Shown: positions 1 to 60,321 of the stretch, piece after piece | Numbering within the stretch: position 1 is the first letter of the stretch | How the letters are laid out: every line of letters starts with the position of its first letter | Assembly (NCBI GenBank): GCA_013911135.1 | Contig: JACERO010000013.1 | Location: 1-60,321, forward strand | Reading direction: 5' to 3' | Length of the DNA stretch: 60,321 nt | Origin: Candidatus Nitrosopumilus sp. | Lineage (GTDB): Archaea; Thermoproteota; Nitrososphaeria; Nitrososphaerales; Nitrosopumilaceae | Position numbers and translations under genes: made by a program | The notes under the pieces: model-generated | The model's database searches: none | What the model saw: only the letters and a program-made list of their open reading frames with translations | What the model was told of the DNA's origin: nothing

Positions 1-135
1 GCAATAGTACTCCATTGAAGATCTGACATTTCTTTATGAATCATGTAAAAGATTTGAAGATGTCATTGTTAGATCTGTATTATCATCAAATGTTTACAAA
101 ATGATCTGTTTTAGGATGAGTTCTTGATATTTAAT

Positions 136-188
136 TTAGTCGCGACTAATTTTGTCTAGCTTTAAATAATAATCTAGAATAATTCTAG
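136..188 (+). promoter_or_regulatory. ferredoxin promoter with two palindromes
   Basis: A TATA-like box TTTAAATA lies at 161-168, its centre about 25 bp before the ATG at 190, which fits a leaderless archaeal transcript. Upstream, 136-149 is a perfect 14-bp palindrome, TTAGTCGCGACTAA. Between the TATA box and the ATG, 174-188 holds CTAGAAT-A-ATTCTAG, two 7-bp arms around one base. The positions suggest one upstream and one start-site operator, but no regulator is identified. Confidence 0.5.
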
Positions 189-189
189 T

Positions 190-738
190 ATGGTAGATTT
201 AGTAATACCAGAAGATTTTTGTACGAATGACGTAAAGCCAGTAGGAAAAACTAGCCATTCAGATGGAGAAAATAAGCACTTTATCTGGGGCAAAGGAGAT
301 CCAAACGGCGCAGCATTCTCAAATGAGGATGTCAAAGCGGCTTATGCAGAACATGGAGACAAAATGGTTCCTTTAGGAATTCATGGAACAACTGTCGCAG
401 TTGATTGGGATTCATGTATTGCAGCAGGTGAATGCTTTGGTGTATGTCCTGTCCAAACTTTTCAATGGTATAGAACCGAACAAGACATTCCAGCAGCAGA
501 TGTTCTTGGTGCAACCTTTGAAGGTACTGGTCTTACAGAAGCATCTGAAAGATTAGATGCTTCAGACAAATCACAACCAATCAGAGAACATGATTGTACG
601 ATTTGTATGGCATGTCAAGAAATTTGTCCTCAAGGAGCTATTCGAATTGAAGCAGCTAACCTGGAATGGCACGAAAAAGCAGATGGAACATATGTGAAAA
701 TGCCATCTGGTGGTGGCGGACCACACGCTCACGATTAA
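190..738 (+). CDS. dicluster [4Fe-4S] ferredoxin, archaeal long type
   Basis: This is a 182-residue ferredoxin that carries electrons between cytoplasmic redox enzymes. Two clusters are visible. The first Cys set, in the CIAAGECFGVCP stretch near residues 76-87, starts with a wider C-x5-C spacing. The second, CTICMACQEICP near 136-147, is a classical C-x2-C-x2-C-x3-CP motif. A long N-terminal extension with several His residues (His22, His30, His55, His64) resembles the zinc-containing ferredoxins of Sulfolobus and Thermoplasma, though zinc binding is an inference. The C-terminus is Gly/His-rich. It stands alone with its own promoter, followed by tRNA-Ser. Likely partners here are the FNR-like flavoproteins at 12.2 and 23.5 kb. 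Confidence 0.9.
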   Translation: MVDLVIPEDFCTNDVKPVGKTSHSDGENKHFIWGKGDPNGAAFSNEDVKAAYAEHGDKMVPLGIHGTTVAVDWDSCIAAGECFGVCPVQTFQWYRTEQDIPAADVLGATFEGTGLTEASERLDASDKSQPIREHDCTICMACQEICPQGAIRIEAANLEWHEKADGTYVKMPSGGGGPHAHD

Positions 739-803
739 AGAAATTTTTTCTTATTTTTTATTTTACATCAACAAATTTTAATCACTTTTTTGCGCTATTT
801 TTT

Positions 804-887
804 GCAGAGGTCGCCTAGCTCGGTAGGGCGCGGGCCTTGAGAGCCTGTGTGCGCAAGCATACGGGGGTTCAAATCCCTCTCTCTGCG
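804..887 (+). tRNA. tRNA-Ser(TGA)
   Basis: The acceptor stem GCAGAGG pairs with TCTCTGC (880-886), with discriminator G at 887. The anticodon stem CGGGC/GCCTG encloses loop CTTGAGA, giving anticodon TGA at 838-840. The long variable arm, roughly 848-863, marks this as class II and fits serine. The T loop is TTCAAAT. No intron is seen and CCA is not encoded. Confidence 0.93.
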
Positions 888-956
888 TTTTTTATTAATA
901 GATCAATACCACGATCTTGACGATTTATTAGACATTAACATTTAAGAGAAAATACT

Positions 957-1868
957 GTGACACAACAAAATCAGCAACTATCAAAAAAGCAAAACTGTCC
1001 AAGATGTGGCAAAACCAGAATAATCACTGATAATGAAACAGGTGAAATGTTTTGTGGCACATGTGGTTTTGTAATTACTGATAGAGTAGATAGTCAAGGA
1101 CCAGAAAGAACATTCTCAGATAGTGGTACTAACAAATCAAGAACCGGAGATAGAACATCGCTAACAAGACATGATCAAGGTCTAAGTACAATAATTAGTC
1201 TAATAAACAAAGACTCTTCTGGAAATCCATTATCATCATCTATGAAATCATCAATTAAGCGATTAAGGATTTGGGATAGTAGAAGTCGTACCAAGGATTC
1301 TGCTGATAGAAATCTTCAACATGCACTAAGTGAACTTCTTAAAATGAAAGAGAAATTATCTTTGTCTGATGCTATTGTAGAAAAAGCAGCTTACATTTAT
1401 AGAAAAGCTCTGGAAAAAAAACTTGTTAGAGGTAGATCAATTAATGCATTAATTGCTGCAACACTTTATGCTGCTTGTCGTGAAACTAGTACTCCAAGAA
1501 CTCTTAATGATATTTCAGGTTCAATTAACATCACGAGAAAAAATCTCGCTATTTGTTATAGAATGATAGTAAAAGAATTAGATTTGAAGATGCCTGTAGT
1601 TGATTCAGTTCAGTGTATTTCACGAATTGCAAGTCAGATTGGTTTATCAGAAAAAACTAAACGCCATGCAATGAAACTTCTCAAAAAAGCTGAAGAAAGT
1701 CAAATTATATCTGGAAAAGATCCAATGGGAATAGCAGCATCTGCTTTGTATATTGCAAGTATGGAGACTGGCGAGAATACAACCCAAAAAACAATTGCCT
1801 TGGCTGCAGGTGTAACTGAAGTTACAATCAGAAACAGATGTAAAAATCTAAAATCTTTAGATCCTTAA
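957..1868 (+). CDS. tfb: transcription initiation factor TFB (TFIIB homologue)
   Basis: TFB bridges TBP on the TATA box to RNA polymerase and sets the start site. The N-terminal zinc ribbon is clear (Cys14, Cys17, Cys33, Cys36 in a C-x2-C-x15-C-x2-C pattern). A B-reader/linker follows with the GPERTFS stretch, then two cyclin-like repeats at about 110-200 and 205-300. The length of 303 residues is normal. The GTG start is preceded by TTTATTA at 924-930, about 30 bp upstream, consistent with a leaderless transcript. Thaumarchaea usually carry several TFB paralogues, so this one could be general or specialised. It ends 9 bp from the convergent rfcS gene. Confidence 0.95.
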   Translation: MTQQNQQLSKKQNCPRCGKTRIITDNETGEMFCGTCGFVITDRVDSQGPERTFSDSGTNKSRTGDRTSLTRHDQGLSTIISLINKDSSGNPLSSSMKSSIKRLRIWDSRSRTKDSADRNLQHALSELLKMKEKLSLSDAIVEKAAYIYRKALEKKLVRGRSINALIAATLYAACRETSTPRTLNDISGSINITRKNLAICYRMIVKELDLKMPVVDSVQCISRIASQIGLSEKTKRHAMKLLKKAEESQIISGKDPMGIAASALYIASMETGENTTQKTIALAAGVTEVTIRNRCKNLKSLDP

Positions 1869-1876
1869 AATTTGAA

Positions 1877-2827
1877 TTAGTTTTCTAATTTTGCAAGTTC
1901 TGCAAGCATTGCAGATAACTGAATTTCAGAATTTGCTCCAACTAGTATTCTATAGTCATACTTTGCAATCACTTGTAAAATATCTGATAGTTTATCATGT
2001 TTTGATTTGAAAACAGTTGAATTGAAATATTTTAAAAAGTCAGATTCTGACATTCCATAAACTTTAATTAATTCTATCATCTTCTCTCTTGCTTCAGCAA
2101 CTTTTCCAGATAGCGCCATTTTTAGAACTCCATCAACATCACTAGTTTTTGTCAGTCCAGCTGATGCCTTTACATTCTCTTGAGTGATTCCACCAAGACT
2201 TGCAGTTGCCTGCATTAGATTAATTGAATGCCTCAAATCCCCTTCTGCATATTCACAAATTTCCTTTAGACCCTTTTTGTCTACCTTTACTTTTTCTTTT
2301 TTGGCAATCTCTTCTAGTCTAGCAATGACATCCTCTTCTGAAACTGCTGTGAACTTGAAAGCTGCACATCTACTTTGAATAGGATCTATTATTTTTGAAA
2401 CATTATTTGCAATTAGAATAAATCTACAAATTTTTGCAGCGTCTTCTATAATTCTTCTAAGTGCAGTTTGAGCAGCTGAAGTCATTTCATCTGCTTCATC
2501 TAAAATGATAATCTTGAATGGAACATCAACCATTCCAGCAAATCTTGAAAACTTTTTTACTTTTTCTCTAACCATATCAATTCCTCGCTCGTCTGATGCG
2601 TTTAATTCAAGAGTGTAATCTTTGACATACTCCCCCAAAATTTGTCTTGAAAGACATAATGCAGTAGTGGTCTTGCCTACTCCTGCAGAGCCAGAAAATA
2701 GCAAGTGTGGCATGTCTGTTGGATCTTTGATTAGAGCTTCTAGACTGCCAATAATTTCTGTCTGGTTTACAATTTCTGAAAGTTTTGTCGGTCGATATTT
2801 TTCTACCCACATACCTGTTGCAGACAT
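1877..2827 (-). CDS. rfcS: replication factor C small subunit
   Basis: This is the AAA+ clamp-loader small subunit. With the large subunit (26.5 kb in this window) it loads PCNA onto primer-template junctions. Walker A GSAGVGKT is at about residues 46-53, Walker B LDEAD at 109-113, and the SRC arginine-finger motif at 152-154. A helical collar domain fills the C-terminal third. The length of 316 residues is typical. On the minus strand a TATA element TTTATTAA (2850-2857) lies about 26 bp before the ATG, so the message is probably leaderless. The gene is divergent from the GINS-MCM operon and convergent with tfb. Confidence 0.97.
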   Translation of the reverse strand: MSATGMWVEKYRPTKLSEIVNQTEIIGSLEALIKDPTDMPHLLFSGSAGVGKTTTALCLSRQILGEYVKDYTLELNASDERGIDMVREKVKKFSRFAGMVDVPFKIIILDEADEMTSAAQTALRRIIEDAAKICRFILIANNVSKIIDPIQSRCAAFKFTAVSEEDVIARLEEIAKKEKVKVDKKGLKEICEYAEGDLRHSINLMQATASLGGITQENVKASAGLTKTSDVDGVLKMALSGKVAEAREKMIELIKVYGMSESDFLKYFNSTVFKSKHDKLSDILQVIAKYDYRILVGANSEIQLSAMLAELAKLEN

Positions 2828-2918
2828 AAAATTCTAGGTTCAATTCCCATTAATAAATCCGAATTGGTTATTGTAACATACAGTAAATTAAAATCCAAAT
2901 TAGTCGTATTTTATCTGC

Positions 2919-3015
2919 GATCAGCCTGAGATTAATTAGGATCAATTGATCTCACTAAATGGTTAACAGAATTGATCGATCCGATTCTTGAAGGATCCCT
3001 AGGAGGATCAAGATC
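2919..3015. promoter_or_regulatory. GATC-rich intergenic region before the GINS-MCM operon
   Basis: The 193-bp gap between rfcS and the GINS gene contains eight GATC tetramers, at 2919, 2940, 2948, 2974, 2978, 2994, 3006 and 3012. At the local base composition less than one would be expected in such a stretch. No obvious TATA box sits 25 bp before the GINS ATG. Instead a purine-rich AGGAGG (3001-3006) precedes the start by about 14 bp, suggesting a leadered message with a Shine-Dalgarno site. An operator or origin-linked role is speculation. Confidence 0.45.
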
Positions 3016-3020
3016 TTACC

Positions 3021-3551
3021 ATGGAAATAGACAATATAGAAAAAGTGCATTCAGTTGGACACCGCCTAAAGGATACTAAAGTCTCAGTTAATCATGATTT
3101 CAAATTCAATGTTGCAGGAATAAAGACTGAGGGAACTTCAGGTGAGGTAATTAACATGCCTCAGTGGGTTGGAAAGATATTATCTGATAATAAACTGGCA
3201 ACACTAGATTCTCCAGATATGATTACTGAATTAAAACAAGCATTATCAAAAGAAAAGATGGTTGGAGAATATCAAATCTCTTCATTAGACTCTCACTTTT
3301 ACATCAAACTAAAAGAAACTATGAAAGAATTGAATCGTAATGATTTTGATAAAGTTGAAAGCATGATGTTAGAATTATTTAGAATGCGAAGAGGTAAACT
3401 AGTAAAGATAGCAGACTCTATCAAACTAAATTCTGAACTCTATAACAAATTAACTGTTGAAGAAAGTATATTCTATAAAACTATCCATGAAAACAGTGTA
3501 GAGTTTGAAAAACAAATAAGAGGAGATCTAAATGAGCAAGACTCAAACTAG
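3021..3551 (+). CDS. GINS complex subunit (Gins51/15-like)
   Basis: GINS joins MCM and the Cdc45/RecJ homologue in the archaeal CMG replicative helicase. The 176-residue protein has a mainly helical central region (about 70-150), including an LFRMRRGKLVKIA helix characteristic of GINS A-domains. It overlaps the start of mcm by 20 bp, the usual GINS-MCM coupling in archaea. Assignment to the 51/15 rather than the 23 branch is uncertain because domain order cannot be settled by eye. The ATG at 3021 is preceded by AGGAGG. Confidence 0.8.
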   Translation: MEIDNIEKVHSVGHRLKDTKVSVNHDFKFNVAGIKTEGTSGEVINMPQWVGKILSDNKLATLDSPDMITELKQALSKEKMVGEYQISSLDSHFYIKLKETMKELNRNDFDKVESMMLELFRMRRGKLVKIADSIKLNSELYNKLTVEESIFYKTIHENSVEFEKQIRGDLNEQDSN

Positions 3552-5619
3552 TACATTTACAGACTCTGCATTGTCAGATAGAGTAAAAGAATTTCTTATT
3601 AGATTTAAAAATAAATCTGGTAACTACACCTATGTAGAAGCAATCGATGAGATGATGCCTAAAAATGCAAAATACATTGTAGTTGATTACAATGATTTGG
3701 TTGTAGAGCCAGAAATTGAGATCTTATTTACTACAAATCCTGATAGAGTCTTTGATGCGTTTTCTAGAGCAATCAAAGAAGCACTACAAACAAGATTTCC
3801 AGATTATGCTGAAAAAATAAAAGATGAAGTTCGTGTAAGACTGATTAACTTCCCACTTCAGCGAAGTCTCAGACAAATCAATGCTGAAACTATTGGAACA
3901 ATTACAAGCGTTTCAGGAATGGTAGTTAGAGCATCAGAAGTAAAACCCCTTGCAAAAGAACTAGTCTTTGTTTGTCCTGATGATCACCCTACTAAGGTAA
4001 TTCAGCTTAAAGGAATGGATGTTAAAATTCCTGTAGTATGTGATAACCCATCTTGTAAACACAGGGATTTTGAGATAAAACCAGAAGCAAGCAAGTTTAT
4101 TGATTTTCAACTTCTTAGATTACAAGAACTTCCTGAGGACTTACCTCCAGGACAACTTCCTCACTATATTGATGTCACAATTAGGCAGGATTTAGTCGAT
4201 AATGCAAGGCCTGGAGACAGAATTATTCTTACAGGTATAGTCAGAATCGAACAAGAATCAGTTGCAGGTGTTCAGAGAGGTCATAGTGGATTATACCGAT
4301 TAAGAATTGAAGGAAATAACATTGAATTTTTGGGTGGACATGGTTCTAAAATGTCTCGTAAAATAGCCAAAGACGAAGTTTCACCTGAAGAAGAAGAAAT
4401 GATCAAAGCATTAAGTAAAAGTCCTGATGTATATCAAAAACTAATTGATTCATTTGCTCCTCACATTCAAGGACATTCAGTAATCAAAGAAGCTATTATG
4501 TTACTTATCGTCGGTGCTAATCAAAAAATATTAGGTGATGGAAGCAAGATTAGAGGTGACATTAATGTATTTCTAGTTGGAGATCCTGGTACTGCAAAAA
4601 GTGAGATGCTAAAGTTTTGTACAAGAATTGCACCACGAGGTTTGTATACTTCTGGTAGAGGTTCAACTGCTGCAGGACTTACAGCTGCTATAGTTAAAGA
4701 CAAAACTGGAATCATGATGCTTGAAGCAGGTGCAGTAGTACTTGGTGATCAAGGTCTTGTGTGTATAGACGAATTTGACAAGATGAAACCAGAAGATAGA
4801 AGTGCTTTACACGAAGTCATGGAACAACAGTCAGCCAGTATTGCAAAAGGTGGTATTGTAGCTACACTAAATGCTAGAACATCAATTTTAGCTGCTGCAA
4901 ACCCAATGTATGGAAAATATGATCCATTCAAAAATATTACAGAAAATGTAAACTTGCCAATTCCATTGCTTACAAGATTTGACTTGATTTTTGTTGTAAG
5001 AGATATTCCAAGTAAAGAAAAAGATGAAAAAATTGCTAGACATATTATAAAACTGCATACTCCACAAGGAACAGACAAACGTTCTGTAATTGATGTTGAT
5101 TTACTAACAAAATATCTCTCATATGCAAAACGTGGTACTCCTAAAATGACCAAAGATGCTGAAGAAAAAATACTCGAATATTACCTACAGATGAGAAATG
5201 TAGAATCCGAAGAGATGATTACAGTTACGCCAAGACAACTAGAGGGAATTATCAGACTCTCTACTGCAAGAGCAAGATTACTCATGAAAAGCGAGGTAGA
5301 ACTAGAAGATGCTGAACGAGCAATCTTCTTGCTTCAGAATATGCTTGAGGATGCGGGAGTGGATGTCAATACTGGAAAAGTAGATCTTGGAGTATTACAA
5401 GGAAAACCAAGAAGTGAGGTTTCAAAGATGCAATTATTCATGGATGTTCTCAGAGGCCTTGAGGGTGATAACAAGGTGCCAGTAGAAGAAAAGATATTTG
5501 TCAGAGAACTAGAAAAGAGTGAAAAATTCACTGAAGACGAGGCAAGAAACTATATCCGAAGAATGCTTAGAGAAGCATCTATTTATGAATCAAGACCCGG
5601 TCACTATAACCGAGTATGA
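3532..5619 (+). CDS. mcm: MCM replicative DNA helicase
   Basis: This is the hexameric 3'-5' helicase that unwinds DNA at the fork. The N-terminal domain holds a zinc site (Cys148, then Cys170, Cys175 and His177 as candidate ligands). The AAA+ core has Walker A GDPGTAKS near residue 350, Walker B CIDEFDK near 411, and the arginine-finger LLTRFD near 480. A winged-helix tail follows. The length of 695 residues is normal and no intein is present. It overlaps the GINS gene upstream by 20 bp and the Hel308 gene downstream by 4 bp (ATGA), so the three are translationally coupled. Confidence 0.98.
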   Translation: MSKTQTSTFTDSALSDRVKEFLIRFKNKSGNYTYVEAIDEMMPKNAKYIVVDYNDLVVEPEIEILFTTNPDRVFDAFSRAIKEALQTRFPDYAEKIKDEVRVRLINFPLQRSLRQINAETIGTITSVSGMVVRASEVKPLAKELVFVCPDDHPTKVIQLKGMDVKIPVVCDNPSCKHRDFEIKPEASKFIDFQLLRLQELPEDLPPGQLPHYIDVTIRQDLVDNARPGDRIILTGIVRIEQESVAGVQRGHSGLYRLRIEGNNIEFLGGHGSKMSRKIAKDEVSPEEEEMIKALSKSPDVYQKLIDSFAPHIQGHSVIKEAIMLLIVGANQKILGDGSKIRGDINVFLVGDPGTAKSEMLKFCTRIAPRGLYTSGRGSTAAGLTAAIVKDKTGIMMLEAGAVVLGDQGLVCIDEFDKMKPEDRSALHEVMEQQSASIAKGGIVATLNARTSILAAANPMYGKYDPFKNITENVNLPIPLLTRFDLIFVVRDIPSKEKDEKIARHIIKLHTPQGTDKRSVIDVDLLTKYLSYAKRGTPKMTKDAEEKILEYYLQMRNVESEEMITVTPRQLEGIIRLSTARARLLMKSEVELEDAERAIFLLQNMLEDAGVDVNTGKVDLGVLQGKPRSEVSKMQLFMDVLRGLEGDNKVPVEEKIFVRELEKSEKFTEDEARNYIRRMLREASIYESRPGHYNRV

Positions 5620-7742
5620 AAATAGAGAAACTAGATCTTCCCGATTCTGCAATTAAATTTTTAAAATCACAAGGTTTTGAAAAATTATATCCCCCACAAG
5701 CTGATAGTGTAGATTCTGGGTTATTAGATGGGAAAAGCGTTCTAGTATCTGCTCCTACTGCAAGTGGAAAGACTTTGATTGCCATACTTGCAATGATTAG
5801 TTATCTTTCAAAGAATAATGGCAAGGTGATTTATCTTAGTCCTTTACGTGCATTAGCTGCTGAAAAATTCTCAGAGTTTAAAAAATTAGAAAAAGTTGCT
5901 CTAGGAAATAAAATCAAAGTCAGTATATCTACTGGAGACTATGAAAATATTGAAAAACATTTGGAGAAAAGTAATGTGTTAATTTTAACAAATGAAAAAA
6001 TGGATTCAATTATTAGACATGGTGCTGAATGGGTTGAAGAAATTGGACTAGTAATTACTGATGAAGTTCATTTGATTGGAGATGAAAATCGAGGTCCAAC
6101 ACTTGAGATGATTCTTACACAACTAAAATTATTAAATACAAAACCTCAGATTGTAGGTCTTAGTGCTACTATTTCAAATTCTGATGAGATTGCAGATTGG
6201 CTTGATTGCGAGCTAGTGCAAAATGACTGGAGACCTGTGCCACTAACCGAAGGAGTATGTGATGCAGGCGAAGTTACCATGAATGATGGTAAGACCTTTT
6301 CAGTTGAGCGTAGCATACGTGGAACTCCGATTGATTTAGGCGTACAATCAGTAAAAGAAGGTGGTCAATCTCTAGTATTTGCAGAGACTAGAAACCGTTC
6401 AAAATCTCTTGCAACAAAAGCAGCAGATGCTATCTCTCAGATTTTAGAAAAAAAAGATTTGAAGGAATTAGAAAAAACCTCAAAAAAAATTCTGTCTGAA
6501 AACGAACATACAGAATTAATAAAGACATTGGCAATTCTTGTAAAAAAAGGAGTTGCGTTTCATCATGCAGGACTGAATCAAAATTGCAGAGCAACAATAG
6601 AAACAGAATTTCGTAAAGGAACTATCAAGTTACTCTCATCTACACCAACTTTAGCTGCAGGAGTTAATCTTCCAGCAAGAAGAGTTGTAATTTCAAATGT
6701 TAATAGATACAATGCAAAAGTTGGGGCAAATAGGCCGATTAGTATCTTAGAATACAAACAACTCTGTGGCAGAGCTGGAAGACCACAATATGATGATTAT
6801 GGAGAAGCAATAATTGTTGGAAATGGAAATACTGAAGACTTGATTGACTATTACGTTAATGGAGAACCAGAACCAATAATTTCAAAGATTACTGATGACA
6901 AATCTTTACGTACTCACATACTTAGTGTTATAGTTACACATCTTGGAATTAAAAAAGATGAGATCTTGGAATTTTTCTTGCAAACATTAGGGGGATTACA
7001 ATCAAGAAAACCTACAATAAAATTTGCAATTGATATTTCCCTGCGTTTTTTGTCCAGCGAATATCTGATAATCAAAAAAGGTGAAAGATATGCAGCTACT
7101 GAATTTGGAAAAAAGACATCAATGTTGTATATTGATCCTTTAACTGCAACATACTTTAGAGATGCTATTGAAAACGTATCCCAAGAAAGAAAACATACAT
7201 TTGGATTCTTACATTTGATCTCAAACTGCGAAGAATTTTTCCCTAAATTTTCACTTCGACAAAAGGATTATGAATCTGCCAGTCTTTTGATAGAAAACAA
7301 TTCTTCAGAACTGCTTGAACCAATTTCAGAATATGATTGCTCAAGAAGCCTTTTGGCCTTACAGGCATGGATTAGCGAATCTTCAGAATTATCCCTATCT
7401 GATAATCTTGGAATAGAGTCAGGAGACATGCATAGGATGACTGAGACTGCAAATTGGCTTTCATATTGCCTTAGGGAGATTTCTAAGCATGTGGAGAGGG
7501 CAGATTTGCTTGAGGAACTCGGTAATCTAAGAAAAAGAATCGTTTATGGAATTAGAGATGAATTACTTGAACTAGTTAAAATCAAAGGAATTGGAAGGGT
7601 TAGAGCCAGAACTCTCTACAAACATGGAATTAAGAATTTAGATGATTTGGCAAAGATTCCAGTGAATAAATTAGCCGAAATAGATAAAATTGGGTCAACC
7701 CTTGCAGATAACATAAAGTCTGAATTACGAAAGGTTAGATAA
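5616..7742 (+). CDS. hel308: ATP-dependent DNA helicase Hel308/Hjm
   Basis: This superfamily-2 3'-5' helicase acts on stalled and branched replication forks. Motif I APTASGKT is at about residues 46-53, motif II DEVH near 149, motif III LSAT near 181, and motif VI in the QLCGRAGRPQ stretch. A helix-hairpin-helix region in the last 60 residues (GIGRVRARTLY, then KIGSTLADNI) matches the Hel308 C-terminal domain. At 708 residues it is full length. It is coupled to mcm by an ATGA overlap, placing fork repair and fork unwinding in one operon. Confidence 0.95.
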   Translation: MKIEKLDLPDSAIKFLKSQGFEKLYPPQADSVDSGLLDGKSVLVSAPTASGKTLIAILAMISYLSKNNGKVIYLSPLRALAAEKFSEFKKLEKVALGNKIKVSISTGDYENIEKHLEKSNVLILTNEKMDSIIRHGAEWVEEIGLVITDEVHLIGDENRGPTLEMILTQLKLLNTKPQIVGLSATISNSDEIADWLDCELVQNDWRPVPLTEGVCDAGEVTMNDGKTFSVERSIRGTPIDLGVQSVKEGGQSLVFAETRNRSKSLATKAADAISQILEKKDLKELEKTSKKILSENEHTELIKTLAILVKKGVAFHHAGLNQNCRATIETEFRKGTIKLLSSTPTLAAGVNLPARRVVISNVNRYNAKVGANRPISILEYKQLCGRAGRPQYDDYGEAIIVGNGNTEDLIDYYVNGEPEPIISKITDDKSLRTHILSVIVTHLGIKKDEILEFFLQTLGGLQSRKPTIKFAIDISLRFLSSEYLIIKKGERYAATEFGKKTSMLYIDPLTATYFRDAIENVSQERKHTFGFLHLISNCEEFFPKFSLRQKDYESASLLIENNSSELLEPISEYDCSRSLLALQAWISESSELSLSDNLGIESGDMHRMTETANWLSYCLREISKHVERADLLEELGNLRKRIVYGIRDELLELVKIKGIGRVRARTLYKHGIKNLDDLAKIPVNKLAEIDKIGSTLADNIKSELRKVR

Positions 7743-8735
7743 TTGATTGAATTAATACTTCCAGCAGTAGCTTCTTGTATCGTTGCATTTTTTGTCGTAT
7801 TTGTAATGATTCCTCCTCTAATCAAATTTCTAGGAAAAAGAAATCTAGCAGTAAAAGATGTGAACAAAAAAGAAGATGTAATGGTTGTCAGGCCAGGTGG
7901 ACCATCAATAATTGTAGGAATCATTGCATCCGAAATTGTTCTTTATGCATTTTTACAGTTAAATGAAATTCTTGCCATAATTATTACTACGTCTGCTGCT
8001 TTTGTAATTGGATACGTTGATGATAAAAAAGTGATGAGTGGTTGGTTCAAACCTGTTGCACTTGCATTTGCAGCAATTCCAATTATTGCATTGGGTGTAT
8101 ATGATTCAAATCTTGTCTTTCCATTATTTGGAACAGTACAAATTCCTGTACTCTATCTTGCTTTGATTGTCTTTATGATTCCTATTACTGGAAATACAAT
8201 CAATTCAATTGATGTTCTAAATGGAGTTGCTAGTGGTTTTATGGTGATTGCAAGTTTTTCATTGTCGATATGTTTGTTTATAGTACAAAATTATGAAATT
8301 GCAATAGTTAGTTTGCCTCTAGGATTTGTTTCATTGGCTTTTTACAAATACCACAAAGTTCCAAGTAAGATTTTTCCTGGAGATTCAGGAGCGCTAACTT
8401 TTGGTGCAATGTATGGTACAATTGCAATTGTAGGTGGTGTGGAAATACTAGCTGCTGTTGCACTATTACCTGCTGTTATCAACTCATTTTTGTTCCTATC
8501 AAGCGTAAAACGAATAGTAGAGCACAGAGAAGTCAAGGGAAAGCCTGTAGAGCATACTGATGATTTTCTACTAAAGGCAACTGATGAGAAGACTGCTCCT
8601 ATTACTTTGGTAAGATTGATACTTGCAGGAGGACCATTATCTGAAAAACAGGTTGGATTTACAATCTTTAAACTTGCTATATTTTCAGGAATTTTGGCTA
8701 TAATTACTGCATTTATGATGGGGGTTTCGCTTTGA
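7743..8735 (+). CDS. UDP-GlcNAc:dolichyl/polyprenyl-phosphate GlcNAc-1-P transferase family
   Basis: This polytopic membrane enzyme (about 10 predicted helices) belongs to the MraY/WecA/Alg7 (glycosyltransferase 4) family, which adds a sugar-1-phosphate to a polyprenyl phosphate. The catalytic loops show VDDKK near residues 94-98 and the NSIDVLNG motif near 155-162, whose DVLNG is a hallmark of the family. A later GDSG-containing loop (PGDSGALTFG) also fits. It starts with TTG directly after the Hel308 stop. In archaea this is probably the first step of N-glycan or S-layer lipid-linked sugar assembly. The exact sugar is inferred. Confidence 0.85.
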   Translation: MIELILPAVASCIVAFFVVFVMIPPLIKFLGKRNLAVKDVNKKEDVMVVRPGGPSIIVGIIASEIVLYAFLQLNEILAIIITTSAAFVIGYVDDKKVMSGWFKPVALAFAAIPIIALGVYDSNLVFPLFGTVQIPVLYLALIVFMIPITGNTINSIDVLNGVASGFMVIASFSLSICLFIVQNYEIAIVSLPLGFVSLAFYKYHKVPSKIFPGDSGALTFGAMYGTIAIVGGVEILAAVALLPAVINSFLFLSSVKRIVEHREVKGKPVEHTDDFLLKATDEKTAPITLVRLILAGGPLSEKQVGFTIFKLAIFSGILAIITAFMMGVSL

Positions 8736-8962
8736 AGTCTGGTCTTTTTGGATTTTTGTTTGCAATGTGGGTTTTGATACTTGTTGGAGGTGGAATTGTT
8801 GTCACAATATTAGGACCAATTTCAGTTTCTGGATTTGGCGAACTTGATTTCTTTTTAGGATCTGTAATTAAAGCAATAGTTGCAATCATTCTAGTTGTAA
8901 TATGGATTTTAATTTTATCTAAATTAAAAAACTTGATTTTCAAAAAAGAGATAAAATCCTAA
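8732..8962 (+). CDS. small two-helix membrane protein
   Basis: I do not recognise the family. The 76-residue protein has two hydrophobic helices (about 5-28 and 45-67) joined by a Gly/Phe-rich loop, and a basic C-terminal tail (KLKNLIFKKEIKS). It starts with TTG overlapping the stop of the GlcNAc-1-P transferase gene by 4 bp, so it is probably translated with it and may be an accessory membrane subunit. Its end overlaps the convergent acyltransferase gene by 4 bp. Confidence 0.65.
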   Translation: MKSGLFGFLFAMWVLILVGGGIVVTILGPISVSGFGELDFFLGSVIKAIVAIILVVIWILILSKLKNLIFKKEIKS

Positions 8963-9435
8963 CTTTCTTTCCACTTTCTTTGTTTCTTGTCGTATTCTTC
9001 TCTGGTGTATCTGATTGTAGCTGGAGAGCCGATGACAACAGTATTTTCAGGAACATCTCTTACCACAACTGCTCCCATTGCAACAACACTATTCTTTCCT
9101 ATGGTGACTCCTGCTTTTATTACTGCACGTGCACCAATTATTGCATTGTCTTCAATTGTAACACCGACCATTTTATCACACATGGGATAAGGATCATTTG
9201 TTAATGCAGCTGCTGGACCAATGAAAACATTTTTTCCAATTATAGATAAAGGTGGAATATATGCTTGACCTTCTATCTTTGTATTTTCACCAATCTTTAC
9301 ATTGTAATCAATATGTGCAAGAGAACCAATTTTGACATTGTCTCCAATCTCTACATTATCTCCAACATATGAAAAATGCCAAATCTGTACATTCTGACCA
9401 ATTTTTGCTTTTTCAGAAATAAAATTTGTAACCAT
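8959..9435 (-). CDS. hexapeptide-repeat (left-handed beta-helix) acyltransferase
   Basis: The protein is an acetyltransferase of the WbpD/serine-acetyltransferase-like class. It has the repeating I-G-x-N-V hexapeptide pattern from residue 10 to about 130 (IGQNV, IGDNV, IGENT, IGKNV, IGKNS), giving a left-handed beta-helix. I place the start at the ATG at 9435 (MVTNFISE, 158 residues). A longer frame to 9489 would run into the preceding Trm112 gene. It ends an operon with a Gfo/Idh dehydrogenase, which recalls the WbpB/WbpD pair that makes acetamido sugars. That pathway link is inference. Confidence 0.85.
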   Translation of the reverse strand: MVTNFISEKAKIGQNVQIWHFSYVGDNVEIGDNVKIGSLAHIDYNVKIGENTKIEGQAYIPPLSIIGKNVFIGPAAALTNDPYPMCDKMVGVTIEDNAIIGARAVIKAGVTIGKNSVVAMGAVVVRDVPENTVVIGSPATIRYTREEYDKKQRKWKES

Positions 9436-9439
9436 TATC

Positions 9440-9709
9440 TCACAAATGCCATGGGTTTGCCTTTGTAATAATTTTTTCAGGCAATTCATCTTTGTTATTT
9501 TTTAGAAAGTCTAATTCTTGTTTTTTGTCTCTTAATTCATCAGGAAGCATTATTGGAATCTCTTCAATAATTGGATAAAATCTAGAACATTTTGAGCAGA
9601 ATAATGCTCCTTCAGAGACAATATTGTCTTTTTCTTTAATTTCAAATAATTCCAAAGGATGATTCTTGTCTATCGGGCATGCCAAAATATCCATCATTGT
9701 TTTGTTCAT
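9440..9709 (-). CDS. Trm112 family protein
   Basis: This 89-residue zinc-binding protein has the Trm112 signature: the N-terminal LACPIDKNHPLEL segment and a second CSKC pair in the strand leading to IIEEIPIMLP. Trm112 is the activator subunit of several SAM-dependent methyltransferases that act on tRNA, rRNA and release factors. It overlaps the Gfo/Idh gene by 4 bp and is followed 4 bp later by the acyltransferase start. Its presence inside a sugar-enzyme operon is odd and may only reflect co-transcription. Confidence 0.85.
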   Translation of the reverse strand: MNKTMMDILACPIDKNHPLELFEIKEKDNIVSEGALFCSKCSRFYPIIEEIPIMLPDELRDKKQELDFLKNNKDELPEKIITKANPWHL

Positions 9710-10641
9710 TTTAGATCTAGATAGATTAGTATTCCTTTTTGACTAGATAAAAGTGCAGCTTCTGCAATCTTTGTAACATTGACTGCTTCTTGTGATTTTA
9801 CAACTTGTTCATTTTTACCTTCAATTGCTCCAAGAAAACTTTGAATTTCTAATAATAATGGTTCTTGTTTTTCGTTTTGTACGGTTTCTGATTCATCACT
9901 TTTCTCCACAATAATTTCTTGAGTGATAAAATCTGATGAAATTATAGCATCTGTACATACAGCATTAAATTTTCTAACTTTTTTTGGTGTAATCCAGTTT
10001 GATGAAATAATTGCAACTTTGTCATCTTTGTATCCTAGCATGATACTTGCAAAATCTTCATGTTCATGTTTGATTTTACCTGCTCTTGCAAATACCACAT
10101 GTGGCATATCATCAAACAACCAATTTGCAGTATCAATATCATGTACTGAAGTATCATAAATAATTCCAACATCTTTGATATGAAGAGGCATTCTATTTTC
10201 ACGGTGAAATTCTAACATTACTAAATCTCCAAATTTCTTTTCTTTGACAAATTTTTTTACAACATCTACTGCAGGATTAAATCTCTCAATATATCCACAT
10301 GTAAGAACTACTTTATTTTTCTCTGCAAGTTTGGCAAGTTTTTCACCATCTTCAGATTTGTACGTCATTGGCTTTTCCACAAAAACATGTTTTTTTGCCT
10401 CTAACAATTTTGTTGCAATTTCTGTGTGAGTTGATGTAGGTGTTACTACAAATGCTCCATCAAACTCTTCTGAACTTAGTAGATCATCTAATGATTCATA
10501 ATGATTTACAGAATATTTTTCTCCGTATTCTTTACTTTTTTGAGAATCTGCATCACAAACAGCTACAAGTACATCTAATTGAGATAAAATCCTAGTATGA
10601 TTTTTGCCCCATCCACCGGTTCCTATTTGAACAATTTTCAT
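9706..10641 (-). CDS. Gfo/Idh/MocA family NAD(P)-dependent sugar dehydrogenase
   Basis: The N-terminal Rossmann fold begins IVQIGTGGWGKNH (GxGxxG near residues 7-12), followed by the family's catalytic VFVEKPMT motif near 90-97. The C-terminal alpha/beta domain carries FHRENRMP and the DVGIIYDTSVHDID segment with a likely catalytic His. The 311-residue protein is most like nucleotide-sugar 3-dehydrogenases (WbpB type). It abuts ilvE upstream, overlaps the Trm112 gene, and shares its operon with a hexapeptide acyltransferase. The exact substrate is unknown. Confidence 0.85.
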   Translation of the reverse strand: MKIVQIGTGGWGKNHTRILSQLDVLVAVCDADSQKSKEYGEKYSVNHYESLDDLLSSEEFDGAFVVTPTSTHTEIATKLLEAKKHVFVEKPMTYKSEDGEKLAKLAEKNKVVLTCGYIERFNPAVDVVKKFVKEKKFGDLVMLEFHRENRMPLHIKDVGIIYDTSVHDIDTANWLFDDMPHVVFARAGKIKHEHEDFASIMLGYKDDKVAIISSNWITPKKVRKFNAVCTDAIISSDFITQEIIVEKSDESETVQNEKQEPLLLEIQSFLGAIEGKNEQVVKSQEAVNVTKIAEAALLSSQKGILIYLDLK

Positions 10642-11559
10642 TTAATACACCACAGTTAACCAATGAGAATAGTTATCATTTTTGTTCATTACTATGTCTG
10701 TATACTCTTGCATCATCTTCTTTGTTATGTCTCCTGGTTTACCATTACCTATCTTTTTTGAATCCATTGATATTATGGGGGTGATCTCAGCTGCTGTTCC
10801 TGCTAGAAAAATTTCATCCGAGATAACTAGTTCACTTCTTACAATATCTCTTTCAACAACATCAATATCCAAATCTTTTGCAATTTTGATTATTGCATCA
10901 CGAGTAATTCCTTCAAGTGCTGATGATGCTAATGATGGTGTTATTAATTGCCCATTTCTTACAATGAAGATATTTTCTCCTGGTGCTTCACTAACATTTC
11001 CATTATGATCAAGTAAAATTGCTTCATCAACACCATTTCTTTTTGCTTCCTGTGTTGCAATAATGGAATTTAGATAATTTCCACCCATTTTTGCTTGTGA
11101 AGGAGTAGACATGTCTGAGAATTTTCTCCAAGAGACAACTCCAGCTGAAATTCCATTTTTATTAAATAAATTTCCAAAAAGAAATGTAAAAATCGCAACG
11201 CTTGTTGGAGCTTTTTCAGTTACATGTAGATTTATCCCATAATCACCTACAAAATAAAATGGTCTAATGTAACATGATTTTTTAATTTTATTTTTTTTAC
11301 AGATTCCAATAATTGCATCCGTGATTATTTTATCAGAAAAATTAAGTGAAATGTTGTAAAACTGTCCTGATCTTCTAAATCGCTTTACATGTTCATCTAG
11401 TCTAAATATATAGAGATTTTTTCCATTCCAATATGCCCTTATTCCCTCAAAGATTGATGTTCCGTAATGAATTGCGTGAGTAGTAATTGGAACTTGAGCA
11501 TTTTCTGTGAGAACATACTTTCCATCAAACCAGACATATTTTGAAAGTGGGAGTTTCAT
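10642..11559 (-). CDS. ilvE: branched-chain amino acid aminotransferase
   Basis: This fold-type IV PLP enzyme interconverts branched-chain 2-oxo acids and Val, Leu and Ile. The 305-residue protein shows the GTSIFEGIRAYW segment, KMGGNYLNS containing the Schiff-base lysine, GVDEAILLDHNGNVSE, and the FLAGTAAEI phosphate-binding loop near the C-terminus. A minus-strand TATA-like element at 11581-11588 sits about 25 bp before the ATG. It is the first gene of an operon with the Gfo/Idh, Trm112 and acyltransferase genes. Confidence 0.93.
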   Translation of the reverse strand: MKLPLSKYVWFDGKYVLTENAQVPITTHAIHYGTSIFEGIRAYWNGKNLYIFRLDEHVKRFRRSGQFYNISLNFSDKIITDAIIGICKKNKIKKSCYIRPFYFVGDYGINLHVTEKAPTSVAIFTFLFGNLFNKNGISAGVVSWRKFSDMSTPSQAKMGGNYLNSIIATQEAKRNGVDEAILLDHNGNVSEAPGENIFIVRNGQLITPSLASSALEGITRDAIIKIAKDLDIDVVERDIVRSELVISDEIFLAGTAAEITPIISMDSKKIGNGKPGDITKKMMQEYTDIVMNKNDNYSHWLTVVY

Positions 11560-11593
11560 AGAAAATTTTTACTGACTATGTATTAATCTCTAT

Positions 11594-12196
11594 TTATTTT
11601 GAATATCCTTCTTTAGGAAATTTCATTCCTACAACTCTGGTAGTTCTATCTTCCATATTTGCAAATTTCTCTACTGTTGTCCACTCTTCTTCTATTATTT
11701 TGACTATGCTTTCTGGGACATCTTCTTTCCATGTTGTTTCTTTTCCAAGTGCAGCATCAAACAATTTTTCTTTAACTGATGATGCAGAGAGTGATTTCCT
11801 CTCTCCTAACTTTGGTTTTAGTCTGTACATTTTTAGCATATAGCCTTCAGCTTTGTCTCCTGTATAGGAAAAAAAGTCCCCTTCTACTCCACGAAGAATC
11901 TGTTTTTTTAATTTCCATGATCTTGATCTAATTAAAGGTGGCAAGTATTTTTTAAATGGAGCAAAAAATGCATAATCATCAGTAATTTGAATTGAATCTT
12001 CAAAAACTGACATGAGCATTTTCTTTCTGGTTTCAAAATTAAAAGGAAAACTTTTACTGTTTATTTCTCTATAATCATCTTTGAAAACTACAGGCATGAC
12101 TTTGACAATATCTGCTTCTTTTTTCAACTCTGAAATAATTTCAACATGTGCGTTTGTTACTGGATTTAGATGCGCAAGATATAGTGCAGTAATCAA
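11594..12196 (-). CDS. cytidylyltransferase-like nucleotidyltransferase
   Basis: The first residues, LYLAHLNPVTNAHVEII, match the HxGH nucleotidyltransferase signature (PVTNAH in place of PxTxGH) shared by NMN adenylyltransferase and phosphopantetheine adenylyltransferase. A C-terminal LSASSVKEK segment corresponds to the second ATP-binding ISSTxxR motif. At 200 residues it is longer than most archaeal NadM or CoaD proteins, and the first motif residue is Ala rather than Gly or Phe, so the substrate is open. It lies 34 bp before ilvE on the same strand. Confidence 0.7.
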   Translation of the reverse strand: MITALYLAHLNPVTNAHVEIISELKKEADIVKVMPVVFKDDYREINSKSFPFNFETRKKMLMSVFEDSIQITDDYAFFAPFKKYLPPLIRSRSWKLKKQILRGVEGDFFSYTGDKAEGYMLKMYRLKPKLGERKSLSASSVKEKLFDAALGKETTWKEDVPESIVKIIEEEWTTVEKFANMEDRTTRVVGMKFPKEGYSK

Positions 12197-12247
12197 TTAT
12201 AATTCCTGGATAAATCTCATATTTCAATGATTGATTTTTTAATAATT

Positions 12248-13093
12248 CTATCCGTATGATTCGTATTTGAGTTCAAAACTTCCATCTTCACGTTTGTCAT
12301 GTTCTGTGACAAAACCTTTTGGTTTTAAGAAATCCATTACGCCATCTATTGTTCCCTGCCAACCACAAACATAGAATATGGTATTGTCTTTGGTGATTTT
12401 ATCACCAATTAGTTCTTCTAGTGGTGACATTCCATTTTCTCCAGGTCTTAGGAATGTTTCAACTCTTCCAATTTGACCTCCCCATGATCTGTTAAACCAT
12501 TCTTGAGGTCTACTGATTGCAGCTCTGTACTTAAAGTTCCACTTGTCCTTGCCTTTTGCAATACTATCATCTTCAAGCGAAGTTAGCAAATCTTTGTAAC
12601 TTAATTCATCAACGTAACTGGCACCTTGTAAAACTATGATTTCTCGCTTATCTCCAGTATCATGAAAGTGCTGTGCAAAACTAAGAAATGGTGCAAGACC
12701 TGTACCTCCACCTATACAAATAATTCTTCTGTTATCTTTTCCCCCGTTTGGAAGTTCTTCATTAATGTCTAGTGCTTTACCTGTAGGTTTTAACCAAAGA
12801 ATCTCATCTCCTTCTTTTAGATTAAATAATTGTGTAGTTAATCTACCTGGGAGTGGTTTTCTAACCCATCTAATTACAAGCTCAATGTACTCTTTATTTT
12901 CTGGATGAGATGTAATTGAATATGCTCGTCTAACAATTTTTCCACCTTCTACAGGATTTGGTAATCCCAGTGTGATAAATTGACCAGCTCTAAAATCTGG
13001 AACTGGACCATCTTTTGGAACTAATCTAATAATTACAAGATCTTCTTTTAATAATTGAACATATGTGACAGTTGCTTTGTTATCTACCACCAT
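12248..13093 (-). CDS. FAD/NAD(P)-binding ferredoxin reductase-like protein, copy 1
   Basis: This is a ferredoxin-NAD(P)+ reductase-type flavoprotein of 281 residues. The FAD-binding RRAYSITS motif is near residues 55-62 and the NAD(P)-binding GGGTGLAPFL near 127-136. The C-terminal region contains VCGWQGTIDG, the CG motif that closes on the nicotinamide. A close paralogue of almost equal length lies at 23501-24343. It probably exchanges electrons between ferredoxin and NAD(P)H in the cytoplasm. Electron donor and cofactor preference cannot be read from sequence. Confidence 0.88.
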   Translation of the reverse strand: MVVDNKATVTYVQLLKEDLVIIRLVPKDGPVPDFRAGQFITLGLPNPVEGGKIVRRAYSITSHPENKEYIELVIRWVRKPLPGRLTTQLFNLKEGDEILWLKPTGKALDINEELPNGGKDNRRIICIGGGTGLAPFLSFAQHFHDTGDKREIIVLQGASYVDELSYKDLLTSLEDDSIAKGKDKWNFKYRAAISRPQEWFNRSWGGQIGRVETFLRPGENGMSPLEELIGDKITKDNTIFYVCGWQGTIDGVMDFLKPKGFVTEHDKREDGSFELKYESYG

Positions 13094-13219
13094 AACGATT
13101 CAATCATGATTAATTATGGTTAAATATCTTTTGTGTTAATTTCATACTAAATTTTACCTAGACCGCTAAACGTTAATAACCAATTTGAAAAATGTTATTC
13201 GATCAGAATTCTGATTATT

Positions 13220-13293
13220 GGGCCGGTCGTCTAGTCCGGTAGGATAGGTGCATGGCATGCATCGGATCGAGGGTTCAAATCCCTTCCGGTCCA
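13220..13293 (+). tRNA. tRNA-Ala(GGC)
   Basis: The acceptor GGGCCGG pairs with CCGGTCC and includes the G3-U70 wobble, the alanine identity element. The anticodon stem GGTGC/GCATC encloses loop ATGGCAT, anticodon GGC. The T arm is GAGGG-TTCAAAT-CCCTT. Discriminator A is at 13293. The decayed HEAT-repeat gene on the opposite strand runs into its 3' end. Confidence 0.93.
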
Positions 13294-13827
13294 CTTTTTT
13301 TCAATAGAGAAAGTAGTTTTTTTATCTCAGGATCTTCTTCTTTACTAATTTCATTCATTTTATTTTCTGAAATTGTAATATTTAGATCAATAACTGCCTG
13401 AAGCGCACTTTTTCTTACTTCCAAATTAGAATCTAACAAAGATTCAAGAAAAATTTCTTTAGCTTCTTGAGCTTTAAGATACCCTAGTGCTCCAATTGCA
13501 CATGCTCTGACCATGAAGGTTCATCTTTTACAAGTTTTATAATTTCTGGAATTGCAGTTGTTTCATTTCTATTTGCTAATACCAATGATGCAAAACCCTG
13601 ATGTTTTTGCTTGCAGAATTCAAACTTTTAATTAAAAAATTTGAAATTTTATTTTCGTTTAATACAAGAGAACTAAACGCCTCTCCTCTAACTTGAATAT
13701 CATCATCATCTAATTTCAAAATTATCTTTTCTAAAATTTCTGGATTTTCTGTACACTCTAAAGTTTCTAAAATTTTGATTTTTTCTTTACAACTTCCTAA
13801 TTCTAAAACTTTTGAAATATTTTCCAA
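13275..13827 (-). pseudogene. HEAT-repeat protein gene, frameshifted
   Basis: Two minus-strand frames together read as one HEAT-repeat protein: 13827-13576 (83 residues, TTG start) and 13514-13275. A third short frame between them continues the repeat (ASLVLANRNETTAIPEIIK, then KDEPSW). Restoring one base near 13591-13605 and one near 13508-13516 would rejoin all three. HEAT repeats normally form protein-binding solenoids. The last six codons are antisense to the tRNA-Ala 3' end, so the natural stop also seems lost. It is either a decaying gene or affected by base-calling errors in short homopolymers. Confidence 0.7.
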
Positions 13828-13901
13828 GTTCTGAAGAAATTACTCTTTTCTAGTTAATAATAGTTGAAATTTTTTCTTCAAATTCACAAAAAACTCTTAA
13901 C

Positions 13902-13909
13902 TTTAAATT
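13902..13909 (+). promoter_or_regulatory. TATA box of alba
   Basis: TTTAAATT, centred about 26 bp before the ATG at 13931, indicates a leaderless transcript. It is the reason for choosing that ATG over the TTG at 13922. Confidence 0.55.
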
Positions 13910-13930
13910 ATCCTCAAGTGGTTGAATGTT

Positions 13931-14326
13931 ATGTCGACAGAAAACACACAGTCTTCTGAATCTAAAGAAACTCCAGAAAACACACAGAATTCTGAATCTA
14001 AAGAAAATACAGAAAACACACAGAATTCAAAACCTAGAGAATCTTCAGGTACCAGAGATACCATATTCATTGGTAAGAAACCATTGATGGCATATGTAAC
14101 ATCCACGCTAATTCAATTGGCAAACTTACCAGCCGTCTACATCAAAGCTAGAGGAATGAGCATTGGTCGTGCTGTAGATGTATCTCAAATTATTGCACGA
14201 AAAACAGAAAGTGCAGGATACACTATTGGGGAAATTAAAATTGGCTCAGAAGCATTAGAGTCACAAGACGGTAGAACCAGAAACGTTTCAACGATAGAAA
14301 TTGAAGTAAAGAGAACCACAGGATAA
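13931..14326 (+). CDS. alba: chromatin protein Alba with repeated N-terminal tail
   Basis: Alba is a dimeric nucleic-acid-binding protein that coats DNA and RNA in archaea. The core begins near residue 40 with DTIFIGKKPLMAYVTS and contains the KARGMSIGRAVDVSQI segment, the usual DNA-contact region. Before it comes an unusual 38-residue tail of three imperfect 12-residue repeats (ENTQSSESKETP, ENTQNSESKENT, ENTQNSKPRESS), hydrophilic and probably disordered. With the start at the second Met (13931) the protein has 131 residues, compared with about 90-95 for ordinary Alba. Confidence 0.93.
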   Translation: MSTENTQSSESKETPENTQNSESKENTENTQNSKPRESSGTRDTIFIGKKPLMAYVTSTLIQLANLPAVYIKARGMSIGRAVDVSQIIARKTESAGYTIGEIKIGSEALESQDGRTRNVSTIEIEVKRTTG

Positions 14327-14352
14327 CTGCGCTTTACTTGAAATTTTTTCTT

Positions 14353-15219
14353 TTATCCTCTTTTTGAAAATTTGAATTTCTTTTCCATTTTTCTAAATTT
14401 TGGAAGTTCAACTAAATCATTAAACTGATCAAAATTCACAACTTTTTGTTTGTATTTTGTAGTATTACCTAATTTCTTTAACTCTTTTAGAATATTCATG
14501 GTTGCAAACGTGTTAGCATACAAAACAGATAGTGGATAAAGAATTATTTTAAATCCCATCTTGTTTAATGTTTCAGCTGAACTCAATGGAGTAGCTCCTC
14601 CTTCAATCATGTTTGCAACTAATGGTGCATTGATCTCCTTTCCAATCTTTTTCATCTCCTCTAATGATCTTGGTGCTTCTACAAATATTGCATTTGCTCC
14701 TGTTTTCTTATTTTGTTTCCCCCGTTCAATAGCTGCATCTAATCCCTCAGTAGCTCTTGCATCTGTTCTTGCAACAATTATGAAATCTTTACTCTCTCTT
14801 GCATCAAGTGCTGCTGATAATTTTTCAGTATATTCCGCTTGTGAAATTACTTCTTTTCCTTGCATGTGTCCACATCTTTTAGGCCATCTTTGATCTTCAA
14901 GAAAAATCCCTGTAGCCCCTGCTGATTCTAATTCCTTTACTATTTTCCATACACTCAAAGCATTCCCATATCCTGTATCTGAATCTACAATTACCGGTAC
15001 TGAAACTGCTCTGCATATGCGTTTTGCATTATCTACTGTTTCTGCAGCTCCAATAAATCCATAGTCTGGCATTCCAAATAGTGTTGCAGATGTTCCATAA
15101 CCCGTTTGGAACATTGCATCAAATCCAACTTTTTGGGCAATTTTTGCTCCTAGTGCATCATAAACTCCTGGAATAACAAGTGGTTTTTTTGATTTTAACA
15201 TACTTCTCAAATTTTTCAT
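14353..15219 (-). CDS. isocitrate lyase/PEP mutase family protein
   Basis: This 288-residue TIM-barrel enzyme is of the methylisocitrate lyase/phosphoenolpyruvate mutase superfamily. Visible family motifs are VDSDTGYGNA (metal-binding Asp residues) near residues 78-87, FLEDQRWPKRCGHMQGK carrying the catalytic KRCGH loop (usual KKCGH) near 110-126, and IVARTDA near 148-154. The Cys in the loop points to a C-C lyase (2-methylisocitrate or dimethylmalate lyase-like) rather than a PEP mutase. No glyoxylate or methylcitrate genes are nearby, so the substrate is open. Confidence 0.8.
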   Translation of the reverse strand: MKNLRSMLKSKKPLVIPGVYDALGAKIAQKVGFDAMFQTGYGTSATLFGMPDYGFIGAAETVDNAKRICRAVSVPVIVDSDTGYGNALSVWKIVKELESAGATGIFLEDQRWPKRCGHMQGKEVISQAEYTEKLSAALDARESKDFIIVARTDARATEGLDAAIERGKQNKKTGANAIFVEAPRSLEEMKKIGKEINAPLVANMIEGGATPLSSAETLNKMGFKIILYPLSVLYANTFATMNILKELKKLGNTTKYKQKVVNFDQFNDLVELPKFRKMEKKFKFSKRG

Positions 15220-15325
15220 AATTGTGTTCTTTCTCTGAATTATTTATGACTTTAATCAAAAATTATACAATATCATTTCATAGATATTATTTGGTTCTTA
15301 AACTATCCAAATAATTTTTCTATTA

Positions 15326-15835
15326 CTATTCGATTTTAATTTCCTTGCCTTTTTTCTTTACTTCTTTTCCTTGAATTTTCTTTAATTCTGATTCAAGAAA
15401 ATGTTTGTATTTCTTGGTTTCTTCATCAGTCATATGGGCAAAATTTGAACTAAGGATAGATCCCATTGCTGAAATCTTTTCTAATAGATCCATAGCAACA
15501 AATTTCCCTACATTACTAAGTCTAAACAAAACCTCTAATTGTTTTCTAACAATATCATTTATCTTATCTGCATCCTCTGCTGTTTCCTTTCCTTTCTTTG
15601 TTAATTGGTATTTTCCATCTTTACTCTCTTCAATTAATCCTTCATCTAGTAATCTGCCTAATAATGGATAGATCAATCCTGGAGATGGTTTCCAAATTCC
15701 ATTACTTTGTTCAACTGCGTAATCGATGATTTCTTTTCCAGTGCGTGTTTTCTTTTTCAATAATTCTAAGATGAAATATCTTGAAAATCCTCTAGGAATT
15801 GAACTTCCTACTCTCTGAAGCCATTCAGAAATCAT
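15326..15835 (-). CDS. PadR-family transcriptional regulator
   Basis: The N-terminal winged helix reads FSRYFILELLKKKTRTGKEI, with SPGLIYPLLGRLLDEGLIEE about 35 residues later, the PadR signature. A C-terminal helical dimerisation segment and a very basic tail follow (KGKEVKKKGKEIKIE). I choose the ATG at 15835 (169 residues). A GTG 15 bp upstream would put the start inside the palindromic operator. The two palindromes immediately before the start suggest autorepression. The gene is divergent from sdhA, so it could also affect succinate dehydrogenase. Confidence 0.88.
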   Translation of the reverse strand: MISEWLQRVGSSIPRGFSRYFILELLKKKTRTGKEIIDYAVEQSNGIWKPSPGLIYPLLGRLLDEGLIEESKDGKYQLTKKGKETAEDADKINDIVRKQLEVLFRLSNVGKFVAMDLLEKISAMGSILSSNFAHMTDEETKKYKHFLESELKKIQGKEVKKKGKEIKIE

Positions 15836-15857
15836 CACTAGTGATATCACTAGTGAT
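15834..15857. promoter_or_regulatory. tandem 12-bp palindromes, probable PadR operator
   Basis: Two adjacent copies of ATCACTAGTGAT (15834-15845 and 15846-15857), each a perfect palindrome, together make a 24-bp palindrome. They lie between a minus-strand TATA-like AT-rich element (about 15858-15870) and the padR ATG, where repressor binding would block initiation. The site's last bases overlap the start codon. Confidence 0.7.
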
Positions 15858-15931
15858 ATATTTTAATATTTTGGGATCATGCCTGCCAATTACTACATAT
15901 TTATCCCACACAAAGCAAGTTTGTCTGAAAA

Positions 15932-17644
15932 ATGGTAGATTCTATAGAATTTGATTTGATAATTTGCGGTTCTGGCCTTGCTGGCTTGAGGGCTGCAATA
16001 GCGGCTGCAAAAAAGGGACCAAATCTCAAAATCGGCATTGTTTCAAAATTACAAGTAATGCGTTCTCATTCAGTATCTGCAGAAGGAGGAACTGCAGCAG
16101 TAATTTGTGAAGACGAAGGTGATACTATTGAATCTCATATTTATGACACTGTCAAAGGAAGTGACTTTCTTGCAGACCAAGATGTTGCTGAAAAACTTTG
16201 TGTAGAAATGCCAAAAGAAATCTATCAATTAGAACATTGGGGAATGCCATGGTCTAGAAAAGATGATGGCAGAATTGATCAAAGAAACTTTGGTGGTTAT
16301 AGTTTTCCAAGAGCAACTTATGCATCAGATAAAGTTGGCTTTTTTGAAATGCAGACATTGTATGACACATGTCAAAAATATGAAAATATAGAATATCTTA
16401 ACGAATGGTTTGCAACATCAATAGTTCATGATGGAAGACGATTCATGGGACTTACTGCAATAGAATTATCTTCTGGTACATTTTACATAATCAAAGGTAA
16501 AGCTCTTATCATTGCAACTGGCGGTGCTGGAAGATTGTATAGTTTTTCAACTTATGCATTGTCATCAACTCCAGATGGTTTGGATATGGGATTTCGTGCT
16601 GGTATGGCACTCAAAGACATGGAGTTTGTACAATTTCATCCAACAGGAATTTTACCATCTGGAATTTTGATCACAGAAGGTGCACGCGGTGAAGGTGCAT
16701 ATCTACTTAATAACAAAGGTGAACGATTTATGAAAAATTATGCTGCAAGCAAAATGGAATTAACTCCACGTGATATTGTATCAAGATCAATAATGACAGA
16801 AATTCAAGAAGGTCGAGGATTCAAACATGAAACTGGAGTTGATTGTATGAAACTTGATTTAAGACATATTGGAGATGAAGTAATTAAAGAGAAATTAGGT
16901 GGAATTAGAGAAATCTCTATCAAATTTTCTGGTGTTGATCCTGCTAAAGAATTACTTGACATTAGACCTGTTTGTCATTATATGATGGGTGGACTTCATA
17001 CTGATATTCAAGGTGCAACAGAAATGCAAGGAGCTTGGGCTGCCGGTGAGGCTGCATGTAATAGCGTTCATGGCTCCAATCGATTAGGCGCAAATTCCAC
17101 CTCAGAATGCATCGTTTGGGGTAAAATTACCGGAGAATTAGCCGTGGAGTATATCCAAAAGGGCATTCCATCAATTCCTTGGCCTCATCATTTGGTTGTG
17201 GCAGAAGAAAAAAGAATCTATGATGGGATTTTTAGAGGAAATGGCGATGTAAATCCATATGAAATTCGACAACAACTTACTGACACCATGAATGACAAGG
17301 CATATGTCTACAGAAATGAAACTGATCTAGTTGCAGGTCTCAAGAAAATTCGTGAACTAAAAGTGCAAACCTGGAAACATGTTGATGACAAAGCAAAAGA
17401 GTACAATACCAACTTTTCAAATGTTATGGAACTTGATTCTATGTTTAGAGTAGCAGAAATTGTGTTGATTGGTGCAATTAATCGAAAAGAATCTCGTGGT
17501 GCACATGCAAGAACAGATTATACTAAACGTGATGATGTGAACTTTTTACATCATACACTTGCTTACTATGATCCAAATGAACCAATCATGAAAACACATC
17601 CCGTCACAATTACTAAGTACAAGCCAGTGGAGAGAAAATATTAG
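15932..17644 (+). CDS. sdhA: succinate dehydrogenase/fumarate reductase flavoprotein subunit
   Basis: The 570-residue subunit carries covalent FAD and oxidises succinate on the cytoplasmic face of the membrane. The GSGLAGLRAAIAAA Rossmann motif is at residues 12-25 and the flavin-attachment region HSVSAEGGTAA (His of the HS pair) near 47-57. Later motifs include FVQFHPTG, the substrate-site TEGARGEGA, and RPVCHYMMGGLHTD. A TATTTATC box at 15899-15906 lies about 30 bp upstream. It is the first gene of sdhA-C-D-B. Confidence 0.97.
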   Translation: MVDSIEFDLIICGSGLAGLRAAIAAAKKGPNLKIGIVSKLQVMRSHSVSAEGGTAAVICEDEGDTIESHIYDTVKGSDFLADQDVAEKLCVEMPKEIYQLEHWGMPWSRKDDGRIDQRNFGGYSFPRATYASDKVGFFEMQTLYDTCQKYENIEYLNEWFATSIVHDGRRFMGLTAIELSSGTFYIIKGKALIIATGGAGRLYSFSTYALSSTPDGLDMGFRAGMALKDMEFVQFHPTGILPSGILITEGARGEGAYLLNNKGERFMKNYAASKMELTPRDIVSRSIMTEIQEGRGFKHETGVDCMKLDLRHIGDEVIKEKLGGIREISIKFSGVDPAKELLDIRPVCHYMMGGLHTDIQGATEMQGAWAAGEAACNSVHGSNRLGANSTSECIVWGKITGELAVEYIQKGIPSIPWPHHLVVAEEKRIYDGIFRGNGDVNPYEIRQQLTDTMNDKAYVYRNETDLVAGLKKIRELKVQTWKHVDDKAKEYNTNFSNVMELDSMFRVAEIVLIGAINRKESRGAHARTDYTKRDDVNFLHHTLAYYDPNEPIMKTHPVTITKYKPVERKY

Positions 17645-18076
17645 ATGACTCAAGACGAAAACAAAGAAGGCGTTGGAGGAATGATAAATCCACGCCGTTA
17701 TGGAATAGAACGAGTTGCATATTGGTTAATGCGATTAAGTGGATTAGGATTATTAGCATATTTTATCGGTCACATCTATGAAACAAGTAATATTTTGAGA
17801 GGGCAAGTTGGATGGACTGAATTGCTGGAAATGACATCAACTCCTTTCTTTCATATTATTTTATCAATTGTAATTGCAATGTGTGTATTTCATACTGTTA
17901 ATGGAATTAGAGTAATGTTGGGACATGGAGGAATTGGTGTAGGAAAACCATCTAGACCTGATTATCCATATGATCCAGCATCTCAAAATTACAGACATAA
18001 GATAGGTATCTATTCTGCAATTGTTCTTGCAGCAGTTGCTATGATGTATGGGCTAGCGGTATTGTTTGGTGAATGA
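17645..18076 (+). CDS. sdhC: succinate dehydrogenase membrane anchor, SdhC-like
   Basis: The 143-residue protein has three predicted transmembrane helices. Two conserved His residues, in GHIYETS and FHTVNGIRVM, are candidate heme b ligands. The ATG follows the sdhA stop directly. It anchors SdhA/B to the membrane and helps form the quinone site. The HTVNGIR motif matches the cytochrome b556 SdhC/SdhD superfamily. Confidence 0.88.
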   Translation: MTQDENKEGVGGMINPRRYGIERVAYWLMRLSGLGLLAYFIGHIYETSNILRGQVGWTELLEMTSTPFFHIILSIVIAMCVFHTVNGIRVMLGHGGIGVGKPSRPDYPYDPASQNYRHKIGIYSAIVLAAVAMMYGLAVLFGE

Positions 18077-18077
18077 G

Positions 18078-18422
18078 ATGAGAGAAAGTACAATTATGAA
18101 AATTCACTATGGGACTGCCTTGGCAGCAGTAGCACTAGTAGCAGTTCACATTTTGATGCGTCTTACCATGAATTTTGCAGAGTCTTTAGAATATGAAACT
18201 GTTCTTGCTAACTACAAATTCATTCCATATGCTCTAATGCTGGAATTAATACTGATTTTACTTTCAGTTCATGGATTTAATGGACTAAGAGTTATTTTAT
18301 TGGAATTAAAACAAGGAAGAACTTACGAAAAAGCTGTTTCTTATGGTTGTCTTGCTGCAATGGTTGGATTAATAGCATATGGTTCACGAACTATTATTAT
18401 GGTTAACATGGGGATGGTCTAG
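18078..18422 (+). CDS. sdhD: succinate dehydrogenase membrane anchor, SdhD-like
   Basis: The protein has about 114 residues and three helices, with His residues in AVHILMR and SVHGFNGLRV. The second motif mirrors HTVNGIR of the preceding subunit, so the two anchors are probably ancient duplicates. I favour the ATG at 18078, just after the sdhC stop, over a TTG at 18066 that overlaps it. Confidence 0.85.
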   Translation: MRESTIMKIHYGTALAAVALVAVHILMRLTMNFAESLEYETVLANYKFIPYALMLELILILLSVHGFNGLRVILLELKQGRTYEKAVSYGCLAAMVGLIAYGSRTIIMVNMGMV

Positions 18423-18425
18423 AAA

Positions 18426-19181
18426 ATGGCACAGGTATCTAGTGTTGCAGACAAACAAACAACATCTTCAAAGTCAATTACACTTCGAATTTCAAGATAT
18501 AATCCTGAATATGATGATGCAAGTAGATTTATGGAATTTAATGTTTCATATGAGAAATGGACTACTGTTCTTGAGGCAATTCTTGAGGTCAAACAATACT
18601 TTGATCATTCAGTAGCAGTTCGTTATTCTTGTAGACAAGCTACATGTGGTTCATGTGGAATGATGATTAACGGAAAACCTAGACTTGCATGTTTTACAAA
18701 AATTAGTGAACTAGATTCTAATGTTGTTACAGTTGAACCTATGAGCAACTTTCCAATTATTCGTGATTTGGCAGTAAAGTTTGAAAGATTGTTTGACACT
18801 CATCATAAAATCAAACCATATCTCATTCGAGATGATACTGAGATAGAATCTGATGAAAAAGAATTTTTGCAATCTCCTGAAGAAGTAGAACAATACATCC
18901 AATTTGCTAATTGTATCAAATGTGGTTTGTGTAATGCCGCATGTCCTACAATGGCAACAGATTCTTCGTTTGTTGGACCGCAAGCATTAGCTCAGGCATA
19001 TCGATATGTTGCTGATAGTAGAGATAAGGGAAAAGATTCCAGACTTAAGATGATTGATGAATCTCACGGTATATGGAGATGTCACTTTGCTGGTTCCTGT
19101 AGTCAGGTATGTCCAAAAGGAGTTGATCCTGCAATGGGAATACAACTACTTCGAGGCTATTTGTTAGGATTTAGAAGTTAA
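18426..19181 (+). CDS. sdhB: succinate dehydrogenase iron-sulfur subunit
   Basis: This 251-residue subunit relays electrons from FAD to quinone. The N-terminal plant-type [2Fe-2S] site has CRQATCGSCG and a downstream Cys in PRLAC. The C-terminal half carries CIKCGLCNAACP and CHFAGSCSQVCPKG for the [4Fe-4S] and third clusters. It is the last gene of the operon and overlaps the end of the convergent SufT-like gene by 4 bp. Confidence 0.96.
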   Translation: MAQVSSVADKQTTSSKSITLRISRYNPEYDDASRFMEFNVSYEKWTTVLEAILEVKQYFDHSVAVRYSCRQATCGSCGMMINGKPRLACFTKISELDSNVVTVEPMSNFPIIRDLAVKFERLFDTHHKIKPYLIRDDTEIESDEKEFLQSPEEVEQYIQFANCIKCGLCNAACPTMATDSSFVGPQALAQAYRYVADSRDKGKDSRLKMIDESHGIWRCHFAGSCSQVCPKGVDPAMGIQLLRGYLLGFRS

Positions 19182-19501
19182 CCTAGTTTTTTTGGATTTG
19201 GGCTATTGTTTACCTGATTGTTGATCTGTTCTGCCATAAAGTGATTTGAAACATTTACTTTGACATCATCTACTCCATCTACCATCAAAAGATTATCATG
19301 AATATCTTGGCAAATCTTAAAACCAAATACTGCTGGACAGAATGGACTAGTAAGATGCAGATCAACTTTCACATTAGTGTTATTGATATCAACTTCATCA
19401 ATTAATTCTAAATCAACAATTGATGTGTTTATTTCTGGATCCACAATCTTTGATAGTGCATCAAAAATTTTTACCCGTGTTTGTTTGATATCTTGGCTCA
19501 T
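19178..19501 (-). CDS. MIP18/SufT family (DUF59) protein
   Basis: The 107-residue DUF59-domain protein belongs to the family linked to iron-sulfur cluster assembly. IVDPEINTSIVDLELI and the HLTSPFCPAVFG loop with its conserved Cys are the family landmarks. The ATG at 19501 (MSQDIKQ) is chosen because a TATATATA box lies 24 bp upstream. The longer frame would cross that box. It could help mature SdhB or the other Fe-S proteins nearby. Confidence 0.85.
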   Translation of the reverse strand: MSQDIKQTRVKIFDALSKIVDPEINTSIVDLELIDEVDINNTNVKVDLHLTSPFCPAVFGFKICQDIHDNLLMVDGVDDVKVNVSNHFMAEQINNQVNNSPNPKKLG

Positions 19502-19521
19502 GTGGGCAAAAGCGTTGATGC

Positions 19522-19529
19522 TATATATA
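19522..19529. promoter_or_regulatory. palindromic TATA box shared by two divergent genes
   Basis: TATATATA is self-complementary. Its centre is about 25 bp from the argH ATG on the plus strand and about 24 bp from the SufT-like ATG on the minus strand. Both distances are the archaeal TATA-to-start spacing, so one box could serve both leaderless genes. Confidence 0.6.
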
Positions 19530-19550
19530 ACCATTCTAAATTCTTATGTG

Positions 19551-21011
19551 ATGTATCGTTCACGTCTTGGTAATGATTTGAGTGATGTTACTTTAGATTA
19601 TGTTTCATCAATAAATGATGATTCTGAAATTGCACTTTATGATATTCTTGGAAGCAAAGCTCACACTTTGATGTTATATCAAAAAAATATCATAACAAAA
19701 AATGATGCAAAAAAGATCTTGTCAGCATTAGAGAATTTGAAAAAAGAAAAATTTGATTCATCATCTGGAGCAGAAGATATTCATGAATTAATTGAATCAC
19801 TAATCATCAAAAAGGCTGGAATGGCAAGTGGAGGCAAGATGCATACTGCAAGGTCACGTAATGATCAAGTTGCTTTAGATATTCGAATGAAAATTAGAGA
19901 CGATATCAACATCATTTGTAATTGCCTTCTAGATTCAATCGAAGCTCTTGTTTCTGTGGCTAAAAATCACCAAAAAACTATCATGCCACTATACACTCAT
20001 CTTCAGCAAGCTCAAGCTGGTTTATTTTCTCATTATCTTTTGGCACATGCCGATGTTTTGTCTAGAGATTTTCAACGACTTTATGGAACCTTTGAACGAG
20101 TAAATCAAAGTCCACTTGGCGCAGGACCTATTGGAGGAACAAGTATCCCAATTGATAGACATAGCACTGCAAAGATGTTGGGTTTTGATGATCTTGTTGA
20201 GAATTCAATTGATGCAACAAGTACACGTGATTTTGTAGCAGAATATGTTGCAATGATTTCAATTTTGATGACTAATCTAAGTAGAATATCTGAAGATTTT
20301 ATCCTTTGGTCTACATCTGAGTTTTCTTTTATTGAACTTGCTGATGAATTTACATCTCCCTCAAGTGTAATGCCTCAAAAGAAAAATCCAGATGTTTTAG
20401 AACTAACAAGAGGTAAGACTGCTGAAGTTATTGGAAACCTAACTGCAATTTTAACAACCATCAAAGGTCTAGCATCTGGCTATGGACGTGATTTACAACA
20501 AATAAAATCATCCATTTGGGCAACATCAAAAATATCTATCAGTACACTATTAATTTTAAAATCAATGCTTCTTACTTTGAAAGTAAATGAAAAACAAATG
20601 AAAAAAGTTACAGAATCAAGTAATCTTATTGCACTTGATATTGCTGAAAAATTAGTTCAAGAGGGAATTCCATTTAGAGTTACTCATAAAATTTCAGGAA
20701 TTTTAGTTCAATTATCTCATAATTCAAAAAAACCTATTTCAAAACTAACTTTGTCTGAAATTAAAAAATCTGTAATAGGTACTAAAGTTGATCCTAAAAT
20801 TGTCTCAAAAATTATTTCTTCCACAACTGTTGTTTCTTCTCTTAAGAATAGAACTTCGTTTGGATCCTCTGGATATGACGAGCAAAAAAGAATGATTTCT
20901 GATAGAATTCAAAAGATCAATAATTATAGAACAGCTATAACTAACAGAGAAAATAAAATCAATTCATCTATTGAAAACTTGGAAAAACAAGTTAAAGAAA
21001 TAATTCAATAA
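19551..21011 (+). CDS. argH: argininosuccinate lyase
   Basis: ArgH splits argininosuccinate into arginine and fumarate, the last step of arginine synthesis. From the ATG at 19551 (MYRSRLGND) it has 486 residues. The frame is open further upstream, but that part overlaps the divergent gene and its promoter. Landmarks are HTARSRNDQVALD, THLQQAQ, and the signature SPSSVMPQKKNPD. The fumarate product could enter the SDH reaction encoded just upstream, but no regulatory link is seen. Confidence 0.95.
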   Translation: MYRSRLGNDLSDVTLDYVSSINDDSEIALYDILGSKAHTLMLYQKNIITKNDAKKILSALENLKKEKFDSSSGAEDIHELIESLIIKKAGMASGGKMHTARSRNDQVALDIRMKIRDDINIICNCLLDSIEALVSVAKNHQKTIMPLYTHLQQAQAGLFSHYLLAHADVLSRDFQRLYGTFERVNQSPLGAGPIGGTSIPIDRHSTAKMLGFDDLVENSIDATSTRDFVAEYVAMISILMTNLSRISEDFILWSTSEFSFIELADEFTSPSSVMPQKKNPDVLELTRGKTAEVIGNLTAILTTIKGLASGYGRDLQQIKSSIWATSKISISTLLILKSMLLTLKVNEKQMKKVTESSNLIALDIAEKLVQEGIPFRVTHKISGILVQLSHNSKKPISKLTLSEIKKSVIGTKVDPKIVSKIISSTTVVSSLKNRTSFGSSGYDEQKRMISDRIQKINNYRTAITNRENKINSSIENLEKQVKEIIQ

Positions 21012-21030
21012 CTAAATTAAAGAAAAGTAG

Positions 21031-21104
21031 CGGGTCTAGAGGGATTCGGACCCTCGACAACCGGATTAAAAGTCCGGTGCGCTACCTGGCTGCGCCATAG
21101 ACCC
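21031..21104 (-). tRNA. tRNA-Lys(TTT)
   Basis: On the minus strand the acceptor GGGTCTA pairs with TAGACCC, with discriminator G at 21031. The anticodon stem CCGGA/TCCGG encloses loop CTTTTAA, anticodon TTT. No intron is seen. Confidence 0.93.
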
Positions 21105-21200
21105 TCATGAAAAATGCTTTACGTGTATAATTTAGTCTTTTACAAAATTTTTTATCGTGGCAGAAACTTTTAATCTGGCAATTTGATTCAAAGTATTTGT

Positions 21201-21275
21201 GCTCTTGTAGTATAGCCCGGTCTAGAATTCGGCCCTGTCACGGCTGAGACGCGTGTTCAAATCCCGCCGAGAGCG
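21201..21275 (+). tRNA. tRNA-Asp(GTC)
   Basis: The acceptor GCTCTTG pairs with CGAGAGC, with discriminator G at 21275. The anticodon stem CGGCC/GGCTG encloses loop CTGTCAC, anticodon GTC. The T stem GCGTG/CCCGC has one T-C mismatch. The divergent tRNA-Lys lies about 100 bp away. Confidence 0.9.
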
Positions 21276-21417
21276 CCATAATTTTTACAAAATTTGGTTA
21301 GCGGAAAATCGTTTTACAACCGATCAGAATGATATTTGTATATACTAATTCAAAAAGAAATGATTAATGATTTTTCATACAAGAATCTTAAAATTCAGGC
21401 AACTTCAGTAAATTTTG

Positions 21418-22125
21418 ATGTCTGAGGACAAAAAAGATCCTGAAGTAAAAGCAAAACCTACAGAAGATTCAGCATCAGATAAACCATCTACCGATAAAAC
21501 TGCAAAAACTAAAGCTGAAAAAGAAGTAAAATCTGCAGTCGATGCAGCAAGTAAAGCAGATGCAGCAGCAAAAGCAGCTGAAAAAGCAGAAATTGCAGCA
21601 AACAAAGCTATTGCAAAAGCAGCCGCTGCAAAAGAAAAAGCTGAAGCAGCAGCAGAAGCAGAATACAAGGCAATTGCTGATGAAGTAAAAGCAGATGCAG
21701 CAAAAGGTCTTGATTACACCTTCAAGAGACAAGGTGAAGAAATCTTTAGACGAGAGATGGGCGAACCAGAATTTTGGTTAGATAAAAAAGATCGTTTCCC
21801 ACGACCAATTCTTTCAGCAGAAGAACAAGAATCTATAACAAGAAAAGCTGAGTTGTTCCAAGATACAACTCCTGCCTATACTCCTGAACATGTTCTTAGT
21901 CCAGAGTTTGGAGGTGTTTCAAATTATGAACACGCAGTTGATGAATTTTTAGAAGAATCAAAACAAAGACTTGAAAAATTAAAAAATGATCCAGAATCTA
22001 CTAAAAAACAAATCAAAAATGCTCAAAATGATATTATTTATTTAGAATCATTACATGAAAATTTCTATATAGGAATGAATATTTTCCGAACTGCTAAAGG
22101 TGGACGAGACAAGCTAAAATCTTAA
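21418..22125 (+). CDS. Ala/Lys-rich acidic protein of unknown function
   Basis: I do not recognise the family. The 235-residue protein has a low-complexity N-terminal half (about 20-100) rich in Ala, Lys and Glu (KAEIAANKAIAKAAAAKEKA) that should form a long helix or coiled coil. The C-terminal half is more ordinary and contains FRREMGEPEFWLDKKDRFP and a helical KQRLEKLKNDPE segment. No signal peptide or membrane helix is seen. The ATG at 21418 follows a TTG at 21415. It lies 10 bp before the GluTR-like gene and is probably co-transcribed with it. Confidence 0.75.
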   Translation: MSEDKKDPEVKAKPTEDSASDKPSTDKTAKTKAEKEVKSAVDAASKADAAAKAAEKAEIAANKAIAKAAAAKEKAEAAAEAEYKAIADEVKADAAKGLDYTFKRQGEEIFRREMGEPEFWLDKKDRFPRPILSAEEQESITRKAELFQDTTPAYTPEHVLSPEFGGVSNYEHAVDEFLEESKQRLEKLKNDPESTKKQIKNAQNDIIYLESLHENFYIGMNIFRTAKGGRDKLKS

Positions 22126-22135
22126 TGGTGATGAT

Positions 22136-23212
22136 ATGAATCAGGTACACTTTGATGTTATGAATGCAAGAGTCACTTTCAAAAATGTTCCTCTACATGC
22201 ATTAGCAAAGTATACTTTCAAAGATGTACTTGCAGCATCTGAAGAATTCAAAAAAATTTCTGGTGTTGATGAATGCATCATTATTCAAACAGCAAGTAGA
22301 GTTGAAATCTTTTTAGTAAGCAATGTTGAAACTTCTGATTCTCCTGATGCGCGAAGAGCTGAAGGAAAAACTCTTGTGTTAAATCAAATCAAAGATACTT
22401 GGATACCATTATCTTCATTAGAACAGATTGACATTGATCATTTTGATCAAACTCTTGAAGTCTACAAAGGTGATGATGTGTATCTTCATCTATTACGTTT
22501 AGTATCTGGATTAGATTCTCCTGTTGTGGGAAAACAAAAAGTGTTTGATGAAATAGTGTTATCATTAGCCAAATCAAAGAGTGCAGGTGTATCTGGTAAA
22601 ATTCTTAATAAATTATTTGAAAGCGTAATTAGACTAGCCACAAGAATGCGAGATACCACTGGAATTTCAAAAGATGTACTTTCTCTTGGTGATATTGCAG
22701 TAAAACTAGTAGATGAAAAAACAGGACTTGATGCCAAGAAAAAAGTATTACTTATTGGTACTGGTAAACCAGCCGCTATGGTTGCCAAAACTTTGAAGAC
22801 CAAAGGCATCAACTTTGATGTAACAAGTAGAGAAATTGAACGTGCAACTGGATTTACAACACTTTTGGGAGGAAACCCTGTTGAGTTTAATGAAGTTTTA
22901 TCTGGTTTTGATAAATATGATGTAATCTTTGTTGCAACAACATGTGATTATTTCTTAATCACATATGATAGAATCCATTTGGTGATGGAAGAAAAGAAAA
23001 AAGGTACACTAATTTTAGATTTGTCAGATCCTAGAACTGTTGATGAAGGAATTACTAAACTTCCAGGAATCAAATTATTGTTTAGAGATCAAGTTTATGA
23101 AATTTATGAAGAAAGTGTTAAAACCAGAATCGGAATTGTTCCTGCAGTTGAAAAAATTATTGCAAAAGAAGTTCCTATTTTATCTGTAACAATGAAAAGA
23201 TTAGATGCTTAA
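22136..23212 (+). CDS. glutamyl-tRNA reductase homologue lacking the catalytic Cys
   Basis: The 358-residue protein follows the HemA fold order: an N-terminal catalytic-like domain, the HLLRLVSGLDS helix near 118-128, an NADPH Rossmann domain with LIGTGKPAAMVA near 202-213, and a short C-terminal dimerisation part. The active-site TCNR motif reads TASR (residues 52-55), so the thioester-forming Cys is Ala53, and the usual GE of the G-E-x-Q-I motif is GK (Lys133). It therefore probably does not reduce glutamyl-tRNA by the known mechanism. It may be a pseudoenzyme or have a new activity, perhaps with the Ala/Lys-rich protein encoded just upstream. Confidence 0.8.
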   Translation: MNQVHFDVMNARVTFKNVPLHALAKYTFKDVLAASEEFKKISGVDECIIIQTASRVEIFLVSNVETSDSPDARRAEGKTLVLNQIKDTWIPLSSLEQIDIDHFDQTLEVYKGDDVYLHLLRLVSGLDSPVVGKQKVFDEIVLSLAKSKSAGVSGKILNKLFESVIRLATRMRDTTGISKDVLSLGDIAVKLVDEKTGLDAKKKVLLIGTGKPAAMVAKTLKTKGINFDVTSREIERATGFTTLLGGNPVEFNEVLSGFDKYDVIFVATTCDYFLITYDRIHLVMEEKKKGTLILDLSDPRTVDEGITKLPGIKLLFRDQVYEIYEESVKTRIGIVPAVEKIIAKEVPILSVTMKRLDA

Positions 23213-23218
23213 TTTTTT

Positions 23219-23386
23219 CTATACGCCTTGTTTTCTTAAGAGAAATTGCATTACGGCTTCTTTAGAATAGTCTATTCCGTGTTCTTCATCAGTATGTTTT
23301 CTAAAATTCTCGATTACTTCTTCCATTTCTCCATCTACTATAAAATCACACTCAAATCCATAATCTCCACACTTGAGTTTTGCCAT
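23219..23386 (-). CDS. DUF1059 family small protein
   Basis: A 55-residue frame starts at the ATG at 23386 and reads MAKLKCGDYGFECDFIVDGE, with MEEVIENFRKHTDEEHGIDY following. The C-x6-C spacing near the start and the downstream HxxxEHG match DUF1059 proteins, small soluble proteins of unknown function. It converges on the GluTR-like gene. Confidence 0.75.
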   Translation of the reverse strand: MAKLKCGDYGFECDFIVDGEMEEVIENFRKHTDEEHGIDYSKEAVMQFLLRKQGV

Positions 23387-23500
23387 ACTTTAGAAAAAAT
23401 ACTACAATATAAAAATCCACAGGTATGCCATATCTGCTAAAAACTGATTTTTTAAATTCTACAAACAAAACTTTATAATTATTTTTCTGAAAAATCGCTT

Positions 23501-24343
23501 TTATCCGTAAGATTCAAACTTTATTCCAAAGCTTCCATCTGGATTTTTCTCATGTTCAGTAACAAAACCTCTTGAACCAAGAGACTCAATTACTCCATCA
23601 ATTGTACCTTGATACCCACAAATGTACACTATTGTGTTCTCTGGTGTTATTTCTTCTCCTACCATCTCATCTACTGGTGATAATCCCGTTTTTTTATCAG
23701 GCTTGAAAAATGATTCTACTCGGCCTACATGACCAGACCAAGATCTATTGTAGAATTCTTTTGGTCTACTGATGGCTGTTCTATATTTAAAATTCCATTG
23801 ATCTCTTCCTCTTCTTACACTTTCATTTTCTAAATCTGTCAAAAGTCGTTTGTAACTTAATTCATCAATATAACTTGCTCCGTGCAAAATAATCACTTCT
23901 CTTTTGTCATTAGTATCATGGAAATGTTTTGCAAATGCAATAAATGGTGCTAATCCTGTTCCACCACCAACACAAATAATTCTCCTATTGTCTTTTTCTC
24001 CATTAGGTAATCTTTCACTAATTTGTAATGCAGCACCTGTAGGATCTCCTAGAGCTACTTCATCACCAACACCTAGATAAAATAATTCAGTTGTTACACG
24101 ACCAGGAAGTGGTTTTCTTACCCATCTAATTACAAATTCAAAATAATCTCTATTTTCTGCATGGGATGCAATTGAATATGCTCTTCTAACTATCTTTTTT
24201 TCTGCTGGTATTGGAAGACCAATTGTTAAAAATTGACCAGTTCTGTATTTTGGCATTCCGTTTTCTGGAACTAATCGTATAATTACAAGATCTTCTTTTA
24301 TCATTTCCATATAAGTGACCTTTGCCATAGTATCAGTTACCAT
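23501..24343 (-). CDS. FAD/NAD(P)-binding ferredoxin reductase-like protein, copy 2
   Basis: The 280-residue paralogue of the 12.2-kb flavoprotein has the same landmarks: RRAYSIAS for FAD, GGGTGLAPFI for NAD(P), and VYICGYQGTIDG near the C-terminus. The two share long stretches (IIRLVP, FVIRWVRKPLPGR against LVIRWVRKPLPGR). Two such genes within 11 kb suggest separate redox partners or growth conditions. Neither carries its own Fe-S domain, so a separate ferredoxin is needed. Confidence 0.88.
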   Translation of the reverse strand: MVTDTMAKVTYMEMIKEDLVIIRLVPENGMPKYRTGQFLTIGLPIPAEKKIVRRAYSIASHAENRDYFEFVIRWVRKPLPGRVTTELFYLGVGDEVALGDPTGAALQISERLPNGEKDNRRIICVGGGTGLAPFIAFAKHFHDTNDKREVIILHGASYIDELSYKRLLTDLENESVRRGRDQWNFKYRTAISRPKEFYNRSWSGHVGRVESFFKPDKKTGLSPVDEMVGEEITPENTIVYICGYQGTIDGVIESLGSRGFVTEHEKNPDGSFGIKFESYG

Positions 24344-24476
24344 ACAAGAAGATTTTCTTTGACTATAGATAAAAATATTTCTTTTATAATTTCATCCAAA
24401 AAATTCGATTATTGTTCTCAAGTCTAAAAAAACTGCAAAATCACTTGTGATAATTTAATTTTTTATTGTAATCTAT

Positions 24477-25276
24477 TCATTGATTGATCTGAGACATTAT
24501 TTCATCTAGAATTTTCTGATTTGCAGCGGCAATAAAAGAAACTCGTGTATCATAACTTAGATCAGCATCAAGTGGATTCAAATCTGCATCTAAGAGTAAT
24601 CCACCTGCTTCTTTAACAATTAGATATCCTGCAGCAATATCTTGAATTCTAATTTTATCTCTAAAATCAATAAAAATATCCATTAATCCTCTTGCAAATA
24701 ATGCCATTTCTAGGGCATTTGCACCAAAATGTCTTGTGTGATTATGGTTTTCAAATATTGGATGTAATCGTTTCATTAACTCTACTGTTGCTCCAGATAC
24801 GTTAATGCCAACTATTTTGTATATTGGATCGCTGTTATGCACTTTGATTTACTCCTCATTGAAAAATGAGCCTTTATTTTTTGAAACCCAATACATTTCA
24901 CCATTTACTAGATTTGTAATAACTGCATCTGTAACTGAACTAAGTTTATTCTCAGTTGCAAATGCCAATGAACATAGAAAAAAGGAACACCACGTACTGC
25001 ATTAGCTGAACCATCTATTGCATCTATAATGATGTATCCTTTTGGATTATCTGATAACTCAACTCTTCCACATTCTTCACCTAAAACAATACATTCAAAA
25101 TTAATTTCTTTGAGATAATCTAAAACTGTTTTTTCAGCAACAATGTCTATGTTTCGTGAAATATCTCCTCCTGCCCCTCTACCAAAGTCTCCTGCAGCTT
25201 GTTCAGTACCAGCAAGATCTTTTACATTTTTATAAATTCTATTTGATGCTTCACGAAGAATTTCTATTATTTCCAT
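24477..25276 (-). pseudogene. inositol monophosphatase family gene, broken
   Basis: The N-terminal part (25276-24908) contains VLGEECGRVE and DAIDGSANAVRG, the metal-binding motifs of the IMPase/FBPase superfamily. The C-terminal part (24842-24477) has IQDIAAGYLIVKEAGG, the second signature. Between them the reading continues in another frame (CSLAFATENKLSSV and on to YWVSKNKGSFF), so one base is missing near 24973-24984. A TAA then interrupts that frame at 24849-24851 before it rejoins the C-terminal part. One frameshift plus one nonsense codon points to real inactivation. The intact enzyme would have hydrolysed a sugar or inositol phosphate. Confidence 0.8.
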
Positions 25277-25358
25277 AATGAATATTTAATATTTCGTAAT
25301 TTAAGTGAAGTAAACATTTGTTTTGAAAGCATAAATAACAATAAAGAAGTTTACGTTT

Positions 25359-26474
25359 GTGAGTGGTAAAGATCAATCTGTTGTAAGTAAAGAAGCTTTG
25401 ATGAGCACAAAACCTGGAAAACAAATACTGAAACAAGGATTGTTCAAATCAAAAGGTTTCAAGTTATTTAAAAAGTATAAAGAAGAAACAGAAAATGAAT
25501 TTCCAAACTTTGCAGAAAGATTTGCACAAGGTCTTCTAAATGAAATAAAATCTGATACTAACCCTAATTCTACTCAGCAAGCATTCGGTGATGAGGTGGG
25601 CTCTACTGAAATAATACTAAATGCATCAGAAATTGAGCCTATAAAATCAAAATTAGAAAGTCCTGATGTACTAAAAGATAGGGCACTTCGAATTTTAAAC
25701 TCAAATTTTGTAAAAATGACTTTTCCTGTTTTTAATGGATTGTTTGACGCTGCAGCAGAATATTCCGGAAGAGATGATCCTCAATTAAAACAAGATGTGG
25801 TTGAGGGTCATATCTTAGCAATAGATCTCAGTGAACCAATGGATAGAATTGTAGATAAAGATGAAGACTTGGAATTTCTTGATGATTACAAACTAATGAA
25901 TCCATATATTTTGAAATTAGCTCGAGATAAAATTTCAAAAGGTGGTGACCAAGTACTAAAAGAATTTGAAGAAGGATTCAAAGATGCTAGAATCGGGCAA
26001 TATCTTGATGAAAAATTAAAATCAAAACCAACTGAAATTACTGAAGAAGAAATGACCCTGTCTTACAAAAAATATCGAGCAGTAATGGGCACTGCAGGTA
26101 AAAACATGGCTTTAGCAGAACGACCATTAGGTGAAATTTTCTATTTGGGTATGGCAAGAGCTGCAGAAGGTGTTGGTTGTGGAAATGAAATTGAAGATTC
26201 TATTAAAAATGGATTTGTAAAAATACCTTCTTGGCCACTTTACTATTCATTATTAGCAAATGATGTGCAAAAAGGATTTGAAATTACTTTAGAAAAAAGT
26301 AATCTGTTTTTGCAAGATGCCCGTCTTACTCTTGAATTGTTACCTGATGGATTCTCACACAAAGAATTTTTAGAATTTTTGTTTTTAACTGTAGAGCATT
26401 ATAACCAATATTGGTATAATCGATTACTAAAGGCCAACAAATGGTCGGAATTTGAATCCAAACTTCCCAAGTGA
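25359..26474 (+). CDS. hypothetical 371-residue protein in an operon with RFC large subunit
   Basis: I do not recognise the family. The protein is soluble, acidic and mainly helical, with no membrane helix or nucleotide-binding loop that I can see. The first 35 residues are basic (KQILKQGLFKSKGFKLFKKY), then the composition turns acidic. It starts with GTG. A TATA-like ATAAATAA at 25331-25338 lies 25 bp upstream, which supports this start. Its stop overlaps the extended start of rfcL by 4 bp, so a role in clamp loading or replication is possible but unproven. Confidence 0.75.
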   Translation: MSGKDQSVVSKEALMSTKPGKQILKQGLFKSKGFKLFKKYKEETENEFPNFAERFAQGLLNEIKSDTNPNSTQQAFGDEVGSTEIILNASEIEPIKSKLESPDVLKDRALRILNSNFVKMTFPVFNGLFDAAAEYSGRDDPQLKQDVVEGHILAIDLSEPMDRIVDKDEDLEFLDDYKLMNPYILKLARDKISKGGDQVLKEFEEGFKDARIGQYLDEKLKSKPTEITEEEMTLSYKKYRAVMGTAGKNMALAERPLGEIFYLGMARAAEGVGCGNEIEDSIKNGFVKIPSWPLYYSLLANDVQKGFEITLEKSNLFLQDARLTLELLPDGFSHKEFLEFLFLTVEHYNQYWYNRLLKANKWSEFESKLPK

Positions 26475-26482
26475 TAAAATTG

Positions 26483-27640
26483 ATGTGGTCTGAAAAACAT
26501 CGACCTCAGATTATTTCTGACATGATAGGAAACGAAGAAGCTCGTGCTGCTATCATGGAATGGTTTGCAAAATGGAAGAAAGGAACAAAACCTCTTCTTC
26601 TAGTTGGGCCGCCTGGAATTGGAAAAACCACAATAGTCTATCTTGTAGCAAAACAATTTGGCTATGATATGATTGGACTTAATGCTAGTGACGCTAGAAG
26701 TAAATCTAGAATCAATGAAATTCTTACACCTGTTTTAGGTAATGTGAGTGTTTTAGGAACTCCAATGATATTTGTTGATGAAGTAGATGGCATTCATGGT
26801 CGTGGTGATTATGGTGGCGCAGCAGCTCTTGTTGACATTCTAAAAGAACCTACAGTACCTATCATTCTTGCTGCAAACGATGATACCTTAGAGAAAATGA
26901 AAGGTATCAAAAAAGTGGTTAAAATAATCCACTTCAAAAGAATTGCTCCTCGTCTTTTGAGAGTCTATCTTGAAAATATTCTAAAAAAAGAAGGTGCAAA
27001 ACTAAGTCCTGGATCTTTGATCAAAGTTATTGACAAATCACATGGAGATATCCGCTCGATGATTAATCTAACCCAGTCATTAGTAACTGGATTTAATCCT
27101 CAAACTGACACATCTTTTGAGAGTATCAATGTTGAAGATGGAGTAAATGCCTTCTTTAAAACAAATTCAATTGAAGAAGCTAGAGGTGTTTTGTATTCTA
27201 TGCAAATTGATCCGAGACAAAAGATTAATGCATTTTATTCCAGTATCATCACAAGTGATCTAGATAATAAAACACTTGCAAAATATCTACAAGTCATTTC
27301 AAATGCTGATATTCTTTATGGAAAGATTCTAAAAACTCAGAATTGGAGGCTTTTACGTTATCTCAATGATACTTTGGTAGAATTATATCAAAATGATGAC
27401 AGAATTAGATATTCACAATACAATCTTTCATGGCCTTTACTTAATAGAATTCGTTGGGATGGCAAAAAAATAAAGTCATTGTCATCTGTCATGGCAAAAA
27501 AATTACACATGTCATCTAGCACTTTTGTAACACTTTGTTTGCCTTATGTTTTATTTTGTATTAAAAATAAAACTCTTGAATTAGACTTAGAAGAAACTTT
27601 TGGTGATGTCATTGACAAGGAGATCGAACTAATCCAATGA
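26483..27640 (+). CDS. rfcL: replication factor C large subunit
   Basis: This is the AAA+ clamp-loader large subunit, partner of RfcS. Walker A VGPPGIGKTT is near residues 40-49 and Walker B FVDEVDG near 97-103. The protein lacks the acidic/PIP-box tail of some archaeal homologues or has only a short form of it (385 residues). I choose ATG 26483 (MWSEKHRPQ), which matches the family N-terminus. An in-frame GTG at 26471 overlaps the previous stop. It overlaps the next gene by 4 bp. Confidence 0.93.
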   Translation: MWSEKHRPQIISDMIGNEEARAAIMEWFAKWKKGTKPLLLVGPPGIGKTTIVYLVAKQFGYDMIGLNASDARSKSRINEILTPVLGNVSVLGTPMIFVDEVDGIHGRGDYGGAAALVDILKEPTVPIILAANDDTLEKMKGIKKVVKIIHFKRIAPRLLRVYLENILKKEGAKLSPGSLIKVIDKSHGDIRSMINLTQSLVTGFNPQTDTSFESINVEDGVNAFFKTNSIEEARGVLYSMQIDPRQKINAFYSSIITSDLDNKTLAKYLQVISNADILYGKILKTQNWRLLRYLNDTLVELYQNDDRIRYSQYNLSWPLLNRIRWDGKKIKSLSSVMAKKLHMSSSTFVTLCLPYVLFCIKNKTLELDLEETFGDVIDKEIELIQ

Positions 27641-27948
27641 GTTGGAGAAAAATTCCTATGAAGTTTCCAGGAACTTGTATAGTATGTAATGAAAAAATCA
27701 AAGTCAATGAAATTGGATTATGGGCAAAAGGATTAGGTGTAAAACATGAAAAATGTGCTCAAATTAATGAATTACAATGTGCAGTATGTGGTGCTCCTGC
27801 TGGTTGTCCTCAATGTGAATTTCAGGAAAATTGTGATATTCCAAATGTATCTCAATTATGTATCTGTAAGAAATGTAGTGAGGAGCAAGATGCTTTTAGA
27901 TCTTACCAAAAATCAGTCAAAAAGAAATTCATAATTCTTAACTCTTGA
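27637..27948 (+). CDS. Cys-rich small protein, probable zinc binder
   Basis: The 103-residue protein has ten Cys residues, several in pairs (CIVC, CAVC, CPQC, CICKKC). The pairs suggest two or more zinc sites. The first half, CIVCNEKIKVNEIGLWAKGLGVKHEKC, resembles a treble-clef or PARP-like zinc finger. It is the third gene of the operon with rfcL (4-bp overlap). A nucleic-acid role fits the context but is inference. Confidence 0.7.
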   Translation: MSWRKIPMKFPGTCIVCNEKIKVNEIGLWAKGLGVKHEKCAQINELQCAVCGAPAGCPQCEFQENCDIPNVSQLCICKKCSEEQDAFRSYQKSVKKKFIILNS

Positions 27949-28050
27949 ATTTCTAAAATGAACAATACTTGAATTTTTGTAAAAATTTGATAATGTCTCT
28001 ATTGTCAAATTAAATTAATATAGGAAAACCTCTTGCTTTAGATCACTGTT

Positions 28051-29598
28051 ATGCATTCTGAAAAGATTGAAGAGTATACTAAAAAGAATAACACCGCATT
28101 ACAGGGAGGGGGTCAAGATCGGATTAAGGCTCAACATGATAAGGGCAAATTAACTGCTCGCGAAAGAATCAATCTTTTACTTGATGAAGGCACTTTTACT
28201 GAAATGGATCCATTAACCACACACCACTATCATGAATATGATATGCAGAAGAAGAAATTCTTTACAGATGGTGTAATTTGTGGTTATGGAACAGTAAATA
28301 GCAGACAAATCTTTGTCTTTGCTTATGATTTTACTGTACTTGGTGGAACACTAAGTAGGATGGGAGCTAAAAAAATTACAAAACTTACGGAACATGCACT
28401 CAAAACTGGATGCCCAATTATTGGAATAATGGATTCTGGTGGTGCTAGAATCCAAGAAGGAATTATGAGTCTTGATGGATTTGCAGATATTTTCTATTAC
28501 AATCAATTAGCTTCTGGAGTAATTCCACAAATTACCGCAAGTATTGGTCCTTCAGCAGGTGGTGCTGTATATTCTCCTGCAATGACTGACTTTGTAATTA
28601 TGGTTAACAAGATAGGAACTATGTTTGTTACAGGACCTGATGTAGTCAAAACTGTATTGGGTGAAGAAATTTCATTTGAAGATCTTGGTGGTGCAATGAC
28701 ACATGGTACAAAAAGTGGAGTTGCACATTTTGTTGCACAAAATGAGTACGAATGCATGGATTACGTCAAAAAATTACTCTCATATCTTCCACAAAATAAT
28801 ACTGAAGAAGCACCTAAAACTACAACTGATGATGATCCAAATAGATTAGATCATAATCTTATTAATATAATTCCAGAAAATCCTTTGCAACCCTATGACA
28901 TGAAAGATATCATCAACTCTATTGTTGATAATCATGAATTCTTTGAAGTGCATGAATTGTTTGCACCAAACATTGTAGTTGGTTATGGTAGAATGAATGG
29001 CAGAGTTGTTGGATTTATTGCAAACAATCCTATGTATCTTGCAGGTGCACTTGATATTGATTCATCAAACAAGGCAGCACGTTTTATTAGATTCTGTGAT
29101 TCATTTAACATACCACTTATCACTTTAGTTGATACTCCTGGTTACATGCCTGGTTCTAATCAAGAACACAATGGAATCATTAGACATGGAAGTAAACTAC
29201 TCTTTGCATTTTGTGAAGCTACTGTTCCAAGAATTACTTTAGTTATTGGCAAAGCATATGGTGGTGCATACATTGCAATGGGAAGTAAAAATCTTAGAAC
29301 TGACATTAACTATGCATGGCCTACTGCAAGATGTGCAGTTTTAGGTGGAGAAGCAGCTGTAAAAATCATGTATAGAAAAGAACTTGCAAAAGCTGAAGAC
29401 TCTGAATCTCTTAAAAAAGAATTAATTGATGAATTTGCAGAAAAATTTGAAAATCCTTACGTTGCTGCATCTCATGGAACCGTTGATAATGTAATTGATC
29501 CTGCTGAAACAAGACCTATGTTAATTAAAGCACTAGAAATGCTTGAAAACAAAAGAGAAAAACAACTACTTAGAAAACACGGAAACATCAATCTGTGA
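28051..29598 (+). CDS. acetyl-/propionyl-CoA carboxylase, carboxyltransferase subunit
   Basis: The 515-residue crotonase-fold carboxyltransferase transfers CO2 from carboxybiotin to acetyl-CoA or propionyl-CoA. It has the KLTARERINLLLDEGTF start typical of PccB, two carboxyltransferase halves, the oxyanion-loop motifs GPSAGGAVYSPA (near 167-178) and GKAYGGAYIAMG, and VDTPGYMPG. In thaumarchaea one bifunctional enzyme performs both carboxylations of the 3HP/4HB cycle. It leads an operon with the biotin carboxylase and biotin carrier genes. Confidence 0.95.
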   Translation: MHSEKIEEYTKKNNTALQGGGQDRIKAQHDKGKLTARERINLLLDEGTFTEMDPLTTHHYHEYDMQKKKFFTDGVICGYGTVNSRQIFVFAYDFTVLGGTLSRMGAKKITKLTEHALKTGCPIIGIMDSGGARIQEGIMSLDGFADIFYYNQLASGVIPQITASIGPSAGGAVYSPAMTDFVIMVNKIGTMFVTGPDVVKTVLGEEISFEDLGGAMTHGTKSGVAHFVAQNEYECMDYVKKLLSYLPQNNTEEAPKTTTDDDPNRLDHNLINIIPENPLQPYDMKDIINSIVDNHEFFEVHELFAPNIVVGYGRMNGRVVGFIANNPMYLAGALDIDSSNKAARFIRFCDSFNIPLITLVDTPGYMPGSNQEHNGIIRHGSKLLFAFCEATVPRITLVIGKAYGGAYIAMGSKNLRTDINYAWPTARCAVLGGEAAVKIMYRKELAKAEDSESLKKELIDEFAEKFENPYVAASHGTVDNVIDPAETRPMLIKALEMLENKREKQLLRKHGNINL

Positions 29599-29604
29599 TC
29601 TAAA

Positions 29605-31092
29605 ATGATTGAAAAAGTGCTTATCGCAAACAGAGGAGAAATTGCTTTACGTGTAATTAGGACATGTAAGGCACTTGGAATCAAAACAGTTGCAGTTTAT
29701 TCTGATGAAGACTACAATTCTTTACACGTAAAACAGGCTACTGAAGCGTATTACATTGGAGAGGCAACTCCTACAAAATCATATCTTAATCAAGAAAAAA
29801 TTCTAGAAGTTATGCTATCATCTGGTACAGATGCTGTTCATCCAGGTTATGGTTTTCTTTCTGAAAATGATGATTTTGCACGATTGTGTGAAAAAAATAA
29901 AATTAATTTCATTGGCCCAACTGCTGATTCAATGGATCTTTGTGGTGACAAAATGAAATGCAAAGATGCAATGTTAAAAGCTAAAGTCCCAACTGTTCCT
30001 GGAAGTCCTGGTCTAGTAAAAGATGCTGCTGATGCAGAAAAAATTGCAAATGAAATTGGTTATCCTGTAATGTTAAAGTCAGTTTATGGCGGTGGTGGTC
30101 GTGGAATTAGAATAGTGACTAATGATAAAGAATTGCGTGATGGTTATGAATCTGTTACAGGTGAATCAATGGCGTCAGTAGGCAAATCAGCTATTCTTGT
30201 AGAAAAATTTCTTGAAAAGACACGACACATTGAATTTCAAATGGCAAGAGACACTCATGGTAATACTGTTCATATCTTTGAGAGAGAATGTTCAATTCAA
30301 AGACGAAATCAAAAATTAATTGAACAAACCCCTTCACCAACTGTTGATGAAGAAACAAGAGCTCGTATAGGTGAATTAGTTTGTAAAGCTGCTGATGCAG
30401 TTGGTTATACTAACTTGGGAACTGCTGAATTTCTAAGAGCTGATAATGGAGAATTCTACTTTATTGAAATCAATGCTAGATTACAAGTAGAACATCCAAT
30501 TACTGAACTTGTATCTGGATTGGATTTGGTCAAACTGCAAATCGATATTGCAAATGGCGAAGCAATCCCATTCAAACAAAGTGATCTCAAAATGAATGGT
30601 TATGCAATAGAATGCAGAATCAATGCAGAAGATACATTCTTGGAATTTGCTCCTTCTACTGGACCTATTCCAGATGTAACAATTCCTGCAGGACCAAGTG
30701 TTCGATGTGATACTTATCTATATCCTGGCTGCGCAGTTTCTCCATTTTATGACTCACTTATGGCAAAACTCTGTACATGGGGCCAAACATTTGAAGAATC
30801 TAGAACTAGAATGCTTTCAGCGTTAAATGATTTTTACATTCAAGGAGTAGAAACTTCAATTCCTCTCTACAAAACAATTCTAAATTCAGATGAGTACAAA
30901 AATGGAGAACTATCCACTGATTTTCTTAAGCGTCATAATATGATTGATAGATTGACTAAAGATCTTAAGAAAGAAAAAGAAGAGAAAAGCGAAGCAGCTT
31001 TGGCTGCTGCAATAATTCATTCTGAATACTTTAAGAGCCGTATACAAAATCATGCTAATAATAATTCTAATTGGAAAAATAAATTGGATTGA
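29605..31092 (+). CDS. accC: acetyl-/propionyl-CoA carboxylase, biotin carboxylase subunit
   Basis: This ATP-grasp enzyme carboxylates biotin on the carrier protein with bicarbonate and ATP. The 495-residue sequence begins IEKVLIANRGEIALRVIRT, has the Gly-rich ATP loop GGGGRGIR near 163-170, the catalytic EINARLQVEHPITE near 292-305, and RINAEDT. A charged C-terminal extension (KDLKKEKEEKSEAALAAA) goes beyond the usual 450 residues. The ATG is 7 bp after the previous stop. Confidence 0.96.
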   Translation: MIEKVLIANRGEIALRVIRTCKALGIKTVAVYSDEDYNSLHVKQATEAYYIGEATPTKSYLNQEKILEVMLSSGTDAVHPGYGFLSENDDFARLCEKNKINFIGPTADSMDLCGDKMKCKDAMLKAKVPTVPGSPGLVKDAADAEKIANEIGYPVMLKSVYGGGGRGIRIVTNDKELRDGYESVTGESMASVGKSAILVEKFLEKTRHIEFQMARDTHGNTVHIFERECSIQRRNQKLIEQTPSPTVDEETRARIGELVCKAADAVGYTNLGTAEFLRADNGEFYFIEINARLQVEHPITELVSGLDLVKLQIDIANGEAIPFKQSDLKMNGYAIECRINAEDTFLEFAPSTGPIPDVTIPAGPSVRCDTYLYPGCAVSPFYDSLMAKLCTWGQTFEESRTRMLSALNDFYIQGVETSIPLYKTILNSDEYKNGELSTDFLKRHNMIDRLTKDLKKEKEEKSEAALAAAIIHSEYFKSRIQNHANNNSNWKNKLD

Positions 31093-31098
31093 TGAATT

Positions 31099-31611
31099 AT
31101 GGATTATAAAATACCAGATATTGAAAAATCATTTGAAGGAAAGATAACAGAAAATCTCGGTAATAATGAATATGTAATTAAAATTAATGATAACGAGCAT
31201 AAATTAAAAATTATAAAGATGAGTTCAAAAGGAATTGAATTTATTTTAGATCAAAAATATCACCGAGCAAAATATCTTGAACAATCTACAAATGAAATGA
31301 ATCTTGTAATTGATAATGTCCCAATCACTCTAAACATCAATACTCATTTTGATGAAATTGTTTACAAAAACACCGGCGGAGGTAGTACTGGTGATTCACA
31401 ATTAGCTTTGAAAAGCCAAATTCCAGGAAAGGTTGTATCAATTGCAGTTACTGATGGTGATTCTGTAAAGAAAGGTGATGTTGTTTGTACTTTAGAGTCT
31501 ATGAAAATGCAAGTAGCTGTCAAAGCACACAAAGATGGTGTTATAAAATCAATTAAAGTAAAGAAAACTGGAACCGTTGCAAAAGGCGACGTAATTGCAG
31601 AAATAGAATAA
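31099..31611 (+). CDS. biotin carboxyl carrier protein of acyl-CoA carboxylase
   Basis: The biotinyl domain fills the C-terminal 80 residues, with LESMKMQV and biotin-acceptor Lys136. A Gly/Ser linker (NTGGGSTGDSQ) separates it from an N-terminal beta-rich part (about 1-90) that probably docks to the partner subunits. The length of 170 residues matches the alpha-subunit C-terminus of fused enzymes. It is the third gene of the operon, 7 bp after accC. Confidence 0.95.
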   Translation: MDYKIPDIEKSFEGKITENLGNNEYVIKINDNEHKLKIIKMSSKGIEFILDQKYHRAKYLEQSTNEMNLVIDNVPITLNINTHFDEIVYKNTGGGSTGDSQLALKSQIPGKVVSIAVTDGDSVKKGDVVCTLESMKMQVAVKAHKDGVIKSIKVKKTGTVAKGDVIAEIE

Positions 31612-31619
31612 ATTTTTTC

Positions 31620-32084
31620 TTATTTCAAGAAATTTTTAATTTCTTCATAGTTTGGTTCTTTTAATGGATCTTCTGAAACCCATTTGTAACCAATTTTTCC
31701 ATCTTCCATTATTACAAATACAGAGCGTTTTGCAGCATTGTAATCTTTAATGTGAAGTAAATCTTTCATCAATATGTCATAATCACGAATTGTTTTACTG
31801 TTATAGTCTGCTAATAATGGAAAATTAAAGTTGTGTTTTTCTGCAAATGCTTTATTTGCAAATGGACCATCATTGCTGATTGATATTATTTGTGCACCCA
31901 GATCTGAAATCTCTTGCCAAGAATCTCTAAGTGTACACAACTCGGCTTCACAAACTGGAGAACTTGCAGCAACTATGAATGATAGTACAATTTTTCCCCC
32001 TTTAAATTCATCCAAAGTCCGCATCTTTAATTCTGTATCTGGAAGTTCAAAATCAGGAGCAACATCTCCGATATTTAGTGACAT
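31620..32084 (-). CDS. peroxiredoxin, Bcp/AhpC-TSA family
   Basis: The 154-residue thiol peroxidase has the opening GDVAPDFELPDTE and the active-site segment SSPVCEAELCT. Cys45 is the likely peroxidatic and Cys50 a possible resolving residue (C-x4-C, as in Bcp). The usual FxPxxxTPVC is altered to VAASSPVC. It removes peroxides in the cytoplasm. It converges on the carboxylase operon and is divergent from the nuo operon. Confidence 0.9.
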   Translation of the reverse strand: MSLNIGDVAPDFELPDTELKMRTLDEFKGGKIVLSFIVAASSPVCEAELCTLRDSWQEISDLGAQIISISNDGPFANKAFAEKHNFNFPLLADYNSKTIRDYDILMKDLLHIKDYNAAKRSVFVIMEDGKIGYKWVSEDPLKEPNYEEIKNFLK

Positions 32085-32165
32085 GTTCGTTTTTCGTTAT
32101 TATCCTATTAAGTAGTTTTCAAAAATCATTTTTTCCCAAAATTAGATCGAAAAAAGTAAGCATAC

Positions 32166-32175
32166 CTTTTTATAC
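32166..32175 (+). promoter_or_regulatory. TATA box of the nuo operon
   Basis: CTTTTTATAC is centred about 28 bp before the TTG start of nuoA. It is the only clear promoter-like element before the 11-gene operon. Confidence 0.55.
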
Positions 32176-32198
32176 AAAAATTAGGGTCAATAGCTAAA

Positions 32199-32573
32199 TT
32201 GGTCGGGGAATTAGCGGGCAATTATAGTACAGTTGTACTGATGTTTGCCTTTGGTATAGCAGCAATGGCACCTGCATTAGTAATTTCAAGAATGATTTCA
32301 CCAAGAAAACGAAGTAATCCTGTAAAGTTTTTGCCAATGGAATGTGGTCAAGTCCCATCAGGAGAAGGACGAACTCACTTTATGATGCAATACTATCCTT
32401 ACATTCTGATGTTTGTAGTCTTTGATGTTATGGCAATTTTCTTGTATGCATGGGGAAGTTCTCTTTTGGAACTTCCAAAGAGTGCAACATTACCTATGAT
32501 GGGATTTTTAGCTATTATGTTTGGAGCAATGGCATTTGCACTGTATCAATCAGGGAGAAGAAGAATATGGTAG
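32199..32573 (+). CDS. nuoA: complex I subunit NuoA
   Basis: This small membrane subunit of the proton-pumping respiratory complex I has three helices and 124 residues. The KFLPMECGQVPSGEGR loop, with its conserved Glu-Cys-Gly, is the subunit A (ND3) signature that undergoes active/deactive exposure in relatives. It uses TTG as start, about 28 bp from a TATA box. First gene of nuoABCDHIJKMLN. Confidence 0.93.
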   Translation: MVGELAGNYSTVVLMFAFGIAAMAPALVISRMISPRKRSNPVKFLPMECGQVPSGEGRTHFMMQYYPYILMFVVFDVMAIFLYAWGSSLLELPKSATLPMMGFLAIMFGAMAFALYQSGRRRIW

Positions 32574-32613
32574 TTTTTTATATTAATTTCATTTATGAGG
32601 ATAGGGGATAAGA

Positions 32614-33138
32614 TTGCTTAAAGACTTAGTAACACCAGAAAATGCAAATGTCTTTGTAGGTAAGCTAGGAGACACTTTAGAAAAAGCAATCGGTAAACCA
32701 TTGGGCTACGCCATCAACTGGGGTAGAATTTGGTCACTCTGGCCTGTCCACATTGAAACAGCTTGTTGCAGTGTTGAATTTGGCGCAGCATCAAGTCCTA
32801 GATATGATGTTGAAAGATTTGGTATCATTGAAGCATTTGGATCACTTAGACAATGTGATCTAATTGTTGTTCAAGGAACTATTACAAGAAAGATGGCACC
32901 ACGTCTCAGATTAGTTTATGATCAAATGCCAGAACCAAAGTATGTAATTGCTATGGGAGCTTGTGCAATTACTGGAGGATTGTATTTTGATTCATACAAT
33001 GTACTTCCAGGAATTGACGGAGTAATTCCGGTTGATGTCTATGTTCCAGGCTGCCCACCTAGACCTGAAACTCTCATCCAAGGATGTATTTTACTGCAAG
33101 AGAAAATAAAGAGAATGAAGGCTAGGATGTTTGTATAA
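32614..33138 (+). CDS. nuoB: complex I subunit NuoB
   Basis: NuoB holds cluster N2, which passes electrons to quinone. The 174-residue protein has the vicinal Cys pair in ETACCSVEFG, a third Cys in AMGACAITGG and a fourth in VPGCPPRPE. The TTG start has a purine-rich GAGGATAGGGGATAAG stretch just upstream as a probable ribosome-binding site. The stop overlaps nuoC by 1 bp. Confidence 0.95.
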   Translation: MLKDLVTPENANVFVGKLGDTLEKAIGKPLGYAINWGRIWSLWPVHIETACCSVEFGAASSPRYDVERFGIIEAFGSLRQCDLIVVQGTITRKMAPRLRLVYDQMPEPKYVIAMGACAITGGLYFDSYNVLPGIDGVIPVDVYVPGCPPRPETLIQGCILLQEKIKRMKARMFV

Positions 33139-33731
33139 TGAGTTCTGATTCTGAAAAACCTACAGATGCAAAACCTGAAGAAAAACCAGCAGCTACAAAA
33201 CCCGTAGTAAAAAAACCTGAAGAAACACCCGTAGAATTACCTGCGTTTGAAAAAGGCATTTCTGATAAAATTGTTGAAAAGTTTGGCGATAAAGTTGAAG
33301 TTGCATTTGTAAAAGAAGATAGAGTTGGAATTAATGTTAGTAAAGAAAACGTACACGATGTTGCAGAATTTATTCGTGATGGACTAAACTATGATCATGT
33401 AGAATCTGTTTCAGGTGTAGATTATCCACTAGAACAAGAAATTGCAGTAGTTTATCACATTGGTTCTTACTCAGATCCCTCATTAGCAAGACAAATTCTT
33501 GTTTTATCTACAAGAGCTCAACGAGAAGAAAATCCAATTCCTGGACATGATGCAACAAAATTACCTACTCTTAGAGATATATTTTACAGCGTAGAGTTTC
33601 ATGAAAGAGAAGTTTTTGAAATGTCTGGTGTTTACTTTGAAGGTCATCCTGATAACAGACGATTACTTTTGCCAGAAGATTGGGCAGACTTACCTCCACT
33701 TAGAAAGGACTTTGCAATAAAGGGACGATAA
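33138..33731 (+). CDS. nuoC: complex I subunit NuoC with charged N-terminal tail
   Basis: The 30-kDa-type subunit sits in the Q-module. Its core (about 45-197) includes GVDYPLEQEIAVVYH and the PTLRDIFYSVEFHEREVFEMSG signature, split here by position, ending in PPLRKDF. The first 40 residues are Pro/Lys/Glu-rich and probably disordered, an addition not needed for the fold. It overlaps nuoB by 1 bp and precedes nuoD by 2 bp. Confidence 0.93.
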   Translation: MSSDSEKPTDAKPEEKPAATKPVVKKPEETPVELPAFEKGISDKIVEKFGDKVEVAFVKEDRVGINVSKENVHDVAEFIRDGLNYDHVESVSGVDYPLEQEIAVVYHIGSYSDPSLARQILVLSTRAQREENPIPGHDATKLPTLRDIFYSVEFHEREVFEMSGVYFEGHPDNRRLLLPEDWADLPPLRKDFAIKGR

Positions 33732-33733
33732 AG

Positions 33734-34927
33734 ATGACTACAGAATTACCTACAGATATCACATCAGCAGCAATACATATGGACAAACCATCATCAAGTT
33801 GGTTACCTCCTGGGCTAGCACTCCAAAAAGTTGATGAGAGAATCATGACTCTTAATGTTGGACCACAACATCCAGGTTCTGGTCACATGAGACTTATTGT
33901 ACAAATTGATGGTGACTATATCGTTGCCTGTGATCCTGATCCTGGATATGTACACCGTGGAGAAGAAAAAATGGCAGAATATAGAAACTATATCACAAAT
34001 GTCCCTCACTTAGAAAGACCAGTAATTCATGATTCATGTAATGTGCTTTATCCATATGTATTGGGAGTTGAAGAACTTCTTGGAATTGAAGTTCCTGAGC
34101 GTGCACAGTATGTCAGAGTTATTGCAGCTGAGCTAAACAGATGTATCTACATAATGTATTGGCTTGCAATTTATGGAATTTTCTTAGGACATTCTACAAT
34201 GTTTATGTGGCCAGCAGGTGATCGTGAACTCTTAATTGATCTTATGGAAAAAATGACTGGAGCTAGAGTCACACATGCACATTTTATTCCTGGTGGAGTT
34301 AGAAATGATTTGCCACCAAACTTTGAAGGTGTTTGTTTACGTCAAGTCAACTATTTTGAAAAACGTATCAAAGAATATGCCGCAGTCTTTTATGATAACC
34401 CAATTTTAATTTCACGAACTCAAGATACTGGTGTACTATCACGTCAAGATGCAATTAGACTTGGAACAACTGGTTCTGTACTTCGTGCAAGTGGTGTTGA
34501 TTTTGATCTAAGAAAGAAAGAACCTTATGATGTTTATGATGAGTTAGATATTCATACTAACGTGATGACAGCAGGAGATGCTTATGCAAGATCTAAAATC
34601 CCATGGCTTGATATGATGGAAAGCTGTAAAATAATTAGACAAGCATTACAAAAAATGCCAAAGTCCGGTTCTGTTAGAGTTAAACTAAAACCAAATCCAA
34701 AAGGAAAAGGACTTGATACAGTATACAAACGTGTAGAGTCTGGTAGAGGTTCTTTAGGTTACTATATTGTCTCTAATGGCAAACCAGAACCTTACAGATT
34801 AAAGATGAGTGTTCCTTCCTTTAGAAACTTGATTGCATTACCATATCTTCTCAAAGGTGAAAAACTTGGTAACATGCCATCAGTTTATTGGAGTCTTAAT
34901 TATTGGCCCGTGGAGGCAGACAGGTAA
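33734..34927 (+). CDS. nuoD: complex I subunit NuoD
   Basis: The 49-kDa-type, hydrogenase-derived subunit forms the quinone pocket with NuoB. LNVGPQHPGSGHMRL near residues 41-55 carries the His loop that contacts the quinone head group. DPGYVHRGEEKMAE follows, and the C-terminus ends in the usual EADR. The length is 397 residues. No NiFe ligands are expected or seen. Confidence 0.95.
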   Translation: MTTELPTDITSAAIHMDKPSSSWLPPGLALQKVDERIMTLNVGPQHPGSGHMRLIVQIDGDYIVACDPDPGYVHRGEEKMAEYRNYITNVPHLERPVIHDSCNVLYPYVLGVEELLGIEVPERAQYVRVIAAELNRCIYIMYWLAIYGIFLGHSTMFMWPAGDRELLIDLMEKMTGARVTHAHFIPGGVRNDLPPNFEGVCLRQVNYFEKRIKEYAAVFYDNPILISRTQDTGVLSRQDAIRLGTTGSVLRASGVDFDLRKKEPYDVYDELDIHTNVMTAGDAYARSKIPWLDMMESCKIIRQALQKMPKSGSVRVKLKPNPKGKGLDTVYKRVESGRGSLGYYIVSNGKPEPYRLKMSVPSFRNLIALPYLLKGEKLGNMPSVYWSLNYWPVEADR

Positions 34928-36241
34928 ATGTCAGTTATTGCACCAAATTTCAAACTAAGTGGATTTATCCAATCATTACTTGATAATATTTTCTGGATCT
35001 TACTGCTAGTGGTTTTAGTTGGGGTTCCAGCAATTTTCATGATTTTATTTGTCATTCCATTGCCTGTAATTGATGGAGAATTACTTACACCATTTCTTGC
35101 ATTTTCTGCTTTAGTAAATCCTACACGTCTTCTTCCGATAATACATGCATTCCTGACAACTGATATCTTTAGAGTAATGGCATTTCCTGGATTTGGTTTT
35201 GCAGCATTATTGGCAGCTTCAGTAATTTTCGTTGAAAGAAAGATGATGGCAAAAATACAACTAAGAGTTGGTCCTTTCTACTGCGGAAAAGTTGAAGGTA
35301 TTTTACAATTAATGGGTGATGGACTGAAATTAATTTCTAAAGAGATTATTATTCCTGCAAAAGCTGACAAACCAATTTTCTGGGCAGCACCAGTACTCTT
35401 TGTTGCAACAGCAGCTGCATTTGTTGCATTAATTCCTGTAGCTCCTGGTTGGGTAGTTGCAGATATAGACTTGGGATTACTTGGAGTATTTGCAGTAATT
35501 GGATTCTTCCCAATCATTACTATTCTTTCTGCATGGTCTGCAAACAGCAAGTATCCATTCATTGGAGGAATCAGAGCTTTATTCCAAATGGTTTCATTTG
35601 AAATTCCATTAATCTTGTCTTTGTTGGGAGTTGTTATGTTGACTGGAACTCTAAACTTGTCTGAAATTTCAGCAAGTCAATCTAGTTTCCCCTGGATTAT
35701 ATTTTTACCAATTGGTGCTATTGTCTTTTTTATCACAATGCTTGCAGAATTAGAAAGAATTCCATTTGACTTGCCAGAAGCAGAAAGTGAAATTGTAGCT
35801 GGATGGTTAACAGAACTCTCAGGAATGATGTATGGACTTGTTCAATTAGGATCATATCTGAAACTTTATGCGTTTGCAGCCTTGTTTGTTGTCTTGTTCC
35901 TTGGTGGTTGGAATGGACCAATGATTGTACCTGCATTCCCAGAGCAAATCATTACTGAAGGAATTGAAATGGGTCCTATTGTTCTCACTATTGATGGATT
36001 GGGACCATTACTTCATGAGACAATAACACAAGAAATGCTTAATGGAACACTTTGGTTTGTTCTCAAAACGGCTGGAGTAATTTTCTTTATAATATTACCA
36101 AGAGGTGTATTCCCAAGAGTCAGAGTTGATCTGTTGTTGAATCTTGGCTGGACCAAACTTATTGGCCTTTGTTTCATTAACATCTTTATTGCACTTGGTT
36201 TGCTTTACGCTGGAGTGCTTGGGCCAGGAGGGTTACAATAA
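34928..36241 (+). CDS. nuoH: complex I subunit NuoH
   Basis: This membrane subunit connects the Q-module to the pumps. ERKMMAKIQLRVGP (near 106-119) and ELERIPFDLPEAESEI (near 276-291) are the family motifs that face the quinone channel. At 437 residues it is longer than the usual 320-350. The extra length comes from an N-terminal helical segment and a loop near 330-375. The stop overlaps the nuoI start by 1 bp. Confidence 0.95.
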   Translation: MSVIAPNFKLSGFIQSLLDNIFWILLLVVLVGVPAIFMILFVIPLPVIDGELLTPFLAFSALVNPTRLLPIIHAFLTTDIFRVMAFPGFGFAALLAASVIFVERKMMAKIQLRVGPFYCGKVEGILQLMGDGLKLISKEIIIPAKADKPIFWAAPVLFVATAAAFVALIPVAPGWVVADIDLGLLGVFAVIGFFPIITILSAWSANSKYPFIGGIRALFQMVSFEIPLILSLLGVVMLTGTLNLSEISASQSSFPWIIFLPIGAIVFFITMLAELERIPFDLPEAESEIVAGWLTELSGMMYGLVQLGSYLKLYAFAALFVVLFLGGWNGPMIVPAFPEQIITEGIEMGPIVLTIDGLGPLLHETITQEMLNGTLWFVLKTAGVIFFIILPRGVFPRVRVDLLLNLGWTKLIGLCFINIFIALGLLYAGVLGPGGLQ

Positions 36242-36738
36242 TGGGAACTGCTACAGGTATTATTCGTGCATTAAACTCTGGAATTAAACATCTTGCAGTA
36301 AAGCGATTTACACTTCGTTATCCTGAAGAGAAACTAAAGTTTGTAGGAGATGGATATCAATTTGATCCATCAACTGGTGTAGGAATTGCAGGATTAAAGG
36401 GACGTCATCTGCTATTTCATGATCATTGTACTGGTTGTCAATTGTGCTCTATTGCATGTGAAGGAGTTGCTGAAGCAATTGCAATGGTAAAGGTTCCAGA
36501 AGAACATAAACACAACAAAAAAGCAATCATGCCTCAGATTGATTATGGTAAATGTGTTTTCTGTGGTCTTTGTGTTGATGCATGTCCATTTTATGCACTA
36601 TACATGACTAACGACTATGAATTGTCTTCGTTTTCCAAAGAAGGATTAATCTATACTCCTGCTCAACTACAGGTAAAGCCATACGTTGCACAAGATAGTG
36701 AAATCATAATTACTGATAGAGGTGCATCACATGGCTGA
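36241..36738 (+). CDS. nuoI: complex I subunit NuoI
   Basis: This ferredoxin-like subunit carries two [4Fe-4S] clusters that bring electrons to NuoB. The first set is CTGCQLCSIACEG, with Glu where Pro usually follows the last Cys. The second is CVFCGLCVDACPF. The length is 165 residues. Because NuoE, F and G are absent, the immediate electron donor is probably a ferredoxin or another reductase that binds here. Confidence 0.94.
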   Translation: MGTATGIIRALNSGIKHLAVKRFTLRYPEEKLKFVGDGYQFDPSTGVGIAGLKGRHLLFHDHCTGCQLCSIACEGVAEAIAMVKVPEEHKHNKKAIMPQIDYGKCVFCGLCVDACPFYALYMTNDYELSSFSKEGLIYTPAQLQVKPYVAQDSEIIITDRGASHG

Positions 36739-37243
36739 TATTGCATTTCTTGCACTAACTGTAATTACAATTGGTTCTGCAATCGCTGCACTTGAAATGA
36801 GATCATTAATTTATGGCTCAATTGCCTTGATGGGAACTCTTGGTGGAATTGCTGGGTTCTTCTTATTGTTAGATGCACCATTTGTTGCATTATTCCAAAT
36901 AGCAGTCTATGTCGGTTCAATTGCTGTTTTAATTTTATTTACTGTCATGTTAGTAAAAAGAGAATTAATATTCAAAAAAATTGAAGACAAGAGAAGAAAG
37001 TTTGCAGGAATTGGTTTGATGCTTATTGTAATGGTATCACTAGGTGCAATCTTTATAGATTCTGGAATCAAAACAATTACTACTGATGAACCTCCAGTTG
37101 ATTTTAGAGATATTGGCGCAGACTTCGTAATTTATTATTGGCCTGCATTAATTTTGATGGGCTTAATTTTAGCAGGTACTGTAACTGGTGCACTAGTTTT
37201 AGCTAGACGTGTGGATGTAGAAGATGACCAACGAACTAATTGA
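36731..37243 (+). CDS. nuoJ: complex I subunit NuoJ
   Basis: The ND6-type membrane subunit has about 170 residues and five helices. FQIAVYVGSIAVLILFTVMLV is the family's third helix with the pi-bulge region, described here by its ends at about residues 54-74. I choose ATG 36731 (MADIAFL) rather than the GTG nine bases earlier. It overlaps nuoI by 8 bp and nuoK by 20 bp. Confidence 0.92.
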   Translation: MADIAFLALTVITIGSAIAALEMRSLIYGSIALMGTLGGIAGFFLLLDAPFVALFQIAVYVGSIAVLILFTVMLVKRELIFKKIEDKRRKFAGIGLMLIVMVSLGAIFIDSGIKTITTDEPPVDFRDIGADFVIYYWPALILMGLILAGTVTGALVLARRVDVEDDQRTN

Positions 37244-37529
37244 TTTTACACTAGTCTCTGTTGCTCTTTTGGGCATAGGAATTTACGGTCTTGCAGTAAA
37301 ACGTAATTTTATTCGAATGTTATTTGCAATTGAAATAATTATCAATGCTGCAAATCTCAATCTTGTTGCATTTGGTAGATTCATACCTGATAGTGGTGGT
37401 CAGACTTTGGCATTATTCTCAATTGCAATTGCAGCTACAGAAGTAGCAATCGGACTTTCATTAATTATTGTAGCTTATCGTATGTATCAAAATGTCGATA
37501 TTGCAGACTTTAGGAGCTTGAAAGGATAA
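37224..37529 (+). CDS. nuoK: complex I subunit NuoK
   Basis: The ND4L-type subunit has 101 residues and three helices. It carries two conserved Glu residues in membrane helices (FAIEIIINAANL and AATEVAIGLSL), part of the proton path. It overlaps nuoJ by 20 bp and nuoM by 1 bp. Confidence 0.95.
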   Translation: MTNELIDFTLVSVALLGIGIYGLAVKRNFIRMLFAIEIIINAANLNLVAFGRFIPDSGGQTLALFSIAIAATEVAIGLSLIIVAYRMYQNVDIADFRSLKG

Positions 37530-39082
37530 TGGAATATGCATTATTGCAGGCAGTTATACTGCCTCTACTATTAGCTCCTGTAGCCTACATTATTGGGAGA
37601 AAGGCAGGCCCTACGCCTGCAATGTGGTTTACATTTGCAATTCTGCTTTATGCAACAATTCTAATAATTAATGCCGCACTTTCTGGAACTGTAGAGGAAC
37701 ATTATCCATGGACAACCCAGTTTGGTGAGTTTGGTTTCTTGTTGGATGGTTTAGCATCACCGTTTGCAATAATGATTTATGTTCTATCTACAATCTTGGC
37801 ACTTTACTCAAAGCCATACATGATTCACATATTCCATCATCAATTCGAGGAAGAACATAACATTAACACATCTGGAGGTGAACAAACTGCAGTTGTTGAA
37901 TCAACTGCTCTTACCAATTATGTAAATGCCAAATTAGGATTGTACTTTGCACTGTATCTTCTCTTTGCAATGGGAATGCTTGGAACAGTTCTTGCAACAA
38001 ACCTGATTGAATTCTTTGTGTTCTTTGAGATCATGTTGATTCCTGGTTTCTTCTTAGTTGCACTTTGGGGTGCAGGCCAAAGAAGAAAGATTGGTTTAAT
38101 GTTCTTGTTTTGGACTCATGCAGGTGCAGTTGTTTTACTGTTAGGATTTTTGATGATTGGACTTACTGTTGGAAGTTTTGACTTTGTAGATATCAATGAA
38201 TCAGAAATTCCTCAAGACATTGCAATGTTTTCTGCAGTTGCAATTGCATTAGGTCTTGGTGTTAAACTAGCAGTCTTTATGTTCCATATTTGGCTTCCAT
38301 ATGTCCACGGTTCTGCACCGACACCAATTAGTGCATTATTGTCTCCAGCCATGATTGGAATTGGTGCTTATGGTCTTTTCAGATTAATTGTTGAATTCTT
38401 ACCTGCAACATTTGCTGACCTGTCAATATGGTTCTACATTTGGGGACTTGTTACAATGATTTATGGTGGCGCAATGGCGTTGATGCAAGATGACCTGAAA
38501 CGTCTTCTTGCTTATTCTAGTATCAGCCAAATGGGTTATCTCTTGTTTGGTATTGGAACAATTTCTGTACTTGGCCTTACGGGTGCTGAGATGATGTATG
38601 TAACACACGCTATTGGAAAAGGTATTCTCTTCATGATGGCTGGAATTATTATCGTCAAAGTCGGAACCCGAAGTATCTCTAAACTTGGTGGATTGGCAGG
38701 AAAGATGCCAATTACAGCAGTATGTGCAGTAATTGGTGCCTTGACAATAATGGGTGTACCACCAACTAGTGGTTTCATGGGAGAATGGATTCTCTTTGCT
38801 GGTGCATTAGAGACTGCACTTGAAGAAGGCTCTACACTTAGAGCCGTAGGATTTGGTCTAGGTCTTGTTGCAACTGTTCTTACAATGTCTTATCTTCTCT
38901 GGATGCTAAAACGTGTATTCTTTGGTAAAACTCCTGAACATCTTGAAAATGTGAAAGAAGGAAGTTGGTATATGACTGCACCAATGATGGTCTTGGCAGG
39001 ATTTTCTATTGTACTAGGAATTTATCCAGATATTTTCTACAAAACAATACTTCCGTACATGAGTGGGGTTTTAGGGGTTTAG
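37529..39082 (+). CDS. nuoM: complex I antiporter-like subunit NuoM
   Basis: This ND4-type proton-pumping subunit has 517 residues and about 14 helices. EFFVFFEIMLIPGFFLV carries the key Glu, and HIWLPYVHGSAPTPISALL the Lys/His proton line of the family. DDLKRLLAYSSISQMGYL is the broken-helix signature. In this operon it precedes nuoL, the reverse of the E. coli order. Confidence 0.95.
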   Translation: MEYALLQAVILPLLLAPVAYIIGRKAGPTPAMWFTFAILLYATILIINAALSGTVEEHYPWTTQFGEFGFLLDGLASPFAIMIYVLSTILALYSKPYMIHIFHHQFEEEHNINTSGGEQTAVVESTALTNYVNAKLGLYFALYLLFAMGMLGTVLATNLIEFFVFFEIMLIPGFFLVALWGAGQRRKIGLMFLFWTHAGAVVLLLGFLMIGLTVGSFDFVDINESEIPQDIAMFSAVAIALGLGVKLAVFMFHIWLPYVHGSAPTPISALLSPAMIGIGAYGLFRLIVEFLPATFADLSIWFYIWGLVTMIYGGAMALMQDDLKRLLAYSSISQMGYLLFGIGTISVLGLTGAEMMYVTHAIGKGILFMMAGIIIVKVGTRSISKLGGLAGKMPITAVCAVIGALTIMGVPPTSGFMGEWILFAGALETALEEGSTLRAVGFGLGLVATVLTMSYLLWMLKRVFFGKTPEHLENVKEGSWYMTAPMMVLAGFSIVLGIYPDIFYKTILPYMSGVLGV

Positions 39083-39085
39083 AAT

Positions 39086-41182
39086 ATGGCAACTGAATTA
39101 ATGGGATTTGAAATTGGAGCAACAAGTGCTTGGTTAGTTTGGATTCTCCCATTTGCAGCAGCTCTAATAATTCCTGGAATTGCTAAATTATCAAAAAATG
39201 TAACTGGTAATTTTTCAAAACATGCAACTGGTTATGTTGCAGTTGGATTTGCTTTAATGAGTACATTATCTGCAGCATCAATGATTCCAATTGCTTTAGA
39301 GGCAGGCGAAATACATAATCAAATTCCTTGGATAGAATCACTTGGTCTTAAAGCCGGTGTTTTGGCAGATCCACTCTCAATAATAATGTCAAACGTTGTT
39401 GGCTGGATTTCGTTTCTCATTTTAATTTACAGTACAGGATACATGAAAGGCGATAAAGACATTACAAGATTCTGGTTCTGGATGATGTTCTTCATTGGTT
39501 CAATGCAGTTAATTGTCATGTCTGATAACTTACTTCAAGTATTCTTTGGATGGGAAGGTGTAGGACTTGCGTCATATGCATTGATCAGCTTTTGGTATCG
39601 TGATAAAAAGAAAGATCATGTTGGTACTGAAGGACGTACTGTTCTTGGTATGTTAGATTACTATTCTCCAACTCATGCCGGTATGAAGGCATTCATCATG
39701 ACCAAAGTTGGTGATGTGATGATGATTGCAGGTATGCTTTTGATATTTTTGTATGCAGGTACTTTTGGATTCAAAGAATTAATCGGAGATACAGAATGGG
39801 CAGTTACAATGGCCTCTCAGGGACTTTTGGTTCCTGCGTTTGTCTTAATCTTTGGAGGATCTGTAGGAAAATCAGCACAATTCCCACTAAATGAGTGGTT
39901 GCTAGAAGCAATGACTGGTCCTACTGCTGTATCTGCATTGATTCACGCAGCTACTATGGTAAAGGCAGGCGTGTTTTTAGTTGCAAGAATTGGTCCACTT
40001 GTATTTGCATTAGGTGCAGCAGGAATTCTTGCAGATCAATTCTTTGAGATTATTGCTTGGGTTGGCGCAATTACAGCACTATTACTTGCAACACAAGCAT
40101 TGGTCAATCCTGAAATAAAGAAAGTTCTTGCTTATTCTACTGGTTCTCAAATTGGTTATATGATGATGGTATTAGGTGTTGCAGGATTATCTTATCAATA
40201 TGTTGATGGTTACACTGCAGGATTCTTTCATTTAATTTCTCACGCAATGTTCAAAGCTTCATTATTCATGGCAGCAGGTTCTCTATTGCATATAGTTGGT
40301 TCTAGATTTATGACAGATATGGGTGGTCTACGAAAACAGATGAAGAAAACATATGCATTCATGTGGGCAGCTGGTCTTGGTTTGATGGGTGCTCCATTTA
40401 TCACAACAGGTTTCTGGAGTAAGGATGCAATCTTTGCTGCAGTCTATGAATCTGGAAATGAATGGGCAATGCCGTTGTATGCAATTGCTGTATTAACTGC
40501 AGTTATTACTGCTTTCTATACTGTTAGAATGATGGGACTGGTCTTCTTTGGAAAGAAGAGCAGACACATTGAAAAGATGGAAGAAGAAGGACATCATATC
40601 CATGAAGCACCATTATCAATGTGGATTCCATATGGAATTCTTGCAATTCTAACTATTGGAATTGGTCTTGTTGGATTATCATTTGAAGATGGACTTCATC
40701 ATACGTTTGTAGATTATCTTGAAAATTCCTTTGGTATTCACACTGAACACTATGCAAATGAACCATCAATTCTACCAGAATTCTTGCAAGGACTTAATCC
40801 TGTTGCAGTAGGTTCATCATTGGCAGCGTTTGCAATAGGTGCTGGATTAGGTTACATCTTCTATATTGGTAGATGGGTTGATCCTGTCAAATTTGTAAAC
40901 TCTAACATTGTATTTTATGCATTTCACAAACTTCTCTTAAATCGATGGTATCTTAATGCCGTCATATACTGGTGCTTTGTTACAACACCATTGTGGTTAT
41001 CCCGAGGTGTATTCAGATACTTTGAAAGAACAGCTATAGATTATGGTATGAACGATGGATTCCAGAAAGCAGTTGGATGGAGTGCTAAAGTTGTCCAAGG
41101 AAGTCAAACTGGTGTCTCACAATCTTATCTATTTGTATTTGGAGCAGGATTACTATTCGTAGTTCTGATATTGTTGATATAG
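39086..41182 (+). CDS. nuoL: complex I antiporter-like subunit NuoL
   Basis: The ND5-type distal pump has 698 residues, about 16 helices and the long C-terminal lateral helix (after about residue 560). FFGWEGVGLASYALI holds the conserved Glu, FPLNEWLLEAMTGPTAVSAL the substrate loop, and KKVLAYSTGSQIGYM the broken helix. A His-rich loop (EEEGHHIHEAP) lies near 495-505. Confidence 0.95.
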   Translation: MATELMGFEIGATSAWLVWILPFAAALIIPGIAKLSKNVTGNFSKHATGYVAVGFALMSTLSAASMIPIALEAGEIHNQIPWIESLGLKAGVLADPLSIIMSNVVGWISFLILIYSTGYMKGDKDITRFWFWMMFFIGSMQLIVMSDNLLQVFFGWEGVGLASYALISFWYRDKKKDHVGTEGRTVLGMLDYYSPTHAGMKAFIMTKVGDVMMIAGMLLIFLYAGTFGFKELIGDTEWAVTMASQGLLVPAFVLIFGGSVGKSAQFPLNEWLLEAMTGPTAVSALIHAATMVKAGVFLVARIGPLVFALGAAGILADQFFEIIAWVGAITALLLATQALVNPEIKKVLAYSTGSQIGYMMMVLGVAGLSYQYVDGYTAGFFHLISHAMFKASLFMAAGSLLHIVGSRFMTDMGGLRKQMKKTYAFMWAAGLGLMGAPFITTGFWSKDAIFAAVYESGNEWAMPLYAIAVLTAVITAFYTVRMMGLVFFGKKSRHIEKMEEEGHHIHEAPLSMWIPYGILAILTIGIGLVGLSFEDGLHHTFVDYLENSFGIHTEHYANEPSILPEFLQGLNPVAVGSSLAAFAIGAGLGYIFYIGRWVDPVKFVNSNIVFYAFHKLLLNRWYLNAVIYWCFVTTPLWLSRGVFRYFERTAIDYGMNDGFQKAVGWSAKVVQGSQTGVSQSYLFVFGAGLLFVVLILLI

Positions 41183-41192
41183 GTGATATGAG

Positions 41193-42677
41193 ATGTTAGA
41201 GATTACTTCCACTCCATTGCTAATAATGGCAATCCTAGGAACCGTTGGAATTCTTATTCCAATTATTAGCATTGCAAGAAAAGAACAAGGCTCTAACACA
41301 TTTTATGCTGTAATTGCATTTGCAGCATTAATTGTATCAATTGGTTATGTTGGATACCAATTCATTAATGATAATGTAGCACCAGCTGCTCTTTTCTCAG
41401 AAGATGTACTTGTAGATGATGCCTTTGGTGGATTATTTGCAATTGCAATGCTAATTGTTGCTTTGTTCACTACTGTTGGCTCTTTTAATTACATGAGAAA
41501 ACATAACTCTCCTGCTGTATACTATTCTCTAATTTTACTTGCAACAATTGGTATGGTGTTAGTAGCATATTCTACTGACTTGGTAATGTTGTTTGTTGCA
41601 TGGGAGCTCATGAGTCTTCCAACATACATTTTGGTTGGATTTATTAAAAAGAATCCAACCTCAAATGAGGCTGCTCTAAAATATTTCTTGTTTGGTGCAT
41701 TATCATCTGCAATCATAGTTTACGGAATTTCAATCTCATATGGGTTAACTGGTTCTACAAACATTGGAGAAGTAATTCAAGGTTATTCAACACTTGATCC
41801 GTCTCTATTACCAATTGCTTTACTTTCAGTTGGAATGTTTATTGCAGGATTTGGATTCAAGATGGGACTTGTACCTTTCCATCAATGGCTTCCTGATACA
41901 TATGAAGGCGCACCACCGCCAATCGCTGCTCTTCTTGCAGCAGGAACAAAGAAAGTAGGATTTGCTGCAGCAATTAGAATTATTGTTCTTGGAATGGTTG
42001 TCCTAAATCTTGATTGGACATTAGCTCTTGGTGTTCTTGCAGTAATGACAATGACTATTGGTAACATTGCTGCAATCATGCAAAAGAATCTCACTAGAAT
42101 GTTGGCATATTCTAGTATTGCACACGCTGGATACATTTTGATTGGGCTTGCAGTTGCACCTCACAGTTCCCTTGGTTTACAAGGTTCATTGTATCATATT
42201 CTAAATCATGCAGTAATGAAAGGTATGGCCTTTATTGCAATTGCAGGAATTGTAACAACTCTTGCAGTAACTCATCTCGATAAACTACAGGGACTTGGAA
42301 GAAGAATGCCAATAACTGCTTTGGCTTTAGCCATCTCCCTATTTGCTCTAGCTGGTGTTCCTCCACTTTCAGGATTCTGGAGTAAACTGATGTTATTTGG
42401 TAGTGCATTAGATGCTGGCTCTACATTATGGTGGGCACCATGGCTTGCAATTGCTGGAGTACTAAACAGTGCATTATCACTTGCTTACTATGGTTGGATT
42501 ACCAGAAAGATGTACTTTGAAGGAGAAACAGAGAAGCGAGTTAAAGAATCAAAACCAATTATTGCTGTAATGATATTTTCAATGATTTTCTTGATAGGAT
42601 TCGGTATATATCCAGAACCACTCATGCAATTTGTAGAGTTTGCAACTCCAGTAATTAGTTCAGATCTTATGCCTTAA
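41193..42677 (+). CDS. nuoN: complex I antiporter-like subunit NuoN
   Basis: The ND2-type pump has 494 residues. FVAWELMSLPTYILVGF carries the conserved Glu, FHQWLPDTYEGAPPPIAALL the family loop, and NLTRMLAYSSIAHAGYIL the broken helix. It is the last gene of the nuo operon. The 3' end overlaps the convergent prenyl synthase gene by 11 bp. Confidence 0.95.
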   Translation: MLEITSTPLLIMAILGTVGILIPIISIARKEQGSNTFYAVIAFAALIVSIGYVGYQFINDNVAPAALFSEDVLVDDAFGGLFAIAMLIVALFTTVGSFNYMRKHNSPAVYYSLILLATIGMVLVAYSTDLVMLFVAWELMSLPTYILVGFIKKNPTSNEAALKYFLFGALSSAIIVYGISISYGLTGSTNIGEVIQGYSTLDPSLLPIALLSVGMFIAGFGFKMGLVPFHQWLPDTYEGAPPPIAALLAAGTKKVGFAAAIRIIVLGMVVLNLDWTLALGVLAVMTMTIGNIAAIMQKNLTRMLAYSSIAHAGYILIGLAVAPHSSLGLQGSLYHILNHAVMKGMAFIAIAGIVTTLAVTHLDKLQGLGRRMPITALALAISLFALAGVPPLSGFWSKLMLFGSALDAGSTLWWAPWLAIAGVLNSALSLAYYGWITRKMYFEGETEKRVKESKPIIAVMIFSMIFLIGFGIYPEPLMQFVEFATPVISSDLMP

Positions 42678-43545
42678 ACGAAGTAAACTTAATTAAATTA
42701 TCTAGATTTATTTTTGCGTCATTATCTGGAAGCTTTCTTAAACCATCTCTTGCTTTTTCAGAATATTCTTTTAACATCTCTTCCATTTTGTCAAACACAT
42801 CTCTTGGGTCTACACTTTTCTTGATTAACAGATTAAACAATTTTTCTTCATTCTTCCAATCTAACAAATCATCTCTAATTTGATATGCAATTCCAATGTT
42901 TTTTCCATATACAGTTAATGCCTCAATTTGTTCTTCTGTTCCATTTGCAATAATTGCACCTATTCTAGCTGCAACTTCAAATGCTGTTGCTGTTTTGTAT
43001 TCAATTACTTTGAGGTAATCTGCAAATGTAACATCTTCACTAGTTTCTAATCTGCTTTCAATCATTTCTCCTTCACTCATCAACATAGCAGTAGTAGCCA
43101 AATCTTTTGTAATTCTGGGATTGTTTAATCTAGAAGATATTGCAAGAATTAATCCTAAAACAAAGTCTCCAGTAAGGACACTTGTGTTGTATCCATATTT
43201 GATATGGAATGGATCTCTTTGTCTTCTCATGGTTTCATTATCAATAATATCATCATGGATGATTGATTCCATGTGTAAAAACTCAACAGCGCAAGATGCT
43301 GAAAATATGTTCTCATCAATTTCACCCACGCTTTCAGCAGCCAGAGTCAAAATAATAGGCCTAATTCGCTTTCCGCCATCTAAGGAATATTTTAGCGGTT
43401 CAATGAATTCTGATTCAGAATAAAGATCTAGTTCTTTCTCTAAAGCCTGATCTATTTTTTCAATATACTTACCATATGTTTCAAGTAGGGGATTAATCTC
43501 AATATTTTTTCTATCCAAAATGGTCTGATCAAAAAACTTTCTCAA
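42667..43545 (-). CDS. polyprenyl (geranylgeranyl) diphosphate synthase
   Basis: This trans-prenyltransferase makes the C20 (or longer) diphosphate used for archaeal ether lipids and quinones. The first Asp-rich motif reads HDDIIDNETMRR near residues 95-106 and the second QIRDDLLDW near 222-230. KYGYNTSVLTGDFVL lies between. The length of 292 residues is on the short side of the family. Product length cannot be settled from sequence alone. Confidence 0.92.
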   Translation of the reverse strand: MRKFFDQTILDRKNIEINPLLETYGKYIEKIDQALEKELDLYSESEFIEPLKYSLDGGKRIRPIILTLAAESVGEIDENIFSASCAVEFLHMESIIHDDIIDNETMRRQRDPFHIKYGYNTSVLTGDFVLGLILAISSRLNNPRITKDLATTAMLMSEGEMIESRLETSEDVTFADYLKVIEYKTATAFEVAARIGAIIANGTEEQIEALTVYGKNIGIAYQIRDDLLDWKNEEKLFNLLIKKSVDPRDVFDKMEEMLKEYSEKARDGLRKLPDNDAKINLDNLIKFTSFKA

Positions 43546-43562
43546 TAGTAATTAAATCTTGG

Positions 43563-43653
43563 TGCTCCAGCCGGGATTTTCATCGTTTGATTTTGAACCC
43601 GGGATCTTTGCCTTGAAAGGGCAAAATGCTTGACCGGTCTACACCACTGGAAC
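43563..43653 (-). tRNA. tRNA-Glu(TTC) with a T-loop intron
   Basis: On the minus strand the acceptor GTTCCAG pairs with CTGGAGC, with discriminator A at 43563 followed by an encoded CCA. The anticodon stem TTGCC/GGCAA encloses CTTTCAA, anticodon TTC. The T stem CCGGG/CCCGG encloses 22 bases instead of 7, so about 15 bases in the T loop are extra. Removing them restores TTCAAAT. Archaeal tRNA splicing endonuclease removes such introns from bulge-helix-bulge folds. The exact boundaries are ambiguous because of the A-rich repeats. Confidence 0.85.
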
Positions 43654-43680
43654 CCACGAAAATTCAGTATTTTGCCCATA

Positions 43681-43711
43681 AAATCTTTTGTAAACCACAA
43701 AGATTTTTTAT
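43681..43711 (+). promoter_or_regulatory. inverted repeat and TATA box before the CADD-like gene
   Basis: AAATCTTT (43681-43688) and AAAGATTT (43699-43706) are perfect inverted 8-bp arms around 10 bases. The right arm merges with a TATA-like TTTTTTATTG (43704-43711), about 25 bp before the ATG at 43733. A repressor here would cover the BRE/TATA region. Confidence 0.45.
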
Positions 43712-43732
43712 TGGTAAATTTAGAGATGAGAC

Positions 43733-44365
43733 ATGAATATAATAAAAAGAATTGATGAAATGATTGAGGAGCGAAGTTTATTGAAACATCTATTTTACCA
43801 GATGTGGTCTGATGGAAAGCTATCACAGGAATCTTTGGCAGGTTATTCTAAAGAATATTTTCAACTTGTAAAAGCAGTTCCATCTTTTATGACTCCAATT
43901 ATTGAAAAAGCACCTGATTCTGTACTTGGTGAATTGATTGAAAACAAACAGGAAGAATCTGATCATGTAAAACTGTGGATTGACTTTGCAGGAGAGCTTG
44001 GTATATCTGAAGCTGAATTAATGCCATACACTGGATTATCTAAAACCCGCAAGGCTGTATCTGATTTGAATGAATTAATGAATACCTATGAGGGTGGTGC
44101 ATGTGCAATGTATGCTTTTGAAAAAGAAATTCCTAAAATCAGTCAAACAAAACTTGATGGATTGGCAGAATTCTACGGAATGACTAGTGATGAAGCAACA
44201 GAATACTTCAAACTCCATACAGAAGCCGACATTCGGCATACTACATCATGGAGAAATATACTGGAAAAATCTTCAGCTGACTCTAACAACTTGCTTGAAA
44301 TTGCAGACAAATCTATTTCTGCACAAAACTTGTTGCTTGATAGTTGTTATGAAGAATACTGTTAA
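43733..44365 (+). CDS. CADD/TENA-PqqC-like diiron (heme-oxygenase-fold) protein
   Basis: The 210-residue all-helical protein has the metal-ligand pattern of heme-oxygenase-like diiron enzymes: Glu74/Glu75 and His78 in QEESDH, Glu130 in AFEKE, and His162-x3-Asp166-x2-His169. Lys140 lies 10 residues after Glu130, where the Chlamydia CADD enzyme has its sacrificed Lys as I recall it, and Tyr158 is also placed like a CADD Tyr. A role in para-aminobenzoate synthesis is therefore plausible. Thiaminase-type TENA or PqqC activity fits less well because these lack the diiron set. Confidence 0.8.
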   Translation: MNIIKRIDEMIEERSLLKHLFYQMWSDGKLSQESLAGYSKEYFQLVKAVPSFMTPIIEKAPDSVLGELIENKQEESDHVKLWIDFAGELGISEAELMPYTGLSKTRKAVSDLNELMNTYEGGACAMYAFEKEIPKISQTKLDGLAEFYGMTSDEATEYFKLHTEADIRHTTSWRNILEKSSADSNNLLEIADKSISAQNLLLDSCYEEYC

Positions 44366-44406
44366 TCTTATAACATTTTATATCTAAGAAAAAATTCATC
44401 TGCTTA

Positions 44407-44480
44407 GGGCCCGTAACTCAGCTTGGTAGAGTAACCGGCTCATAACCGGTGAGCCAAGGGATCGAAGCCCTTCGGGCCCA
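44407..44480 (+). tRNA. tRNA with CAT anticodon (Ile2 or elongator Met)
   Basis: The acceptor GGGCCCG pairs with CGGGCCC, with discriminator A at 44480. The anticodon stem ACCGG/CCGGT encloses CTCATAA, anticodon CAT. The G1-C72 pair excludes the usual archaeal initiator (A1-U72). The GGGCCCG acceptor resembles archaeal tRNA-Ile2, whose C34 is modified to agmatidine. The T loop reads ATCGAAG, with A where T54 is normal. Confidence 0.85.
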
Positions 44481-44530
44481 TATAATTTCCATTAGTTTTA
44501 AAATAAGCGAATCCAAAATTTATTGGCTGC

Positions 44531-44581
44531 AATGAAGAATCAGAGTTATATCTGAACGATGATTGGAAGGCATTTGTCTGA
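44531..44581 (+). ncRNA. candidate C/D-box sRNA
   Basis: The boxes occur in order: a C-like AATGAAGA (44531-44538, one base off RTGATGA), D' CTGA (44552-44555), C' GATGATT (44558-44564) and D CTGA (44578-44581). Both guide spacers are 13 bases, close to the 12 typical of archaeal 2'-O-methylation guides. It lies in the gap between tRNA(CAT) and pyrE. Its rRNA or tRNA targets were not determined. Confidence 0.5.
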
Positions 44582-44592
44582 GCTGCCAAAAC

Positions 44593-45198
44593 TCATTTAT
44601 TAATTTGATTTTTCACTTTTTCTAAAATACTCTCATCTACAAGATTTTGTTCATACAATTCTTCTGTAATTTGCAAAATATTTAGAATTGAATGCATCTT
44701 TACTCCTAATTCAGATAAAGCCTCATCTGCTCCCTCCATTCTATTCACAATTACATATGCATCTTTTACAGAAATGTTGACTTCTTTTAGTGATTTTATT
44801 GCATTTGCAACTGAACCGCCAGTAGTTGCAACATCATCAATCATAACTACTTTCATTCCTTCATGAATTTTTCCTTCAACTGATTTTGAAGTTCCATAAT
44901 CTTTTGGTTTACTTCTTACGTAGATTAGTGGCTTGACTGTCTCTATAGCTAATGCTGATGCAATTACCAAACCACCTGTTGGTACTGAAACAATAGAATC
45001 AAAATTGTCTAATCCAATATTTTGTACAATCTCATTTTCAAGATATTTTACCATTTTTCTAAATTCATGAGGATAGCTTGGAACTAGCCTCAAATCTACA
45101 TAGTATGAACTCTTTTTTCCACTAGCAAGTGTAAAGTCTTCAAATTTTATAATGCCATTTTGATACAAAAATGTTGCAAACTCTTTAACAAAGTCCAT
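44593..45198 (-). CDS. pyrE: orotate phosphoribosyltransferase
   Basis: PyrE joins orotate and PRPP to make OMP in pyrimidine synthesis. The 201-residue protein has the PRPP-binding motif VVMIDDVATTGGSVANAI (near 120-137) and the substrate regions SGKKSSYYVDLR and SVPTGGLVIA. No OMP decarboxylase is fused. It is monocistronic here. Confidence 0.95.
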   Translation of the reverse strand: MDFVKEFATFLYQNGIIKFEDFTLASGKKSSYYVDLRLVPSYPHEFRKMVKYLENEIVQNIGLDNFDSIVSVPTGGLVIASALAIETVKPLIYVRSKPKDYGTSKSVEGKIHEGMKVVMIDDVATTGGSVANAIKSLKEVNISVKDAYVIVNRMEGADEALSELGVKMHSILNILQITEELYEQNLVDESILEKVKNQINK

Positions 45199-45248
45199 AC
45201 CAAAATTAACTACACTGGATTTATTTTGGTTTGTATTGTGTATGAATT

Positions 45249-46331
45249 ATGCCTGAAATTTGGTTAAATTATGGTATTACCGACGTTGTTTTGGATATAA
45301 GAGCAGAGAATTTAGAGCAAAAAATTGATTCTGAAGGTAAAATTTTGGAAGATTCAGTGATTAATGAAAAACTCAATTCACTTGATTTATCAAAACCAAT
45401 GGAACTTGTAGTTTTACATAATTCAAAATCCATCCAAAAAATTATTTCATCATTGTTTACTTTGTGTGAACAAAAATCAAAACCTTTTCCAAAAATTTTA
45501 ACTGATAAAAAAATCCTAAATTTAGTCAAAGCAGGATTACCTGAAGGAAGTTCAATTAATGAATTCGATGATGTTGATATTTCAAATTCTAATCTTGTAT
45601 TCATGGCTGAAATGGAATTTGATGGACTCTTTGGTTATGAAACCATTTCTACGCGTCTTATCAAAAAATTTGGTCTAGAATCTATGCTTTCAGCATATGC
45701 AAAAAGACAAGGAAATCTTCCAACTCCTGGGCAATATCCTGAAAGTTTGGAAGAGGCAAAAAAATTTACCAATAATTTTGAAATTCAAGGAATTGAAATA
45801 GTTGCAAATTCTAAAGGCATAATTGATTTTTCTATAGGTCATCCATCAAAAACTCTTTCTGCAACCAAAATTATGGAGTCTAATTCAATCAAAGATATAG
45901 GTCAACATAAAACAATGGTAATTAGTACTGGTAAAGATACAAGTAATGATAATCTAGGAAAATCTCTTTCTTCACTTTGGAATTGCTCAAACGCAATCAA
46001 AAAGGATGGTCTTGCTATTTTAGTGGCTGAATGTAAAGGTGGTTTAGGCTCTGATGCAATTCAGCAATACATTGAAGAAAGATTAACTTTAGAGCAACTT
46101 CAAAATCCTACTAAATACATTAGCGGAATGGAGGATTTGTTATTTCTTTCAGAAATTCAAAAGAATTTTCAAATTGGTCTAGTTTCAATTCTTCCAGAAT
46201 TTTATGCAAAAAAACTTAACATGATTTCTTTGCAAGGCATAAAATACTCTCTGGATTATATCCTCAAAACACAAGGTGCAAAACAAAAAGTTGCAGTAGT
46301 TACAGATGGTGCTAGACTTTTGTTAAGATAA
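45249..46331 (+). CDS. LarA-like domain protein, function unknown
   Basis: This 360-residue soluble protein is only weakly recognisable. The segment NAIKKDGLAILVAECKGGLGSDAI, in the last third, resembles the AEC-x2-GxG turn of the nickel-dependent lactate racemase (LarA) fold, and the opening WLNYGITDVVLDI fits its first strands. The Lys and His residues that carry the nickel-pincer cofactor are not obvious, and no LarB, C or E homologue is near. It may be a LarA-family relative with a different reaction. Confidence 0.55.
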   Translation: MPEIWLNYGITDVVLDIRAENLEQKIDSEGKILEDSVINEKLNSLDLSKPMELVVLHNSKSIQKIISSLFTLCEQKSKPFPKILTDKKILNLVKAGLPEGSSINEFDDVDISNSNLVFMAEMEFDGLFGYETISTRLIKKFGLESMLSAYAKRQGNLPTPGQYPESLEEAKKFTNNFEIQGIEIVANSKGIIDFSIGHPSKTLSATKIMESNSIKDIGQHKTMVISTGKDTSNDNLGKSLSSLWNCSNAIKKDGLAILVAECKGGLGSDAIQQYIEERLTLEQLQNPTKYISGMEDLLFLSEIQKNFQIGLVSILPEFYAKKLNMISLQGIKYSLDYILKTQGAKQKVAVVTDGARLLLR

Positions 46332-46336
46332 AAAAT

Positions 46337-47428
46337 TTAAAAAAGACCTGATGGCAGTGGTGCGCATAAAACTGCTAATACTATAATTCCAATATATGCA
46401 AGTTTTCTGTTTCTTGAAAGCGGTGATACATTATCCAGTGGAGATGCACTAGGGCTTCTTGAACTCATCACAAGGATCAATATTGCCATTATCCAATAAT
46501 TTAACAAAACAAGAATTATCATACTTCCATAAGTTGCATATTTGTGCATCTTTGTACTAAGTAATGTTCGTGCCGTGTGTCCTCCATCTAATTGCCATGC
46601 TGGCAATAAATTCAAAAATGTAATTAAAAATCCAATCCACGCTGCAAACATTATGGGTGTCATGATGACTTCATGTCCATCTCCTCCCTTACCGAACATT
46701 GCCAAACTAGCCGTCATTAACAATGGCTCTCCCATATCCCATGCAATTAATTTAGATTCAGCAAATAATTCTGCAGCAATCTCTTGATCTAAAATAGGTG
46801 CAGTATATGCTCCGTAAATTGAAACTATTATTGCAATTACTAATCCGGCAATAGGACCTGCAATAGCAACATCAAATAAAATTTCTCGATTAATTGTTAA
46901 TCCTTTTGCTTGGATAAATGCACCAAATGTAGGAATGCCAATTATTGGTAATCCTGGAATAAAGTATGGCCAAGTTGTTTTTAGTTTATGTGCTTTGGCA
47001 GCAAGAATGTGACCAAGTTCATGAATTCCTAAAATTCCTAACAATGATAATGTATAGACTCCTGCCATCACTAGCGGATCCCCAATTTCTACAATTGAAT
47101 TTGTTCCAGATGTTCTAAAGTATCCATCAATCATAACAAATGAAATGACAATTACAAACAAAATTCGAGGAGTCCATGATGTACTCATCCATCTTCTCTG
47201 TTTTTTTGGAGTAAATTTTTGAATGATGATATATTTTAAACCATTAATTTCTTCTAATTTACAGACATAACTCCGATTCTCTAATCTTCTTGCTAAATCT
47301 TCAAACTTTGATTTGAATTCCAAATCATCAATTCTAAATTCTAATGAAAATTCTGTTTTAACAAAATCATTGACCTCAAATATGGAATTTACGAATGAAA
47401 TAACCTCTTCTTGTGAATTCTCTTCCAT
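46337..47428 (-). CDS. site-2 protease family membrane metallopeptidase (M50)
   Basis: This intramembrane zinc protease has 363 residues. HELGH (with ALGI/LGIHELGHILAAKAH context) supplies the zinc site, and NLLPAWQLDGGHTAR near the C-terminus carries the third ligand Asp. The N-terminal 80 residues form a soluble domain before the first helix. Such proteases release membrane-anchored regulators. The substrate is unknown. It ends 5 bp from the convergent LarA-like gene. Confidence 0.9.
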   Translation of the reverse strand: MEENSQEEVISFVNSIFEVNDFVKTEFSLEFRIDDLEFKSKFEDLARRLENRSYVCKLEEINGLKYIIIQKFTPKKQRRWMSTSWTPRILFVIVISFVMIDGYFRTSGTNSIVEIGDPLVMAGVYTLSLLGILGIHELGHILAAKAHKLKTTWPYFIPGLPIIGIPTFGAFIQAKGLTINREILFDVAIAGPIAGLVIAIIVSIYGAYTAPILDQEIAAELFAESKLIAWDMGEPLLMTASLAMFGKGGDGHEVIMTPIMFAAWIGFLITFLNLLPAWQLDGGHTARTLLSTKMHKYATYGSMIILVLLNYWIMAILILVMSSRSPSASPLDNVSPLSRNRKLAYIGIIVLAVLCAPLPSGLF

Positions 47429-47502
47429 CTGTTTAAGACTAAATCTTTCTATTAAATGGCTTTCTGGTTTAAAATTAAATATTGATACAAATATCCTATA
47501 AC

Positions 47503-48000
47503 ATGCAAGTAATTTTAAGACAACTAGATGACTGCGATATTAGACGAGCAGAACCAAGCGATCTGATTCCTGTAATGGAAATTAATTTGAAAACTCTCCC
47601 TGAACACTATTCTGATTATTTCTATGAGAGTTTACTTGCAGAAATTCCTGAGGCATTTATTGTTGCAGAAATTGAAGGAAAACACGTTGGTTATATCATG
47701 TGTAAAACTGAATATGGTTTTTCAAATTTTAAGAAATTGGGATTTGTCAAAAAAGGTCATGTAGTATCTATTGCAGTTCTTAATGAATATAGAAAAAGAG
47801 GAATAGGAAAAATACTTGTTGAAGAATCCGTAAAGGGTATAAAATTAAAAAAATGTGATGAATTCCACCTAGAAGTAAGATGTAGTAATAATGAGGCTGT
47901 AAGGCTGTATGAAAAACTTGGATTTGTTATTAGACAACAACTAAATGCCTACTATCGAGATGGTGAAGATGCATATCTTATGGCAATTGAATTAGATTAG
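47503..48000 (+). CDS. GNAT N-acetyltransferase, RimI-like
   Basis: The protein acetylates protein N-termini or similar amines with acetyl-CoA. The 165-residue sequence has RRAEPSDLIPVMEIN, the acetyl-CoA loop VLNEYRKRGIGKILVEE (RxxGxG/A variant), and the family end LEVRCSNNEAVRLYEKLGFV. I choose ATG 47503 (MQVILRQL). An ATA/ATT-rich extension upstream is unlikely to be translated. It is probably the archaeal NatA-type enzyme. Confidence 0.88.
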   Translation: MQVILRQLDDCDIRRAEPSDLIPVMEINLKTLPEHYSDYFYESLLAEIPEAFIVAEIEGKHVGYIMCKTEYGFSNFKKLGFVKKGHVVSIAVLNEYRKRGIGKILVEESVKGIKLKKCDEFHLEVRCSNNEAVRLYEKLGFVIRQQLNAYYRDGEDAYLMAIELD

Positions 48001-48037
48001 TTCAAACCAATAAATAACTCACAAAAAATTCTTCGTA

Positions 48038-48256
48038 ATGGACAAACGTAAAGGAATGGGTATTACCATTTTTGTACTTTGTATTGGTGGATTCTTTCTT
48101 TATGCATACTTGTTGATGCTCTCTGAATGGAGTCCTATTGTATTGCAATTGTCTGTATTAATGATTGCAGGAGGAATACTTGGAGTAGTTGCATGGATTG
48201 GATATGTTATGGCAACAACAAAACCTTCGTCCGCATCAATCACATCAGATGATTAG
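48038..48256 (+). CDS. small two-helix membrane protein
   Basis: I do not recognise the family. The 72-residue protein has a basic start (MDKRKGMG), two hydrophobic helices (about 8-28 and 34-59) and a Ser/Thr-rich tail ending in acidic residues. It starts 37 bp after the GNAT gene and ends 1 bp from the convergent Trm5-like gene. The composition is that of a real integral membrane protein. Confidence 0.65.
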   Translation: MDKRKGMGITIFVLCIGGFFLYAYLLMLSEWSPIVLQLSVLMIAGGILGVVAWIGYVMATTKPSSASITSDD

Positions 48257-48257
48257 T

Positions 48258-49094
48258 CTATTTTGAAATTTTTACATCTACTACTGTCTGATAATATCTA
48301 GGGCCTACTGCTCTAACAATTTTTGAACCTAGAATTTTTGATTGTACTGGTGTAACTTGAAGATAATGTTCTTCTGAGAGTTTTCCTGCTTCTGATTTTT
48401 TGTCTGCGTGGATATGCGAATAATAATGGATAATGCCTCCATTTTTAGTTGTATTTATTGCAGATTCTAAAAACTCATCAGATCTTTCAGGTAACAACAT
48501 CAACGTTCTATCAGATTTGTTAACTAGTTGTTCTTTGATAATTTCTGATGCATCACCATTAATTGAAATCACGTTCCCAACAAGTTTGTTTAATTCAATA
48601 TTTTTTTTACACAACTTTGATGCAACTGGGTTAATGTCAATACTATAAACAATGCATTTTTTCTTTTTTGCAGCCATTATGGAAAACATCCCTACTCCTG
48701 CAAACATGTTGGTAATTTCTTCTCCTTCCTGAATTAAATTTGCAATCCTCTCTCTTTCTGTCGAAAGTCTAGGTGAAAAAAATGCATTTTCAACATCTAC
48801 TACAAATTTACAGCCAAATTCTTTGTATTCTGTTTCAGTATTTTCTTCGCCTGCAAGAATCTCTAGGTTACGTGTACGAAAATCCCCTTCTACATCTGAT
48901 GCTTGATAAAAAACACTTCTAGCAACTTTTACCTCATTTAGTAAAGTTTCACCAATGATTTTTTTCTTTGATAATAGAGAATCAGGAATTCTTACAATAA
49001 TTATATCTCCAATCTGGTCAAAGGCTGAGATTAATTCGTTACTTTCTTCTGATGTGAGAGCATTTTCTAGTGCTTTTTTTAGCATTCGAGTCAA
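48258..49094 (-). CDS. Trm5/TYW2-family tRNA methyltransferase
   Basis: This SAM-dependent enzyme is of the class that makes m1G37 or the wyosine side chain in tRNA. Landmarks of the 278-residue protein are ILAGEENTETEYKEFGC, FFSPRLSTERERIA, the SAM loop NMFAGVGMFSIMAAK, DINPVASKLCKKNIELN and MLLPERSDEFLESA. The last, in place of NLP-type motifs, leaves Trm5 and TYW2 unresolved. It overlaps the ABCE1 gene by 4 bp, so ribosome recycling and tRNA modification are in one operon. Confidence 0.85.
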   Translation of the reverse strand: MTRMLKKALENALTSEESNELISAFDQIGDIIIVRIPDSLLSKKKIIGETLLNEVKVARSVFYQASDVEGDFRTRNLEILAGEENTETEYKEFGCKFVVDVENAFFSPRLSTERERIANLIQEGEEITNMFAGVGMFSIMAAKKKKCIVYSIDINPVASKLCKKNIELNKLVGNVISINGDASEIIKEQLVNKSDRTLMLLPERSDEFLESAINTTKNGGIIHYYSHIHADKKSEAGKLSEEHYLQVTPVQSKILGSKIVRAVGPRYYQTVVDVKISK

Positions 49095-50878
49095 TTCTTG
49101 TAATAGTAATTTCCAGATGATTTCTGATCTTTATCTAATCTACTTTCTAGTTTGTTTACACGTGGTCTGAGACTTCTTTCATCTCTTCTAAAAGACATAT
49201 CAAGTGATTTTAGAAATCTATTCATAGCATCTGCTTTTGGCATTGGGGCTGTAGCCTGACCAGATATTCCTGATTCACCCTCAAAGATTATCATTGTATC
49301 CGAAACCAGATCCATCAACTGTAAATCATGATCAATTACAATTGCTGATTTTCCAAAAGAGCGAACAAATTTTTGTAAAAATTTTGCTACTGCAATCCTA
49401 TCCTCTACATCTAAAAATGCTGAGGGTTCATCTAATGCATAAAGATCTACTTTTTGTAACAGACATGATACAACTGCAACTTTTTGTAATTCTCCTCCAG
49501 AAAGATTCTTGATTGATTTATTGTATAGTTTTTTAATTTTTAGCGGTTCAATTATTTGCTCTTCTTCAAGACTACCTTCAATTGGACTACCATTTGCTTT
49601 ATCTAATAATGCTATAACTTCTACATCCATATAATTTTGAAGATATTGTGGTTTGTATGCTATCTTTATTTTCTTGTCAATACTGCCAGAATCTGGCTTT
49701 TCAACTCCAGCAATCATTTTCATCATAGTTGTCTTTCCAAGTGCATTTGCTCCCATAATTCCTAAAACTTCACCTTTTCTTACTCGACCAGGCTCAATTG
49801 TTACTGAAAATGAAGGATACTTTTTCTCAAGTTTTGGGTAAGTAATAACATCACTTCCTTCTTGAAACACATCCGTAGATGAAGTAGATACATCAAAAGA
49901 AAATTTCTTGTCTCTAAATCTAACATTTTCTGTTGGTAAATATCCATCAAGAAAAACATTGATTCCTACTTTGGTAGATAGAACACTTGAAACTATTCCA
50001 TATGCAGCAGGTTCACCATATAACACTTCGATATAATCACTGAGAAAATCCAACAATGTTAAATCATGTTCAACTACCATTACACTTTTTCCAATTTTTG
50101 CTAAATTCTGTATTACTCGAGCAACTCCAATTCTTTGAAAAACATCATTGTATGATGACGGTTCATCAAAAAAGTAAAATTCTGTATCTTTTGATGCAGC
50201 AGTAGCTACTGCTAATCTTTGTAGTTCACCACCACTTAGTTCCTTTAAACTCTGTTCCATAGAATTCTCTAGTCCTAATTCTTTGATTAACTCTCTAGAT
50301 ACACCTCTTTCATCATATTTGTCAATGAGTTCTTTTCCTGTTCCATCAAATGCTTGTGCTATATGATGAACCTGTTGAGGTTTTATTGATGCACGAATTT
50401 CTTTTCGTTTAATTTTTTCAAAATGTTGTTTTAAATCGGTTCCACTATAATATTTTAAAATCTCATCCCATTCTGGTGGACTTTCATATCTACCAAGATT
50501 TGGTTTTAGATTTCCTGATAGTATGTTAACTACAGTACTTTTCCCCATTCCATTTCTTCCTAATAATCCAACAACTTCCCCTTTCTTTGGAGTGGGTAGT
50601 TTGAATAGTCTAAATGAATTTGGACCATATTGATGAATTTTATCTGTAGCTAACTCACTTGCTAGATTTACAATAGTTATTGCATCAAATGGACATACTT
50701 TGACACATATTCCACACCCATTACAAATGTCTTCATCGATCTGAGCTTTTTTTGATGTCTCACTAATAACAATACAATCTGCTCCTGATTTGTTAATTGG
50801 GCAGTATTTTATGCACTCTAAACCACATTTTTTTGGCTGACATAGATCTTGATCTAAAACAGCAACCCTATGTGTCAT
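49091..50878 (-). CDS. ribosome recycling factor ABCE1 (Rli1)
   Basis: The twin-ATPase splits post-termination ribosomes. The order is two [4Fe-4S] sites (CQPKKCGLECIKYCP and CNGCGICVKVCPFDA), a first ABC domain with GLLGRNGMGKST and LSGGELQRLA, then a second with GIMGANALGKTT and LSGGELQKVA. I choose ATG 50878 (MTHRVAVLD, 595 residues). A minus-strand TATA (complement of 50901-50908) lies 26 bp upstream, and a 35-residue extension would run into the 5S rRNA promoter region. Confidence 0.97.
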   Translation of the reverse strand: MTHRVAVLDQDLCQPKKCGLECIKYCPINKSGADCIVISETSKKAQIDEDICNGCGICVKVCPFDAITIVNLASELATDKIHQYGPNSFRLFKLPTPKKGEVVGLLGRNGMGKSTVVNILSGNLKPNLGRYESPPEWDEILKYYSGTDLKQHFEKIKRKEIRASIKPQQVHHIAQAFDGTGKELIDKYDERGVSRELIKELGLENSMEQSLKELSGGELQRLAVATAASKDTEFYFFDEPSSYNDVFQRIGVARVIQNLAKIGKSVMVVEHDLTLLDFLSDYIEVLYGEPAAYGIVSSVLSTKVGINVFLDGYLPTENVRFRDKKFSFDVSTSSTDVFQEGSDVITYPKLEKKYPSFSVTIEPGRVRKGEVLGIMGANALGKTTMMKMIAGVEKPDSGSIDKKIKIAYKPQYLQNYMDVEVIALLDKANGSPIEGSLEEEQIIEPLKIKKLYNKSIKNLSGGELQKVAVVSCLLQKVDLYALDEPSAFLDVEDRIAVAKFLQKFVRSFGKSAIVIDHDLQLMDLVSDTMIIFEGESGISGQATAPMPKADAMNRFLKSLDMSFRRDERSLRPRVNKLESRLDKDQKSSGNYYYKN

Positions 50879-50900
50879 GTTGTAACTCGGTATTTTCTTT

Positions 50901-50908
50901 GTTTTATA
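50901..50908 (-). promoter_or_regulatory. TATA box of the ABCE1 gene
   Basis: On the minus strand TATAAAAC, preceded by GG, is centred about 26 bp before the ATG at 50878. It decides that start and implies a leaderless message. Confidence 0.6.
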
Positions 50909-50972
50909 CCTATTTTGAGCACATTTGAAATCTGGCGTTACGTTAATAGATGAGAATCTGGCAACATTTTTC

Positions 50973-51089
50973 AAGCCGGCCATAGCGTTAGGGTGCGACC
51001 CAATCCCATTCCGAACTTGGAAGTCAAACCTGGCGTCGCTGTTGTGCTACTAAGATGCGAGAGCTCTTGGGAAGCAACAGTGCTGGCAT
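50973..51089 (+). rRNA. 5S ribosomal RNA
   Basis: The sequence contains the 5S landmarks: the helix I strand GCCGGC pairing with GCTGGC at the 3' end, the conserved CCCATTCCGAACTTGGAAG loop, and GATGCGAGAGCTCTTGGGAA. The ends are estimated from helix I, about 117 bases. No 16S or 23S gene is near, so it is a free-standing gene, as in other thaumarchaea. Confidence 0.92.
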
Positions 51090-51137
51090 TTTCTAATTTT
51101 CAATCAATCTTTTAATATTGAATTAATTGCTTTGATT

Positions 51138-51275
51138 ATGATTTCAATGCAAAATTGTACCGTATGTGGCGAATCATTTTCTGATGATATTAGATTTCTT
51201 AATCATATGATGGAAAAACATGGTTTTAGAAATCCAAATGTTGGTACACCTGATAGAAATAGTAGAGGCTATTAG
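51138..51275 (+). CDS. C2H2-type zinc-finger microprotein
   Basis: A 45-residue frame reads MISMQNCTVCGESFSDDIRF at its start. C-x2-C (Cys7, Cys10) and H-x4-H (His23, His28) give a single C2H2-like finger with the aromatic residue spacing of the fold. A second Met at residue 4 may be the true start. It sits between the 5S rRNA and the broken aminopeptidase gene. Such lone fingers occur in archaea and may bind nucleic acid. Confidence 0.7.
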   Translation: MISMQNCTVCGESFSDDIRFLNHMMEKHGFRNPNVGTPDRNSRGY

Positions 51276-51277
51276 TT

Positions 51278-52739
<1,462 letters not shown>

Positions 52740-52771
52740 GTGTCTGAGTTTTGAAGTATTATTTAGATTTA

Positions 52772-53149
52772 CTAGAGATCTATTTTTCTGCTATTTGTGA
52801 GCAGACTTGATGATCTCAAAAAAACTGCTTTAGCGGTTTTGCAGTCTCGGTTACAATTTTCATCAATTTTCATAGTTGATGAATTTTTTATTTCTTTAGA
52901 AAACATTGATTTTATTAATGGAAATAATGCTGCTCTTCCACCATATGCTATTTTTTTATCAATAAACCAAAACATCTCTAAAGCAGATTCATCTAGAATT
53001 TCATTTCTTATCTTTGTTCCAAAATCTGAATAGTGTCCTACCATTGTCATTTTACCTCTTGAAAAAAAATCAACAAATCTAGCAAATTTTACACACAAGT
53101 AACATTGATTGTCAAAAACTACAATTGGAATATTTTCTTTAATTTCCAT
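52772..53149 (-). CDS. DCC-type thiol-disulfide oxidoreductase family protein (DUF393)
   Basis: The 125-residue protein opens IPIVVFDNQCYLCVKFARFV, with Cys16 and Cys19 in the C-x2-C of the family's DGxCxLC motif (Asn replaces Gly). The rest of the fold is mostly helical, with a YGGRAALFPLI segment typical of DUF393. The usual second DCC strand is less clear. It precedes the broken aminopeptidase gene by 32 bp on the same strand. Confidence 0.7.
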   Translation of the reverse strand: MEIKENIPIVVFDNQCYLCVKFARFVDFFSRGKMTMVGHYSDFGTKIRNEILDESALEMFWFIDKKIAYGGRAALFPLIKSMFSKEIKNSSTMKIDENCNRDCKTAKAVFLRSSSLLTNSRKIDL

Positions 53150-53216
53150 AGTATCATATAGTGGCGATCAAATTAAAATTTTTCAGAAATAGATTTTTAT
53201 TAAATTTACAAAGATA

Positions 53217-54893
53217 ATGATTGAGATGGGGCTTAATTATTATCAAATTAAGAAAAATATTCTCAGAGCCCGTAAATTAGTGATTAAAGCAACCAATCTT
53301 GCTGGTTCTGGTCATCCTGGAGGTTCTTTCTCTATGGCTGAAATTTTAGGTTGTTTATTTTACAAATACCTGAAATTTGATCCTAATAATCCTCAATGGG
53401 AAGACAGAGATCGTTTAGTTTTATCTAAAGGTCATGCTGCTCCTGGTTTATTTTCAAACATGACAGTTGCAGGATATTTTCCAGAATCTGAACTTGAAAC
53501 TCTACGAAAATTTGGTAGTAAATTACAGGGACATCCTGACCTAAAATGTCCCGGTGTGGAATTCTGTGGCGGATCTTTGGGTACAGGATTATCTTATTCT
53601 GTCGGAGTTGCACTTGCTGCAAAAATTAATTCAAAAGATTATCATGTTTATACTATCATTGGAGATGGGGAGTCCAACGAGGGCCAAATTTGGGAGGCTG
53701 CTATGACTGCTGCAAAATACAAGGTTGATAATCTTACTGCGTTTCTTGATAGAAATTTCATTCAACAAGATTCCTATACTGAACAAATAATGCCACTCGA
53801 TGAAAAATTAGAAGGCGATGATCTTTCTGAAATGTGGAAAGATGCATCACGTTGGAAGACTGGTGACAAGTGGAGATCCTTTGGTTGGAATGTAATTGAA
53901 ATTGATGGACATAGAGTAGAACAAATTGATGCTGCCATTGCAAAAGCAAATGCAACAAAAGGAATACCTACCATGATTATATCAAGAACAATTAAAGGCA
54001 AATCCGTTGAACATATGGAGGATAATCCACTATGGCATGGAAAAGCTCCTGGCTCTGATGTAGTTCCTATAATTAATCACGAATTGGATTCACAGTTTAT
54101 GATTGCACCATCTATCATTGCAGGTGATATGACAAATCTAGAAAACGAAATTAAAAAATGTGTTTCTGGCAGAGCTGATTATATTCATCTTGATGTGATG
54201 GATGGTCAATTTGTTCCAAACAAAACTTTTGATCATACCAAAATCAAAGAACTACGACATCTTACTGTAATTCCATTTGATTCACACTTGATGATTAATG
54301 AACCTGTGAAACATGTTAAAGATTACATTGATGCAGGTAGTGATATTATTACAGTTCATGCTGAAGTAACTGATGAATCTAGTTTTGGAGAAATTTATGA
54401 TTTATTAAAACAAAATCAAGTTGGTGTGGGTTTTGCAATAAATCCTGATACTGAATTACCTGAATGGTCTTACAAATTCTTACCTTCACTTGATCAACTA
54501 ATTGTAATGTCTGTAGTACCTGGAAAATCTGGTCAAAAATACATTGAAGAAACTCACACAAAGATGGCTAAATTGACTTCTATTCTAAAAGAACATAATT
54601 TTTCAGGCTATATTGAGGCTGATGGCGGAGTAAATCTTGAAAATATTGGTTCTATATTTGCAGATGGAGCTCGTGTCTTTGTTGGAGGTGATGCTATTAT
54701 TGGACAACAAGATGTGCGAGCAGCAATTAGAGGCTTTAGAGATGAGGTTTTAAAATCTAGAAGACATATTTTACTTGATAGAGCACACGAGTTAGGCGGA
54801 ACTGATTTAGTGAATAAATGGATTGGTTTGCATGTTATACAAGACAAACAAGAACAAATTAAAAAAATTGCACAGGAGGCAGGATACATTTGA
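53217..54893 (+). CDS. transketolase N-terminal half fused to ribulose-phosphate 3-epimerase
   Basis: Residues 1 to about 288 are the thiamine-diphosphate-binding transketolase half: GSGHPGGS near 30-37, KGHAAPG 71-77, and GDGESNEG 149-156 with DRN 178-180. Residues about 294-508 are a full ribulose-phosphate 3-epimerase: APSIIAGDM, HLDVMDGQFVPN, DSHLMI, VMSVVPGKSGQKY, EADGGVN, FVGGDAI. The metal and catalytic set Ser299, His324, Asp326, His357, Asp469 is complete. A 45-residue helical tail follows. The C-terminal transketolase half is the next gene (4-bp overlap), so the active transketolase should be a heteromer. Confidence 0.92.
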   Translation: MIEMGLNYYQIKKNILRARKLVIKATNLAGSGHPGGSFSMAEILGCLFYKYLKFDPNNPQWEDRDRLVLSKGHAAPGLFSNMTVAGYFPESELETLRKFGSKLQGHPDLKCPGVEFCGGSLGTGLSYSVGVALAAKINSKDYHVYTIIGDGESNEGQIWEAAMTAAKYKVDNLTAFLDRNFIQQDSYTEQIMPLDEKLEGDDLSEMWKDASRWKTGDKWRSFGWNVIEIDGHRVEQIDAAIAKANATKGIPTMIISRTIKGKSVEHMEDNPLWHGKAPGSDVVPIINHELDSQFMIAPSIIAGDMTNLENEIKKCVSGRADYIHLDVMDGQFVPNKTFDHTKIKELRHLTVIPFDSHLMINEPVKHVKDYIDAGSDIITVHAEVTDESSFGEIYDLLKQNQVGVGFAINPDTELPEWSYKFLPSLDQLIVMSVVPGKSGQKYIEETHTKMAKLTSILKEHNFSGYIEADGGVNLENIGSIFADGARVFVGGDAIIGQQDVRAAIRGFRDEVLKSRRHILLDRAHELGGTDLVNKWIGLHVIQDKQEQIKKIAQEAGYI

Positions 54894-55864
54894 ATGAACC
54901 AATAATGACTGATATGCGTTCAGAATATTCTAAAACTTTGATTCAAATTGGAAAAGAGAATCCAAATGTTGTAGTTTTAGGTGCAGACACAACTGATTCA
55001 CTAAAGACATCTGGCTTTGGAAAAGAATTTCCTGATAGATTTTTCAATGTTGGGATTGCTGAGGCAAATCTTGTTACAGTTTCTGCTGGATTGGCAGCGT
55101 CTGGAAAAATTTCTTTTGCTAGTACTTATGCAATATTTTTGCCAGGAAGAGCAGTTGATCAAATTCGAAATAATATTGCTTATCCTTCACCACAAGGCAA
55201 AAAAGGACTTAATGTGAAATTAGTTGTCTCTCATGGAGGTTTGTCTGTTGGACCTGATGGAGGTTCTCATCAACAAATTGAGGATATTGCAATAATGAGA
55301 GTTATTCCTAATTTCAGAGTTTTTATTCCATCTGACACTATTTCAGTTTCTAAATTAACTCACTTAATGGCAAATGAGTATGGTCCATTTTACATGAGAA
55401 TGGTAAGATCAAAAACTCCTTTGATTCATTCAGAATCTCAAGATTTTCAAATTGGAAAAAGTATTACTCTAAGAGATGGTTCTGATTGCACCATTGCAGC
55501 ATGTGGAATAACTGTTAGAATGGCTTTAGAGGCAGCTGAATCATTACAGCAAGAAGGTATCTCTTGTAGAATTTTGGATATGTTTTCAATAAAACCAATT
55601 GACAATGAAATTTTAGAAAAAGCAGCAAGAGAAACAGGTTGCATAGTTACTACTGAAGAGCACAATATTTTTGGTGGAATGGGTTCTGCCGTTGCAGAAT
55701 CTGTCTCTGAATCATATCCTGTACCAATAAAGAGAATTGGGGCTCAAGATATGTTTGGTGAATCTGCTAGAGACAAAGAAGTTCCTTTACTCTTAGAAAA
55801 GCATGGAATAACATCTTTTAATATGGTAAAACAAGTCAAAGAAATTAGGAGCAAAAAATTATGA
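54890..55864 (+). CDS. transketolase C-terminal subunit
   Basis: The 324-residue pyrimidine-binding and C-terminal transketolase half moves two-carbon units between sugar phosphates with its partner above. Landmarks are [28 protein letters not shown] (with the catalytic Glu that contacts the TPP pyrimidine), [15 protein letters not shown] and [18 protein letters not shown]. It overlaps the transketolase-epimerase gene by 4 bp and the transaldolase gene by 4 bp. Confidence 0.94.
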
Positions 55865-56526
55865 AGATTTTTCTTGACACTGCTAATCTAGAATCTATAA
55901 AAAAATTCAATGATATGGGATTACTTGATGGAATCACAACTAACCCTTCTTTGTTATCAAAAGAAAAAGGTAATCCTAAAAATACAATGGAAGAGATTAC
56001 AAAAATTATCAAAGGTGATGTGAGTCTAGAAGTTGTAAGTACCGAATACTCTGGAATGATGGAAGAAGGCAAACGTCTTCGTGAATATGGAGATAATGTA
56101 GTTGTTAAAGTTCCTATGACTCCTGATGGTTTGAAAGCATGCAAATCACTTTCATCAGAAGGAATTCCTGTTAATGTTACATTAATATTTTCTCCAAATC
56201 AGGCTTTGCTTGCTGCAAAATCTGGCGCAAAATATGTTAGTCCATTTATTGGAAGACTAGATGATATTGGTCAAGATGGAATGCATCTAATTGAAGATAT
56301 CAGAGAAATATTTGACAATTATGATTTTGAAACTGAGATACTTGTTGCAAGTATTCGCCATCCAATACATGTAGTTGATGCTGCAAAAATTGGAGCAGAT
56401 GTAGTAACTTTACCTCCTGTAGTCTTAGAGAAGATGATGCAACATCCATTGACAAAAATCGGTTTAGAAAACTTTCTTGCAGATTGGGAAAAGCTCAAAG
56501 CTGGAAATCCTGATATCAAAATATAG
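55861..56526 (+). CDS. tal: transaldolase, TalC-like
   Basis: This (beta/alpha)8 aldolase of the small transaldolase/F6P aldolase type has 221 residues. The opening [36 protein letters not shown] (with the Schiff-base Lys) and [12 protein letters not shown] are clear. It is the last gene of the operon and completes the non-oxidative pentose phosphate reactions with transketolase and epimerase. Confidence 0.95.
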
Positions 56527-56594
56527 CAAAACAAAATCTAGCAAATAACAAACAAAGAAAAAATATTAAAAATGAAAAAGTGGTATTTATTTTT

Positions 56595-56855
56595 TTAGCT
56601 TTTTCTTGAACCTGTTCCTCTACCAGAGGTAATTCTACCTTTGTACTTTATTTTATCTTTTGGTTCAGGAGTGTCAGCTAATTTTTTTCTACCAGTTCCT
56701 CTGCCAGAAGTCACGTACTTTACCCCCGCATCTTGAGCTGTTTTTTTTCTTGCTGCTTGAATTGCTTTAAACTGAGTTCCAGTCCATTTGGTGGCATCAC
56801 TATCGACATTGATAATTCTTGTACCTCTTCCGCTTCGTACTTTGATTTTAACCAT
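56595..56855 (-). CDS. small basic SGRGT-repeat protein
   Basis: I do not recognise a family. The 86-residue protein is very basic. SGRGT occurs at residues 8-12, 50-54 and 77-81, two of them as TSGRGTGRKK-like and TSGRGTGSRKS segments. Between the repeats is a helical WTGTQFKAIQAARKKTAQD. The repeats resemble the SGRGK start of histone H4 tails, and RG motifs often bind nucleic acids. It lies between the pentose phosphate operon and the CorA gene with no clear operon partner. Confidence 0.7.
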   Translation of the reverse strand: MVKIKVRSGRGTRIINVDSDATKWTGTQFKAIQAARKKTAQDAGVKYVTSGRGTGRKKLADTPEPKDKIKYKGRITSGRGTGSRKS

Positions 56856-56962
56856 AAATTATGTTGAATTCTCTGGTATTTATCAATTGTAATTTCAGAC
56901 GATCCTGTTTTGTGGAAGAAAATTCATGGTTGACATCAAAAAAATTCTAGAATATTCTTATT

Positions 56963-57985
56963 TTAACTATTAATCCAGCCTAGCTTTTTGAAATATGCAA
57001 ACATCATGATCGCAGGGATTGCTGATGCCAGAACAATAATTATCAAAGATGTAAATGGACCTAAGATCATTGAATCATCTCCAATTCCTCCTGGTAAATT
57101 AACATTCATTCCATAAAATGTTCCAATTACAGTTGATGGAATTGCCAGTGTGAAGATAATCGTTAATACGGCTAGTACTTTGTTTGTTTTTTCAGTACTT
57201 AACACAAAGTCTGTATCTTTGTAAATTTCCATGGTCTCTCTTGATTCTTCTAATGTTTCAATTACTTTGTCTATGTGATCAATAATATCATCAAAAAACA
57301 ACGTGAGTTCCTCATCCTCTCTTTCAGAAAATCTTTTAATATTTTTTGCAATTTCTAATACAAATTTCTTTAATGGGTTAACTATCCTTCGTAATCTGTT
57401 AATTTCTCTTCTAAGTAAAGCAATACTTCTTGCTACTGGCTTTTTTTCATCAAATACTATATCTTCCATTTCATCTAGATTCGCAATTATCTTTCTAGAT
57501 GTATGTAAAAGATCATCTACTAGTACATCTATGATTTCATGAAGTAACACTCCTGAAGATTTTCCTAATAATCTATCTTTTCTTTGTTGATCTGAATCTG
57601 TTTTACATATTTCTACCAATTCAACTAGAGGTTTTAGATCTCCTTGATGGACTGTAACTAGAAAATCTTTTCCAAGGAATATGGATAACTGGCTATTTTT
57701 TGATATTCCTATTTTTTGTACTAGTGGTGGAAAGTGAAGAATTACAAAGAAATGATCATCATAACTATCTAGCTTTGGAAGTTCAAATCTGGTCATACAA
57801 TCTTCAATGTTTAATGCGTTGAAATGATATTGTTCAGCTAATTTTTCAACATCTTTCCTATCTGGATTTTGTAAATCAATCCATTTAAATTTTTTAGCTT
57901 GTATGATTTCAACTTCACTTTTTATAGGAACATCTATCGATTTCCTTCCTGAACGCAATCTATTGGCAATGAATCCTTTTCTCAA
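56963..57985 (-). CDS. corA: CorA-type magnesium/divalent cation channel
   Basis: The 340-residue protein has a large cytoplasmic alpha/beta and helical funnel domain (about 1-280), then two C-terminal transmembrane helices. YGMNVNLPG at the end of the first helix contains the family's GMN selectivity filter. It forms pentamers that take up Mg2+. The length and order are normal. Confidence 0.94.
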   Translation of the reverse strand: MRKGFIANRLRSGRKSIDVPIKSEVEIIQAKKFKWIDLQNPDRKDVEKLAEQYHFNALNIEDCMTRFELPKLDSYDDHFFVILHFPPLVQKIGISKNSQLSIFLGKDFLVTVHQGDLKPLVELVEICKTDSDQQRKDRLLGKSSGVLLHEIIDVLVDDLLHTSRKIIANLDEMEDIVFDEKKPVARSIALLRREINRLRRIVNPLKKFVLEIAKNIKRFSEREDEELTLFFDDIIDHIDKVIETLEESRETMEIYKDTDFVLSTEKTNKVLAVLTIIFTLAIPSTVIGTFYGMNVNLPGGIGDDSMILGPFTSLIIIVLASAIPAIMMFAYFKKLGWINS

Positions 57986-58081
57986 GTTGAAAAATACCCT
58001 TATACAACAAATTTAAAGCGATCGCTATCCTTTGTAAAAAAATTTTAGTTGTAAAATTGAAAATTATTTTTGAATTTGAGG

Positions 58082-58162
58082 CTATTTGAACGGAAGTATG
58101 TAATTCATTCCAACCCATGTTAGTCCGATTACTATTGCCATTGCAAGCCACCAAAACCGCAT
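58082..58162 (-). CDS. possible 26-residue single-helix membrane peptide
   Basis: A short frame from ATG 58162 reads MRFWWLAMAIVIGLTWVGMN and ends ILPFK. It is one hydrophobic helix with Trp at both ends and basic residues at the borders. It lies alone between corA and tRNA-His. The composition suggests a real small membrane protein, but length alone makes it uncertain. Confidence 0.35.
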   Translation of the reverse strand: MRFWWLAMAIVIGLTWVGMNYILPFK

Positions 58163-58256
58163 ATTTCAAATCCAAACAAGTCAATAATAAATCTACAGCC
58201 TAATTCTCAGTTAGAACTCAAAGATTATTACAGGATAAACAATTTTTCTTTCTGGT

Positions 58257-58329
58257 GGCCCTCGTAGTACAGTGGCTAGTATAGGGGATTGTGGATCCCC
58301 GGACAGGGGTTCGATTCCCCTCGAGGGCC
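58257..58329 (+). tRNA. tRNA-His(GTG) with encoded G-1
   Basis: The acceptor GCCCTCG (58258-58264) pairs with CGAGGGC (58322-58328). G at 58257 faces C73 at 58329, the G-1:C73 pair required by histidyl-tRNA synthetase and here encoded in the gene. The anticodon stem GGGGA/TCCCC encloses TTGTGGA, anticodon GTG. Confidence 0.93.
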
Positions 58330-58399
58330 CACTGAAATTTATCAAGACTCTTTGACGGCCTAAAATATTCCCAAACAAGTCGCTGAGCCTCTAGGGATT

Positions 58400-59680
58400 C
58401 TAAATATCAATCATAAACTTCAAAATAGAATCCGTACTAGAATCATATTTACCAACTATAATCCATTCTGAATTTTTGACACCCCATAATTCATAATTGC
58501 TGTTATCAAGATCTCCTGCATGATTTAATTTAGTAGAACCAATTACTCCCTCATAATTTTCTGCAATATCTGGGATTGTTTCTTTGATTGTTGACATGTC
58601 AGTACTCTGTGTTTGTAATATTGCTAAACCTATAATCCATACTGAATCATATGTAGAAAATGCATATGCGTTAGGTACTCGTCCAAGTTCTGATTCCATC
58701 AAACTTTGAATTTTTTCATATTTGTCACTTTTTGATGGAGCAAATTGCAATGCAGTAAATTCTACATCTTCAGAGAATTGTTGTGATATTCTGTCTTCTA
58801 CTAGTTGTGTATCTTTGACTATTCCTGATGATCCAAACCACCGTACATCCCCAAGTATTTCATGTTGTGATGCAGTTTGCATTATTTGTACTGCCTCTGT
58901 AAAACTTATGTCCAATACTGCAATATGATCTAATTCATATTTATCAGAAGATTGTTGAACTTTTTCTGCTAGAAGAGAAACAGATGAGGAAAATTCTACT
59001 ACATCGGGATGATATCGTATACCTTCATCTACATTACCACCAAGCATTGTAAATTCTTTTGTAAACACATCCTTTAATCCATCCCCCCATGCATCTCCTC
59101 TCCAAATTGGAATTATATGAGTAATTTTTTCATCATGAACTAGTCTTGCTAAAACTTTACCTTGTGTTGCATCATCTGGAATGAATCTATACACATTATC
59201 ATTAGGAATAGCAAGTGTAGGTGTAGTTGATCCAGAACTGACAAGTAACATTCCGTTATAATTTGCATAGCTCATTATGTTACGAAGTTCTGCACTTGAT
59301 TGAGGACCAATAACAATGTGAATGTTTTTGGCATTCAATGACGCTAATTTGTCAAGTGCAATTACTGGACTAGTTGCACTATCTTCTATTATGACATCTA
59401 ACTTCCATTTTGCTCCAAGTTCATCTAAATAATTGTTAAAATCCTGTTCTGCAAGATGTATTGCAGTTTTGTAATCTTCTCCACGAGTTGATCTATCTCC
59501 AGTTAATGGTAAAAGACCACCAACAAGAACGGCATCTGATAAACTTGATTTTTCTTGTATTGTATTTTCTATGATTTCTTGATTATTCAAACCAGAAGAT
59601 AACAAAATTCCAATCCCTATGATAATTACTGTAAATATAACAATAGTAATTTTTTTGCCATTACCAGATAAAGAACTCAT
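58400..59680 (-). CDS. periplasmic binding protein-like receptor (LivJ type)
   Basis: The 426-residue protein has a basic start and one N-terminal helix (about 10-31: ITIVIFTVIIIGIGILL) acting as signal or anchor, then a type I periplasmic-binding fold (VGGLLPLTGD near 53-62, DSATSPVIALDKLASL, IGPQSSAELRNIM, VSSGSTTPTLA). This family binds branched-chain amino acids, amides or urea outside the cell. No permease or ATPase gene is adjacent, so it may serve a remote ABC transporter or act as a sensor. A TATA-like box (complement of 59701-59710) lies 25 bp upstream. Confidence 0.85.
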   Translation of the reverse strand: MSSLSGNGKKITIVIFTVIIIGIGILLSSGLNNQEIIENTIQEKSSLSDAVLVGGLLPLTGDRSTRGEDYKTAIHLAEQDFNNYLDELGAKWKLDVIIEDSATSPVIALDKLASLNAKNIHIVIGPQSSAELRNIMSYANYNGMLLVSSGSTTPTLAIPNDNVYRFIPDDATQGKVLARLVHDEKITHIIPIWRGDAWGDGLKDVFTKEFTMLGGNVDEGIRYHPDVVEFSSSVSLLAEKVQQSSDKYELDHIAVLDISFTEAVQIMQTASQHEILGDVRWFGSSGIVKDTQLVEDRISQQFSEDVEFTALQFAPSKSDKYEKIQSLMESELGRVPNAYAFSTYDSVWIIGLAILQTQSTDMSTIKETIPDIAENYEGVIGSTKLNHAGDLDNSNYELWGVKNSEWIIVGKYDSSTDSILKFMIDI

Positions 59681-59759
59681 TTGGTTTCAAAATCTAAATT
59701 GATATTTTAATTGTTTTTAAAACTAATTCATCTGCGCCCATTTTTATCCCCAAAATGGT

Positions 59760-59784
59760 GGCTGAATCCCCGTGGATTCACGCC
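59760..59784. other. GC-rich hairpin before the decayed gene
   Basis: GGC-TGAATCC, loop CCGT, GGATTCA-C-GCC can fold into a 10-bp stem with one bulged C. It stands out in AT-rich intergenic DNA. It could be part of a small RNA, a leader structure or an operator. No further evidence separates these. Confidence 0.35.
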
Positions 59785-59810
59785 TAAATCTGTAAGGGTC
59801 TTGAACTAAT

Positions 59811-60262
59811 ATGACAAGTCACCTCGATGTATTAGTTTTTTTACGAAAGAAAAAATGCAAATATGTGAAAAACAATCTAGAATCTTCTGAGATCTCATCA
59901 TCTGAGTGGTTATCCTTGAATCAATTCCTCCATGAGATAAAACAGATTAATTCGTCATGTGTGTCTGTCTATTATCCATATGGTAAAGGACAAGAAACCA
60001 TATCTTTGCTACAGGAAACAAAGAAGAATGAATCATTTGAAAAAATAGAATCAAAAATTGAAAGTAGAATTGCCGAACTTAGAAAATCCAGTTTCTGTAG
60101 GCAAGTTTACAAAAACCCTGAGCATTTTTGGATGGATAAAAAATGGTAAAGTAAACATCAAAGTGATTGGCACCTCCAAAAGACTTCCTTATACCAGTAG
60201 ATGGGAAAGTAACTCAAATTAGATCAGAAACTATCAATTATTCAATCAAATTATTCCGATAG
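59811..60262 (+). pseudogene. release-factor (eRF1/Vms1)-like gene fragment, frameshifted
   Basis: The first frame (112 residues) holds VSVYYPYGKGQETISLLQET, which resembles the N-terminal domain of archaeal eRF1-family proteins. The similarity continues in a second frame (GKFTKTLSIFGWIKNG, VIGTSKRLPY) and a third (PVDGKVTQIRSETINYSIKL), ending at TAG 60260-60262. Shifts lie near 60086-60093 and 60190-60195. The fragment covers only the N-terminal domain. It is probably a decaying eRF1-like paralogue. The exact family needs a database search. Confidence 0.55.
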
Positions 60263-60272
60263 AAAAAGCTTG

Positions 60273-60318
60273 ATGATAGTGTATCATTTTATCAAATGTG
60301 AATCACAACTCATTTGAT
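60273..60318. repeat. two inverted repeats at the window edge
   Basis: ATGATA-GTG-TATCAT (60273-60287) is followed by ATCAAATG (60291-60298) and CATTTGAT (60311-60318) around 12 bases. They lie just after the decayed gene and could be a terminator or operator of the next gene beyond the window. Confidence 0.35.
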
Positions 60319-60321
60319 ACC

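Follow-up and report, generated by a model that had tools for sequence, protein, structure and literature searches.

A glutamyl-tRNA reductase paralogue without the thioester cysteine and its conserved gene partners in Nitrosopumilaceae

The mechanism of glutamyl-tRNA reductase (GluTR, HemA) involves a cysteine thioester and a hydride from NADPH, and the enzyme forms a V-shaped dimer through its C-terminal domain (PMC6399207, PMC7242693). The plant proteins GBP and FLU are regulators of GluTR and not its paralogues (PMC6597238, PMC4726326). An inventory of archaeal tetrapyrrole genes from 2010 lists a single hemA in N. maritimus (Nmar_0510) and notes that additional copies lying outside the cluster were not included (PMC3004389). 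Within the open-licence literature, we found no description of a Nitrosopumilus GluTR paralogue or of a GluTR pseudoenzyme, and no paper there matched the locus tags that gene order led us to guess for the surroundings of the N. maritimus copy.

The protein described here, which we call pseudo-GluTR, resembles HemA/GtrR (TIGR01035; 1gpj, 4n7r, 5che, 5yjl) in its whole-length homology over the N-terminal and NADPH domains and in its predicted fold, but it lacks the thioester Cys and the GExQ Glu and Gln, carries a PDxR insertion and, in the copy studied most closely, has no dimerisation domain. A parallel may be drawn with GBP and FLU, in which non-catalytic proteins are likewise linked to a GluTR-fold protein; unlike pseudo-GluTR, however, the plant regulators are, by their literature descriptions, proteins unrelated to GluTR.

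Sequence, domains and predicted structure of pseudo-GluTR

Pseudo-GluTR is encoded in a stretch of 60,321 nucleotides of a Candidatus Nitrosopumilus sp. genome (the window; Table 1). It comprises an N-terminal catalytic-type domain (residues ~13–175), an NADP(H) Rossmann domain (~195–321) and the start of the spinal helix, up to residue 356. Pfam GlutR_N (88 bits) and Shikimate_DH (PF01488, 70 bits) both match above their cut-offs, whereas the Pfam search for GlutR_dimer (PF00745) gave no match in the window copy, compared with 68 bits for the canonical HemA of the same genome. Against the HemA equivalog model TIGR01035 pseudo-GluTR scores 182.2 bits, below the cut-off of 209.55, and the canonical HemA 337.6. 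The two proteins are 44% identical over the whole length of pseudo-GluTR.

Table 1 Features of the window in the order of their coordinates.
Feature	Coordinates	Strand	Remarks
FNR1, the other reductase copy, paralogue from which FNR2 split	12248..13093	-	65% identical to FNR2; outside the module
P0002, Ala/Lys-rich partner protein	21418..22125	+	ATG at 21418 (TTG at 21415 also possible); 10 bp upstream of pseudo-GluTR
Cys-less glutamyl-tRNA reductase paralogue (pseudo-GluTR)	22136..23212	+	358 aa, ATG start
TASR (residues 52–55) at the TCNR position, thioester Cys replaced by Ala	22289..22300	+	Sequence comparison
PDxR motif (residues 70–73) within the paralogue-specific insertion	22343..22354	+	Without counterpart in any canonical GluTR
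GKQKV (residues 132–136) at the GExQI position, Glu and Gln gone	22529..22543	+	Sequence comparison
Small DUF1059 protein	23219..23389	-	Recurrent neighbour of the pair in either orientation; 20/26 loci
FNR2, FAD/NAD(P)-binding reductase paralogue	23501..24343	-	Convergent with pseudo-GluTR; in the clade of pseudo-GluTR-linked reductases
Acyl-CoA carboxylase genes (carboxyltransferase, biotin carboxylase, biotin carrier)	28051..31611	+	Ancestral neighbours of the P0002 C-terminal domain

Where canonical GluTRs read QTCNRIE the window copy reads QTASRVE, and SMVLGEEQILGQI is replaced by SPVVGKQKVFDEI. The original prediction, that TCNR had become TASR and the Glu of GExQI Lys, with the His of HLLRLVSGLDS and the NADPH loop retained, is borne out on every point, and the nearby Gln of the GExQI motif is gone as well. 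The active-site His of the canonical HLFRVASGLDS motif is thus present in the window copy, as is the GxG loop of the Rossmann domain, by which NADPH binding is predicted. Because pseudo-GluTR lacks the residue that defines GluTR chemistry, we do not class it as HemA; having lost its catalytic residues while evolving under purifying selection, in a genome that keeps an intact paralogue, it has the marks of a pseudoenzyme.

The source genome (1.71 Mb, 98.6% complete) contains two GlutR_N matches. The second is a canonical HemA of 423 aa on contig 27 with both TCNR and GEEQI, so the search for a TCNR-type hemA that the original prediction had proposed was successful, and the genome does hold a second hemA. 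This gene has neighbours that we take, by sequence recognition, to be precorrin-2-dehydrogenase-like and porphobilinogen-synthase-like (hemB-like). HemL was detected above its cut-off on contig 42, adjoining a gene that is presumably hemC, again by sequence recognition. The same genome encodes a second HemL-like aminotransferase (L207; G000 contig 43, 7846-9087), which at 323 bits falls below the HemL cut-off of 527.

AlphaFold2 modelled pseudo-GluTR with a pLDDT of 83 and a pTM of 0.74, the insertion (residues 66–78) being of low confidence. Among PDB entries its fold is closest to that of Methanopyrus kandleri GluTR (1gpj), followed by Arabidopsis GluTR–GBP complexes, one of them with NADPH. 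The TM-scores of these matches are only near 0.5, likely owing to differing domain angles.

Residue conservation, origin and selection

We compared 51 paralogues with 42 canonical GluTRs, residue by residue, and checked 80 further named loci for the Cys. All 42 canonical GluTRs have the TCNR Cys, whereas it occurs in none of the 51 paralogues and in none of the 80 further loci. Since more than 100 related copies agree, chance or a sequencing error as the cause of the missing Cys was rejected. Its position is occupied by A, S, Q, H, T or G, and the following Asn is replaced by Ser, Thr or Phe. None of the same 51 sequences retains the GExQ Glu, whose place is usually taken by Lys or Trp, or the GExQ Gln, usually replaced by Glu or Ser; Gln120, a further Gln of the canonical helix, is mostly lost.

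Other parts of the old pocket persist, namely R55, E57, S128 and often H118. All 51 paralogues retain both the Arg and Glu of TxxRxE and the Rossmann GxG, and 47/51 retain the Ser. The old active-site His is H in 32 and N in 16 of the 51, with about seven changes between the two on the tree. In the 'SR' loop for NADPH, the Arg that follows Ser is conserved in part of the set (R 27, K 10, M 9; n = 51). By analogy with related dehydrogenases this Arg is probably the 2'-phosphate contact, and, as only 27/51 paralogues keep it, the preference for NADPH may be weakened in some species. A further set of positions, PDxR, H102, D104, Q105, Y110, K148, D271 and K344, is new in the paralogues and invariant or nearly so across all 51.

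The paralogues have a single origin. In a maximum-likelihood tree of 65 proteins, all 28 sampled paralogues form one clade (support 100/100) nested among the canonical GluTRs of Nitrosopumilaceae, a position by which a duplication older than the family was rejected. The original prediction had suggested a paralogue and had proposed a tree to see whether TASR-type proteins form a separate clade; the tree shows such a clade and, together with the TCNR-bearing hemA on another contig, supports the paralogy. The sister of the clade is L064, the canonical GluTR of genome G052, which is the canonical sequence closest to all paralogues (100/99), and G052 also carries one of the two deepest-branching paralogues. 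The position of L064 hints at a duplication in or near the G052 lineage.

At least two GluTR matches were found in 50/50 sampled genomes of the window's genus, and a second match occurs in many, not all, other genera of the family, several of which have no paralogue. The closest matches to pseudo-GluTR come mostly from Nitrosopumilus, Nitrosarchaeum and Nitrosopelagicus, and only single GluTRs were seen among the genomes sampled outside Nitrosopumilaceae. Three genomes from another family, G175, G176 and G181, seemed to have double GluTRs, but these matches proved to be two pieces of one gene and were rejected as paralogues. The canonical GluTR of family f2 (L095–L097; G181, G176, G175) gives a split match, probably reflecting an insertion of ~20–30 aa near residue 270.

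Pairwise dN/dS values are ~0.06–0.20 for the paralogues and ~0.07–0.10 for canonical hemA, and the paralogues are therefore under purifying selection, somewhat relaxed. They exist in short and long forms, of which the long ones, e.g. L043, retain the dimerisation domain (32.6 bits). Three short/long changes are placed on the tree, indicating that the domain was lost about three times.

Partner genes of the paralogue

The Ala/Lys-rich reading frame that the original prediction had placed 10 bp upstream ends at 22125, as predicted, and encodes P0002. It consists of an Ala/Lys-rich helical N-terminus, a conserved middle (FxRREMxEPEFxLxKxDRF) and a C-terminal domain ending GMN(V/I)FRTAKGGR. P0002 has no Pfam or NCBIfam match above cut-off, and its predicted structure is of low confidence (pLDDT 65, pTM 0.28). 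In 26/26 loci from various genera a P0002 homologue immediately precedes pseudo-GluTR on the same strand, and it is also directly upstream in all 79 named loci whose contig is long enough. The partnership is kept where the remaining neighbours differ (L033, L035, L040, L043, L044); in G046 the gene order is the same as in the window.

The last 70–110 aa of P0002 correspond to an older protein, which exists as a stand-alone gene (~70–190 aa) in genomes without the paralogue, including other families of the order; the domain is therefore independent of the paralogue. Within genus g17, both forms often occur in genomes that have the paralogue, and only the stand-alone form in those that lack it. 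Among ammonia-oxidising archaea the stand-alone form (GMNxFRxAxGGR ending) nearly always immediately precedes the gene for the carboxyltransferase of acyl-CoA carboxylase (L183–L205), and in several genera the P0002–pseudo-GluTR pair occupies this ancestral carboxylase-side place (L036, L037, L041, L042, L047). The stand-alone relatives have no Pfam match above cut-off; judged from gene position, the 70–190 aa protein is a candidate small partner of acyl-CoA carboxylase.

At 25/26 loci the paralogue has a gene for an FAD/NAD(P) reductase no more than ~0.9 kb away, in varying orientation. The copy in the window, FNR2, is like ferredoxin-NADP reductase-like flavoproteins in its domains (PF00970 and PF00175), but differs from this group in general in being a lineage-specific duplicate that follows pseudo-GluTR. 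Without correction for kinship, one strong FNR copy was counted in each of 14 family genomes that lack the paralogue, and at least two in 15 of the 18 that have it; a contrast within genus g17 agrees with this pattern. In the three exceptions among the 18, the sole FNR copy adjoins the paralogue and falls outside the clade of linked reductases. That clade (97/96) includes the copy of G076, where FNR2 is away from the pair but beside a DUF1059 gene. The copy counts and the reductase tree thus indicate a duplication of a part of the module that travels as a group, and FNR2 is co-inherited with pseudo-GluTR, a linkage that may in part be due to both genes having been inherited in a single block.

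Three further observations concern the surroundings. In G009 the module adjoins hemD, cobA and hemC. At L043 (genus g17) two related proteins of ~317 aa with ferredoxin-type domains (5351–6304 and 9609–10565) flank the module, and similar genes occur near L040 and L044. An inositol-monophosphatase-like gene of the window (24477–25276, minus strand) is present as two reading frames (121 and 122 aa), its relatives having one of ~265–270 aa, so that it is either broken or an assembly error.

Possible roles of the module

On the computational evidence, we consider it probable that pseudo-GluTR is a fixed pseudoenzyme, an NADP(H)-binding, non-catalytic subunit that works with P0002 in a redox-linked module with FNR2. 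A duplication of hemA inside Nitrosopumilaceae gave rise to a protein that, because its thioester Cys and GExQ Glu and Gln are gone, should no longer make glutamate-1-semialdehyde; this loss of GluTR activity is read from the sequence, and the job would fall to the cell's canonical HemA together with HemL. The protein appears to have retained its GluTR fold and, for the most part, the NADP(H)-binding domain, and to have been rebuilt around a new conserved surface (the PDxR insertion, H102/D104/Q105, K148, D271 and K344). Pseudo-GluTR most likely binds NADP(H), and it may act as subunit, sensor or scaffold in a physical complex with P0002. FNR2 would supply or take electrons, the DUF1059 protein often being part of the module, and the output would possibly be NADPH or electron supply for tetrapyrrole synthesis or acyl-CoA carboxylase. 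As for that output, the gene neighbourhood suggests acyl-CoA carboxylase in several genera and tetrapyrrole genes in a single one (L035); each of these associations might be a relic of the ancestral location. A more specific version, which we put forward tentatively and regard as somewhat improbable, is a four-protein redox module (P0002, pseudo-GluTR, FNR2 and often DUF1059) in which the dead GluTR is an NADP(H) sensor that couples reductant status to carbon fixation, through acyl-CoA carboxylase, or to tetrapyrrole synthesis.

The descent of pseudo-GluTR from HemA, the dimerisation domain still recognisable in long forms and the hem genes beside the module in G009 would all suit a regulator of tetrapyrrole synthesis that pairs with HemA or HemL, or titrates Glu-tRNA, and so tunes 5-aminolevulinate production; GluTR is also a usual control point (PMC6597238, PMC4726326). 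Yet the dimerisation domain was repeatedly lost, the window copy included, tetrapyrrole genes adjoin the module in one lineage only, the GExQ residues are gone, and the conserved partners P0002 and FNR2 have no known tetrapyrrole role, all of which makes such a regulator unlikely. We judge it quite unlikely that pseudo-GluTR has become a new enzyme that depends on NAD(P)H and turns over another substrate in a remodelled pocket, its electrons or cofactor being tied to FNR2. The retained R55, E57, S128 and, often, H118 would fit some other catalysis, and the universal Rossmann GxG, the newly invariant H102, D104, Q105 and D271 and the neighbouring reductase agree with it, but no conserved nucleophile has taken the place of the Cys, and the repeated exchange of the old active-site His for Asn argues against a strict catalytic role for that residue.

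That catalytic residues and the dimerisation domain have gone, and that several genera of the family have no paralogue, could also be read as signs of a decaying duplicate heading for loss. Open reading frames in the copies listed and the presence of at least two GluTR matches in every sampled genome of the window's genus stand against this very improbable course, and the purifying selection and the residues invariant across the clade practically exclude it. The neofunctionalisation suggested by the original prediction is well supported by that selection, the new invariant residues and the conserved gene partnership; the regulatory role that it offered as the alternative is possible.

Marine ammonia-oxidising archaea are among the most abundant nitrifiers of the ocean, and much of their genome has no assigned function. 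Annotation can label a GluTR copy without the Cys as glutamyl-tRNA reductase and so mislead reconstructions of the pathway. The genes for pseudo-GluTR, P0002, FNR2 and the DUF1059 protein constitute a concrete module that some members of one family possess and their relatives lack, so that its role can be approached by comparison and biochemistry. A second GluTR copy that is kept by selection beside the normal one has most likely taken on a new job.
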